From Citrus sinensis (Eukaryota; Streptophyta; Magnoliopsida; Sapindales; Rutaceae): a stretch of DNA of 64,000 bases. A program made the translations under genes and the position numbers. Below are positions 1-64,000 of the stretch, piece after piece. The notes beneath the pieces were generated by a model. It ran no database searches, was not told the origin of the DNA, and saw only the letters and a list, made by a program, of their open reading frames with translations. Location of the stretch: positions 2,644,001 through 2,708,000 of the forward strand of contig NC_068556.1 in NCBI RefSeq assembly GCF_022201045.2, given 5' to 3'. Each line of letters starts with the position of its first letter. The first letter of the stretch is position 1.

Positions 1-567
1 CATTTTCCATATCAGATGATACACATCCTGCCACGTAGCTAACGCAATCGCTCAACATATTTTCATTCTATTTTCGATTTTATTGTATTGTATTTTATTT
101 TTGTTATTTTCGATCTAAACCCTTACTCTCGTGAAACGGAAAGAAACCCTAGCTCCCTTCCATCTCTCACGGTAATTTTTTTTCTTTTTCAAAATTAACA
201 CCAAATTAATTTCTAAAATCAACAAATCTATTAGGGCTTCGATTAAAATCAACGGATTCGAACCCTAACGCATGTTTTCTGCACGTGATCTCCAAAATTG
301 GTTCGAGAAATTAACAATTCGTGGCATGTTGATTCAGGTATGAGTACGATTTTCTCTAACCTCGTCATTTGTTGCAATTACGCTCATGAAATGATTCTAG
401 CATGCCAGTGTTAGGGTTTGATCGTTTAGTTACTGGTGTTTTTAGCTATTTTTAAGTTTTTGTTGGTAATTTTTGTGGCGTTTTTTATGATACAGATCTG
501 AAAAATGTACAATGGAATATGAAAATTGGGGGTTTTGGGTTTTGGCGTTTGGATTGAGAGATTGTCC
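1..567 (+). promoter_or_regulatory. Upstream region and 5' leader of the enhancer-of-polycomb-like gene
   Basis: This is the leader of the gene starting at 568. A consensus donor (CAG|GTATGA) ends an exon at 337, and a TACAG acceptor at 495 starts the next, giving a leader intron of 338-495. An earlier donor-like GGTAAT near 171 is possible but unsupported. After the acceptor, three ATGs at 505, 512 and 519 precede the main start. Each opens a short reading frame, and the one at 512 runs to 583, past the main ATG. Confidence is moderate because no transcript was available. Confidence 0.55.
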
Positions 568-3500
568 ATGGAAAATAGAGTAGGAAATTCAGATGGAACG
601 GCAATTCCTAAGAAAGCGAGATCTCTGGATCTTAAGAGTCTTTATAAGTCAGGGACTTCAATGGAGTCTCAGCACAAGGATGTAAAGAGAAAAATTAGTA
701 AAGAGGATGGTGATGATGAGAAGAGCAATAAAAGGAAGAAGAGTAGCAAAACGGTGTCTATCAGTAGGCTTAAAAATGTTGATAATAGCAAAAGGAGTGT
801 AGATGGGGTGTATAATGGTGTTGTGAGTTCGGGTTCGGTTGATTTGAAGGACTTGAAGTGTCATAATAGTTGTAGTGGTTTTAATGGAATTTCATTTAGT
901 TTGGATAATAGTGGTGTTAGAATCCCAAAGCGTAAACGTGGTTTTGTTGGACGTAAAAAGGTTGAGGTTGATCAGGTGTTGAAGCTACCAGAACACTCTT
1001 GTAGTAAAGCAAGTATTATTGATCAAGCAGCTAAGGTAACTGGCGATGATTCAGGCACCAGGGACAACTCTTCTCGGGATTCAGATCCTCGGGTTGAGTC
1101 TTCAAAGGATTTGGGTGAACTGTTTGAGCCTTCGAAGTTTAAACGCAAGGACTCTGATGATTTTAAGGAAAATTGGAATGGTGAGTTGCATTCAGCTAGG
1201 CATTTGCAGGAGGGTGAGTGTGCCATTCGCTCAGTTGTAAACCATGGTGAGTCCTCTTTGAAGAAGGAAAAAAGAAGAAGCAAGTCAAATTCGAATCGGC
1301 ATTTGAAGGAGGGTGGCCATGCTTGTTATTCAGTCCTAAACAATGGTCAGTCCTTGTTGAAGAAACCAAATGGAGTTACCAATTCAAACTCGGGTCAGTG
1401 TTTGAAGGAGGAAAATGAGGGTGCCAGCCATTCTGTGTTAAATAATAGCAACTCCTCTTTGAAGGAGTCAAGGAGGAATAACAGTAAAAGGAAGGATTCT
1501 GCCCGCCATAAAAAAAGTGTTGCAAAGGAGGCTGAGCATGTGATTAATGCCTCTGGGAATGTAAGTAACATAAAGGATTCTGACCATGATAGAAGTGTTG
1601 GAAAGGAGGCTGAGCCTTTGGTTGATGCTTCTGCTAAGGTAAGTAAAAGGAAGGATTTTTCCCAGGATAAAATAAGTGTTGCAAAGGAGGCTGATATCTT
1701 GATTGATACTTCTGGAAAGGCATGTGACAATTTGCTGGAAGATGAGGAGAATCTTGAAGAGAATGCAGCTATGATGCTATCTTCGCGATTCGATCCTAGT
1801 TGTACTGGGTTTTCTTCAAATGGAAAATCCATTGTGTCACCAAATGGGTTGTCTTTTTTGTTATCTTCTGGGCAGGGTCCAGGCAGTCATGATTCTTCAT
1901 TGCTTGATGCTGCTGGTAGAGCATTACGTCCAAGGACGCATCACAGGGAGAAGGGCCACTCAAGGAAAAGGCGGCACTATTATGAAATTTTCTCTGGAGA
2001 CTTGGATGGATTTTGGGTTTTGAAGCGGAGAATCAAAGTTTTTTGGCCATTGGACCAGTGTTGGTATTATGGCCTGGTTGATGACTATGACAAAGGAAAA
2101 AAGCTTCATCATGTTAAGTATGATGATCGCGATGAGGAATGGATTAATCTAGAAAATGAGAGATTTAAACTACTGCTGCTCCCTAGTGAAGTTCCTGGTA
2201 AGGCTGCACGTAGAAGATCGAGGAAAAGGGTGAACTCTGTTGATGAAGGAAAATTAAGCTTGAAATCTAGCAAAGAAAAGGAAAAAAGAAACTTGAACAC
2301 AGAGGAGGAGAACTGTATGGGTAGCTACATGGAGTCGGAGCCCATCATCTCGTGGTTGGCGCGATCTACTCATCGGGTCAAATCTTCACCTACTCCTGCC
2401 ATGAAGAAACAGAAAATATCTGATCTATATCCGACTTCTGGGCCACCATTTTTGGCTAACAAAGTTGGAAATGCGCATGGTTTAGATGCGGATTCCAAAA
2501 CTAGCAAATTCTCTAGTAACTCTAAATTGCCAGACAGATTTACTGATGGTGGAAGAGGTGAGGAGTCTACCTCAGAGAATCCAACTTGCTCCAAAGATAG
2601 CGGACTGCCCATTGTTTATTACCGGAGGCGGTTTCGCAAGACAGGAAGCTCACTTTGTTCAACATCTTCAGGCAATAATATTTCTAGTAGCACTCCAGCA
2701 TCCGTTACTCTGCTTTCCTCTTCCATTGGCGAGTTTTGGGATTTTGAAGAACATGATACCTTTTGTAAAAGGGAGGTTTCTAATGGAGCTTCATGGTCTA
2801 CTACCACTGGTAGTGGACGGGTTGGTTTAACCATTCCATTGATTGATCCAAAGCAAGCAAGGTTTAAGTTTAGCTTTCCAGTACTTTCAATCCTGAACTA
2901 TGCATTTGAAGCAGAGAATCTATGGCTGGTCCATGAGGTGTTTTTGCTTCACTATGGTAAACTGATTACCATGTGGCCAAGTGTCCAATTGGAGATGCTT
3001 TTTGTTGATAATGTAGTTGGATTGAGGTATTTCCTGTTTGAAGATTGCTTGAAGCAGGCTGTAGGATATGTCTTCCTGGTCCTGTCATTATTTCATCAGC
3101 CTAATGTGCTAGGGAAGTCTTCTGACCGGCAGTTGCCAGTAACTTCCATCAGGTTCAAGTTTTCTTGCTTTCAAAATCTTAGCAAGCAGTTTGTGTTTGC
3201 ATTCTACAACTTTGCTGAAGTGAAGAATTCTACATGGATGTATATGGACTCTAAGCTTAAAAGGCATTGTCTGCTTACTAGGCAATTACCTCTGTCTGAA
3301 TGCACTAATGATAACATTAAGGTGCTTCAAAATGGAGGTAACCTGTTATCCACTGCTGCTGTTTGTTGGGATGACTCTTCAACCAAGGTATTTTTTCTAT
3401 TTTGCACATTCTTTTAAGAAGTTGGTATTGCTTCACATTCGCCTTCCCCCCCCCCCCCTCCCCCCCCCTCCCCCCTCTTTCTCCTCCTTTTGGAGAAACT

Positions 3501-6500
3501 ATTGTGTCATTGTTAAATACATTATATCTATTTCTTTCCATTGATTCTTTTAGATTTTGTTTGGTTGTAGCCTTGTGCTATTTATTGTTTCATTCCTTGT
3601 ACATTTATCTTCTCTGTGCTTTTTTAATCTTTCAGGAGACAAAATTTACTAGCAGTAAATTAGACCTTGCAATCTCGAGTTTTTCCTTTCATATTGTAGT
3701 TGTGGAAAATTTTTCTAGATTTGTTTTATTTGGTTCTTGATTTGAATTAACTGCAATGAACTTTTCTGTATTAGGGTTTGCAGAGGATATCTAAGCAGGG
3801 TACCTCCCTGATGGGTGTCCCCAAGCAGTCTGCTCGTGTAAAAGTCGGCTGGTGTTCTTCTAATTTAGACAAGCAAAGAAATTTGCCTTCATTTGTGCTT
3901 TCTTTTACTGCTGCACCTTCATTCTTTATCAGTTTGCATCTGAAGCTGTTAATGGAGCATAGTGGGGCTGGTATGAGCTTGCATGGCCAAGAATCAACAG
4001 AGTGTGCAGGATCTGGCTGTTTGATAGCTGATGAAAGCACTTATGAAAATAATGTGCCACAATGTACTCTTGAATTGAATATGTCTAAATCACTGGATTA
4101 CAATATGATGGTTATGTCAAAGGATGCTGCATCTCATGAGTGCTCGCCTGCTGCCACATCGAAGTTAGAGGCAGTTAGTTCCTCTGTCTGTGGTGATGAA
4201 AGTTGGACAAGGTCTCCACAGATATGCAGAAATAGTAGCACTAATGTTGCTGGAACTTCTGCTAGTTCCCAGGAACCTGAACAAATTGGAAATGAGGCCA
4301 TTGTTCCGTTGCAGAAGTTGCAATATCATGATCCCAAGTCAGAACAATGTGTTTTATTGCCAAGGCCATCTTCAGGTGACTGTGATAAGACAGATACAGC
4401 TTACAATTCTCCCTTGAATAGTATAAGGGTTGAAATTCCAACATTTGACCAATTTGAAAAACATGATCGGGAGTATCATAGTGTTCAGTGCACTACTGAT
4501 CTGAATTGGAACATGAACGGTGGCATTGTCCCCAGCCTAAACCCTACTGCCCCTAGAAGTACAGGGCATCGAAATAGAAGTAGTTCATCATTCGGATACC
4601 TTGCTCATGGATGGTCTGTTGAAAAGGCTGATGTTGCCCATAGTAGTTTTGGTAGTGCACCTAAGAAACCACGTACTCAGGTCTCATATTCTTTGCCCTT
4701 TGGAGGTTATTATAGTCCAAAGAATAGAGTTAATCACCAGAAAGGGCTTCCCCACATGAGGATCAGGAGGGCAAATGAGAAGAGATTGTCAGATGTTTCT
4801 AGAGTTTCAAAAAAAAACTTAGAGTTGTTACCTTGTGATGCAAATGTGCTAATTGTGCATGGTGATAAAGGTTGGAGAGAATGTGGGGCACAGATTGCAT
4901 TAGAGCTTTTTGAACACAATGAGTGGAAGCTTGCAGTTAAACTTTCAGGGACTACAAGATTTTCATACAAGGCACATCAGTTCCTGCAGCCTGGGTCAAC
5001 AAATCGTTATACACATGCTATGATGTGGAAAGGAGGAAAGGATTGGATATTGGAGTTTCCTGATAGGAGCCAGTGGGCTCTTTTTAAGGAGATGCATGAA
5101 GAGTGCTATAATCGTAACATTCGTGCTGCTTCAGTTAAAAATATCCCAATCCCTGGGGTTTGCTTGATAGAGGAATTTGATGATAATGTTACAGAAGTAG
5201 CATTTGTTCGTAGTTCTTCCAAGTATTTTCGACAGGTTGAAACAGATGTTGAGATGGCTTTGGATCCATCGCGTGTCTTATATGACATGGATAGTGATGA
5301 TGAGCAGTGGCTTTTAAAAATCCGCAGTTCTTCAGAAGCTGATGACTGTGGCTTGTCGGAGATTTCTGAGGAGATCTTTGAGAAGATAATTGACATTTTT
5401 GAGAAAGCTGCATATTCACAGCAGAGGGATCAGTTCACATCTAATGAAATAGAAGAGCTTATGGCTGGAGTTGGTTCCATGGAGGCAATTAAAGTGATCT
5501 ATGAGCATTGGCGGCAGAAGAGGCTGAAGAAGGGAATGCCTTTAATCAGACATCTCCAGGTAACTTCAGAGTTAATTGCTTGTTTAATCTGTCATGAGTT
5601 TATTGCTTGTGGATCAGTGGTTACATCTTTTTCACCATTGTATGATATGATCTATTTGAGATTTCATGTTATGTCTTTGGTTTTGTTGGAATGATTCTAG
5701 GAGTAGGAAGTGCAATTTATTCAATAGGAGAAATGTGACACACTGAGAGGACATGTGAAGATATTAGAGTAAAGCAAATTTGGTATTTTGATCCTGTTTA
5801 ATCAGGAAAAGAGGGGGGGGGGGGGGGGGGGGGGGAAAAGGCAAACTAGATAATTTTGGGGGATTCCTATTCTGTCAACTAATACAAAATAATTTGTGAG
5901 GTCTAAATACTGCTTAAACCTAGAAGAAAATTGTGGAAGTTATTTATCTTTGGGAGAGTTGTACCATTTTTAGAATAGAAAGAAAATCTGGATGATGCAG
6001 GTTAAACTGGGTAGTTACCATGAAAGATTTGAATAACATTAAAGAAATATTTTTTTAATGAATGAATGGCAAATCTTTTGAATTGATACGTTTATCAGCT
6101 GACTGGGAAGTAAAATTGCCATGCAAGTGGCCATTTTTCATAGCAGTAATATGACAAATACGCTATTTATCTCCAAATGCTGTGAAAAAGCCTTAAAAAT
6201 TAACTTATCTGTGTTATCATGTTATGACATTCATTGTGATGCCCCCTAAGTTCGGAGAGTACAGTGGTTATCCTTTTTGCGACATAAGTCCTAGTACTAG
6301 TATGATTGTCATTTTTGGGATGGATGAAGGCATCTGAGCGACCAAGATTTATTTATTGAACAGGCTTTGAGTGACAAAAAGGCTTAAAATGATTGTTCTT
6401 TTATATTCTATTAAACTAATATTTCTCTTTTAAAACTTTAGAGTACCATTGGGTCATTTGGTGATGTTGTTTTGTTTTATCTGGCACTCATTTTAGATTG

Positions 6501-7823
6501 GTGCATGAGCGGTTGGCAGCTCCCTTCCAATCAATTTACCATGAGAAGCGTTTGGAAATATGATATTTTCTGCTGGATAGACTGCTTTTTATCTGATCTT
6601 ATGCACAGTGCTGAAGTGGCGTTTAGTTATTCCTTGTATTAGTCTTAAGATTACTTTGTGTTTTTACTTATATTATAGCAGTCGACAGCATTGCCTGATG
6701 CTTAAATGTTTTCGTTATTTGGGAGTCGATTGGAGATAGTTGACTGTTTCTCTACTAGTGTAGTTCTATTGAATTCTGTTAAGAGTCATTTTCTGTTTTG
6801 CTTATACGTGTACGATTTGCTCACTATATTCTTTTATCATGATTGATGTCGATGTCTAACGCTAAACTTGGGTCTTTCAGCCGCCACTGTGGGAAATATA
6901 TCAACAGCAAGTGAAAGAGTGGGAGCTAGCTATGTCTAAACCTAACTCTGCCCTCCCCAATGGATGTCAGGGTAAGGTTGCTCCCATGGAGAAGCCACCC
7001 ATGTTTGCTTTCTGCTTGAAACCACGGGGCTTGGAAGTGCCAAACAAGGGGTCAAAACAAAGGGCGCACAGAAAATTCTCAGTTTCTGGTCAAAGCAATA
7101 CTGTCACCGGAGATCATGATGTTTTCCATACTTTTGGTAACTTCTTTAACCTTTCATAAGTTCACCAACTTGCTTTTTCATCCATTGAGTTTATTACAAC
7201 TTTTAATTAATTTGGTTTTGTTTGGTGCACCAGGAAGGAGATTAAATGGGTTTTCTTTTGGGGATGAAAAGGTTCTATATCCGGGACATAACTATGAATA
7301 TTTAGATGATTCCCCATTGTCTCAGACTTCACCGAGGATATTCTCTCCAAGGGTATTTTCACCACGTGATGCAGGCATCGGTTGTTTCTCTGTGAGCAGT
7401 GATGGTATTGATAGAATCCAATACCAGAAACTTCAGAGAAGAAAGTCAAAGAAATTTGGGATGTATGAGTCTTCTTATGATCCACAGTTGGTGGCTTCTT
7501 ACAATCAGAGACTGATGGGGAAGAGAAATGGAATTCATCGATGGAATATGGGATATTCTGAGTGGCCAAGCCAGCGACAATTTTACTCGGATGGGTTGCA
7601 GAGGCATGGACCCCAAATGTTGGACAGTTCTGATCTTGATGAGTTCAAGTTACGTGATGCATCTGGTGCTGCTAAGCATGCACGTAACATGGCTAAGCTC
7701 AAGAGAGAAAAAGCTCAGAGACTGCTTTACAGGGCTGATTTAGCAATTCACAAGGCTGTGAATGCTCTCATGATTGCCGAAGCAGTTAAAACTTCTTTTG
7801 ATGACGTAAATAGTGATGGGTAG
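568..7823 (+). CDS. Enhancer-of-polycomb-like chromatin protein with Tudor-like domain (1816 aa)
   Basis: Coding exons are 568-3387, 3775-5559, 6881-7136 and 7234-7823; all junctions are GT-AG and phases agree. The start is the first ATG in the open frame (MENRVGNS). Residues 1-460 are basic, Lys/Ser-rich and probably disordered, with two sets of tandem repeats. A Tudor-like stretch lies at about 487-545 (KVFWPLDQCWYYGLVDDYD). The enhancer-of-polycomb core is at about 1390-1460 (IPIPGVCLIEEFDD, then VLYDMDSDDEQWL). The C-terminus has a Lys/Arg/Ala-rich helix (AKHARNMAKLKREKAQRLLY). Proteins of this build in Arabidopsis are, from memory, the EPCR1/EPCR2 subunits of the PEAT chromatin complex (PWWP-EPCR-ARID-TRB); the shorter EPL1 subunits of NuA4 lack the long N-terminus. 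A nuclear role in histone modification is inferred. Introns 1 and 2 hold long C and G homopolymer tracts. Confidence 0.9.
1198..1494 (+). repeat. Three in-frame tandem repeats of exactly 99 bp (33 aa)
   Basis: Repeat units begin at 1198, 1297 and 1396 inside exon 1 of the enhancer-of-polycomb-like gene. Each encodes a variant of [R/Q]-[H/C]-L-[Q/K]-E-G followed by S-V-[V/L]-N and S-L-[K/L]-K. The period is exactly 99 bp, so the frame is kept. They lie in the disordered N-terminal part and no domain is recognised in them. Confidence 0.85.
1516..1728 (+). repeat. Three in-frame tandem repeats of 26-27 aa
   Basis: Units begin at 1516, 1594 and 1675 (78 then 81 bp). Each starts SV[A/G]KEA[E/D] and continues with a hydrophobic patch and a [N/D][A/T]S[G/A] motif, ending in a charged KD-rich linker in the first two. 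They follow directly on the 33-residue repeats, so this part of the protein grew by two separate rounds of duplication. Confidence 0.85.
3446..3475 (+). repeat. Long cytosine tracts (C13-T-C9-T-C6) in intron
   Basis: Near-pure C run about 60 bases after the donor at 3388 in the intron between coding exons 1 and 2. The complementary strand would be a G-quadruplex candidate. Homopolymers this long are often miscounted, so exact length is uncertain. Confidence 0.9.
5813..5835 (+). repeat. Guanine homopolymer of 23 in intron
   Basis: Uninterrupted G23 in the 1.3-kb intron 5560-6880 of the enhancer-of-polycomb-like gene. It would be present in the nascent RNA and could fold as a G-quadruplex. Its length may be affected by sequencing error. 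Confidence 0.9.
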
Positions 7824-9490
7824 AATGACCAAATGAAATGAGAAGATGATGCCAGCCCCTTCAGCTTCATATCTGCTGTGAAATAGGCTTCGATACATCA
7901 GGCATTGCTTTTTTACTGGGACACATCTGGTTTTTCCTTTGTCGACGGAAGGAGAGCTGTGAACATTAAGAGAAGAATTTTTGGCCTGCTGCTGCATATC
8001 GTAGCACTTGTTTTGCAGCTTCACAATTTGTCTACCCACTAGTTTCTTTCTGTTCAAGCAGCAGGTATACTTAGTTCACGGCAACCGTTGTATATGTCCT
8101 GCAGGTGAGGTGACTCTGAGGGGTGTATGGAATTTTGGCTGCCAGTCTTGTACAGAATTTATTTTCCCTTTTTGTTACTCCTTCCCCACCTTAACCTTCA
8201 TGTCATAGTAGCAGTTTGGCCCAAAATAATACAACACCACCCCTGATCAAATCAATTTACAAGTTGCTATCTCATTGAACGTTAGAGCGCTTTACTAGAT
8301 GTGTACCAAACTAGAGCACATCTGAAAATGAGATTGGAAAATGCTGTAAGTATAAATTTCTTATAATTTTTCATGGTCAATTATCTTTTGCGTCCTCTCG
8401 CTTTTCCACATTATGTATTTATGTTGTATTTGAGAAGTGGGGTTTGTAATTAACTTACAGCGGCTGTGCTGTCGTTCTCATTTCTCATTTATCAAGAACT
8501 AATGTAGACAAATCAAAAAACTCAATTGTATCGTGTCCTCAAATTAGGAATCCCAAAATTGGCAAGGCCCGCCTAGGCCTTGGCTTAGTTTAAAAACAAA
8601 AAAAAAAAGGGTCCGGATCTCTTAGCCACTTGTGTATGTCTGTATGTATATGTGTGTATTTTTCAACAAATTGTAAATCAAATTTAATAGTATAGAGGTT
8701 AAGTTTCTCCTTTACAATTAACATCATAAACCCTGGGTCTAAAACTCTCTTAGATCCAAATGCCCAATACCCGAAAGCTGAATTCAAAAAGGGTGCAGGT
8801 GCGGTCCCCCATACAATCAAAATACAAAAATAATTATTAGAGCCCATTGAGAATGGGGAAAACGTCCAATACCTAAGATCACAAGAAAGTCCGTGCTTGG
8901 CCCTAATCTGGCATGGCACGAGCTTGTTTTGTCTCACTTTTAAGATATATGACATGTCTGAATTGTATGGCACGGTACAAGCTTCTTTAGTTCTTTTGGC
9001 TTATTTTTAATAGGTCATTGGAATTTCTAATGAAGAGAATCATAGTAGACTTCTTGATGGGTCTAAATAATAAAATTTTTTAATTATTTGTAAGAAATGA
9101 TTTGTAGATTAATATATTTTTCTTATTAATAATTTAAAAAATTTAGATCAACCATGAGATTGTGTATGTTCATAAACACAAGGAAAAATGATGGTCCTTT
9201 GAGATTAATATTAAGGTCGGATAGTTGTAACTTTTAAGTTACAATATTAAAGTATTTGGTAAATACTAATTGCTCTACTTTAAAAGATAAGCTGAATTGA
9301 TTTACTAGTTTTAATAAAAAAAAAACTCTATAACATCTTTACTATTTTTTTAAAAAATATTATTTATAAATTATATTTATTATACACTATTAATTTTTAT
9401 TTTATAAAAATAATTTCATTTCCACAATAATAATTTAACCAAGTCAAAGCACCTCCTTACATACTGACATGCCTTTACGGAAGAGATAGG
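7824..9490. other. 3' region of the enhancer-of-polycomb-like gene and intergenic DNA
   Basis: The first few hundred bases are probably 3' UTR, possibly with a late splice event around 8060. From about 8560 the sequence becomes AT-rich and patchy, with phrases typical of old repeats (GGCCCGCC and GGCACG motifs near 8565, 8915 and 8970). No coding region, tRNA or clear inverted repeat was found. Confidence 0.5.
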
Positions 9491-10628
9491 TTCAAATTAG
9501 AAAGAAAAAATCAGGCCGGGTCCAAACCGTGAGCCCGAGCCGTTACATAACCGTAGAGACCGTACGCTTCGTAAAAGCAGAGAGAAAGAGAGAGAAACTC
9601 GTTCGCGCCCTCCCTCAAAGACTTCAAATAATAGCTCGGCCAGCCAGTTCGTTTCAACTGCTCAAAAAGGGTCACTGAACCGTTATTACCGCCAAATTTC
9701 TCTCTCATTCTCTCTCCCTCGCTCGCTCAATGGTCATGTCTTTCTGTTATACACGTGTCATTCGCTGAATCTTCCAGTCCGTACGATTCTTTACCATTCA
9801 TTCATTTCCCCCGTCCATCTCCAATTTCATTTCACAATTTTTACATTAATTCTTAGGGTTCCTCCTCTGCTTAGCTTTTTCATCTAATTCGCATCTGCTT
9901 TCTGTCCATGCAAGGTCTTTTTCTTTCTCTCTCTCTAGTTTTGCTTTCCGTTTGGTTGCTAAGAAACGAAAAGAAAAGAAAATGTTGAAGCTCAGCATCT
10001 AGTGTTTTAACCTTGTTCCTTTTTTTTTTTTTTTTTGGAGAAAACTTGACTCTTGAATTAAGTTCTTCTTAGTTGTGAGAATCTTTATGCGGCCAAACAT
10101 ATAATTAATTAAGGCCTCTAAAATAAATTTGGATCACATACTTATCTCAATTGTGCTAAACTTTCAAAGATTTTGTCTCACGCGTGCATGTATATCATTT
10201 GTGATTAAGATTTAATTAGTTATAGTTACAATTATGAGTCATTTTATATTTATTGATTCATCTATACTGTATAAATTCTGATGGATTTTTTTTTTTTAAA
10301 AAAAGGCTCTGTTGCCGAAAAAAGAAAAGAAAAGAAAATGTCGGATCTTATATTTTAATATTTAGTTAATTCTCCTTTTGAGCATCTTCTTAGGCTTAGC
10401 AAACTTGCTTAAAAAATTCTGGTAATTTCTGTTAAAAAATTTTATGCTGGCAATAAAATGTTAAAAAAAATGGTTTCTTAGAAAAGAACAAGAAAAGAAA
10501 ATTTTCAGCATCTTCTACTCAGAATTCTTTTCGTTGTTTAAGATTATGTTTATGTTTTCCAAAGAAAAGAAGATTTTCATTTTTAGTGACTAATTTGGTT
10601 CTTATTGGATGAAAGAGGTGCGATTTCA
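9491..10628 (+). promoter_or_regulatory. Promoter and 5' leader of the AGD14-like gene
   Basis: A GC-richer stretch with CT tracts (9570-9730 and 9925-9945) looks like a plant core promoter and 5' UTR. The leader probably contains an intron, with a possible donor near 9914 (CAAG|GTCTTT) and an acceptor near 10586 (TTTTAG). These splice sites are inferred from consensus only. Confidence 0.45.
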
Positions 10629-13600
10629 ATGAGAAAAATGGGGAACAAAATAAAGGAAGACGAAAGAATTGAGGGGATCATACGCGGTCTTTTGAAGCTT
10701 CCTGAGAATCGGAGATGTATCAACTGCAACTGTTTGGTATGCCTTTTGCAGTATTCTAATAATTTTAGTTTGAATGCTTAAGATATTAAATAATCCATTA
10801 TATTGCTTCCTATTTTCTTGATTGACTTACATGATCCTAGATCTAATGTATGTTTCTTATTGGCAGGGACCTCAATATGTTTGCACAACGTTCTTGACTT
10901 TTGTTTGCACAAACTGCAGTGGAGTACAGTAAGTGTTGATACAAATTCTGAAATTCTTAATTCCGTCTGCATACTGTGAATAGCCTCTGTTTTAAATTCC
11001 AACTTTTCCCAGTTTCAGCACGACATTTTAAAGACATTCTACATGATTCTTATAGGAGGGTTTCTAAGTAGTTATTAATTTGAAAAAAGTAAACATTTAT
11101 GTTGACTTATATTTTGTTCTAAAATATTCCAGTCGTGAATTCACACATCGAGTAAAGTCAATATCAATGGCTAAATTTTCTGCAGAAGAAGTTAGTGCTC
11201 TTCAAGCGGCAGGAAATGAGGTTTGGTGGTTACCTAATACAAATTAATCCACTCATTGTTCTTTTCTATAACCTTGATGATTTTCTATGTTTTTCCTTTT
11301 TTAAAGTCTAACTAGAATTTTTATTTTATAGAGAGCAAGGCAAATTTATTTAAAGGATTGGGATCCTCAGCGTAATTCTTATCCTGATGGCAGGTATGCA
11401 TAATTCTTATTCTGATGGCAGGTATTGCACATCCCTTTTTTATGTTACTTTGATCTACAGGTGGAATTTCTTTTGATTCACATGTTTTCTTCCAGTAATC
11501 TTAATAGAATCCGGGATTTTATCAAGCATGTCTATGTGGATAGAAGATATGCTGGTGAGAAGACTGACAAATTCCTGAGGCTGAGATTGGTACACTCCCT
11601 ATTATACTTATGATTCATATGCAGTATATCTTAATTTCTTTTATGACTTTTTCATTTTGAAAGACTTGTCAATACTGATGTGCTTACAATAATAAGAAAA
11701 TTCGACTTAATCAGTTGGACCTGATTAATGTTGTGCTTAAGGAATGGTCAAATTTCTTTTTACTTCTACCCTAGTTAATGCAGCCTCCAGTGTTTAAGAC
11801 TCTTTCTGTATTAGGGTGAAAAGGAGGATTCCTGTCAAAGTAACAAGGTTGGTGCTTATATTGGTGAATTTAGAAGTCCACGTTCTGAAAGCAGATATGA
11901 ACAGTCTTCTAGTGGAAGATCACAACATCGTGAAAGAAGCAATGACAGAAATTCGGAATACTACTTTGAGGACAGAAGAAGTCCCAGATACTATATTGAG
12001 GAGAGAAGAAGTCCTGGATATAACCAGGAAAATCCAAGATTTGGAGGCCACAGCCGGAAAACTCCTGCATGCTTTGAGATTGTTGATGACAGGTTTCGAG
12101 ATGATGTATCTGCAAGTCGCAGGCGATCTGACAGCATTAGCTTTACAAATACAGAACACAAATCTAGAAGCATGTCTCCTGAATACCAAAAGAACACAAA
12201 TAACTCCAGGACCTTAGTGGTACGCCCTATTAAAGAAATTTTAGGTGAAAATGCTCCTTCGCTTGAGGTTGGCAAATGTTCAAAAGCAAGTGATGGCAAG
12301 GATGCTGATGATTCTGCTAATAATCAGGTAAGGCAAAATGGTGGATATATGTTTGAAGTTTTGAGAGCGTTCTGTCAATAAGATGCAGTTTGCTTAATAT
12401 CTACTCTTTTAAAGGCCTGTTACCATTATGTCTTTTCTTGCACTTCTAAACAATTATAGTTGTTTTCTTTATTCAACACATTGCAAGTGGAAAAGAAAGA
12501 CTTTTTTTAATTCTTCTTTTCAACTTTGGATTATTTCCTTCTTTTCAGTGTTTTTGCAAGTATGCTGAGTAATGACTGCTTAACGTAACTTTAGGACTAT
12601 GTATAATCTATTTTATAGGTTTCGCTTTCAGCATATACCTTAGAAAAAGTTTCAATTACTTTCCATTCCAGACGTTTGCAGCTTGAATTTTGTTGTGTTC
12701 TGTTGGTTTCAGAGCCTGTCATGCCCTCTTTTTTGATGCTCTTATCCTATTAGTTTTTCCTCTTTCTAGAAGATTGCACCATCTGGTAGCCAGCAATGTG
12801 ACGACGGGAATCCAGTGGAACAAAAAAAGTCGCATTCAGAAAGCTTGGAAAATTCAAGTACAGATCCAGAGCCCACTGACACTGCAGTAGCTGCACAGCA
12901 AACACAGCCAATAACTCCTAGCGATGGTGACAATGAACCTTCAACTGAACAGCCCGTAGAGGAAAAGGCACCAGTGGCCCCACCACCAAATACTTTGGAA
13001 TTTTTATTATTCGAATTGGGAGCTTCCTTCATGCAAAGTACCGATGAAACTCCTCCAAATGTGTCTGGAAGCAACACGCTTGCAGCAGCTGCATCATCTT
13101 CGAACACACAACCAATGGGAGGGAACATGCCTGAAGCTAGTGTTTCACCACCTGCTTCTGTAGAGTTTCCCAGTTGTGCTGAAGCTCCTGTAACTGCTTC
13201 AACTATCAATAACTCAGCCCAACAATCTGGGGTCAGCATTTCCCATGGTGGTACTTCACCTGCTATAACATCGGGGCAGATGTCAGCATCACCGAGTAGT
13301 TTTGCTGCTTCAACAAATGCCTCAACTACTAATCTGTCGGAGCAACCATCTGGAGATAATGTCCCACAGAGTAGTGCTTCACCGGCTCCATCTTCAGGGC
13401 AGATGACAGCGTTACCTAATAGTGTTGGTGACTCTACAACAGAGTCCACTGCCATTGTGCCAGTGTCTTTCTCTGATGAAGGTCCTCCACAGGACAAGCC
13501 TGTTGTTAATGTTGATTCTACAGTCAAATTTCCTGATGTGCAACAGTTAAATGGCTTGCAGCAGCATCAAACTTTGGAATCATCCACTGCTGTAGCTAAG

Positions 13601-16513
13601 AGAAGCGGTTCTGCACAACAGACAACTACACCTATCGGACATACAAATAACCAGGTGAGTGTTGGAGTTAATTTGGAATTCTTCTGCCGGGGAAAAAAAA
13701 AAGACAGAATTGTCAAGAAACAATCAGTTTTCAGCAGATCACAGGGTCTTTATAACTCTTTGAGCTCTCGAGATATAGGATTATGTTCCAAGGATAATAA
13801 TGGTTATAATGGTGGAGTTTTAAAGGAATCTATGCAATGTTCTAGAGGTGTGCAGTAACTGTAATGGCACAGATCTTCTAGGAAGTGTTACGAGTCAGTA
13901 GACATTACCTGTGTAGCAGAAAGGGAAGAAAACACAGAATGAATCATTGCTGGAAAAGTTTATATTTGTTTCAAATATTTCTCCCCTGAGTGTAATTATG
14001 AGTTCTTCTCCCCCTTCTTATGAAAACATGCAATTACCAAATATGGAAGTACCCATTATAGCATTCTAGTGGAAATGTGCACCAGGCAGTTTTTATAGAT
14101 TTAACCCTTTGCTCCTTGTGCATTTCTGCAGCCATGGGCATCATTGCTTGTACCTAACAATCAAGGACCTTGCAGTGCTTCTGCTGAACAATCATCTCTA
14201 GCTCTCTCAAAACCAGCACAAGACACCAGTTCAAGTGTTGGATCCAGGTCTCTTGCAGTGGAACCAAAGGTTACTGGAAGAAAGGAACTACCAGCGGTGA
14301 GTCGCCTTATGTTAACTCCTTCAGGTACCTCATAAATTCTTAATAATGTATATTCGATTCTTTGCAGGACCTTTTTACTGCCAGCTATATGCCGCCACAT
14401 GCACCGATTCCACATTGGCAAACAGGTCATGCTTATGGCACGGGATTCAATACGCAGTACTATCCTACTGCAATGGTGTCTCAGGTATGAGGATGATTAA
14501 GTATTAAAAGTTCTCTGTCTACTCTTGATTAACATACTACTAATAAGGCTGCTTATATCGCGATGGATCTATGTTTACAGCTTGCACCAGCTTATTCCAA
14601 CCCAGCCAAATCAACAAATCCATTTGATATTAGCAGTGATACAACTCCATTGCAAGCGCCGCCGGTATGGATAAAACAGCTGTTGCATAATTTTTTCACT
14701 GATTTATTTCCTTTGCTCTTTGCTTTGCTGAATAATGTGAACTACTCTACAGACTGCAATTTTACAGTCTTACATGCATTTTTTTTTTCATATTATTCTT
14801 CGATTGACTCAACTCCGTATGAAAAAAATGTGGATAAGAAAGTGAATTGATTGAGAACCTCCTACAAAAATAATACATAAAGGTCGTAATTCGTAAAATA
14901 TAACATGAAAACTAAGTTATGAAAAGTCTACTTATAGCAATTGCAGATACAGTTGTTGTTAGAGAGATCTCTTCTGTTCAAGGAGAGTGTGAAGAGACCA
15001 TCCTTAATTGTTTGCTGTATCTTTCACACATTTATATCGTACATCTAAGCATAATCTACTATAAAATGGAAACTAAGTTATCAATAATAGTCTCTTATAG
15101 CAATTCCAGATACTGTTATTATTAGAGAGATCTCTTCTGTAGCAGAAGATTGTGAAGAGATTCATCCTTAATTGTTTGCTGTTATCTTTCAAAAATTTAA
15201 ACCTTACATCTAACCATAATCTACTAGTATTTGTTTGGATTGTCAATAAGCATAGTCCATTTGTTGGTTGGTTTTACTCTTTGGGACATGTGGCTAGCCA
15301 GGTTAACTTTTGCTGTCTGTGTCTGTCATATATTTATTCATGCTGACCAATAATGCTTATAAGTTCACAAAACTTTTTTGGCCGTATATTTATTTTAATA
15401 TATAAAGTTCACTCTGCCTACTTTCCCCAAGTTATCATTGACTAGTATTCATAACTAAGTAATGCATGCAACAATAGAGGCTTTTATTTACATACTCTGC
15501 TTCCATGGGGTTCATAGACATGGACAAGCCATGCAGCGAAGGTATGAATAAAGATGATTGTGGATTTATTACATTTGTGCAAGTGTATGTGGATTTGTTC
15601 ATTGTACCATTGTTTGTTTAAGCTAGGAATTCTAGTGAAAACTGATTAAAAAATAATTGTTAACCATTAACATGTTTTATTCATTACATAGTTTCCATCC
15701 ATGGTACCTCTGCAAGGAGCACTCCCAAATGTTAACTCAATGTCAACTTCCAATGCTGCTGCCCATTCTTTGGGGTTGATGACACAGCAATTACCATCTT
15801 ATGCCTTTTCGTCAGACATGGCTTCAAGTAAATTCATTTCACTATCTTCTTAGTTTGTTTGTTTGTTTGTTTTTTTGGTTTTATGACTTATTTGTAACTT
15901 AATTATCTCTGGTGGATTAGTGGGGCAACAAACGCATACAAATATGATGCCTAACAGGTACCATTTTCTTCTTGAACCAATATCTGAGTATTTGAGATCA
16001 CTGTTTATCACATTACACCTTGTCTTAACTAATAATTTTGGACTTGCCATTGTATCAAGAATACATGGTCGTTACACACAGCACTCTACTTTTTCGATAG
16101 CACTCATCTCTATATGTGCTCTTCATAGAAATGGGTTCCCATGCTCTGCTAACATCTCTTATGGATTGCTTCTTCAATCAGTATCCTTCTGTTACGCTTT
16201 TGATACAAAATAAAAACTGTAATAAAAAAAATAATCATTTGAGTTGCATGAGCTCGTAATGCAATTATGCAAAGACTGTAGTGCATGAACTTTGTTCCCA
16301 CTGTAGGTAGTAGTTTTTGCCATGGATTAGATCAAAAATATTTAACTCCACTTTTTCTTGAATATATATCCTTGCAGATTACAGGGAATTGATAGTTTTG
16401 GTGGCAGTAGAGCTGTATACGGCTCCTCAAACACACCACAGCAACCAACTGGTGGATACCCAGTACCTGCTGCCACTAATTCATTTTCAATGGGAGGAAA
16501 CCCGTTTGGGTAG
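10629..16513 (+). CDS. AGD14: ArfGAP-domain protein, AGD14-like (828 aa, 13 coding exons)
   Basis: Exons: 10629-10736, 10867-10928, 11133-11220, 11332-11393, 11496-11589, 11815-12327, 12770-13654, 14132-14296, 14368-14484, 14581-14664, 15692-15827, 15921-15957, 16378-16513; all phases agree. The ArfGAP zinc finger is complete: C30-x2-C33-x16-C50-x2-C53, followed by the catalytic arginine in GVHR (residue 58). The domain covers about residues 10-130 and should stimulate GTP hydrolysis on ARF GTPases at Golgi or endosomal membranes. After it comes an Arg/Ser-rich segment (RSPRSE, RRSP), then a long Ser/Thr/Pro/Gln-rich disordered region. Two NPF motifs near the end (TNPFD in exon 10 and GNPFG as the last five residues) are typical ligands of EH domains. 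A second ATG at 10638 (MGNKIKEDER) matches the usual family start better than the first at 10629, so the true start may be nine bases downstream. Confidence 0.92.
11373..11428 (+). repeat. 28-bp tandem duplication spanning a splice donor
   Basis: The end of ArfGAP exon 4 and the first bases of the intron (11373-11400) are repeated at 11401-11428 with one substitution and a one-base insertion near the end. Both copies contain GGCAG|GTAT, so there are two donor candidates, at 11394 and 11422. Only use of the first keeps the frame with exon 5. Confidence 0.9.
14903..15226 (+). repeat. Tandem duplication of about 161 bp in an AGD14-like intron
   Basis: Two diverged direct copies lie in the 1-kb intron 14665-15691. 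The phrase AACTAAGTTAT recurs at 14910 and 15071, and AGAGAGATCTCTTCTGT and CATCCTTAATTGTTTGCTG occur in both. Several indels separate the copies, so this is older than the 763-bp duplication at 37 kb. Confidence 0.8.
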
Positions 16514-17172
16514 AAAAAGGAAAAATAAATTACTTTCACAATAGATAGCTATATATTGCTTTGGTCTCCCTGCATGTTTTGGGGAAGACTTGCTTCGTTC
16601 TGGTAGGTGACCAAATGGAATAAGCTATCCAAATGTTTGGGTGTCTCTGTCTAGCCAAAATGAATTAATCCTTTCATTGGTAGAAGTACAAAGTAACGCT
16701 CCGTCAAGATCCTAGGTATTGTTCATGAACTTATAGTTACTGCCACAAACGTTTATTTGCATTGTTGAACTAATAGTAGTACACCACTTGTTGTCTATTA
16801 GGACTGCAAGACATTGTATTTATTGATCAAAGAGACAAGTGTATGTATATGTAAATTCTCATACGGCTAGTATTTGGTTAGTTTGTACCATAGCTGCAAT
16901 ACCATTTCTTTTTCTTCTTTTTGGCAATGGGATTCAAAGCCTCTTTTCACCTTATGTTTACTGCAATTTGATTGTGATGAATAACAATAAAAGGATGGCT
17001 ATTAAAAAGCTTAAGACTGCTTGTTAAATATACAATATATGGGAACAAAACATAAAAAAGGAAACAAGAAACAGTTTCTGTACTTGGATCGTTTATTCAT
17101 GATATACAATATCCCTGAGTTTCTTTGGGTTTCCAGGTGACCATATGGAAGAACAAGATTGATGATCTTCAG
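16514..17172. other. Convergent 3' regions of the AGD14-like and MOT1-like genes
   Basis: The two genes point at each other, so this segment holds both 3' UTRs and polyadenylation signals (several AATAAA-like words, for example near 16986 on the plus strand). No further gene is visible. Confidence 0.5.
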
Positions 17173-18534
17173 TTAGAATTTTCTGATCTTAAGAAGCACA
17201 TGAACAACAATACCACACACAAAGCCAAGTGCTGCACTTGATCCCACAAGTGAAACTGATGTGCATACAAGCATCACAAAGAATTCCTCCTTTGAGTTCA
17301 TATCCCTTGAAGCCATAGCTAGCTCTATCCCGGCAAACAAGAGTAGAACTCCTAAAACCCCAACTGGAAATTGATCCAAAACCATCACCAAAGAACTTCC
17401 TAGAACCAAACCCAAGACCATCTTGACTGCACCGAGCAGAGCCACACAGCCACCACTTCTTCCTCCAAACTTGTACTGCCCGGCTAACCCACCGGCTCCA
17501 TGGCAACAAGGCATAGCTCCAAACCAGCAACCTACCAAGTTCATTAGCCCTACAGTCACTGAAACTGAAGTGGCTGAAAAGTGCTTCCCTGGAAAAAGAT
17601 CAGCTGACAATTTGCAGACAGCAATCACAGAGTTCAATACTGATAAAGGAAGTTGAGGGATAGTGCCCTTTATGAAGCCTTCTTTCCAAGCATGCTTAGT
17701 TATTTTCAAAACCTCAATACTAGATGGTCCAAAGTTAATATCTTTGACCACATTAGGCCTTCTCACAAACGCCAGAATCACACCCAACAAAAAAACAATA
17801 AAAGCTGAAGGAAGTGAAGCTACAATTCTCCTCAACCTGCTCCTCTTTGGCCTCTCTTCTTCATGATCATTAGCTTCTCTTTCAGCACTTTCCTCACCTG
17901 CCCCGTTAACAATGATTATAAAACAAGCACATACAATAGCCAAAACAAGTCCATCAAGCCCCAACCAATGCCTATTCCCTTTAACTTTAGACTTGGCAAA
18001 ATCCTGAACGTTTCTAATGTACTTAACAGCACTCATTGCAAATGACAGCCCTTGTGAGAGCTGAATCCCCCTAACAACAGGCAAAGGAATAAGCTTGTAA
18101 GCCAGGTGCATCAAGCCTGTGACACCCAAAACAAACAGAATCCCCCCAGTGCAAATCCCTGCTGCCATAATTTCTGGGATGCCAAAATCAGACCCATTTG
18201 ATATTGCCACGGCCGCAATTGACTTCATGGGCTGGACTGGCATCGGGACCCCATATATTGCACCAGTGACAATGTTATAAATGCCAGTGAATATCAATGT
18301 TGTCCCTAAATCAAGGTCCTTGGCTAGTGTCAAGGCCAAAACTATAGGAATGTATGTGCCCAAGTCCCCCATTGCGCCATTTATTTCAGCCCATTTTGAT
18401 TGGAAAACAAGATTCTTTTTCACTTTGTGGATGATTTTTGCTGGAGAGTTTGATGATGTGGGTGAGTTATTTGTGGTTTCAGGTGAGTGTTGAGAGGTTT
18501 GGTAATGTGGAATATGGTGGTTTTGGGACTCCAT
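17173..18534 (-). CDS. MOT1: Molybdate transporter, MOT1/MOT2 family (453 aa, intronless)
   Basis: Single uninterrupted frame from the ATG at 18534. The protein belongs to the sulfate-transporter-like MOT1 family, which moves molybdate across membranes to supply molybdenum cofactor synthesis. Both family signatures are present: PMPVQPMKSIAAVAI at residues 97-111 and GAMPCCHGAGGLAGQYKFG at about 339-357. Hydropathy by eye suggests about ten membrane spans, with a charged cytosolic loop near residues 215-235 (ESAEREANDHEEERPKR). The first 45 residues are Ser/Pro/His/Asn-rich and poorly conserved. Length fits the Arabidopsis family (about 455-465 aa). The sequence alone does not decide between the MOT1 type (reported in mitochondria or other membranes) and the vacuolar MOT2 type. 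No lesion was seen. Confidence 0.93.
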   Translation of the reverse strand: MESQNHHIPHYQTSQHSPETTNNSPTSSNSPAKIIHKVKKNLVFQSKWAEINGAMGDLGTYIPIVLALTLAKDLDLGTTLIFTGIYNIVTGAIYGVPMPVQPMKSIAAVAISNGSDFGIPEIMAAGICTGGILFVLGVTGLMHLAYKLIPLPVVRGIQLSQGLSFAMSAVKYIRNVQDFAKSKVKGNRHWLGLDGLVLAIVCACFIIIVNGAGEESAEREANDHEEERPKRSRLRRIVASLPSAFIVFLLGVILAFVRRPNVVKDINFGPSSIEVLKITKHAWKEGFIKGTIPQLPLSVLNSVIAVCKLSADLFPGKHFSATSVSVTVGLMNLVGCWFGAMPCCHGAGGLAGQYKFGGRSGGCVALLGAVKMVLGLVLGSSLVMVLDQFPVGVLGVLLLFAGIELAMASRDMNSKEEFFVMLVCTSVSLVGSSAALGFVCGIVVHVLLKIRKF

Positions 18535-18585
18535 GGGAGTTTGTTTACGAGTACACAGAATGTAAAAGAATGTGGTTCCTCATTA

Positions 18586-18593
18586 TATTTATA
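18586..18593 (-). promoter_or_regulatory. TATA box candidate of the MOT1-like gene
   Basis: On the minus strand this reads TATAAATA, 52 bases upstream of the ATG at 18534. Transcription starting about 30 bases downstream would leave a leader of only about 20 bases, which is short but possible. Confidence 0.5.
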
Positions 18594-19353
18594 TTTGTAA
18601 AGGTTGAAATATTTCTGTAGTGGAAATGGGAATATGAGAGGTCGAATTTGAAGGCGAATATGCGCCGCTAGTTGAGGCCAAGGCATCTGACTTTGAGGGA
18701 TCTATTAAATTACCTGCGGTTGACATACGCGGAAAACAGATTAGGATCAAAGAGGTCCCAATTAAATCTTAATCATAAAATCTGTGATAAAGTAAAGTAT
18801 TTTATGAATCCTTAATAAAATAACCTTTTTTATACGTGTTGCATATACAAAAATACGGACATTATAAGTAAAAAAAAAAATTATCGGGGCCTCCTACCCT
18901 AGCTTTGGTATAGTGTAACTTAAATATTTGGATTTTGGACGCATTATGGTTAAACTCAAATCTACTGCAAAATTTCAAAAAAAAAAATTCCAATAATACT
19001 CACAAAGAAACTCAAAAATTTTCAAAGGAAGTAATTTATTATTGAAGGAGTGAATGGTTTCTAATAAAATAATTGAAATAATCTTTAAAAATGTGTTTGG
19101 CACGCACTATTTACATTACATAAGAGTCATATGTCTAATAAGGATTATCACAAAAAAAGAAAATAATATGGTTATTGGTTAATTAAGAAACAGAAAAACA
19201 TAAATTTTAATATATTACATGATAAAATATATTGTATAGGAATTTGTATTTTTCTTACTTTTTTTTAGTTTATCCCTAACTTTATCTATCAACCATCTGA
19301 TCTTTCAAATTTTATTAAAAATACACCAATACTTTTCTTTTTTCAGCAGCTAT

Positions 19354-19468
19354 CCATCAGAAATTAATAAAGTATATCATTGCTCCACTAACGTCATAAC
19401 TCTAGGAGAGGATTTTATAAAATATAGACACAGCCCATCAGAAATTTATAAAGCATATCATTACTCCG
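19354..19468 (+). repeat. Pair of ~34-bp direct repeats, 81 bp apart
   Basis: CCATCAGAAAT followed by ATAAAG[T/C]ATATCATT[G/A]CTCC occurs at 19354-19387 and again at 19435-19468. This is probably a remnant of a local duplication. Confidence 0.7.
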
Positions 19469-19681
19469 CATTCTTACGGTTTTTTTTTTTTCCGTCATAT
19501 TTCATAAGGCCAATGAATAACCTGAGGAAGGAAGAGTTCAACACATACTTGGCTCTGGCTGCCAAAGCACTTGTTTCTTAAAGGCAAGCACAAAATATAA
19601 AGGGGTGATTGTACACAAATGTGGTCATTGAAGAGCGCATATAGGGCAATTCCTCGACTAAAAATGAGTCTTTATGGAATA

Positions 19682-19684
<3 letters not shown>

Positions 19685-19727
<43 letters not shown>
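19685..19727. repeat. (AT)n microsatellite, about 21 units
   Basis: Uninterrupted AT dinucleotide repeat of 43 bases, likely polymorphic. Confidence 0.98.
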
Positions 19728-19729
<2 letters not shown>

Positions 19730-20931
19730 GCTTAAATATATATCTAGGATGTTTGATACTGTGCTCGAAATAGATATTAGTAAGTTTAAGTGTCTATTAA
19801 TGTTAACTGAAAACTGACTGAAATTAATTCTTAGTGGGTTTATCTTTTTTTTTTCCTTTTGATGGAAAAGCAAATCTAAGATATGCTTATTTTAAAGAAG
19901 AAAAATTTGGCAATGGTGTTTCCATCGTGGAGATTATGATGCTTGAATACAGATCTAATGAATTTACATAAGGATTGAGAACAATTAAGGATCATTATTC
20001 TACTTAAAATGACATTTTTTTGTCTGTTAAAGGTAAATGATAATTTTATCATTCTAAATTCAGTAAATTTCTAATGGGGTTACAATAGCAATGGAGTAAT
20101 GATACATGTTGTAAACTTCCGGAAGATTATTGCTAAAAGAAAAATGTTACTCCATTATATGAAACTATATTTTTTTGGTTAATGCAATTCCATATTTAGT
20201 AAATCGGTGCATTATTTAATACAAAAATGACTTCATTTAACAAACCTAGAGGAGATATTTTATCATGAGTCGATGACCTATTTGATTTAGTTGTCTGTTA
20301 AATTTCTAGATTAGAGATTTGGAATCTGGAATCGGATTCTTTGATAGTATTTTATGTCACATTTTGTGTGTGGGAATAGGGGTCCACAATAATTTGGGAT
20401 TAAAGAACATGAGTCTAATTCCCAAGGACAGTTGGGCATCAGACTCTAACTCTTATTCTTGGGAGTTGGGACTGACTAAAGTATCCCCATTTAATTTTCA
20501 ACATACCAAAATTACCTTCATTTAAGGTCTAGTGGTAAGTGAGAGTAGCAGTTCGAGTCTTTTCTTACTCACGAAATGTAAATAGAGTATAAATTATTTG
20601 AATATTAATGAGGGTGAAAATATAAATAATATTTCACAATGTTTAATGTAAACAAGTCTCGATAGTCGTTTAATTGTACATACCAGTGTCAAAAAAATAC
20701 AAAAATATTAATAGAACAAAATTGTAATCCCTAACTCTCTCATCTGCAAACCGAACACCTCCAAGCCTCCAACAAAAGCCAATAATTGACAGTTGGGTAG
20801 TAGCATCAACATTGAGCAATAGCTCATTGTCATCAAAGGAAGCAAAATCGCCACAATGACATCGTCAAAGGTAGCAACAACATCGTTGAAGAATCAAGCC
20901 GCTATCATGATCACCCTCTCCAATCGCCTCC

Positions 20932-21490
20932 GATGATGATGATTATTATTGTTGATGAGATTGTTGATAGTGATGATGATTGATGGTGATAATGATTAAT
21001 GCCGGCGAAAATTAATGAATATTATTGTGTTACAGGCAAGCTACTTTTATTCTGCTTGTCTCTTCTTATCTTGCCCTTGCACTTAGAAACATTAACAGTT
21101 GGCTAATTTGAGGAAGCCAATCCCTTCAATATGTAACACCGGTGTTTCTTTGATATAATGATTGATGCCTTCATTATTCAACCATGGCTTATTTATACAA
21201 GCCAAACAAAGCAAAACAGTAACAGGAATGAGACAAAATAATCCCTACCAATCAGGAATTGGATACTTGACAAAGTAAGTTGATAATATCTCAACTAACT
21301 CAGACTTATTAAACTATACTACTACTTTAGACTTGTTCAATTGGACCAAACATGACCAATAACTTAATAAGCATATCATATTGATTGCGAGATTGTTGAT
21401 AATGATTATTATTGATGGTGAGATTGTTGATAGTGATGATGAAGAAGAAGAAACTGATTTCGATGAGGATGGTGATGATGAAGAAGAAAC
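20932..21490 (+). repeat. Two related GAT/TTG-rich trinucleotide tracts flanking about 390 bp of other sequence
   Basis: A tract at about 20932-21000 and another at about 21385-21490 share GATTATTATTG and GAGATTGTTGATAGTGATGA. The sequence between them is not repetitive. The arrangement suggests either a duplication of the tract or an insertion into one tract; no terminal repeats were found for the insert. Confidence 0.6.
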
Positions 21491-22273
21491 AGATGAAATG
21501 GCTAAGTGATTCGGGAAGAAGAAGCTAATTGATCCAAAAAGAAGAAAAACTTATTATTGTTGTTGATGTTGTTGTTGTTACTAATAATTAAAAATAACAA
21601 CATTTTTTTAATAATAATATTAACAACTCTAAAAAAAGAAAAAAAATCATAATAGCAATTATTATAATAAAGAATAACAATAATGTCAATAATTAAGTAA
21701 GGATATTTTACTAATTTGAAACTATTAATTTTAATTACAAGTTAAAAAAAAATATTAATTAGAATACAATTCATTCTGATTTCGTTTACTTCAACTCAAG
21801 TTAATAATTTATTTTAATTTTTATTTCTCATTTTAATTCTATTTCATTTCAATTCTATCCTGTTCCGCTGCAGTTGGCTTAGCCAAGGGAAGGAGACCTA
21901 GCTGGGTACCCGCGGGGTTGTATTGAGAAAACATAAAAATTCAAACCCAAATAATATTTACCTAAAGATAGAAAGTGCTTTGGAACAGGGGACTTCTGAC
22001 TTCGTAAGCATTGTTGAGAAGATAAATCTTAAAATATTATCCAATTTTGGAATTAAACAGAAAAAAACTTTGAATTGATAAATTTTCTACGCTCATAAGT
22101 AACTTCCTCAGGTGGTGACTGATATAATCTGACAGTTGCATGTGGGGAAACCCTAGAACTTAAAAAAAAAATCATAAGGGAATCTTATTAGCAATAAATA
22201 TGGCCTTAAATAGCCAGTTGACCAATATAATTTATCAAAGACAACAAGTCTAAAAACAACCATATATACTATA

Positions 22274-22460
22274 GATTAATGATATAGTCACAAATTCTTT
22301 TATAAATTTATTTTGTATAAACTGATGTGGCATTAATTCATTGATTGAATTAAATATCTATTGGCTCACATAATTTATTTTTATTATTTTATATTTTCAT
22401 TCAACCAATGAATTAATGTCATATCAATTTGTGCAAGAATTTATGATTGTATCATCACTC
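22274..22460. mobile_element. 187-bp Mutator-type MITE with 10-bp target duplication
   Basis: The ends form long imperfect inverted repeats: the left end starts GATTAATGATATAGTCACAA and the reverse complement of the right end starts GAGTGATGATACAATCATAA. The similarity continues inward for about 75 bases through AATTAATG and CATTGATTGAA. The identical 10-mer ATATACTATA flanks both sides (22264-22273 and 22461-22470). A 9-10 bp target duplication is the hallmark of Mutator-like elements. No coding capacity. Confidence 0.88.
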
Positions 22461-22667
22461 ATATACTATAATGGGTAATTCAAAAGCATTGGTATAATTC
22501 ATTGAATTTTCATGACCATATGTTATCATTTATTAAAATTTGAAAGTCTAAACACACTTCGACCATTCACAAAAATAACAATTTATACATACAGGTTTAT
22601 GTAATAATACAAGTACTGAATTCAACGATTAATTCTCAGATAGAAAATGATTTCCCATTTTATAAAA

Positions 22668-23939
22668 GGGTGGGGCTATATGCACTCTAAAAATTTCTCT
22701 GAATACTCATATTTTTATAAATATTTTCATTACAAAAATACCCATAATATAAATTACTATTAAAGACACTTTATTATGAGTATATATAATATTATTATTT
22801 TGAACGTTCATTTAAGGCACTGCAATTAATGTTTAATTTTCTTACTATTTTAAATCTTAAATTTTTTCTTTCAAATATCTCAAATAAATATTTACAAAGG
22901 AAACTCAATATGTGAAGATTTTAATTTTAATGAGACATGTGTGACCCTAAATTTCTAATTTACAACACAAATAATCTTTCTTATTTTTCCCCTTCCCGAT
23001 GGTTAGGTAGTTGAATTGATTGCCCTCTAAATTTGGTGGAGTTGAAGATAATAGGATGTTCAAGTATTGAAATTCAACTTTAAGTATAATGTTATGGCTA
23101 GCATGTGTTTTTGTGTTCAAGTATTGAAATTTAGTTTTGAAGTACAATATTATGGCGAGCATGTCTCTCGTTTGAAGGGTCCTGAATTCAAGTATTGAAT
23201 TTCAATTTTGAAGCATAACATAATGGCTAGCATGTGTCTCGTTTGTGGGGTCTTGAAACTACATAGAATAGATTCTTAATTTCTAGCTGAGTGTGTTCTT
23301 ATCATCTCATATGTGTGGCATCTGTATTCTTTTGATAAATAGGCAGCGATCATTGCTTTAAATTATTCTACAATTTGTTATAATAAACAGGCGTAGTATT
23401 TACAACTTGTTTTAAAATATCTTATGTTTGCGTCTGTATTCTTTTACAAATTACTTTAAAATATTTTAAAAATATTCTTTCCATGGGAAGAACCAACAAA
23501 TGGTTTATTCCACTTGTCGCCGAGGTGACACTTGTTGTATGATTTATTAGCCTACCTTTGAGTTTCACGGTGAGACTTCAGTTTGCGACCAGCTCCCATA
23601 CCACGTGTTTTGCCCATGATTGCTGAGTGTAGTTAATCAACTGGTACGATTAAAAATTTCATCTTCACTTCTCTTCATGATTTTAAACTTTGAATTTGTG
23701 AAGAAAGAGCAAACAGAGTCCTTGATTTGGCCAAATGATATATTGTTTAATTGATTTATTTGTTTGAGTGTATATAGCATTTTCATATGTGTGTAGAGTA
23801 ACTAAGATGATTAATTTAAAAAAAAGGATTAAGTGAGGACTTTTTTAGTATTTTAAAGAGTGTTCAAAGTAATTAATAGATGAGTGCACATAGTAATAGA
23901 GTGTTCAAAGTAATTTTTAGAGTGCATATAGCCTCTCTC
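22668..23939. mobile_element. 1272-bp non-autonomous Mutator-like element with 9-bp target duplication
   Basis: Terminal inverted repeats of 41 bp with about six mismatches. The left end begins GGGTGGGGCTATATGCACTC and the reverse complement of the right end begins GAGAGAGGCTATATGCACTC. Both then continue with TAAAAATT, CT, TGAA and ACTC in register. The perfect 9-mer TTTATAAAA flanks the element at 22659-22667 and 23940-23948. No transposase-like reading frame is present, so movement would have depended on an enzyme from elsewhere. It contains a three-copy minisatellite. Confidence 0.9.
23059..23256 (+). repeat. Three-copy minisatellite (57-71 bp units) inside the 1272-bp element
   Basis: Units begin at 23059, 23116 and 23187, each starting TTCAAGTATTGAA and containing ATGGC[T/G]AGCATGTG or close variants. 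The second and third units also share TCTCGTTTG and a following GGGTC phrase. Confidence 0.8.
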
Positions 23940-23948
23940 TTTATAAAA

Positions 23949-24364
23949 TCTATCTTTTTGATTTGATAAAAAAAAAAAAATCGAATATCCATGGAATAGA
24001 AATAAAAGGTGCAACATGCTGTTTTAGTTACAAATGCTATTGAAAATGATGTGCATATTGTTTAAATACCTCAAGATTGTTAGTGGGCTTTCAGTTAACC
24101 CAAAAGCTGCTTTTTGGTAGCCTGTCCAACCTTTAACCATTTGACCTTAGTGAGTGCTAAGCGATAGCTTTCCCTTTCAATCTTCAGCTAAATGATGGTA
24201 CGGAATGCGAAGGACCTAAACGGGTTCACCGTTACCCATTCCACAAATTCGTTGGTTTTTGGAAATCAATTGGGTGCATTTAGTATATTTGGGTAGATGG
24301 GAAATTGGCCCCCGACCCAAACCCAATTCAAAGCCCAAAACTTCATGACAAAAGGTTTTTGACA
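23949..24364. other. Intergenic spacer between two transposable elements
   Basis: About 415 bp separating the 1272-bp Mutator-like element from the Ulp1-bearing element. No gene, RNA or repeat was recognised. Confidence 0.5.
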
Positions 24365-25547
24365 GGTCAAAATGGCCCCGGCGGTCGAGGTTTTTAATTA
24401 AATATGTCTTAAAAGTAGTGTATTTAGTTAAATATACCTCATGTTTGAAAATTATCTAAGTATGTCTTTTTATGTGGTACATTGTCTAAAATATCCCTAA
24501 AGAAAAATATAAAACACACACACAACTCACAACACTCTTTGCTTCTCACGTATTTATCATCTATACAAAAACTCACACCACACTCAAAATCACTCACAAA
24601 CAACTAATGCACTGAGTTTGTTTGCAGCTGGGTGTATTATTCATCCCATGAATAAGGTATTTGAAACTTTTTTTATTTTATTTTGGGCTATCTATTCAAT
24701 TTGTTGACATTATATTATTTTTAGGGTTTTGTTTGGTTTGTGATAAACACTAAAGCAACTCATATTTTCATTACATTTGCATCATATGACTGTTATTTGA
24801 TGGATTTTATAACTACATTCGTTAAAATCTGAAGTTGTTGTCAAATTTTTTTCTGCACCCGACATACACGACAGCAGTCGTGTATGTATGTATTTACACG
24901 ACTGTAGTCGTGAAAATGTGTAAAAAATTTCAATTATTATGACACCTTATTATTCTATTGGTTCAAAAAATATATATTTTTCACTATATATATCCTTTTA
25001 CTATTACTAGACTATAGTCGTGTGTGTTAATAAGTTACATGACTACTAACGTGTACGTATAAACTTACATACTATAATTGTTAATAAGTTACACGACTAC
25101 TATGAACCGTATATACTTGTTATTTTTTGTTGTTTTAATTTTTTTAATATCTTTCATATTTAGTGATAAATTTTTACCTTTTTGTTTCGCAGATGAATAA
25201 ACATGTTTGTGTGACTTTCTAAGAACAAGTATTGAAGGGAGGCGACCAGAGACTTATAAAATATGGACCGAGTGTTTGGGTTGAATATGCCAAAAAATTA
25301 TGATGAATGTTAAATAACTTCTATTATATTACGACTTATTTACGATTTCAATAACTATTGGATTTGTGTTATTTGATAGGCAATCGAACTATAGTTAGTT
25401 TCGTTTATTTGAAGTTTGATATGTTTAAAATCTATATTGATTGTGTCATCAATATAATGAATGATTGAAAAGAATTTTTATTCTGTGCACATACCCGAGT
25501 ACAATCGTGTATTTTGGCTGTTACAAAACTGGTCATGTTTATTTCTA

Positions 25548-26010
25548 AATACTCGACTACAGTTGTGTATCTATGCAAATACTCGATTATCACAAAGAGC
25601 TTGTCATATTTATTTCTAAATACTCGACCATAGTCGTGTATCTGTGCAAATACTCGACTGCAGTCAAGTATTTTGTCATAGAGAGCTTGTTATTTTTATT
25701 TGTAAATACCCGACTACAGTCGTGTATCTGTGCAAATACCCAACTGCAGTCGAGTATTTTATCACAGAGCTTATTATGTTTATTTCCAAATACCCGACCG
25801 CAGTCGTGTATCTGTGTAAATACTCGACTGCAGTCGAGTATTTTGTCACAGTTTATTATGTTTATTTCTAAATACCCGACCACAGTCGTGTATCTGTGCA
25901 AATACCCGACTGCAGTCGAGTATTTTGTCACAAAGCGTATTATGTTTATTTCCAAATACCCGACCGCAGTCGTGTATCTGTGCAAATACCCGACTGCAGT
26001 CATGTATTCT
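25548..26010. repeat. Tandem array of about six 82-86 bp units, each with palindromic arms
   Basis: Each unit starts AAATAC[T/C]CGAC, carries CAGTCGTGTATCTGTG, then AAATAC[T/C]CGACTGCAGTCG and a spacer around TTATGTTTATTTC. The second half is an inverted repeat centred on the PstI-type core CTGCAG; in the fourth unit (about 25818-25843) the palindrome is perfect over 26 bases. Looser copies of the CGAC-nn-AGTCG core occur earlier, at about 24865-24910 and 25010-25100. Both strands stay open across much of the array because of this symmetry; the apparent reading frames are not regarded as genes. Confidence 0.85.
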
Positions 26011-26176
26011 CTTACAGTGTATTCATTGTGTATATATTGTGCAAACTATCTTATCTATCATTAATATAAATAACAAAGAAATAAAATATATTAATGTTGT
26101 CAATAGTTTTTAATGACATCAAATATCAATAACATCCTCATTACAACTATTATATCTCATAATCCAAAAAATGACA

Positions 26177-26793
26177 CTACAAAGTTTTTTTCCATGACCT
26201 ATGCCCAAATAATTTTACAACCAAGGCTTGTCGAAATTGTGTAACATGATTTTGTTGGCAGTATGAATTGACATCAAGTCCATGGGCTATGACCTTCAAG
26301 TACCGCAACAAAAATGCTCCACAGTCACCACTAAAAAAATTCATATAAATCAATTGTTAAAAATCATCATTCTTATTATTATGTTCAAAACACATTATAT
26401 ATATAGTACATACCCTGATTTTTGTTGCGGGATGTCACGCACTCGCACGATGGGCCAAGGAATTTTCGAAATAACCTCACTACAGTCTGGATGTGTTTCG
26501 TGATATGCTATCTTCTGAAGTACTAGAGGTATCATGTCTGCAACATGCAGCAATTGTCTCACCAAAACTGAATCCTTTGTTAAGTCTATCATGGGGTCAT
26601 AAATGGAAATCTTGCCCCCAAGTATATCGACCACACCGAGAACCCAATGATCATTCATGAATATTGGCAAATACACCTACGAAATACAGACAATATTTTT
26701 AACAAGTAACAGCAAATATATCTACGAAATGCGGTAACTGTTTTTATCTACTTGCAGTTGATTTATTAATAGTGTACTATCAATAGTTTTATG
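26177..26793 (-). CDS. C-terminal part of a Ulp1/SENP-type (C48) cysteine protease, transposon-borne
   Basis: Three exons on the minus strand join in phase: 26752-26793, 26414-26676 and 26177-26330, giving 152 residues before a TAG stop. The C48 active site is present in order: His in NDHWVLGVV, Asp in ISIYDPM, Gln in DIPQQKSGG, and the nucleophile in GGDCGAFLLRYL. Proteases of this family cleave SUMO or similar modifiers from proteins. The upstream part of a normal Ulp1 gene is absent or unrecognisable, and no start codon was assigned, so this is a fragment. It lies inside a Mutator-like element and was probably mobilised with it. The splice sites are consensus and the frame has no stop, which suggests recent or maintained function, or recent insertion. 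Confidence 0.72.
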
Positions 26794-27554
26794 CTGAAAC
26801 AAATAGCAAATTGTTAATAAATTAGAATTGCAAAATAAAGGTTCTACAACAAATAATAGAGAAAACCCAAATTGTAGCATAATGAATGCATACACAGCTG
26901 AAGAAAATTGATATATAATTCCCATGGATGAAGTTCAACTACAAACAATAAGTAAAATTATATAAAGATCTAATGCATAAACTAGTGTAGCCATAACCGA
27001 AAATTCATAAGGATAATATTTAATTAGGAACTCCCACAACCATTATTAAAGAGCTATGAATTCACTCTCTTCAATTTCAAATTCACAAGTTAAATAAGCT
27101 TCATTACATTACCAGCAAGAAAGATTATTAGTAAATAAGCAAGATAATGACCAAAATCATGTGGGTAATTTGTTTTTTAAAACCCTAATGCATATAACCC
27201 TAACAATTATGCACCATAAATTCTCTTTATAAAGTAAAAAATAAGTGTAAATGTGGTTAATGACCTTTAGTTCGGTGAATTTTCAGCCTTTAATTCGGTG
27301 ATTTTGTAGCCTTTAATGTGGTGGATGAACTTGCAGCAGCAGGAGCATGAACTTGCAGCAGCAGGACAGGCGTTGTGTATGGTAGCTCGTGAAGGCAGAT
27401 TTTGAAATTTGAAGAATTAAATTAGGGTAATTTTGTAATTGCACATTGAAAAAGGTATATGAAAGAAATTTTAAATTATGGGGGTGTAGTTGGATAAATA
27501 CCTAACCTTTAGGTATAGCGGGGACAAATCCCTGCCGGCGGTCTGGCTTTTCCC

Positions 27555-28227
27555 ATTAATAGGTGTAAATTTATATCACGCTCTCCTGTAGGCTTCGGAA
27601 AGTTCGAATTTAACTTCCGCATAACGTTTGCTCTCATTGTTACTTTCATTTCGGTAATTGTTGGACTCACTTCTTCATCTGTTCAAGTTAATTTTATTCG
27701 TCTAGCACTTGCTTAAATTTGTTTATTTATCTTCTCAATTTTACTCTTGCAGCGAGTTAAAAGTTGAAGACTTTTTGTATTCGAAGAAGCATGAAGAGCC
27801 ATGAATCCAAGGTGATTTCAGTAACATGAACGAGGAAAGAAAGAAAGAAAGACTTTGATTTTACCTTAAGCAACCAATTAAATTAAGTACTTCATTTGAT
27901 GACAGTGTGTTTGAGCTAGTAGTTAATGCTAAATGTAATTCACATGCTCACTAATGATATGTTTGCTTCAAGAGCCGATTTAAATTACATGTTGAGGAAG
28001 AATAAATTACAGGATAATGTTGATGTTCAGATTTCTTGTAGCCCCAATTCTACACAATTTAATTTTTTTAAAATTCATGTTAGGTTCCAAATTGCGATGT
28101 ATATATAATTTTTTTCGTTTTTTTAATAATTTTTAGAGAAGTTGGTTTGTGATTTTCAGTATTTTGTTTGCTTATTATTTTTGGTTCTATTTGCTGTATG
28201 TTTTTAGTATTGGTTTTGAAATTGCAG
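27555..28227 (+). promoter_or_regulatory. Promoter and 5' leader of the SWIM/MULE-derived gene
   Basis: A GC-richer first exon ends at a consensus donor near 27652 (CG|GTAATT). A second leader exon begins after an acceptor near 27752 (TTGCAG) and ends at 27811 (AAG|GTGATT). The coding exon starts directly after an acceptor at 28227. The second leader exon contains an ATG at 27791 whose seven codons would join in frame to the ATG at 28228, extending the protein by MKSHESK. The upstream transposable element ends only about 40 bp before the leader-like sequence. Confidence 0.5.
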
Positions 28228-31024
28228 ATGCCGAGAATGGAGGACATACTTAACCTTCCGGTGCAAGATCCTCCATGTGTAGAGTTTTCTGCTGCTAATT
28301 TAAAGTGGGTAAAAGTGGAAGGTGGTCGCCAAGGTGGGGATGATATTGCTCTAATCCCTTTTGCCAGGGTGGAAGAATTTGTGAAAGGGGAATCTTCTAA
28401 TGCAGAATGCCCTGCTAGCTTCCGCATTGAGTCTAGGAGGAAAAGATCTGAAGGGAGCATCAGTAAACCAAGGGTTGATGGTTATCTTGAATATACACTG
28501 TATGTTGTTTATTTGGTACATAATGAACCCTTTAAGTTGCCCTAAACAGAAAAAAAAGAAAAAGTCAGTTAAAGGCCATGTTTAGATGATATGCCATCCA
28601 CCAACATTTAGGTAAAGCAGTCCACTCTTTTAGGTTGTCAATAGCGAATGACTGAATGTTGAGCAAAATGTATATTCATTTTCCTCAAAAGGCCAAGCAC
28701 CGCTGCTCAACAGCACAAGCATGCATAACTTGCAACAGTCAGAAAGGATATTTTACTAGTATTAGTGCCTAAATTTTACCCAAAAGGAGTTAACTTGGTA
28801 TTATACTAATTGTCTTGCTGATTTGGCAGATACTGGTGTTCGTATGGTCCTGAAGACTATCGGGACAGTGAGTCTGGTAATGGGGATGGCTCAAATGTTA
28901 AACCTGCTACTGGAAAGGGGAGTAGGCCGGGAAGACGTCACATGATGAGAGGTTGCCTTTGCCATTTTACTGTAAAGCGCTTGTACACCCGCCCCCTTCT
29001 TGCTCTAATAATTTATAATCAAAGAAAGCATGTAGACAAAACAGGGGCACCGTGTCACGGGATTCTTGATAGAGATGCTGTAGGAACAAGAGCTATGTAT
29101 GCTCCCCGAATCTCGGAGGATTTACGCCAGAAAGTGATGTCTATGCTTTATGTTGGAATATCTTTGGACAACATAATTCAGCATCACATAGAGGCTGTGC
29201 AGGGGCATGGTGGTCCCCACAACCGCGATGACTTTCTTACTCGAAATGATGTTCGCAATATGGAAAGGGTCATCCGTAATTCTTCACATGAATTACATGT
29301 AGATGATGAATGTAGTGTAAAAATGTGGGTACAACGGCATCACAAGCATGTTTTCTTCTTCCAAGATTACTCTGTTTCAGAACCGTTTATTTTGGTAATA
29401 CAGACAGATTGGCAGCTGCAACAGATGCTCCATTATGGAAATAATGGTTTGATGTCCTTCCATTCAACATTTGGCTCAAAGAAACTTAAGGTAGTTTGCC
29501 TTTGTTATGATATGTTAACATTTAGTTTCATTAGCCCAGCTTAAAGCAATTGATGATGATTGATAATTTAATGAAGCTCCTATTTCTTCCTTTGACAGTA
29601 TCCCCTGTCTACTCTGCTCGTTTTTGACTCGTCCCACAATGCAATTCCAGTTGCCTGGATCATTACTTCCTCGTTTGTTGGTCAATTCGTCCACAAATGG
29701 ATTGGTTTGCTTGCTGAAAGAATTCGTACCAAGGATCCTAGATGGAGACTTAGTGCCTTCTTAGTGGACAACCCTTCTTTTGATATTTCTACAATTAGGT
29801 AACACCTTATTTTCCTTCTAAGTTTGTTCCAATATATATATATTTTTTAAAAGAAAGGCAATGCAATGCCTACATCATGCTGGCAGAGAGAATTTTCAAT
29901 GTCGGATCCTACTATGTGTTTGGCATGTTCGTCGGGCTTGGATAAAAAACCTTTTAAAGAAATGCTACAACGTTGAAGTGCAACAAGAGATGTTTAAGCA
30001 ATTGAGCTGGATTTTGTATTCCTCTAGAAGTAGCCCAAATTCTGTGGACACAATCGAAGAGTTCATGCAAGTATTTGTTGATCAATGTGCCTTTATGGAT
30101 TATTTCAAGAGCCAATGGCTACCACATATAGGTTCGTCTTCATTTATTTTGTTGATTGAATTTTGTATGTGATATCTTTGATTATGAAATATAACCAATC
30201 TTGTAATGTGTGAAAACTGGTGATCATTTGAACCATTTAAGTTTCTGTCAAAGACAATGGTCCTGAGGCATTTTCATATGTTACATTTTTTCTTCAAACA
30301 TTGAACTAAACATTTTTCTTGTCTTCTAGAATTGTGGGTTACTGGCATACGTTCTCTCCCAGTGACCACTCCAGAGCCCCTTGCTGCAATTGAGACGTAT
30401 CACCTAAGATTGAAATCCAAGCTCTTTCATGAGCAAAATGTTATTTTCTGGCCCAGAGTTGACTGGTTGATCCACACCTTGACAACTGAATTTCATTCCT
30501 TATATTGGTTAGATCAATATAGTATGGAGACTGGGTATTTTGAAAATCTGAGAGATGACTCTTTCTCAACCAATGCTTGGTCTCAGGCATTGCACATTCC
30601 AGATGTCAATGTAATGTTAGATGAGCAAAATCTCCAGCTTGCTAAAATCATCTCACAAGCCGACAGAACCCTGGCATATACGATTTGGAACCCTGGTTCG
30701 GAATTCTCTCTCTGTGATTGCCCCTGGTCAAGGCTGGGAAATGTCTGTGAGCATGTGATTAAGTTGGCAATGGTATGTAAAAGTCGGCAGGTTGCTAGGC
30801 CGTTGTTGGCAGCTCAAGTTTATAGACAGGCATTGCTTTCCCTTCTGCAGAACCCCCCGGATGATCCTCTTGTTCTTGAGTATGCTATTGTACATGCAAC
30901 ACGCTTGCAACAGGACATCAAAGGCTTGGAAGAATTGTCCAATAGTGGGCTGCTTCAGCCATTACCTCTTGAAGTCAACCCTCACATGGCACTCAATCAT
31001 CAGCTGTTCCCACGTCTTCCATGA
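28228..31024 (+). CDS. Domesticated MULE transposase with SWIM zinc finger (701 aa)
   Basis: Exons 28228-28499, 28830-29490, 29599-29798, 29854-30131 and 30330-31024 join in phase. The product resembles the single-copy Arabidopsis SWIM zinc-finger protein encoded, as I recall, by AT1G60560 and is of similar length. The N-terminal part (WVKVEGGRQGGDDIAL) is family-specific, and a MULE transposase-like core spans about residues 260-420. A SWIM finger follows (CDC, nine residues, CEH; about residues 595-610). In the core, the position of the first catalytic acid of MULE enzymes reads SFHSTFG, without Asp, while FLVDNPS keeps a later one. It is therefore probably not an active transposase but a DNA-binding or regulatory protein, like FAR1/FHY3-type derivatives. 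It has several introns, no flanking inverted repeats and no lesions, as expected for a host gene. Confidence 0.88.
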
Positions 31025-33473
31025 TTGGCCTCTGAAATCTGGATGAAAGGTTTTCTGCTTGAAGAACCAACGTTTCTAAGAGATTGTGAATTTATATGAC
31101 TTGCATGAAAGCTAAATTTGTTTTGCTTTATGCACTGTTCCAGGTCTTTTTGTAGAGGCTGACTTTTTGCTGGTAGACCATGCTTTTCATTGGCTGTGAA
31201 CTTGAGAATAAGTCTGCTTCTTCATACCTAAGGAAACCCAAGCACTTTGTCCATGTGGACTTCATGCCTTGGAGGTATATCCTTTTGCTTTACTTTGGCT
31301 TTTCAGTTAACTGCTTCCTCGAGTTCAGATAAATTATGCAGTTTAGCCCGTCTTGATTCTATTTGACTAGTATGGTCTTTAATTGCTCTTTTGCTAATGT
31401 TCTTTTCTTTTACAACTCTCCTTACTGGAAAGTGGGTTAACCTTTTTGGCTTTTCGCTGCTGAGAATTGACTAATGAGGATCCATGGTGCTCATCTTTCT
31501 TTCTACTAATTTATTGACTTTGGTGAGGTAACAACCGAATTTAAGCTTTTGATTCTTATGATGTATGAGCTGGAATTGATTGGTAAGTATATGAAAACTT
31601 ACAGTCAGTGGACACCTCATATGGAGGCCTTAAAGGCATGGTCCAGTCTTTTGAAAAATTTGCACTAGTCACTTCTCTTAACTGAGATAGGGGATCCAAG
31701 GCGTATGCTTAAAATGAAATAGAAATTGGCTTAAATTATTTTTTCCTAGAAGTGATCTTAGATCATTCTACTTTTTCAATTCTGTCTATGTTAGTTAATT
31801 ATAGGTGGAATATCAAGCCAAATATAAACTGGACACATTTTTTCATTTGAATTTTTAGAGTAAAATTGATAGTTTGTCTGACAATGGAAATAAATATTTC
31901 TGCGGAGACCAAAACGTTAAGATATTTATATCTGGAAGGTAATCCATTTCGAAAATCACACAAAATCAGTGTATTGCTATTTCGCATTTGAAATTTAATG
32001 GAAATATATGTGTATGAGGATCGTAATAGTTTATATCACTTAATCCTAGCTGGTCCTAATTCTGGTGTTGAGATAATTTTTTAGCGTCCCCCCATATTTG
32101 ATAATGTTCCTATATTCGATGTTAAGATAGAAGTTATAGCAAGCTTCATGGATGTCTCACGTCTTCAATGCCTTCCTTTACTGAGCTGACCCTAGCAAAC
32201 TGTGGTTGAAACTGGAAATTTTTAGGTTATTTATTTGGGATGGATTTCATTTTGGTGGGTGTTTCATTGATTATGTAGGGAAGGGGGGAGAGGTGTATGT
32301 AAAAGAATACCCTGAGAAGAGGCTAACAATTATGTCCTTAGACTTGGAGATTCTGATAGCTTCTATCTACAATGATAGATGATTGGTCTGGCTGTTCTGG
32401 CAATCAAATAGGTTATGAATTCTGCAATTTTGTGTCTCTTTTGATGTGAAGCTAGATCTTGAAATCATTAAATCATAGATTAATTCATAAACCTTTAGTT
32501 CTTGAACTACCAACCTTTGTTGGTAGGCTGGTTACATGAGTAACAATTTAAACTAATAGAGGTTTTTGTGCATCACAAGAAAATCATTTTCTTATTGATC
32601 AAAACGTAGGATCAGCATAGAACCAAATGTGAAAAATGAATACAGCTTCTTTCCTTGTAATAGCAGAGTTTTACTTTTTCAAATCTGTAGTGCTTTTTCA
32701 TTTCTTTCCATGTTTAGGATGCTTTTTGTCACTGTGTTTTCATTACCATTGTCTCTAATACCTTGTAACATTCTGAAGCAGAAGCATAATCATTTTAAGA
32801 ATATATTGTTGCTGATGTTGATTTGTTAATGCAGATGAAATGGTTTCAGGACAGAGTTGTAAAGAAAATGATAACAAATAAACTCATTTTGTTCTCATGT
32901 TCCATCTATGGCTATAAACATGTGTTTAATGCTGCCTTCAATGACTTTTTGGCTTTTATAGATATCTGTAAGTATGAAGCACAGTCATAGAAAAGAAATT
33001 GTGATGTAAAATCAAGGATAATAGGATTAAAACCAACATAGCTAAAAATAATCTTTCCTCTTTAATTACATTTCCTTCAACCTATTCTATATATATTATG
33101 TTTATTAAAAACTTAAAGCATTCATGACGATTCAATTAAATACGAAATTATCCCCTCACTTTCTTCTTATCTGTTCTTATCCTGATTTTATCACATGCAT
33201 TGATCTTGGATAATTAATCATGCTTCATTTGTTGCTCCTTGTTTTGGCTCACATAGCTTGTTTACGGTGAAGGAAAATCCAAGGCAATGCAGAAGAGTTC
33301 GTTACAAGTAAAATGTATCAAATTTCAAGCTTTGTGAAGGGAGGTGGAAGGAAAAAGATTCTGAAAATAGTCAAGGGAAGTTGGAAGGAAAATGTTTCTC
33401 AAAATAGTCAATAAAACAGCGGTGGTGGTGGATATGGATATGGGATTGCAGTAATTGATGGTAATGGCCCATC
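31025..33473. other. 3' region and spacer between the SWIM gene and the LRR-extensin gene
   Basis: The two genes converge here. The sequence is moderately AT-rich and looks like long or spliced 3' UTR in its first kilobase. No further coding exon or structured repeat was recognised. Confidence 0.5.
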
Positions 33474-35018
33474 TTATACTGGAGCTGGCACTGGTGGAGT
33501 GATGTAAACTGGAGGAGTTGGAGATAAAGGAGGCGGCAGTGGCAAGTTTTGGGTGGGGAGTGGTGGTGATTGCCCCTCACATGGTGGAGGAGATGGTGGT
33601 GGTTGCTTCTCACATGGTATGGGAGATGGTGGTGGCAGAGGTTGCAGCCGTAAATTTGGAGGTGGAGGAGGTAAAATTGGGGTTGGAGTTGGTGAAAAAA
33701 GAGGTGGTGGCCGTGGAGAGTGAATGCAATATGTTGGAGGTGGAGGTAAAGACACAGGGACTGGTGGTGGTGGTGGTGGTGGTCGTACAGGAGGGGGAAG
33801 TGAGTAAACTGGTGGCTGTGGCGATGACTGACATTTGAGAGTGTTACAGTATACTAGCCTAGACAAAAACATTCTACACTGCAATGTTGATCTCTGCCGT
33901 GGCTTATCCCTCAAACAGTTCCTTTTATCATCAAAACCTTGCAAATCCAAGCAAACTGGTGACTCACCAGTGAAGAAGTTATAGTCAAAGCTGAAATTCC
34001 TCAGATTTGGAAGTGAACACACGCTGTCAGGTACTGTCCCTGATAACATATTGTGTGCCACATTTAGCTGTTGTAAACTTGTCATTTCTGCAATTGTATC
34101 TGGCAATTCACCCATCAGTTTATTGTAGCTCACATCAAAAACTGTCACATTCTTGAGCAACCCAATTTCCTCAGGCAAACATGAATGCAACCCATTATTT
34201 GTCAGAATCACTTCATTTAGAGTTCTTGACATGTTTCCAAAACTCAGTGGTAAGCATCCGTGGAACTTGTTGTTTGCCAAAACAAGGACAGAGACGGGTG
34301 AGTTCCCGATATTGTCAGGTAATTCAAATGAAAACCTATTATTGTTTATGAAGACGGCGTCAAGATCTTTGTCAAAGAGAGCTTTAGGTATCTTACCTTC
34401 GAATTCGTTGTAACGAAGATCGAGGAACTTAAGTTTCGGCAAACCAAGGACTACGTAAGGAAACTTCCCTGCAAATCGATTGTTGCTAAGATCAAGCTCG
34501 AAGAGAAGTTTTAGCTTGTTGAAACTCCTTGGCAATGTGCCACAAAACCTATTTGTGTTAACGTGGAACAATGCAATATCTGCAAGAAGTCCAAGCTCTT
34601 CGGGGAGGTAGCTGGCAATATCCCCATGGTTTAGATCAATGCCAGCAACGGTCCGGATTGAATGGTTGTCAAGAGCTTGAGCACAGAAGACTCCAGTATA
34701 GTTGCAGACATAGCATCCCACCCAGTTGGATGTTAGATTCCAAGGATCCGAGATGATGGCCTTTTTCCATGCTTGGAGAGCTATGTAGGCACTTCTAATT
34801 CGTGAATTCTCAAATTTAAAGGAAGGTGGTATTCTCCCAAACTCCCCTCTACCACCATACCGGTTTCTATAATATAAGAGTTGTCTTTGTTTGATAAATG
34901 CAGCTTCTGCTTCTAGAAATACTCCATTGTTAGAAACAGAGAGCTTTTCGGCTGTGACAAGGGTAATGAGAGTGAGAATAGCGAACAACGGAAGAATTAT
35001 ATTAATCTTTGGCCTCAT
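33474..35018 (-). CDS. Leucine-rich repeat extensin-like cell wall protein (514 aa)
   Basis: Intronless frame starting at the ATG at 35018; the in-frame GTG just before it is not taken as the start. A signal peptide of about 23 hydrophobic residues ends at TLVTA. Residues 60-115 are the conserved LRX N-terminal domain with a Cys pair (WVGCYVCNYTGVFC). About ten leucine-rich repeats follow to about residue 375 (for example FELDLSNNRFAGKFP and FDVSYNKLMGELP). After a Cys-containing hinge, the last 110 residues are a proline-rich extensin-like tail with PPPPPPP, PPPSPIPC and SPPLP. LRX proteins sit in the wall, bind RALF peptides through the LRR domain and anchor through the extensin tail. Here the tail is short and lacks repeated SPPPP-Tyr cross-linking motifs, which fits the shorter members such as LRX6; that assignment is tentative. 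Confidence 0.9.
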   Translation of the reverse strand: MRPKINIILPLFAILTLITLVTAEKLSVSNNGVFLEAEAAFIKQRQLLYYRNRYGGRGEFGRIPPSFKFENSRIRSAYIALQAWKKAIISDPWNLTSNWVGCYVCNYTGVFCAQALDNHSIRTVAGIDLNHGDIASYLPEELGLLADIALFHVNTNRFCGTLPRSFNKLKLLFELDLSNNRFAGKFPYVVLGLPKLKFLDLRYNEFEGKIPKALFDKDLDAVFINNNRFSFELPDNIGNSPVSVLVLANNKFHGCLPLSFGNMSRTLNEVILTNNGLHSCLPEEIGLLKNVTVFDVSYNKLMGELPDTIAEMTSLQQLNVAHNMLSGTVPDSVCSLPNLRNFSFDYNFFTGESPVCLDLQGFDDKRNCLRDKPRQRSTLQCRMFLSRLVYCNTLKCQSSPQPPVYSLPPPVRPPPPPPPVPVSLPPPPTYCIHSPRPPPLFSPTPTPILPPPPPNLRLQPLPPPSPIPCEKQPPPSPPPCEGQSPPLPTQNLPLPPPLSPTPPVYITPPVPAPV

Positions 35019-36414
35019 CACTCACCTTCGAACATCTATATATGAAATGGGATTATTTCTTTTTATGCTTTTGAATGTTTTATTTCAGATCTATTGAGAG
35101 GAGATTTTGGAGCTGAAAAAATGTGGGAAAAGTTAATAGTAGTATGAAGATAAATACAGCTATATCACAGGAGTAAAAGCAGAATGAGCTCTGCTTTTTG
35201 GTCTTTGCTTGCCATGGTAAATCGGCTTTATTTTCTGGTCAGAAGAGAGTTAAATTCATTTTTAGTGAGCGTTTTTGGTTGTCAATTTAAAGAAAATGGA
35301 GTTGGTAAAAAGCATTAAGCACATGTGATGTATGTAGATGAAGCTGTTGATGTTGTTGTAATTTTGAAAGGCTAGTATTAGTCTGTCAGTGAGTGGCAGT
35401 GCTTGCCGGAGGCTGGTGAATGCTTCTGTTGACCAAGGACAGCTTGTATTCCGGACCATTTTGTTTGCCGCTTCTAACTCTCCTCATTAACTAACTGTAC
35501 ATCTCGTCAAAGCTTTGAGCGGGAAGTGCTTTCGGAGTGGCCGTTTTAAAAGTCCTTTTCTCTAATCTTATTCAAGTTAAGAAAATCGAAATCATTTCCA
35601 TTTCTTAAAGATGTGGGAGTTATACTGGTTTTGCATTATGGTTTGATTTTTTTATGAAGTACCAAATCCAGTTGAGAATCAATCACTTACCTGTACTTGG
35701 GTTTGGGTTTGAGGAGTTTTACCCATCGGTCGTTGGATCTTTTTTAGAAAACTGGTGCTTTTAACACCCCTTAATATCCTGATAAAACCTCTCTACTTAT
35801 ATAATTACATTTAAAAGCAAATTTAATCTAATCAAACTTTTTTTTCCCCTCTTCTGTTCAAATTATAGAACCATCAACAGTGTTTTTTTTTTCCAAAAAA
35901 AGAAAACCAACTATCAATTTTTTGGTTGCAGAAAATTGTATAGTAATTCATTTTTCTTCTTCCTTGCGAATTAAATTATCCCAATGTGTGAAGGTCTTTA
36001 AAATAGAATTTCATTTAAAAGTTTTAAACTAGAATAGAAAATATACTTAATTCAAATTAATTATTGGCATTCAACTCCTTTTCACTCGGTATTTAAATAG
36101 AGAAAAAAAATTGTAATTTTAATGAAAAAGAGGTTTTATCAGATATTGTGGTATGGTTTGAGAGTAAGTTGTAAGCTAAACACACATTTCAATTAGTAGT
36201 CGAGAATATTTCACTCACTCCCGAACATCATCAAAATGAAATGTCACTTTGATAACAAATAATACAGGGTTATGGAACCTCAACGCACCGTTCATGTGAA
36301 GAGAATATATCTTACATGCATATAAAATAGGGATTGCCCATACTCAAAAGAAATACAAGAATATTGACATAACATTTGGTTTAGAACCAGAAATAAAGGA
36401 GTAATAAAGTCGCA
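35019..36414. other. Upstream region of the LRR-extensin gene and AT-rich spacer
   Basis: The part nearest 35019 is the 5' flank of the minus-strand LRR-extensin gene. Further right the DNA is AT-rich with no recognised gene, RNA or repeat. Confidence 0.5.
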
Positions 36415-36820
36415 CGTGCACGGGCTAAGCAATCAATCGGTGTCGGTTCCTTTGCATGGACAGAGCTGGACTGGCGGTGCGTCGCGTCTAGCTATTTTAC
36501 GCACGCAGTACGCTTCAACTCGTACAACTGAAAGTGAAGAAAGTGAGGTAACAGTGGCATCTTTTATCAAAAGTTGAATAAGAGAGGTGCGCGAACGGCG
36601 GGCCTAGACTCTCTCTTTCATCGGTCAGGACTCAGCAGTCGGTCCCCTTGTGGTTCCGGAGTCCGGACACAACACAAAGCTTTCTTGATTTCTCTCCTTC
36701 CTTTCTTTCAAAGTAATTGATTCTCGGAGCTGCTTAAGGACAGGAAAAAAAGAAAAAAAAAAGTGTAACTCAAGTCAAGGCCTTCAAGCGTTTAAACTGA
36801 GAGGCTAATTTTGGATTCAG
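36415..36820 (+). promoter_or_regulatory. Orphan promoter/leader-exon-like segment ending in a consensus splice donor
   Basis: A GC-richer island in AT-rich DNA. It starts with an ACGT-core cluster (GCACGTGCAC near 36413), continues with pyrimidine-rich leader-like sequence (CTCTCTTTC, TTTCTCTCCTTCC), and ends TTCAG|GTAAGTAATG at 36820/36821, a textbook donor. No coding exon on the plus strand follows for more than 8 kb. It could be the first exon of a long non-coding RNA, a distal leader of the gene at 45.5 kb, or a remnant of a lost gene. Confidence 0.4.
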
Positions 36821-36971
36821 GTAAGTAATGTTGGAATTATATGATCTTCCAAAATACTAATATCCCTAGTTGGACGGAATGCGAGTAATTGTTTTGTATT
36901 TGATTTGAAACTAGTTATATATTGATTTAATTATAAATTAGAGTTGAATAAGTCAAATCTACATGCGATTT

Positions 36972-38497
36972 TTATTATTTAAGTTGGATTAAATTATAAG
37001 AATATGGATGACTAATTCACATTAAATAAAAAAATTGGGTGACTAATTCAAATTGAATTATTAAAAAAAAAAAAGTCTATAAGAGAGACATACAAAGCAT
37101 TTAATGAGGACTACTATAAGAATAAAAAGAAAAGAGAACAATCGACTTGTTCTAACTATCGCTCTCTATTTCTGTCTCATATTTTCTTCATCAATTTACT
37201 TTTGTTATTCTAAACTGTTGTGTTTAAGAGTTCAATCTCACAACAGTGTCGTTGTCTCTTAGAGATCAAACCACTTTATTTGCCTTTTTTGAATTGGAAA
37301 ATATTCCTTTGATGTGCGGAAATTGGTCTCAATGACAATGTTTCATGCATGCCTTTGATGATTTTGGGTTTGTTGGTTAGTGTTGCTATTTCGACTGATT
37401 TTGGAATTCAAAGAAGAAATATTAACTCGTATTTTCAACAAGTTTTATATGCTAAACAAATAAAAATATTCTTAATCAAGTTATAAAGTAGTTATTGGTT
37501 TTTTCTTGAAAAAAATTGACGGTTGATTAGTAGTATGTGTTAAATTATTTTTATCCATTAATCAATCTTTGCTCTTATTGCATTTTTTCCCCTAAAGTTA
37601 CACTAAAATATAATTTCAAGAAAAAACTTACACTAATATATACAGTTAAACCTCTCTATACTTACAATGTTGGGACCAAACTAATTTATTATTACGAGGA
37701 AGCTATAACTTAATAGAGGTGTAGTAAAAAATTGTTATTATTTAAGTTGGATTAAATTATAAGAATATGGATGACTAATTCACATTAAATAAAAAAATTG
37801 GGTGACTAATTCAAATTGAATTATTAAAAAAAAAAGTCTATAAGAGAGACATACAAAGCATTTAATGAGGACTACTATAAGAATAAAAAGAAAAGAGAAC
37901 AATCGACTTGTTCTAACTATCGCTCTCTATTTCTGTCTCATATTTTCTTCATCAATTTACTTTTGTTATTCTAAACTGTTGTGTTTAAGAGTTCAATCTC
38001 ACAACAGTGTCGTTGTCTCTTAGAGATCAAACCACTTTATTTGCCTTTTTTGAATTGGAAAATATTCCTTTGATGTGCGGAAATTGGTCTCAATGACAAT
38101 GTTTCATGCATGCCTTTGATGATTTTGGGTTTGTTGGTTAGTGTTGCTATTTCGACTGATTTTGGAATTCAAAGAAGCAATATTAACTCGTATTTTCAAC
38201 AAGTTTTATATGCTAAACAAATAAAAATATTCTTAATCAAGTTATAAAGTAGTTATTGGTTTTTTCTTGAAAAAAATTGACGGTTGATTAGTAGTATGTG
38301 TTAAATTATTTTTATCCATTAATCAATCTTTGCTCTTATTGCATTTTTTTCCCCTAAAGTTACACTAAAATATAATTTCAAGAAAAAACTTACACTAATA
38401 TATACAGTTAAACCTCTCTATACTTACAATGTTGGGACCAAACTAATTTATTATTACGAGGAAGCTATAACTTAATAGAGGTGTAGTAAAAAATTGT
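36972..38497 (+). repeat. Near-identical 763-bp tandem direct duplication
   Basis: Copy 1 is 36972-37734 and copy 2 is 37735 to about 38497. Along the whole length I found one base substitution (AAGAAGAAAT versus AAGAAGCAAT), an A12/A10 tract and a T6/T7 tract. The copies abut directly with no spacer, so this is a tandem duplication rather than a pair of LTRs. The right end of copy 1 lies inside a TIR element whose full copy begins in copy 2. Confidence 0.95.
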
Positions 38498-38893
38498 TAA
38501 GGCACATGTCAAATCCAATGTATAGATATTGTTAAAAGAGACATACATAATTTCAAAAATATAGTAAATGTTTCTACACATTGTTGCAAATATGCAGAAT
38601 TATCATAAAAGTCTTAAAACTTTTGCATTCTTTTTAATGCTTTTCTCTCGTTTTCTTACTATTCTATATGGATACAAGCTCCTTTAATATAATATAAGGT
38701 ACATTTTCTGCAATATATAAATAATTATTAATACGTGGATGCAAGATCCTTAAGACAAAATTTTAAAAAATTAAAACTTATTATAATGTAACATTTATTC
38801 TTATTTATAACTAATCTAAGTTAGGATCAAAATTTTTGTGACTACACGAAAGTTATTCTTATATAAAGCATTACTTTAGAGAGGTTTTACTGT
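38404..38893. mobile_element. 490-bp non-autonomous TIR element (ACAGTTAAACCTCTCTA family)
   Basis: The left end reads ACAGTTAAACCTCTCTATAC and the reverse complement of the right end reads ACAGTAAAACCTCTCTAAAG. Elements with ACAGTAAAACCTCT-type ends are common in plant genomes. No coding capacity. The target duplication is unclear because both flanks are AT-rich. A truncated left end of the same element, about 93 bp, remains at 37642-37734 because of the tandem duplication. Confidence 0.75.
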
Positions 38894-41006
38894 ATTAATA
38901 TTTATAAATTAGTATTTATCATAAAGCTTATCATTGCGTGGCTTCCAACTTTCCGTGGTGTGTAAAAAAGAAGTTGCATTGTGATATATGTCAAGTCCAC
39001 ATTATGAGTTATATAGATAATATGTTATATATATCATTTCGTTATTTTTTAAAATCATAAGTTTATATTAAGGATGGGGTTATATTCACTCTAATTACTA
39101 CTCGAAACACTTGTTTACTCTCTACACTCAGTATTTAAAATTTACAAATCAAAATTTTACTCTTACCACCATTTATAATTCTAAATATAATACCGTTTCT
39201 AATTTGCACAGTTTGAAAAGGACCGTTATCTGTTTTTCTCACTCGGGTGGTTTGGAGAAGAGCTGTCAAATTTCACACTTGAAATAATTTATGGGCAGTT
39301 AGCTCTAGTAATTAATAATCTACTCAACTCATTTTGTTATTGCATCTCAACCGAAATTTTCATCTGTGCTAAGCATTGAAGCCATCCTATTGTCGTGATT
39401 TTTCTTAGTATCGCTCCTAAGCATTCTCATTGGAAACACTTTCAAACTCACAAATTCCTCATCAACTTTGCTAAAATCCAAACTTTTTTTTTTAAAAAAT
39501 AAACATACCCTTTCGTGGATTTATTAAAACTTAGTATTGAGTGTTAATGGTTTGTAGAAGAAAATGTTGGTAAGGAAAATGAGGGTAAAATTGTCTCATC
39601 GTATCCTTGTATTTCTCTCCTAATATTTAAGCAGTGAATCTAATAAGTCTATATCAATAATTTAATTTAAGAATATTTACATGATGAAAATTTTAACTAA
39701 ATTTGAGAATGCATAGACGCTCGTCCCGATTACTGTTTATTAAAAGTTCCATGTCCAAAAAATTTTGACTCCCACGATAATTATTTTAATATTTCAACTT
39801 GCATCTCCGCCTTCGGCTTCGAGAATAGAATACAATTATTGATCTCCATGATTAGTTTAAACTTATACCTAGTTAATATTTCAATAAGGCTTTAGCCCCC
39901 ACAAATCTTTCACCGGCACGTAATCAAATCAATGATTAAGGCTTACGTTGTGGCCACCCAACAAACACGTATTATTCTTTTTAATGTTAAAAACTCATAT
40001 TACATTGCTTACCAGAATCTTGGCTAGCTTTCTTGATTGATGCGAAAAATATTGATTATTGTGCCACGTAACACATGTCTAACAAGTAAAGCCATTGTTT
40101 ATAAGTAACCTCTTGTCACATGATTAAGATTCAAACGAGTAAAACTTATCAAAAATTATAATCTAAAATCAAATCAGGACCCATCATCGCCGACCAAATG
40201 CCCATCACGGCACCAGCCTTATGTGGACCGATTCTCATGTGATAATAAAAAATAATTTTAAAAAACTTATAAGATTCACGTACCAAAATCCGATGCCATT
40301 AACGTGTCACTTTCTTAAAGATTTTTTTATTGTTTTCGCAAATTTGAAAGCCTTCATTCATCAGTTTATTTCAACGGATAAGCATTGAGATATGAGTAGT
40401 CAAAATAGATATTTTTAACGAATAGTCAAAAAAATTATGATTAGAAACAGACAGCATTGATTCAATCGATCTTCCCACGTCATCAAGTAACTGTAGCCTT
40501 TAAAATGAGATCTCCACTTGTCAGCCAGCCGGGACACGTGTCAAACGGCAACAACTTCGGAGGTGGTCATTACCACGCGTCCGGTCACTATTCGTTTTGC
40601 AATAAAGAGAATAGCTGTCAATCACATCATTCATGCCAATGTACAGCCATGGGCATTACCTTAAATCCTGGGCCGTTCAATTTCCGTCGCAGAATCGTCT
40701 ATTATTTCGCTTCTGATTCTGGAAGTAAATGTTATGTCAGCATCGAGCCACCGACCTCTGCGCCCCGCCGCCTACATTTGGAGAAGTTATTCTTCACGCA
40801 CACTTACAATAACTACACAGGTCTTCTCCATTTTCAGCTGTTGATTCTATTTTTACCACTTTCTAACGGCTAAGATCCCGTGGTGTTTATATTTATATTT
40901 ATTCTTTTTTGTTGTCATTCTAGAAAATCTAATTTTGTTGGCATTTAATAATTAATTCCTTTAGTATATATATTTTTTTCTACATGCATACATAATGATA
41001 ATGATC

Positions 41007-41054
41007 ATAATAATAATAATAATAATAATAATGATGATGATGATGTTGATGATA
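41007..41054. repeat. (ATA)n-(ATG)n trinucleotide microsatellite
   Basis: About eight ATA units run directly into imperfect GAT/ATG units. Confidence 0.9.
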
Positions 41055-41926
41055 AAAAAAAACAAATGTTTTTCATGTATTAAACGTGGAAAATTTTAAG
41101 TGAAAAATATTACGCAATGATAATAAACAAGAAAATTAAAAATATTCTATCTAATAGTCTTATTAAAACTGCACTAATTAAATTTTTTTAGTATTTAAAT
41201 AAGAAACATAATATTTAACATGGGAAAATATTAGTAAGGAGAAAATATTATATTATCAAATCTAAAGTGATATACATTTTTTGTGAGGTTGTGTGTTTTA
41301 GGATCATCCTCGCGAACTACATTGATGGACGTTATCCTTAAATACGTTAGATGTCAATTAAGTTTTAAAATCTCAAAAATAAAAAAATTATTTAAAATGG
41401 TCTAATGTATCTCATAAAGTACATGCAACAACTATGTGGGCACATTTCATATCAATTTAATTGTAAGCTCGAGAACAAGATTAGAAATATATTTAAAGAG
41501 AGAAAAAGAAATGCGACTTTTTTCTATTGACACGATTACTATGTTATATTTTATTTTTTAAATAAAAAATATTTATTGAAAAAAATTGACTACTAGAACA
41601 CTATATTTGAAGACTTTATACTCGATAACAACACTATCACCTCTAATTGTTATCTTTGTTTGTAGTATGTTCTCGAAGAACAATTAATAAAGAAATTCCA
41701 TTCATTGATAACAAACACAATATTAAACTTTTAGAGATGCTAAAATTTTGATATATAGATATAGTGAGTTTCTAAATCAGGATCCTGACTATATTAAAAT
41801 AGGTTAAACATAAAAATGAAATTTAATATAATATAAGATAAAATATACGGCATTAGAGTTTATAGTTTTTTTTTTTATCTTTTAACTTGTATTTTATTTT
41901 AACATGGTAAAAATTTCAGGATTTAA

Positions 41927-41937
41927 ACATACATACA

Positions 41938-41966
<29 letters not shown>
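41927..41966. repeat. (ACAT)10 tetranucleotide microsatellite
   Basis: Ten uninterrupted ACAT units, likely polymorphic. Confidence 0.97.
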
Positions 41967-41971
<5 letters not shown>

Positions 41972-42346
41972 AAATTCAAATACAATAGTTATTCATTTTT
42001 TTAATAAAGACTTATTCTTGGCATTTGAAAGGATGACCGTTACCCTTTCTAGAATTTTTTTTAAACTTTTTCACGAAAAAAAAAAACCACCAAATTGGCA
42101 ACCAAAGAAATAAATGAGAGAGTATGGTCCCGCCTCCATTGTATCTCCGCCTTTTCATGAAAACGGCTTTAGGATATTTCCAAGCACAGAGGGTATCTAC
42201 GTAATTTCAGATGCAATCCTGTCAAAGATAATATCTTAGCAGGAAATGCAAACAAAACTAGGTGTCACATTTCACGCGCATTTCGCTTTCTTCTTCACAA
42301 AGCAAATTTCGAAGTCTCTCGAAGGCAAAGCATACGATCACGCGTG

Positions 42347-42354
42347 TATAAATA
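42347..42354 (+). promoter_or_regulatory. TATA box candidate for the CHYR1-like gene
   Basis: TATAAATA preceded by an ACGCGT motif and followed, 70-150 bases later, by GC-richer leader-like sequence. It lies 3.2 kb upstream of the start codon, so it implies a long leader intron. Confidence 0.4.
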
Positions 42355-45300
42355 TATTTATTTTCAAATAATCACTTAATTACACACGCATATAAAACGA
42401 TCACATTTATGCACGGCTCAAAGTGATTTGCATATTTGATAAGAGGGTTTGGATCGGAGCTCCGAGTGTCTTTCGGATCTCATCGTACATTTCTCCGATT
42501 TGGATCGGCGACGTCAGGATTAAAGTTCGTTATTCACATAAATTTACATAACTTTTATGTTTACTTTGATTCTCGTTCTTTCTGCGTAAAATTTGATAAT
42601 ATTTTTAGGTAATGTATCATGAAGTGATGCAGCTTTAGTTACTTTATGCGTGTGATATACGTTTAAATGAAAAGAATCGTTAAGAGCTGGGTGCTGTTTG
42701 ATCACCGAGAAAATTGTGGAAAAGAGGAGGAAAAGTAGTTGAGATCATACATTTTCTTGTGTAACTCCGAGAATTCATAGAGTTTGAGTTTGTTTCTGAA
42801 TTTTTAAAGTTGTCGGTCGATATTATCGAGAATATGTTTGATCAAGCTGCTTTTCCTCTTGTCTTTTTTTCGTTATTTCTTAGTAGCCAAACAGAGATGT
42901 AGTGATGTAGATTAGTTTGATTAAGCTGATTAATCGGTTCTAGGTGACTGAGAATATCTGAAAGGCTGAGAGTTTTAGTTCTTGTGTCTTATTTATCTTG
43001 TAGATTGATGTGCATGTCAATCTGTGTGATAAAAATTAGTGTATGTTTATCTCAAATTTGATTGTGTGCATTATGTGCATGGATAATTTTTTCTTGTTGA
43101 CTTGCTCTGTGTGATGTCAATGTATTGCTATGTTGTGTTGTTGCAAACGTTGATGCTTTTGGGTTATGACAGCTTTGAATGCTTTTGTTCTTCATTTTGT
43201 TTGCTCTTTTGGAGAAATTTGAATTTGCGTTCAGAGGTTGATTTACTTGTGTTTGGATGACACCTGTTTTTGTGTCATAATTTGCTGGTATTTTGTCGCC
43301 AAGTGATGATATTAGCTGTGTGAGGGTGTGCTTTTTCCATCTTAGGTGTTACATTTGTAACGCTTGTTGAAGGTGAATTTCGTGTGTCATTATTGAATGT
43401 CAAATGCACTCCTAGTGCGCTGCTGCTAGGTGTCAGCATACAAATTTGTTTTGTCTACCAGTGTGTGGTGGTCTCAAAAATGAAAAAATTTCAACTTTAT
43501 AATATATGATGAAATGTCAGTGAACAAATTGGGGAGCCTGCCACTGTCATGATTTGCCATCAAAGGAACTTAGAGAATCAAGTGGCATGGCTGCGACATC
43601 TGCTTTGGAGATAACTTGCTTTCTGTGAAGAAATATAACATAATTGAATAAAATAGAATTTGTTTAAATGCAAAAGTTTTTGCATGATAGGAGGTGCATT
43701 ATTTATATACAAAGAGAATGTAACAGCTGTTTATAGAAATTGGGAAGGAAATCCTAACTTTCTAATGTGGTGGTGCCTTGTGAATTTGTAGCCACCATAT
43801 TGATCCTTCAACTAGTTCAGGCTGTGAGATACTGCTGTCTATGGGTAAATTTGTCCCACGTCCAGTTGTTTGACAGTCCTGAATTGGTGTGGTAGGCTGC
43901 TACTTCATTGCAATTATTGATATGGTTTTACCTAGCCATGCTTTTGTCCATGAACTTTGATGCTCATCAAGTGACCTTGAGGGGCTGATTCTTGGGTATC
44001 TTCCTTTGTGGCCACTAACTGTTATTGCCGGAGTATTAAAGAAGCAACAGCTTTAATTTGAGAAGGGGCAGGTACCTGGTTTTGCTATACTTTTCAAGTA
44101 TTATTGAGGACGGTATAGCAGTTAGGTCTGTGATCTGAGCTTGCTGTTGCTTCTATGCAGGATAGGCAGTCTTCATATTAGTAGGAGAAAAACTTCAAGG
44201 CTATTGCTGATTTAAGTTAGTGATATGTTTTTACCAGCACACTTGAGTTATTGTAATAAAGTATGAAGCTAATGTAGGAATTCAATGCCATGTTTTGTAT
44301 TTATTTCATAAGTTGCTGGTATTCAGGATGATCAAGGATGATGGATGCCATAGAGGCATAGGCAGTTGCTGTGGTTTAGATCTCTACAGCCTTAGCCTAT
44401 ATCAGTGTTGGAATTGTAGGCTACAGGAATTAACGGTTACATTTCTCATAGTTTTGAACCATATGTTGTGATCAAGAAGAAGCTGGATAAGAGAGTCTGC
44501 CACTTTCTAGGTTTCAGTATTGTCTCGTCTTATTGCCCGCACACTTGGTGAAACCTGAAAACTTGAATATTTCATGTTTATAGGAAATCACCACAGGTTT
44601 TATGGTTCAACCACATCCAATAGTATAGATGCTTTTCTATTTTACCATATTAGAGGGTAAAAAAGGTGAGTGCATTTGTGAAAAATTCAGTCTTGACCAT
44701 GTTGTTCTTTGGTGCTGCCTCCTCTTTCAAAGCTTACTTGCTTCAAAATCTCTTTTCAAACTCACAACCAGTGCTGTGGTTGCTCCACTAGCTGGGGATG
44801 GACTAGATTCATTTTCCAATTAGGTGAACTGGTTTTTGGCCATTAGTGGTGGGTTACTTGGGTATGAAAATGCAATTCTCCTGTTATTTTAAATATTAGG
44901 AGAACTGGCTAGGTTTAACTGGACTGAATTCTTACTGAAGAGATGCCTTTCAACTTGTATGACTGTCTGTGGTAAGTTCAGTTCTCAATGGAGACTTGGT
45001 GCAGAGTTGCAAGTGGAGGTAGGCCTGTCCTTGACGGATCAGGACAACACATTTCTGAAATTTCACACACTTCCCACTATATTTATATACATCTCAGTGC
45101 GCATTTGATTGTGTGATCTATTGCTTTTACCATAGGTTGGGACATCTTTTGGTCATTTCCAGTATATTTGGAATTGGTTCCAGACTCTCAAGGAATCAAG
45201 TCATCATGCACATGCTATTTGCTCATTCAAAGCTGGAGGCTTCAGAGTTTCCCAGTGCTGAACTGTAGTTTTTATATGGGAGTCTAATTGATCTTCTTGT

Positions 45301-45519
45301 TTTGATGAATCCTTCTCTTGGAGTTATGCTGATTGGAGCTGTTCAACGTTGGATTATGTTGTTGCTGATTTCCATTGGTCTGCAGCAGTGTAGAAGAAAG
45401 CAACAATGTCATGGAGTGTTTGCCTGGCTTGTTCGTGCCAGAGATATGTTTGAAATTTTAGGATTTTTGCTAAATATGTACATTTATGCAGGTGCTTAAG
45501 GCTTTTTTGCCTGCTTCAG
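42355..45519 (+). promoter_or_regulatory. Long 5' leader region, probably intron-containing, of the CHYR1-like gene
   Basis: The first 170 bases look like an untranslated exon. The rest is T/G-rich, intron-like plus-strand sequence without recognisable coding exons. An acceptor at 45491 (TTATGCAG) or at 45519 (GCTTCAG) precedes the ATG. The donor could not be fixed by eye. Confidence 0.4.
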
Positions 45520-47843
45520 ATGTCCATCAATATAGTAGTTGCTATGGCAGGATTGGAAGTCCATCATTCCAGCCATCAACAATTTGAGCCAATGAGTACA
45601 TCGTGCAAAGCAGATGAAATTTTTTCTACACCCTCATACTCTCATCTGGCAGATAGAGAGTTTTTGGTAACCGAAGAATCAACTAATCATAACGGTTCGA
45701 CCGAATTGCTGAGGAAAGGATTCATGGAGTATGGGTATGATTTGCCTTAATCTTATATGGATATCTCCCATTTCTTCCTTGGTTAATGTTATATGATTAC
45801 GTGCAGATGCCAGCACTATCGAAGACGGTGCCGCATTAGAGCTCCCTGTTGCAATGAGATCTTTGATTGTCGTCACTGTCATAACGAGGCAATGGTGAGC
45901 TTTTCCTTACCTATGAACATTTTTGAATATTGAAGTACATCTTTTTTAAAAATTTATTATTTTTGTTTGAAATAATAAGTTAAGAAAATCTATTTCAAAA
46001 TAGTGATTTCACTGTAGTGATTATAGGTTAACATTTCTTGTCAATGGCAACTTTATTTTTGACCCAACTGTCTGAATTTTATCTTGTCAAAATCTCTTAA
46101 TAGGAATTGTCAACTGGCTGGTTCTCTTTATTTCCTAATAGTAAATGATTTTTTGATGTGCAGAATAATATTAATGTTGATCAGAAGCTTAGGCATGACA
46201 TTCCGCGGCATGAAGTCAACCAGGTTGATATCTTCCTCTTTCGTGGTCCCTTTTCATTGAATTTTTTGTAGTGGTTGTCGCACCTGTTGGTGAGGAAGTG
46301 TGCGCTTGTCTGATCCTTTTTCTGTATTCCAGGTGATATGTTCGCTCTGTGGCACTGAACAAAAGGTTAGTTCTAGGTTTGATTAATTGTGCTGGTTTTT
46401 GGTTTTTGTTTTTTTTTTTCGATCATGGTTTTGTAATGGACTGCTACAAGGGTAATAGACTTCTTATACTTCAAGGAAGCGGCTGGCCGGTGGAAGATAT
46501 TTTCTGATTTTAAGCTGTAGAAACAAACACAGGATCTATCCTAAGTATTGCTTTCCAACCCACCCTCCTAAATATATTTTTTGATGCTGTTGTCAGGTTC
46601 AGCAAGTTTGTGTTAATTGTGGTGTATGCATGGGTGAATACTTCTGCGAGAGTTGCAAGCTGTTTGATGATGATGTGAGTAATTTTATTATCTTTCAATA
46701 GCTATCAATTTGAGGAGATTATCTATTCTATCAAGTTTCTAAGCTTATTTATGCCCTTCGTTAATCATCTTACTTTTGCTATGCTGCAGACATCCAAGAA
46801 GCAATATCATTGTGATGGATGTGGAATATGCAGGTTTGTTTATGTGCTCCTTTTATTAGCTCATCATTTTGAACCATTCTGGGGATAATTACTGTTTGCC
46901 TTAAAAGAATTGACTTGGAATTTTCCTCTGGAATTCATAATCTTCCCTTAGTTTTCTTCTTATGTCAAGTTCTTTTAACATGAATTTTTAATCTGTCTCT
47001 TTTAGGATTGGTGGATGTGATAATTTCTTCCATTGCAACAAGTGTAGTAAGTAATTTATCTCTCATCATTCTTTATTTATTCATATTGTTCAAGCTGGGT
47101 GAAGTTCAGCGGTTACATCGCGACAGGCTAATTATTTTGCGTATTTGTGCCTATTATTGTTTTTCTTGCTGTTTAGGATGCTGCTACTCAATGCTTTTGA
47201 AGAACAGCCACCCATGTGTAGAAGGTGCAATGCATCATGACTGCCCTGTCTGCTGTGAGGTAATCCATTATAACTTCCCTGTAGCAGAGCGAAAAATAAA
47301 CTAGTTTTACTAATTTCTTTATGGATGCTTAACTGCAAGCATAATGGAAATCATTATTTGCAGTATTTATTCGAGACAAGACAGGATGTAATTGTCTTGC
47401 CGTGTGGGCATACCATTCACAAAAATTGCTTGAAGGAGATGCGGGAACATCATCAGTGAGTGTCCTTGCTCTTACATTGTGTTTTGCCTCTTCCCATTTT
47501 TTTTGCTTTTATTTATACTGTGTATATTATCTTTGACAGATATGCCTGTCCTATCTGCTCCAAGTCAGTCTGTGACATGTCCAAAGTATGGGAGAAATAT
47601 GACAGGGAGATAGCGGCTACTCCAATGCCAGAAGCTTACCTAAATAAAAAGGTCTCTTTCTCATATGTTTCTCTATGGTCAGATGGATGCCTCTCTGTTG
47701 ATAAGATTCTGACAGCAACTTTGATTTAACAGGTTTGGATCCTTTGCAATGACTGTGGTAAGACCTCTAATGTCCAGTTCCATGTGCTGGCTCAGAAGTG
47801 CCCAAACTGCAAGTCCTACAACACTCGCTTGACCAGGGGCTGA
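45520..47843 (+). CDS. CHYR1: CHY zinc-finger and RING-H2 E3 ubiquitin ligase, CHYR1/RZFP34-like (318 aa)
   Basis: Eleven exons join in phase: 45520-45734, 45807-45894, 46164-46223, 46333-46365, 46597-46674, 46790-46833, 47006-47046, 47177-47259, 47364-47455, 47540-47651, 47733-47843. One exon is only 33 bases. Residues 73-147 form the CHY finger ([15 protein letters not shown] to the RHEV region), followed by a CTCHY-type finger ([22 protein letters not shown]). The RING is C3H2C3 ([17 protein letters not shown]), and a zinc-ribbon (CNDCG, CPNC) closes the protein. This is the RCHY1/PIRH2 family; Arabidopsis CHYR1/RZFP34 acts in ABA and drought responses and MIEL1 in MYB turnover. The N-terminus is longer than in Arabidopsis CHYR1. 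An in-frame ATG at 45544 (MAGLEVHH) is an alternative start. Confidence 0.92.
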
Positions 47844-48974
47844 GCAAGTGGCAGTATTGTTAGCAATGATGGTGATGGTGATGGGAACTCTCTGTTTGAT
47901 GTGGATGGGTTCGGGTCTTAATTAATCTTTTCAACCATCTCAGCCACAGTCGTTACTCATTATGGGGTAGTGGCTGCATCTACAACTTGCTCTGTGGGGA
48001 GCAGTTAGTCTTCCTCGTGGTGTTTCTAGTCTAGCTCGTGGTGTTTGAATCTGCTCATGGTGTTGTTTTCTGTCTTCTTGTTTTTCATTTCATTTGTTCT
48101 TTGTTGTATGTTTCCTCAAGGCAACTGATGTAAATAGTCATAGCAACTAGCTCATACTGGTGCTGGGATGAACTTCTTACTCACTTTGCAAATAAGTAAT
48201 GTTTTTCTTGTTTAGTTCATTTAGTTTTCCTATATTTCACTTGGTGAGTATAGTTGTATGCGCTTATTTTGTTTTCCTATATTGCCTGTGTAGTCTATAT
48301 TAGTTGCCTTTGCAATGAGCTACAGTTTGTGCACCACTTGAGTGTCGTTATGAAAAGTAGTTTGAGGAATCAGGAGCATGTGTTATGAGAATAGCCGGTT
48401 TTTGGATTGATCAGTATTTGCAAGTTTTAAAGGTTTAACTGTTGGTTTATTTAGTGGGGTTGCTTTAGTTTAGGGGAGATGAGCGGGATACCCCATTTCC
48501 TCCAAAATACTTAATATATATCCTAAATTATAACACTTTTAAATTTTACATATATATATTTTTAAAAAAATACAAAAATAATCACAATTAAATATAAAAT
48601 TAAATTTATACTTTTAAAGTTGGGAAAACAATGGAGAATATTTGATTTTAATCAAATGATATATAATTAATAATTTTATAAAAATATTTGATTTTTTTAT
48701 ATTAGTCAGATAAATAGTTGAAAATATTTAATTTTAATTAAAATAAAAAATTATTTATATAATTTTTTATTTTTTTAAGTAAGTTGAGTAAAGAGTTAAG
48801 AATTTTTTATTTTAATTTAATTTTATCTAATATTTATTTAGTAAAAATTTTTGACTTTTCATTAAAGTTTGATAATTGGTTGAAAATATTTAACTTAAAT
48901 TGAAATGAAATTTTTTTTTTAATTAAGTAAGATAAAAAGTTAGTATATTTGACATTGATTATGTTATTATATAA
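47844..48974. other. 3' UTR of the CHYR1-like gene and AT-rich spacer
   Basis: 3' UTR-like sequence extends to roughly 48.2 kb. From 48.6 kb the DNA is extremely AT-rich and holds a degenerate tandem repeat. Confidence 0.5.
48618..48955 (+). repeat. Degenerate AT-rich tandem repeat, about five units of 59-86 bp
   Basis: Related phrases of the type AAGT[A/T][A/T]G-TAA-AGTT-GAAAATATTTAATTTTAATT recur at about 48618, 48701, 48778, 48864 and 48923. The units are strongly diverged, so boundaries are approximate. Confidence 0.5.
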
Positions 48975-48985
48975 AAGTTATGAGA

Positions 48986-49107
48986 AATCCCTTATGTTAC
49001 GATTAACGTAACATGCACTCACACATAACAATAATACCTATTGGTAGGATCCATCACTATTATTGTATGTAGGCGTAAGTTACGTGAATTGTAACGTAAC
49101 ACTGCCC
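48986..49107. mobile_element. 122-bp Mutator-type MITE with 11-bp target duplication
   Basis: The perfect 11-mer AAGTTATGAGA flanks the element (48975-48985 and 49108-49118). The ends are imperfect inverted repeats built around TGTTACG and ACGTAAC. The left arm has TGTTACGATTAACGTAAC, and the reverse complement of the right arm has TGTTACGTTAC then AATTCACGTAAC, with a four-base insertion. The duplication length points to a Mutator-like origin. No coding capacity. Confidence 0.85.
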
Positions 49108-49321
49108 AAGTTATGAGAGAAGAAAATATAAATAAATAATTTTTTTAGATTATTTTTACCTTTTGTACTTTTATGGTATATATATATGTGTGTGTCTGTA
49201 ATAGGATATAAATTTAATATTTAAAGAAAAATGTGGCATATTTAAATAAAAAAAACCCCTTAGTTTGTTCAGTGGGGTTGCTGCCCTGATGATGCACTAT
49301 TTTGGCGACGAAATTTCTTTT

Positions 49322-49433
49322 CCCTCAATTGGAGTGAAGAGGCATTATGATTCGATTCGTTAGTTTTACCAAAAATGTCCTTGCCCTCAATTGGAGTCTG
49401 AACAGGCGTTATGGTTCGATTCGTTGGTTTACC
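49322..49433 (+). repeat. Tandem pair of ~49-bp repeats upstream of the PPR pseudogene
   Basis: CCCTCAATTGGAGT, TTATG, TTCGATTCGTT and TTTACC occur in the same order at 49322-49370 and 49384-49433. Confidence 0.85.
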
Positions 49434-49615
49434 TTTCCAGTTTTACCGATCGAAGTGTCGAACCACAACTGACTGAAACGATTTTCGAGCCAAAGTTGGT
49501 TCGGTTGGGTTTGGTTCCCAAGATGCGTATCAGTCGCAAGTTCGCTAATGTTTGTCCGGTTTCTTTGGACGTTATAATGGTTGAACGGTACACAGCGCAA
49601 CGGTCACCATTCGAA

Positions 49616-51904
49616 GATGGCTCTCGCCTCTCCTTACCCACTCCTCGCTCTTCCCGTTGAAAAAACGACGAAACATCGACTTCAGTTCCTGTAACAAATT
49701 CAAATTCCCTCATCTCTCTGTTAAGATCGTGTTCAAGCATCGACGAATTTGAGCGAATTCATTCCCACTTAATTACCACAAACCTCATGCGGGACCCCCA
49801 AATATCCACTCAGGTCTTTGAGTTCTTGGTCTTCACTGGAGACCTTGGTTACGCTCAGCAAATTATTAGGCAAGGCGACGAACCAGAAATCAAAATCTGG
49901 AATTCCATCATTGAAAATCAACTTATAAACGGTTACCCACAGGAAGTCTTTGCAATTTATTTATATCTAGTCACCCGAACTGTGTTACTAAACGTATCCA
50001 CTTTTCTAGAATGTCTGCTCCTCGACAAGGGAGTGAAGCTCATGGAAGAATTTTGAAACATGGGTTAGGTGATAACCTAACTTTGAATTGATGGGTTTGT
50101 ATAAGAAATGTGGGAAACTGAAGGAAGTGTGCCAACTGTTTGATAAATTGCCTAATAGAGATGTTATTAGTTGGAATACGATGATATCGTGTTACACTTC
50201 AATGGGAATGTACAGAGAAGGGTTAGGTTTATTAAGTAAAATGGGTGCTGAAGGGGTTAGCCCTGACGAGGTAACGATGGTTAGCTTGATTTCAGCACGT
50301 ACTAAGTTAAGGGATTTGGAAATGGGCAAGAATTTGCATTTGTTCCTTGAGGAGAGTACTATGAAGATTAGTGGGAGTTTGCTGAATTATCTAGTGGATA
50401 TGTATTTTAAGTGCGGGAAAATCGGGGAAGCGCAAAAGCTTTTGGGTAGATATGAGATTGATGAGGTCGATGTTGTTTTGTGGACTACATTGGTAAGTGG
50501 GTACGTAAAGTCTAATGAAAGAGATGAGGCTAGGCGTTTGTTTGATGAGATGGTGGAGAGGAATTTGATTTCATGGACCCTGATGATTTCTGGTATGCTC
50601 AATGTGGGTGTTATTATGAGAGTTTGAAGTTGTTTAGAGAAATGAGCTGCTGCCTAACAGGAGTGTTGTGACATGGAATACAATGTTGAATGGATTTTGC
50701 AGAAGTGGGGGTTTTGAGAAGGCAAGAGCATTCTTTGATGAGATTCCTCATAAAGATGTGATTTCTTGGAATACTATGATCAATTGCTTTGTTAAATATA
50801 ATCGGCTTGAGGAATCATTTGAGCTTTTCAGCAGGATGCAGAATTCAAATATAAAAGCTGTGCAAGCATTGGAGCCCTTTATCATGGTATTTGGGTCCAT
50901 GTTTACATCAAAAAGAATCAAATCAGTATAGATAACATGTTAGGAACTGCTTAAATTGACATGTATGGAAGGTGCGCGGCTGCAGCGAATTGGCCTATGA
51001 CTTGTTTTCTGAAATCAGTGAGAAGAATGTATATCTGTGGACTTCAGTGATAGCAGCATATGCCATGGCGGGGCATGCACAAAAAGCAATTGATCTATTC
51101 TTGGAAATGGAGGAAACAGGTACAAAGCCAGATCAAGTAACTTTCATAGCTCTTCTTTCTGCATGTAGCCATGGAGGTTTAGTAGATGAAGGATATGACT
51201 TTCTCAGCAAAAAGAGCAGAGTCTACAATATCAAGCCAAAGATGCAGCATTATGGATGCATGGTTGATCTCTTAGGTCGAGCTGGGCATTTAGAAGAGTC
51301 AGCAAACTTCATTACATCCATGCCAATTCCACCAGATGTCTCTATATGGAGTTCCTTGTTGAGAGCTTGCCGATGCCACCAAAATGTCAAATTGGCTGAG
51401 CATGCATTTAAACATCTCACAGAAACAGACCCGTTAAACGATGGAGCTCATGTACTGCTTGCGAACATTTATGCAAAAGCTGGTAGGTTGGATGATATGA
51501 GCAGGATTCGAATGAAGTTACGTGATATGGGATTAAAGAAGCAACTGGGATACAGTTTGATAGAACAAGGAGGATTTGTTCATAAATTCACTTCTGGGGA
51601 TATCTTTAACCCTCATTCTGAAGAAATTTATTTGATGTTAAATGAGATTGAGATGACACTACAGCAACAAGGACTACAAGAAACATCGTTACAACACCGT
51701 GAAAGATTAGCAGTAGCTTTTGGACTTATAAGCACTTCTGAAAAAACGACCATCCGGATTGTGAATAATCTTCGGATTTGTGGGGATTGTCATTCGTTTA
51801 TGAAGGTTACATCTCAGGTCTATAATAGAGAAATTGTCATTAGGGATAACGGTAGATTCCATCGGTTTCAAGGAGGGCAGTGCTCATGTAGAGACTACTG
51901 GTAA
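49616..51904 (+). pseudogene. Pentatricopeptide repeat protein, E/DYW class, with multiple frameshifts
   Basis: The sequence reads as an intronless PLS-type PPR gene, but only in pieces. Lesions by eye: a lost base in the A tract at 49660-49665; shifts near 50030 and 50085; a lost base near 50592; a shift near 50643; a shift with probable internal deletion near 50860, just before SCASIGALYHG; an in-frame TAA at 50952-50954 (GTA*IDMYGRC); and a shift near 50975. PPR motifs are clear (DVISWNTMISCYTSMGM, LWTSVIAAYAMAGH). The last 310 codons are open and include E and DYW domains with HRERLAVAFGLI, CGDCHSF and a terminal CSCRDYW. DYW proteins perform C-to-U RNA editing in organelles. Neighbouring genes have no such lesions, so a true pseudogene is likelier than poor sequence. 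The first lesion is the least certain. Confidence 0.88.
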
Positions 51905-53797
51905 TTCAAAGTTTACTTTGTAAATCCTGAGCGAGCAATCCAGTATATTCTTCTGAAATTCCGTGTAGTTTTTTATCTTGCTACCTTCAACAAGAAATGA
52001 AAAAGAAAATCGTCTCTCGTTCTTTGTTGAGTCTCTTTTGCCATGATTAAAATTCTTGCTTTTTGTTTTTCTTGTCAACCTTTTTTGTTTATCATCTTTC
52101 TAAGTGGGAATCGCCAAAAACAGCTTGTGGGGTTCTTGCAGGTTGCAGCAGTGCACGAACAGCTTTGTTTCACGCTTTCACTCTACAAATCGGTACAATT
52201 CTGCAACACAGTTTAATAATTGTACTTGTCATCTTCACCAGATTTCTCACCTGATTTGAGTAAGGACATTCTTGGACTTAAGCATACAATGTACCTCTCT
52301 GCTTCTCCTCACAAAAGCTGAAACAATTTTTGCGAGTATGACATACAATCTTCATTCAAGTGAAAGGAAATAAAATCATCATGACAATGGACTGCAATCA
52401 CAAAACAGTGCGGCTGTGGAAGCATTGATGTATCTCAATTTTATACCTAAAGAGGGAACTTGTGGCCTTAAATCGGAGGCAATTTAGTCATGATACGAGA
52501 GTTTGGCACAAATATGATACGAAAGTAACACGCATAGGTGAACTTTAAATTGACCGTGTCATATTAAATGATCATTTACTAACTGTGTTTTCCGAATTTA
52601 TGATCTGTGACATGATTAATTTAACATAATACATCATTGCTATCTAAAATTTTATAAACCTATACCTTGGGGCGACACGTGAACGCGAATTGTCGCTCTT
52701 ACTTGTAACGATGTAATATGTATGAACGTTATTGTGAAACGCAATGCAATTGCATAGCAAGAATGTAAGAGAGCACTGCAATGTCAATAATGGCATCTGG
52801 GTCCATGCTATTACCTTATAAGTTATCATATTGATGTTGAAACTGCCCTACTAAGATATGCACTGAAGATAGGAAAGAAGCATAAAAAAGGCGTGCCAAT
52901 TGTTTTATGAAATAAACAAAGGAAAAAAATGCAAGGGCGTGGACCGCTGTATAATATTGCGCACGTGAAAAGGACAAACCCAGAAATGCAATTAATCGGC
53001 CAGCACCAAAATGCAAAATACATACAAACAAGACGTCCTTGAGCTTCAGTGATTTGAAATTTATCTGCTAGTTGGTACGCATGAAGTTTAGCAATGAGGT
53101 GACAAAACTTGAAACTAAATGAATACTTAATCTAAAGCTGCTTTCATGGAGCTAAAGCTGGGGATCCACACTCTTCAGCCAGAATAAAATGAAACTAGAG
53201 AGACCTTTAAATCTCCAGAAAGTTTCCAAATGAATGAAGCCGGAAGGAAGATTACCGAGAGAACTACAAGATGCATATTTATATCATCATGGCAAGAAGT
53301 TAGCTATCAGTTTGCACATATTGCTCCAGTCTACTCATTTTCATTCAGACAATACCAACTCTTGATGATCAAGAGGAAGAAAAATCCAAAAATATTATAG
53401 TACTCTATATTATGTCAAAGTTGCAGTCTTATACATTCATTCCTTGCTGCAAGCCTGCAACAGAAAGCAAATACAAAAATAATAACATTGGGGAGCCATA
53501 AAAAGGGGCTCCCACCCTCTTGAGGCTAATTTTGATGCAATAAAGGTTGCAATAAAGGTCCGAGAATATATATTTATGTCCAAGTTTATGGATGGACAAA
53601 CTGACTAGTTATTATGACCCCATGCCCACCAAGGCCGTGAAAGCTGAAATATAATCTGCAGACAAAACAATGTACAAAATTGATCATCCATGGCTGCTAA
53701 GTGATGCACATGAACAGCTCTTTATGGACGGATGATAAAGTCGTCCCTTTTTGAGTTTTCATCAATCATGGACATGGTGGCTATAGGTAAAAAGCCT
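51905..53797. other. Spacer between the PPR pseudogene and the FLZ gene, including the FLZ 3' UTR
   Basis: The last few hundred bases before 53798 are probably the 3' UTR of the minus-strand FLZ gene. No other gene, RNA or clear repeat was recognised. Confidence 0.5.
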
Positions 53798-55099
53798 TTA
53801 TGTTGTGATAAAGAAACAAGTTTCAGAAAGCTCCCCACAATCGTCTGACTTGGGAGAGCTTTCAGAGTTGATGTCTTTCTCCATTTCCTCATCAATCAAA
53901 ATCTCCTGAGCGCGACAATCTGCACTGCAGAATGCTTTCTCACCTCTGCAAGAGATCAATTAAATCAGACTATTTAATACTGAATCCCCTTACGAAGATG
54001 TGATGTGAAAAACTAATGAGGCTATTAGTAATATTATTGGGGCATACCTGTAGATGTAAATATCTTTACCCTCCAATTTCTTGTTGCAAGAGCAGCAGAA
54101 GCTCAAGAAATCATCAGAAGGATACTGAGTGGTTATGATCATAACTCCATCGCTTCCCTCAGCTTCATTCTTATAATCGTCACTTTGGTCGTTAGTGCGA
54201 CATTCCAAAATACAGTCCCCATATATATGAGTTGTTCTCGGATTAGGACCATGCGATACTACACGGGTATAATCTTCAGAAAGCTCAATCTCACTTGCAG
54301 AGAGGCTTTCAGTAAACCCATTGCCAGAGCCGATGGATGTTGACATTAAGTTTACCTTTGAATCCAAAAAGTTGTTTGATCGAGGACTTCCTCCAACCAT
54401 CAAAGGAGAACTTTCCTGGCAGGCTAATTTTTCAAAACCAAAATTTTCAGAACTCATAATGGAGCCACAGTCAGTGAAACCAGCTAAAGCTGGAAATGAC
54501 CTGCAGGAATCAAGTGAACAAGACCGGGTTTTCCCAAATGGCTCATGTTCTTCAAATGGGGTTTCTCCAATTTCTAAAACAACATCAGAGTTACCCTTTT
54601 GCAGGAGAGATTTGATCTGGGTGCAAGGGAAAATTGCATAATTTTTAGGCAAAGATTTAGGTGCATCAAAAGAATTAATATTGGTCTGACTATTTGGGGT
54701 TTTAATCCTCATTTGAGGTCCAAAAATAATGTTCTTACTCTCAGACCGGAGAACTTTACTGGACGGTTTCATATCATTGCGCAGAGAATCTATAATGCTT
54801 AAGCCAACTTTACTAGTATCCCAGCTCTTATGCTGCTCATAATGGGCTGATTTTGGAGACCTAAAGGAATTGCCTAGATTTGAAAATGCCCTAAAATCTA
54901 AAGGAGATGTTGGGCTCCGAACTGAATCGGTATCTGATAAACCCTTAGGACTCAACCCAACAAACAGACCAGGAACATTGAACAAAGAGTTGCCTGTCAG
55001 ATTTTCAGAATTGAAAAAGGACTCAGCAACAGATTCAGGCGTTTTTAAATGACTCATCTGCTGTTCTTTCTCAACAGACCTGGTCCTCTTCCTCAGCAT
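53798..55099 (-). CDS. FCS-like zinc finger (FLZ, DUF581) protein (399 aa)
   Basis: Two coding exons, 54048-55099 and 53798-53945, join in phase. The start is the ATG at 55099 (MLRKRTRS), which is the usual beginning of long FLZ proteins; the frame is open upstream only through the leader exon and an intron. Residues 1-330 are Ser/Pro-rich and largely disordered. The FLZ domain is at about 333-370: CCSCNKKLEGKDIYIYRG then EKAFCSADCRAQE, split by the intron within the Arg codon, and followed by an acidic tail. FLZ proteins are plant-specific adaptors that bind SnRK1 kinase subunits and modulate energy signalling. The closest type appears to be FLZ8/FLZ10, but I am not certain enough to assign a symbol. 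Confidence 0.92.
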
Positions 55100-56060
55100 T
55101 ATCTCCTCCAAACCTCTTAGAAACACCTGAAGCTGCTCCTTGTCGGAAGTCTGAACCCAAAAAAAACAAAAAAAATCAAACAGATTCAAATATACAGTTA
55201 CTTACTAAGCTCAGAAACAAACAAGAATCAATAAGCTGCATTGGACAGAAGAATAACGAACACGATCAATCTATACTCACACATACATGATGAACCAACA
55301 AGAAATTGTAGATTAAACAAAAGTCTCTGATGATGTGATTGTAATTTTGTAATCCCCAAAATCCCTAAAACCCATTTTAAAATTAGATTTTTTATAGCAT
55401 TAAAGAGGCCTGAAATGGCGGAGAAATGTCAAATCAATTACAAAGTAAGGCAGCTATGACAAAAATCTGATGAGCATTAAACCTCTGCTAAGTAAAATAC
55501 AGTACATTCATCTTCATACTCAAAGAGAAAACATATAAAGAAAATGAAAAAAAAAATTGACCTAGAAATGATTCAAATAAGAAAATACCCAGTTCAGAAT
55601 ATCACATACATGCAGAAAGGGGGAAAAAAAAATCAAACACATCAAAACGCAAAAGAAAAACAATAAAAGCACAGTGTTGGCACAAAAATGCAACATGGAC
55701 AGTCCCAAAAACAAATCTTTGGAACATTAAACAAGAACAAAAATGAAGATTCAAAAAGCCCACCTCAGTGAGGTATACTCTCAATATCAGCTCTGGGAAC
55801 TTGACACAGAAAGAGATATGTGAATTAGTGAGTGTGAGATTTTAAGAAGAGACCTCAATGCAGTCAAGATATATACGACAAGAACAAGAAGCTCTTGTGG
55901 GGGGTTTGTGTTTGTGTGTGAGAGAGAAATGAAACTTGTGCAGCACTACTCTTGTTTCTTTCTTCCTTTCTCTTTCTTACTGTCTGTGCCTCAAAATCAG
56001 CGAAGCAAATGAGCTTCTGAAATACTCCACTCTCCTCTTTTCTCTCTCTCTCTCTCTCCT
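55100..56060 (-). promoter_or_regulatory. 5' leader of the FLZ gene with intron and CT-rich first exon
   Basis: Reading the minus strand, a first untranslated exon ends at 55764 (GAG|GTGGGC), and an acceptor (TTCAG) at 55151 starts the exon with the ATG, so the leader intron is 55151-55763. The segment 55915-56060 is rich in GA on the minus strand (CT on the plus strand), with a (CT)n tract near 56040-56057, typical of plant core promoters and leaders. Confidence 0.6.
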
Positions 56061-57562
56061 CCAAATTACACGTAATACGTATGCAATACTGTCTTGTCTT
56101 TGCCCGCAGAAAGGAAAATATTAATAATAGTAATTAATTTATCTTTTTACCAACTCGTTTCAATGTGAATGCACTAGCCTACGCTTATTGTTCAAGTTAT
56201 TCATCTGTTTTTATTTTTTAATATTAAATTTACTGATAACATAATAAGAGAATGGTGCTCATATGAATGCCAAATAATTGATTTATTGTTTGCAAAATGA
56301 ATATTTATGTATTTTGATCTACTTTTCAAATATTAGTCTACGCGGAATGTGTCATTTAGTTTCGATATCACTAATAATGATAAAAATTCATTTAACATAT
56401 GTACCGGATTAAAATCATTTCATATTAAATGGATTGTATCCTTCTCTTATTAATGGATCCGATCTTATTAATAATGATAAAAGAATGCATTAATATATGC
56501 GGGATTATATCCTTTATACATTGAATGTGTCATTTTCTTCCTTCATTGATAGATCCGATTCACTAATAATGCTCAAGATTTTACAACGTTATAACTTTAA
56601 AATTATTTAATTATTTTTTTGACTTTGATGCGAGCGAAATGTCATTTTATCTTCCGTTCAATTCGCAAATTAAATTAACCAATCAACACCCACCAATACT
56701 AAATTATCAAAGGACCTTGTTGAAAAAAAAAACATAAATAAGTTATTTGGTATAATTTTAAATAAACTTTTCATGAAAAAAAATTGATGAATTTTAAAGC
56801 AAACTATTTTACTAGTTCAAGGGTAAAATACATTTGGAAATTTATCTGTATTTAGTAAAAATAGATCAGTATTTGTTGTATTAAAAAACAAAGAAGTCTT
56901 TTATTATATTTCCTTTTTTTGGTTCCAAGTTTAGGTGGTCCAATAAATAATTGGTCAAAAAAATCACTGATGGTGATGTGGCGAATATGTTAAGCAAAAA
57001 ATTAATAAAGAAAATTGGACAGAAAAGCAAAGTGAGGATCTTAAATAAATAAATAAGTAAAACAGAAGACACTACTGAAAAGGGCATGGTTCAGTTCCTT
57101 TATTTACTTTATTGCCCTTTTGGTGACTCATCACAAAACGACAACAGTGACGTGAAGCTTCTTGTTTAACTTTTCGCGGACAGACTCACGACTGTTAACA
57201 GCGGGCCCCGACGAGGTTATTATTATTATTTTTTTCTTAACTACGATGCGAAGAACCTCAACTGTGGAAGACACCTTTAAACTCATACCATAATTTAAAT
57301 TAGAAGTCACTGCTCGAATCGAGAAATACAGGTTCTTCTAATAAATGCGATTTTTTTACGACTCAAACTGAAAAGCAAACCCAATCAAGCCACTTAAGGG
57401 GGACTCCATTATCCGTGAAGCCAACACTTTATTGGTTGACGATGTTATTTTTTAATCTGCTTCAGTTTTACAATTTATGCGGCAACTTTGAATCTGTACT
57501 ATGGTCAATGACTTTAATATCCTTAAGTCGGTTTGATTGTGTTTGTATTATGATGTTTGGGC
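56061..57562. other. AT-rich spacer between the FLZ gene and a hAT element
   Basis: Phrases such as CACTAATAATG and GGATCCGATC or GATCCGATT recur at about 56365, 56455 and 56550, suggesting an old degenerate repeat. No gene was recognised. Confidence 0.4.
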
Positions 57563-59074
57563 TAGGGGTAGGCAAAAAATCGTGCACTAGCGAAAATCAA
57601 ACCGAACCGAAACGATCTGAATCGTATCATTTGAAACGATTTTAATTTTAAAAAAATGAAATATATGGTTTGTAAAAAAAATCGAAATATAGGTTTGATA
57701 TTCAGTTCACTCAGCTAAACCGAAAAATCGAACCGAAAAATTGAATTATTTTTAAAATTTTATTTAAATAGACACGTGTGTAAATTTTAATTGGTTGAAT
57801 AATATAACTAAAATATGTATGTACACACACGATTATAGTATATATGTATATATGTGTTACAATTTCTGCACCCAAAACAAATCTAAAAGTAAAATAAAAA
57901 ACGAAATCAACTCGCCAACCAAATCACCGTGAGACAGCTTCACCTCGCCAGCCACCGCGCAACCGAAAAAGCTCTGCTCGCCAGCCACCGCGCGTCATCT
58001 TCTGCTATGCTCGCGCAGCCAGCCACCGTGCACCAGTAGGAGTAAAGTCCTCGTTACTCCATACACTTTATTATAACATTTGCATAAACTGTATTTAGTA
58101 ATGCATTTAGTAAGTCCCCGTTAAATGACTGTTATTGCTTTAATTTTTTATATAATTTTTTTAAGTGAAAATACTTTTACAACATGATTAGAATTAAATA
58201 TTTTCAGAAATCCAAATCTAATCCACTAGGAAAGATAATAACAATTAGGAATATTAAGTTCCATAATATGGCTATATTTAGATTTTATTTTGATATTATG
58301 ATTGTTATAATTTTGTAAGATGGAGGACAGTGTTGGTGAAGTACAAAAGGCTAATAATGAAGTGCAAATGACACTTGATTGATGTTGTTGACCAGTAAGT
58401 TTTTTTTTATTTTTTTAAAAAATTAATATCTTATTTATATAGATTGTTTATTCAATTATTTATTGTTTTAAATTTTTTTTATAGATCCAAATATTGAGTT
58501 GGAAAATGCCTAAAGTTGATGTTGATATTGATGAATATGGGAGAATGTTGTTGGCATTTATTTGTAATTTTTTTTTTGTGAAGACGGGAGAATGTTGTTG
58601 GCGTTTATTTCTAAATTTTCTTTTTATTTTGTGTTGTAAGTTGTAATTGTTGTTATTTTTATTTATCTTTACAACATTATGATTATGTTTATGTAGATGG
58701 AGTTTGGAGTTTGGTTATGTATTTTGAAATCTCAATATTTCATATTTTGTGAGTACTTTATTAGTAGTTAGTAAGATATTAGTGATAAAAATGTATTTTG
58801 AATATTTTGTATTTATTGTTAATATTTGTAATGAAACTAGGATGAACTAATTGTTGAAAAAAATTATTACATTCATGAGGCCCAATGAGGTAAAATTTGA
58901 AAATTCAAAATAGGCCAGATAGGCTTAGAATCAAAAAAAACTGAACCGAACTGAAAAAATCTGTTTGAGTTTAGTTCTTATTGAGTTCAGTTCTTATTTG
59001 GTTCTTTTTATAAAATTACCGATTTAAATCGATTCTGCTTAATTTCGATTCGAACCGAACCGTACCCACCCTTA
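57563..59074. mobile_element. 1512-bp non-autonomous hAT element
   Basis: The left end begins TAGGGGTAGGCA and the reverse complement of the right end begins TAAGGGTGGGTA. Both are followed by the CCGAACCGAA-type subterminal repeats typical of plant hAT elements (57600-57740 and 58930-59065). The flanks are GTTTGGGC (57555-57562) and GTTTGGAC (59075-59082), an 8-bp target duplication with one mismatch, as expected for hAT. No intact transposase is present; a short ATG-led frame near 58320 is a possible remnant. Confidence 0.82.
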
Positions 59075-59261
59075 GTTTGGACCAATCAAGAAAACAATTT
59101 TTTTTTTTAATTTACACTTATTGTTTCTATTGTTTTTAAATATTTTATCTAACTTAATTAAAAAAAATCTAACTGTTGCTAGCTGAAGGTCAATAGTCAC
59201 TTGCTTTTGTATTTATAAATTTTATTATAGGCCCACTTGCAACATTTATATTTCAAAATGA

Positions 59262-59422
59262 ATTTTTAACTTAAAATTTCAACATAAATCTTGAGTTATC
59301 AATTTCAAGTGATCTAATGGTAGATGAATAACTATCATTAATATCTATCATTAGATTACCTAAAACCAATGACTTAAGATTTGTATCAAATTTTTAAATC
59401 AACAAATTAAGTTAAAATAACT
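59262..59422. mobile_element. MITE-like inverted-repeat element, copy A
   Basis: The left arm (TTAACTTAAAATTTCAACAT) pairs imperfectly with the reverse complement of the right arm, which contains TTAACTTAATTTG and ACAAATCTTAAGTCAT. The centre has paired TGATCTAATGGTAGAT and ATCATTAGATTACC-type arms. No target duplication could be fixed. Confidence 0.55.
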
Positions 59423-59452
59423 CCATCTATATATATAATTATATGAAAGGGG

Positions 59453-59621
59453 TCATTTCAGCTTAAATTTTTTACTTAAAATTTTGACATAAATTTTGAG
59501 TTGTTGATTTCATGCAATCTAATTATACATAGGTAGTCAAAAAAATATTTAATAATATTAATTCAGCCATTGCATAAGATCAATGACTCAAAATTTATAT
59601 AAATAATTTAGGTTGAAATAA
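59453..59621. mobile_element. MITE-like inverted-repeat element, copy B, related to copy A
   Basis: It starts TCATTTCAGCTTAAATTTTT, and the reverse complement of its end has ATTTCAACCTAAATT. It shares GACATAAATTTTGAGTTGTTGATTT-type sequence with copy A, 30 bp away, so the two are family members inserted side by side or a duplication. Confidence 0.55.
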
Positions 59622-59668
59622 TCTAACCAATATTATATTTCAACAACATTTATATTTAAACATCCGCG

Positions 59669-59722
59669 GGACTTTGCTACTAGTATAGTCTAAATGCTTG
59701 GACTTTGCTACTAGTATAGTCT
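59669..59722 (+). repeat. Two-copy 31-bp tandem repeat
   Basis: The 23-mer starting GGACTTTGCTACTAG occurs at 59669-59691 and 59700-59722 without mismatch. Confidence 0.95.
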
Positions 59723-59905
59723 GAAACTGTCGCCAAACAATTAGAAAATTAATCTCTCATATCAAGTATGCAAGAAACTTAAATATGTAGTAGAAAGAAA
59801 AGGAATATTGAAATATTTCATTAATTATACATTGTCTTCTTAATAAGAAAATTACACCTTTATCTTGTAGACATGAAAAAATAAAAATAAAAATAAAATA
59901 TTAAC

Positions 59906-60058
59906 TTAATCATGGAAAACAAATACATAATCTATTAAAGTAGTTAGCATACTTCCTTAATCATGGAAAACAAATACATAATCAATTAAAGTAGTTAGTA
60001 TACATCGTTAATCACGGAAAACAAATACCTAATCTATTAAAGTTGGTACTAATCACTG
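59906..60058 (+). repeat. Three-copy tandem repeat of 51 bp
   Basis: Units begin at 59906, 59957 and 60008, each starting TTAATCA[T/C]GGAAAACAAA and containing ATTAAAGT. The period is exactly 51 bp with few substitutions. Confidence 0.95.
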
Positions 60059-61049
60059 TGAAATATATGAGACATGAGTGTATTTATTTATTTATTTTTT
60101 AATACCAATATTGCACGTGCTGACTTCAATCAAACTTATATTAAAAAAAAAATGAAATTTTTACCTTTTTATTATGATCTAAGAAACAAGAATATAGGAA
60201 ACAAGTGTCTTTTGTTGTTATAGAAGAATATATATTAACTTATTCAACATAAATATATTATTAATTTCAATCACTTGTATCCATTATAGTCTTGTATAAT
60301 ATATAGTTCACTTTTGTACTATAGACAATGATAACACGCACATTTGTTCCCTAAAATATAAGAAGGAAAATGAAAACGATGGCATATGAGCTCTCTTTAT
60401 TGAGGAAGTATTATAATTATGTTAGCAAACTATCACTTTTACCATAATTTGAAATCATTATTTCGTCTTTAAATGTGTGATATTATTTAAGAAAGTTTGC
60501 ACTACTATGTTACAATTTCCTAATCACGACATTCTCTTTACCTGAGCATACTATATACCATAAGTTATCACAACATTTTACATACTTAGGCATACTATTT
60601 AAATGTGTCCAAATGTAGAATTTGTTAATCTTCATAATGTGAGCGTGGTCATATGCATTCATCAAATAAAAAAAGTAACTTTAAATGAATTCTTAGTGTG
60701 ATGTTACACTTAAAAATTCATAATGAACTCTTAAATTTGAGACTTAGTGACTCATTATATATAAATTATAAAACAACTAATACGATAATAAATTTTATCA
60801 TTCAAACATAAAATTATGACATTAGATTTAGAACACGAACTTTAAGAAAATCTTTAAATTCAGATTTGGACTAATGCATTCTAAAATGAATTTTTTTGAA
60901 TTGCCAACAATTTTTACTTTTTCTTTTTAAATATTTTTCAAAGGTGGAAACCTATGAAGGGTATTGAAGTCAACAAATTACTCCAGTAAAGATTTAATAC
61001 TTCAAGGCTCAAGCCCTGGACTTGGTACACGCGGGGTAAAAAGAGTGAA

Positions 61050-61530
61050 AGACCACAAGTTAACGGTCAAAGTCAAACTTCGTACAACTGCTCTCGCTTC
61101 CATATAAAGAAGTTCACGCCGTGAAGTACCCGTTAACTAATAATTCGTGGTCCCATTATATGCCACGTCACCAGAGCTAGTTAACCTAACCCGAGTTATA
61201 TCATAACTCAAGGAGTTATCATTTCACCTCAATGGTTCCTTTTACTTTTCTTTAAGTTGCATCCACTGCCATATTTTGTCGTTTTTCGAGACTCAGCTTT
61301 CATTATTTCGGGGCTGGCAGGCGCATTAGCAGACACGTGTACGCTGGTTTCCCTATCTCGGTAAAATCCAACGGCTGCTAGTAGAAGATTCCCTTTAAAA
61401 CGGACCGGTCACAGCCGCAGGGCGGTTTGGATTTCACTTTTCCGTACTACGAATTAGTAACGTGTGGGGCCAACCACACGTGCTGGGACCTACGTGGATC
61501 GTTTACACTGCAATGGGACTGGTGGGGCCA
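61050..61530. promoter_or_regulatory. Promoter-like island with clustered ACGT and W-box motifs, no adjacent gene
   Basis: GC-richer than its surroundings. It holds GGTCAAAGTCAA (W-box type) near 61068, CATATAAAG near 61101, and ACGT cores in GCCACGTCA, GACACGTGTAC, AACGTGTGG, CCACACGTGC and CTACGTGG between about 61160 and 61500. The nearest plus-strand start codon of a recognised gene is 2.2 kb away, and no coding exon follows on the minus strand. Confidence 0.35.
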
Positions 61531-61730
61531 TGGGGTAAGTTTGAAAACTGAGAATTGTTGCCCCCATATTGCACGAACGTTGTAGAAATGTCTTTTGTTT
61601 TTACTGTTTTTCGTATTTGTCCCAATTCAAAATCCATACAATCAACTTCCTTTTTTATTTTTTATTTTTAATGTATTACAATTGACCTATGGATGATTTC
61701 CTAGAAGTCTGAATTCGTAAACTTATTGCA

Positions 61731-61900
61731 TAATTCGAAATTCTATTCAACCTAACTCAAAAATTTGCATTCATTACAAACAAAATTAAATATTTGTATC
61801 TTTTAAAAATTTTATTCACCATAACTCGAAATTCTATTTAACTTTAATTCAAAAATTTGCATTCATTAAGAACAAAATTAAATATTTGTGTCTTTTTTTT
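61731..61900 (+). repeat. Two-copy 91-bp tandem repeat
   Basis: Copies at 61731-61821 and from 61822 share TCGAAATTCTATT, CAAAAATTTGCATTCATTA and CAAAATTAAATATTTGT with few differences. Confidence 0.85.
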
Positions 61901-63705
61901 CATCACAAGTTAGATAAGTCTTACATTTTTAGTAACTATTTTAAAATGTATATGTTAGAAAGACAAAAATTAAGAACGTGAAACATATTCTAAACTTATT
62001 CCATAATGACAATAATTATCATTTTCCACGTGTTAAACAATGACTAATTTTTTACACTATTACTAAAATAATAATTAAGTACCCACAATCGATAAATGAC
62101 ATTTCTAGGGTTATATCATTTAGATTATAATTTTTTGTATTCTACCTTTTTAAATCTACCATTATCAAACATGTCCTTACTCTAGTTAATATTCTACAAG
62201 TGAATTTACCTTTTTTTTTTAAAAAAATAAAACATATGTATAAAGACATTCCATTACCTGTATGTCAATGTAATTTAATAAATAGTCGTATTATTCCAAA
62301 AGTAACTATCGTAGTTTTCTTTTAATGGTGGCCACAAAGAAGAGTGGAGATAGTTTTTATCAGGACCATTTTTTATTTAATTATTTTAATTTATTTTTTT
62401 TTAATTACGAACAATCATAAGCCGGTGTTGGGACTTCATATTTAAAAATATACGCAGCTGAAATTGTTACCCATCTAGCGAACACAGGAGTGAATAAACA
62501 TCATATCAAATTATCAATTGGCCATTAAACATATATAATTTATGTACTGATTTTTTATGCATCGAAATTCATGAAATGACGCCGTTCGCTTCCTTCACAA
62601 GTACCAAAAAATTCCTGTTGTTCAGGGAATTAAGAAATTTAATTAATTAATTAATTTTTTTATAACGAGATCTTTTCCCGTTTGCAATCTAAATGTTGCA
62701 ATTGAAGTACAACTTAGTGGCATAATCAAGATGTTTTAATTATTTAATTATTTTTCTTAAAACAAAACAAGCTTCGACATTTGGACCTACGGAAATCTTG
62801 ACCACAAAGGGCAATGAGACAGCATCCTCGGCATTTTTATCGGGTTTGTTACGAGCTACATGCCGTCATTTTGCTTGCTGAGAACGGAGAGCTCAGGGCT
62901 TGGACTGTTTAGGGACATTTTGTGACGCACATTTTGCATCCCGACAAGCACTTGTTCAACATTTTGTTTCTTATTTAAGCATATGTTACTGATTTTTAGA
63001 GACTAAATAACACTATTTTTATGTAGGATTATACAAATATTTTATATCTTAGATGTAATTATTGACTAATGGTGAAAACACCACCGGCAATAATTCGAGA
63101 CTAAACAATCGAGTAGATATCATCAGTTTTAAACACACAACTCTCGAATTCAAAGCACATCTACTTAGTTCAGAGAACCGAATACTTATTTTTTGATCAT
63201 TTCTTAATAACGTTGCAAGATACTATAATTAATTCTATTTCTTAAATTTGTAGATAGGATTCAATTTAGAGTAGTTGTAACTCCATAATTTTTTCAAAGT
63301 GAATTTCTCTTGCCAGACCTGATTTTTGGATGCTGAATATCACTACAAAGGACAAGACTAATCGGGAAAAAGCAGATTTTCATCATAATAACAAATTAAC
63401 AATAAATATTAATGGTAGGTTTGTGCATATTAATGCACGCTATGCATCTAAGTCAAATATTGATAAATCTTAAGGGCGGCAAGTGATAATTCCCCCCAAC
63501 CAGTAACCAGCGTCAATTGGGCAAATTGGAAAGTTGGTCAACATCGAGAGAGGACCGCACTTGACCAAGAAGGGCATTCGGGTATTTCATTTATTGCCTT
63601 TTGAACTCGCACAAAAAATCGCTCATTACAAAAAAAAATAAAAAAAAACTCGCATTTTTCGATTCTGTTCATCGAGAGGTAGCTTCTGCAAGAAGCAAGC
63701 GAGCA

Positions 63706-63793
63706 ATGGCGAATTCGCCGTCGCAGATCGATACTCAAATTGTTGATGTTCAATCATCAGAAGTTGAATCTCAACTCTCTTCACTCGTCTACG
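63706..63793 (+). CDS. First coding exon of an unidentified protein, cut by the window edge
   Basis: The ATG at 63706 lies in a favourable context (GCAATGGC) and opens 29 codons (MANSPSQIDTQIVDV, then a Ser/Glu/Leu stretch ending SLVY). A donor, TACG|GTTCGT, would end the exon at 63793; the frame stays open into the intron to 63951. The short, polar N-terminus resembles that of small plant coiled-coil proteins I have seen, but I cannot name the family. The remaining exons lie beyond position 64000. Confidence 0.55.
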
Positions 63794-64000
63794 GTTCGTT
63801 CTCTTACACTCGCTTTACATTTTCCCGCTGTTTTCCTCAGTTCCAAAATTCAAATCACACAGGCTTTGTTCACTCTTCGTACGCGATTCATCTTAAAGTG
63901 AATCAAATTGTATATGTAATACTGTTCAAATTAACTGGAAATCAGATGTAGTTACAACAAATTCAATTCTCTCCGTTGATTATAAATCCTGCGTTAATCT

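What the first reader, a model, noticed from the sequence alone, without database searches (positions are those of the whole stretch)
24365..27554. Transposon-borne Ulp1 protease fragment with a complete catalytic set
Three minus-strand exons at 26752-26793, 26414-26676 and 26177-26330 splice in phase into 152 residues. These carry His (NDHW), Asp (IYDP), Gln (IPQQ) and Cys (GDCG) of the C48 family and end at a clean stop. The upstream half and any transposase are missing. A deletion derivative that keeps an open, spliceable protease core is unusual: it is either very young or still expressed. Ulp1 genes in plant MULEs are established; this truncated architecture and its coupling to a hairpin array are the new part.
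Basis: partly seen in the sequence, partly recalled or inferred. Interest (0 to 1): 0.72.

Follow-up and report, generated by a model that had tools for sequence, protein, structure and literature searches.

The report
Defective jumping gene with protease leftover
This is a shortened plant jumping gene that cannot move on its own and carries a decaying stump of a protease gene; its more telling part is a repeated palindrome that may be the docking site of the family's own anti-silencing protein.

Summary
The C48 exons at 26414-26676 and 26177-26330 (minus strand) are real; the third "exon" (26752-26793) spans a deletion junction at 26758/26761. The element is 24387-27534, with a perfect 9-bp target-site duplication. 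It is a deletion derivative of a multi-copy Mutator-like (MULE) family. Long relatives carry a MURA transposase and, on the opposite strand, DUF1985 and C48 exons. DUF1985 is the domain of VANC anti-silencing proteins of VANDAL elements; VANCs with Ulp1 are called KIU. The window copy lost the transposase and the upstream protease half in two deletions found in 12 and 6 of 38 loci, so it belongs to an amplified non-autonomous subfamily. There C48 shows no purifying selection (5 synonymous, 21 nonsynonymous changes; 3 of 6 copies broken), and about the first half of the protease domain is missing. The "hairpin array" is a family-wide tandem array of the palindrome CGACTGCAGTCG, fully kept in 17 of 19 shortened copies. 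I read it as a candidate VANC target. Within the family the palindrome is no better conserved than its linkers, so this rests on position, family specificity and published parallels; binding is untested. A new member of a known kind.

The parts
24378..24386 (.). left target-site duplication CCGGCGGTC
   Evidence: on the + strand this 9-mer occurs only at 24378 and 27535 in the window; 14 of 20 copies with both ends located have a perfect 9-bp duplication at the same offset, 3 more have 8 of 9, 3 have no clean one
24387..27534 (+). whole element, non-autonomous MULE deletion derivative, 3148 bp
   Evidence: ends shared with relatives; end-anchored TIR only 6 of 20 bases
24869..24910 (.). subterminal palindrome pair (sites at 24869 and 24899, 30 bp apart)
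   Evidence: a like pair in sister locus L039
25082..25095 (.). deletion junction 1: transposase gene removed
   Evidence: long copies hold the MURA frame between the sequences flanking this point; junction found in 12 of 38 loci
25554..26008 (.). tandem array of the palindrome CGACTGCAGTCG in pairs 30 bp apart, period about 84 bp
   Evidence: 25596-26008 folds as RNA at z = -12.1 (+) and -22.1 (-)
26177..26330 (-). last C48 exon (GDCG catalytic Cys, stop)
26414..26676 (-). second-last C48 exon (His, Asp, Gln); the first exon with C48 homology left here
   Evidence: junction found in 6 of 38 loci
27535..27543 (.). right target-site duplication CCGGCGGTC

Best explanation
The feature is a non-autonomous member of a degenerate-TIR MULE family of the VANDAL/KIU kind. 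Shown: long relatives encode MURA on one strand and DUF1985 and C48 exons on the other. Shown: two internal deletions removed MURA and the 5' part of the C48 gene, and copies with these junctions sit at other places with 9-bp duplications. Inferred: DUF1985 and C48 form one VANC-like gene; the left deletion came first; the element moves by MURA made by long copies. Inferred, and the weakest step: the palindrome array is where the family's VANC-like protein binds to lift DNA methylation, so defective copies borrow both proteins. Inferred from the missing half and the loss of selection: the remaining C48 exons are a passenger next to the array and make no working protease.
For: Ends and target duplications in many copies. 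MURA domains in L020: PF10551 E = 1.1e-20, DBD_Tnp_Mut, SWIM; DUF1985 in L009 upstream of C48, E = 3.2e-20. The four strongest of 150 scored DUF1985 hits lie at or beside L020, L041, L019 and L021. Junctions found in 12 and 6 of 38 loci. C48 in the deletion subfamily 5 syn: 21 nonsyn, against 19: 10 in six other copies, Fisher p = 0.0009. Palindrome: 12 of 12 window sites lie in the element; a 23-mer of it has 60 + 55 genome hits, some sites counted on both strands, against 0 for the reversed control. The array is fully covered in 17 of 19 shortened copies, C48 exon 2 in 7 of 19. DUF1985 as a VANC domain and VANC targets as tandem motif repeats: PMC5735166 (passages).
Against: No binding, methylation, expression or mobility data. 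The window copy has neither DUF1985 nor MURA. Published VANC21 and VANC6 motifs are absent from it (0 and 0). Between repeat consensus units the palindrome cores are no better conserved than the linkers in 15 of 16 loci compared with the window (cores 21-23 of 24, linkers 37-40 of 42). Only L039 differs (22 of 24 against 26 of 42), and L039 was found through the motif, so it is not independent. Two of 19 shortened copies, L024 and L027, have largely lost the array yet have terminal duplications of 8/9 and 9/9. Shortened copies share ancestry, so retention is not 17 independent events, and exon 3, next to the array, is retained just as often (17 of 19). The six low-change copies were grouped after the counts were seen; four others show omega about 1.
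Confidence: 0.7

Rival explanations
1. The truncated gene is still expressed as a chimeric protein: the deletion joined a right-end open frame, which contains ATG codons, to the C48 exons by a new splice, giving a mini-protease or a decoy.
For: The junction is found in 6 loci, and 3 of 6 C48 frames (window, L003, L037) are free of stops and extra bases.
Against: 5 syn: 21 nonsyn in the subfamily; stops in L004 and L031 and an extra base in L002. About the first half of the protease domain is missing: residue 3 aligns with residue 108 of a 226-residue SENP1 construct. Unspliced, an in-frame stop precedes exon 2. In L009 the right-end frame ends without C48.
Confidence: 0.07
2. The array acts as a hairpin RNA source: transcripts through it fold into long double strands that yield small RNAs and silence the family in trans, as Muk killer does for MuDR (Muk recalled).
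For: Strong RNA folding of both strands, z = -12.1 and -22.1, 0 of 100 shuffles as good. In L020 and L009 the array lies between the converging MURA and C48 frames. VANC targets can also be RdDM targets (PMC10398659 passages).
Against: Any array of palindromes folds well, so folding is not independent evidence. A self-silencing array would not by itself favour spread (inference).
Confidence: 0.22
3. The array is a set of internal binding sites for the MURA transposase, needed for transposition rather than for anti-silencing.
For: Two palindromes lie in the left subterminal region, and the array is kept in 17 of 19 shortened copies.
Against: No site was found near the right end of the window copy: sites run from 24869 to 26002, with the end at 27534; long copies have some further right, e.g. 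L009 at 6008-6332 of 7898. L024 and L027 have 8/9 and 9/9 terminal duplications with little array, though the array may have been lost after insertion.
Confidence: 0.22

Closest known systems
KIU / KAONASHI MULEs of Arabidopsis (non-TIR MULEs with a ULP domain in reverse orientation to mudrA)
   Same: C48 opposite to MURA, degenerate TIRs, multi-copy (PMC2528002 passages; PMC13317346 passages)
   Different: the window copy is a deletion derivative with only the last two C48 exons; different genome
VANDAL21/VANDAL6 with VANC anti-silencing proteins
   Same: DUF1985 gene with the transposase; degenerate TIRs; target motifs as tandem repeats in noncoding DNA (PMC5735166 passages; PMC10398659 passages)
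   Different: the repeated motif here is CGACTGCAGTCG; YAGTATTAY and AGTTGTCC/AGTTGTAC are absent from the window element; the gene here also has C48 exons
Grapevine, melon and rice ULP-bearing MULEs
   Same: ULP sequence with the transposase, in either orientation (PMC2528002 passages)
   Different: no palindrome array mentioned in the passages read
CitMule of Citrus clementina
   Same: MULE with 9-bp target duplications, about 7 kb (PMC4334395 passages)
   Different: Jittery-like with a FAR1 domain; this family has DBD_Tnp_Mut and DUF1985/C48

Membership tests
Mutator-like elements (MULE) | 9-bp target-site duplication | tested here: met
   perfect in the window copy and in 14 of 20 copies with both ends located
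Mutator-like elements (MULE) | MURA transposase | tested here: met
   in relatives such as L020; no match in the window copy (L001), which is therefore non-autonomous
TIR-MULE | long terminal inverted repeats | tested here: not met
   6 of 20 bases agree when anchored at the ends; a gapped inverted similarity from base 24 on is weak but reached by only 2 of 300 shuffles, so a degenerate TIR is possible
VANDAL/KIU-type MULE with VANC-like gene | DUF1985 and Ulp1/C48 opposite to MURA | tested here: met
   in L009, and by neighbourhood at L019, L020 and L021; in the relatives, not in the window copy; that DUF1985 and C48 are one gene is inferred, no transcript seen
VANDAL/KIU-type MULE with VANC-like gene | tandem repeats of a short motif in noncoding DNA | tested here: met
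VANDAL/KIU-type MULE with VANC-like gene | VANC protein binds the motif and removes DNA methylation | not testable with these tools
   needs ChIP, EMSA or bisulfite data
Active Ulp1/SENP C48 protease | complete catalytic domain with His, Asp, Gln, Cys | tested here: not met
   residues present, but profile positions 1-85 of 217 are not matched, nor about the first 107 residues of the 226-residue SENP1 construct
Active Ulp1/SENP C48 protease | purifying selection | tested here: not met
   omega about 1.5, 5 syn: 21 nonsyn in the 6 copies of the deletion subfamily; few changes, so weak selection is not excluded

The most novel reading that the evidence does not exclude
The palindrome pair, two CGACTGCAGTCG sites 30 bp apart, is the DNA target of a DUF1985-C48 (KIU-type) anti-silencing protein, and the deletion subfamily spreads as a parasite of both MURA and that protein, keeping little more than ends and target array. 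(Probability lowered from my draft's 0.45 because one search showed that the core is not better conserved than the linkers within the family.)
Probability: 0.36. Interest if true: 0.55.

Novelty: new member of a known kind. Interest (0 to 1): 0.33.

Why it matters
It turns a claim about a protease fragment into a testable case of transposon anti-silencing outside Arabidopsis. A defined palindrome, a candidate protein from the same family, and natural deletion copies with and without the array would let target recognition, and hitch-hiking by defective copies, be tested directly.

Tried and rejected
Rejected: the three-exon gene model (junction inside exon 1). Rejected: the ends 24365/27554. 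Rejected: published VANC21 and VANC6 motifs as the array motif (0 hits in the element). Rejected after checking: my first reading as strong evidence for constraint on the palindrome core. Its units were picked by matching the core, and L039 was found through the motif. With repeat units defined by Tandem Repeats Finder instead, 16 loci were compared with the window (L038 gave no unit of period 78-92); cores match at 21-23 of 24, spacers at 16-18 of 18, linkers at 37-40 of 42, save L039 with 26 of 42. Considered and not run: structure prediction of the spliced fragment, since a spliced protein is not read letter for letter from one stretch of DNA. Led nowhere: the term CiMULE2 (0 papers); the EMBO J paper on VANC co-evolution is not held, so its content is known only through passages of PMC13317346 and PMC10398659. 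One other C48 locus (L042) shows no long repeat array by Tandem Repeats Finder; one locus only. Of the ten further motif loci seen among the 100 places listed (15 of 115 hits not listed), three were fetched (L039-L041), all three matching this family or a sister of it; seven were not read. Species: Citrus is my guess from genome and contig sizes, recalled and untested.

Full report
OBSERVATION. The three minus-strand stretches join into 152 residues and a stop, with GT and AG at each splice site. Pfam finds Peptidase_C48 at E = 2.8e-23, only over profile positions 86-207 of 217 and only from residue 15 of the product on. So two of the three proposed exons carry the protease signal.

ELEMENT ENDS. 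On the plus strand the 9-mer CCGGCGGTC occurs exactly twice in the 64-kb window, at 24378 and 27535, and brackets 24387-27534. Both ends could be placed in 20 copies from the same genome. Of these, 14 have a perfect 9-bp duplication at the same offset, 3 have 8 of 9 (L011, L024, L036), and 3 (L004, L009, L014) have no clean one. Anchored at the ends, the termini agree in 6 of 20 bases; a gapped inverted similarity from base 24 on is reached by 2 of 300 shuffles, so a degenerate TIR is possible.

WHAT THE PARENT ELEMENT LOOKS LIKE. L009 (7.9 kb) and other long copies share the ends. L020 has a 755-aa open frame on the element's plus strand with the MULE transposase domain (PF10551, 1.1e-20), DBD_Tnp_Mut and SWIM; in L009 the same region is split into several open pieces. 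On the opposite strand lie C48 exons, and in L009 and L024 a DUF1985 domain (3.2e-20 and 2.2e-14), in L009 upstream of the C48 exons on the same strand. A genome-wide DUF1985 search (332 candidates, 150 scored) puts its four best hits at or beside L020, L041, L019 and L021, without stops. That DUF1985 and C48 are one gene is inferred. DUF1985 is marked as a VANC domain in a figure legend of PMC5735166 (passage). VANC proteins bind short motifs that form tandem repeats in noncoding parts of VANDAL elements and cause loss of DNA methylation (passages of PMC5735166, and PMC10398659). A 2026 review says that VANC genes with an Ulp1 domain are the KIUs and act likewise on KIU-carrying elements (passages of PMC13317346). 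The primary paper was not held.

HOW THE WINDOW COPY AROSE. Two gaps separate it from L009: one at 25082-25095, where L009 has the transposase region, and one at 26758/26761, where L009 has about 2 kb with DUF1985 and an upstream C48-side exon. Its few bases on the protease side are intron in L009, the rest is right-end sequence. With 50-base probes and up to 8 mismatches, the first junction is found in 12 of 38 loci and the second in 6 of 38; the 38 include one unrelated C48 locus (L042) and two overlapping stretches (L010, L038). L034 has 12 mismatches to the first probe and was not counted; L031 has the second junction but no left end in the stretch matched. That these are deletions, and that the left one came first, is inferred.

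IS THE FRAGMENT STILL A GENE? In the six copies with the second junction (window, L002, L003, L004, L037, L031), changes from their consensus are 5 synonymous and 21 nonsynonymous, where about 2.7 nonsynonymous per synonymous is expected without selection (transitions weighted 3). L004 has two stops and GDCG changed to GECG; L031 has a stop; L002 has one extra base; the window copy, L003 and L037 are open. Six other copies (L009, L030, L020, L021, L019, L011) have 19 synonymous to 10 nonsynonymous distinct changes, omega about 0.19; Fisher p = 0.0009 against the subfamily. That group was formed; one of the six (L019) has a stop. The other four full-exon copies (L038, L015, L016, L014) have 15 to 40, omega about 1. 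Six further rows of the alignment lacked full exons and eight short matches had been dropped before it. Residue 3 of the two-exon product aligns with residue 108 of a 226-residue SENP1 construct, so about the first half of the domain is gone. Unspliced, an in-frame stop sits directly before the first real exon. I conclude that it is most likely a passenger.

THE ARRAY. With up to two mismatches all 12 sites of the window lie inside the element, against a mean of 0.4 in five base-shuffled windows. Genome-wide, a 23-mer has 60 plus 55 hits, some sites counted on both strands, and the reversed control none. Of the 100 places listed, 26 by my count lie in ten loci that the first DNA search had not brought. 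Three of the ten were read: L040 and L041 belong to the family, L039 is more diverged (left end about 83%, right end 93% identity to L009; last C48 exon 71% in protein). In 19 copies shorter than L009 with both ends placed, the left end is covered in 19, the array fully in 17, C48 exon 3 in 17, C48 exon 2 fully in 7. Exceptions for the array are L024 and L027. L017 shows no right-end coverage, though a weaker match is seen. Published VANC21 and VANC6 motifs do not occur in the element.

A CHECK THAT WENT AGAINST ME. In one search the cores agreed at 24 of 24 consensus positions between the family (139 distinct units) and L039 (11 units), the spacer at 16 of 18 and the flanks at 10 of 18. But those units were selected by core match, and L039 was found through the motif. 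With units taken from Tandem Repeats Finder, 15 of 16 loci show cores (21-23 of 24) no better conserved than linkers (37-40 of 42), and only L039 shows less conserved linkers (26 of 42; core 22 of 24). Constraint on the palindrome is therefore not shown.

MECHANISM. Shown: a non-autonomous MULE subfamily with shared junctions, and a family-specific array kept in most shortened copies. Inferred: transposition by MURA supplied in trans, and anti-silencing by the family's DUF1985-C48 protein through the array. Rivals are a small-RNA-producing hairpin (folding z = -12.1 and -22.1) and transposase-binding sites.

NOVELTY. ULP-bearing MULEs in both orientations are known from Arabidopsis, melon, rice and grapevine (PMC2528002 passages), and KIU anti-silencing with motif recognition is described. 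In the searches made here I saw no report of this palindrome array or family; only listings and the passages named were read, so this is weak evidence of absence. Confidence was lowered slightly from my draft (0.72 to 0.70) and the novel case from 0.45 to 0.36 because.

Noticed in passing
G000:C4:19391872-19401900 (outside the window): Seven DUF1985 hits in one direction at an exact spacing of 1,607 bp, about 4.4 kb from a palindrome-motif hit at C4:19387448: looks like a tandem amplification of a VANC-like gene segment.
   Followed up: no
whole genome G000: DUF1985 (332 candidates, 150 scored) and C48 (533 candidates, 150 scored) are both abundant; in three pairs compared by eye they lie 2-3 kb apart on one strand, e.g. 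C4:24454687 and C4:24457260.
   Followed up: no
L009:7000-7508: Further, more diverged repeats of hairpin-like sequence on the 5' side of the DUF1985 exon in the long copy.
   Followed up: partly
L010:712-5680: One family copy inserted inside the left end of another, with a 9-bp duplication: nested insertion.
   Followed up: no
L042:2-3202: A different C48 locus: a 217-residue single C48-bearing frame opposite to frames that look like a MULE transposase (my reading of the translation, no family search run), without a long repeat array.
   Followed up: partly
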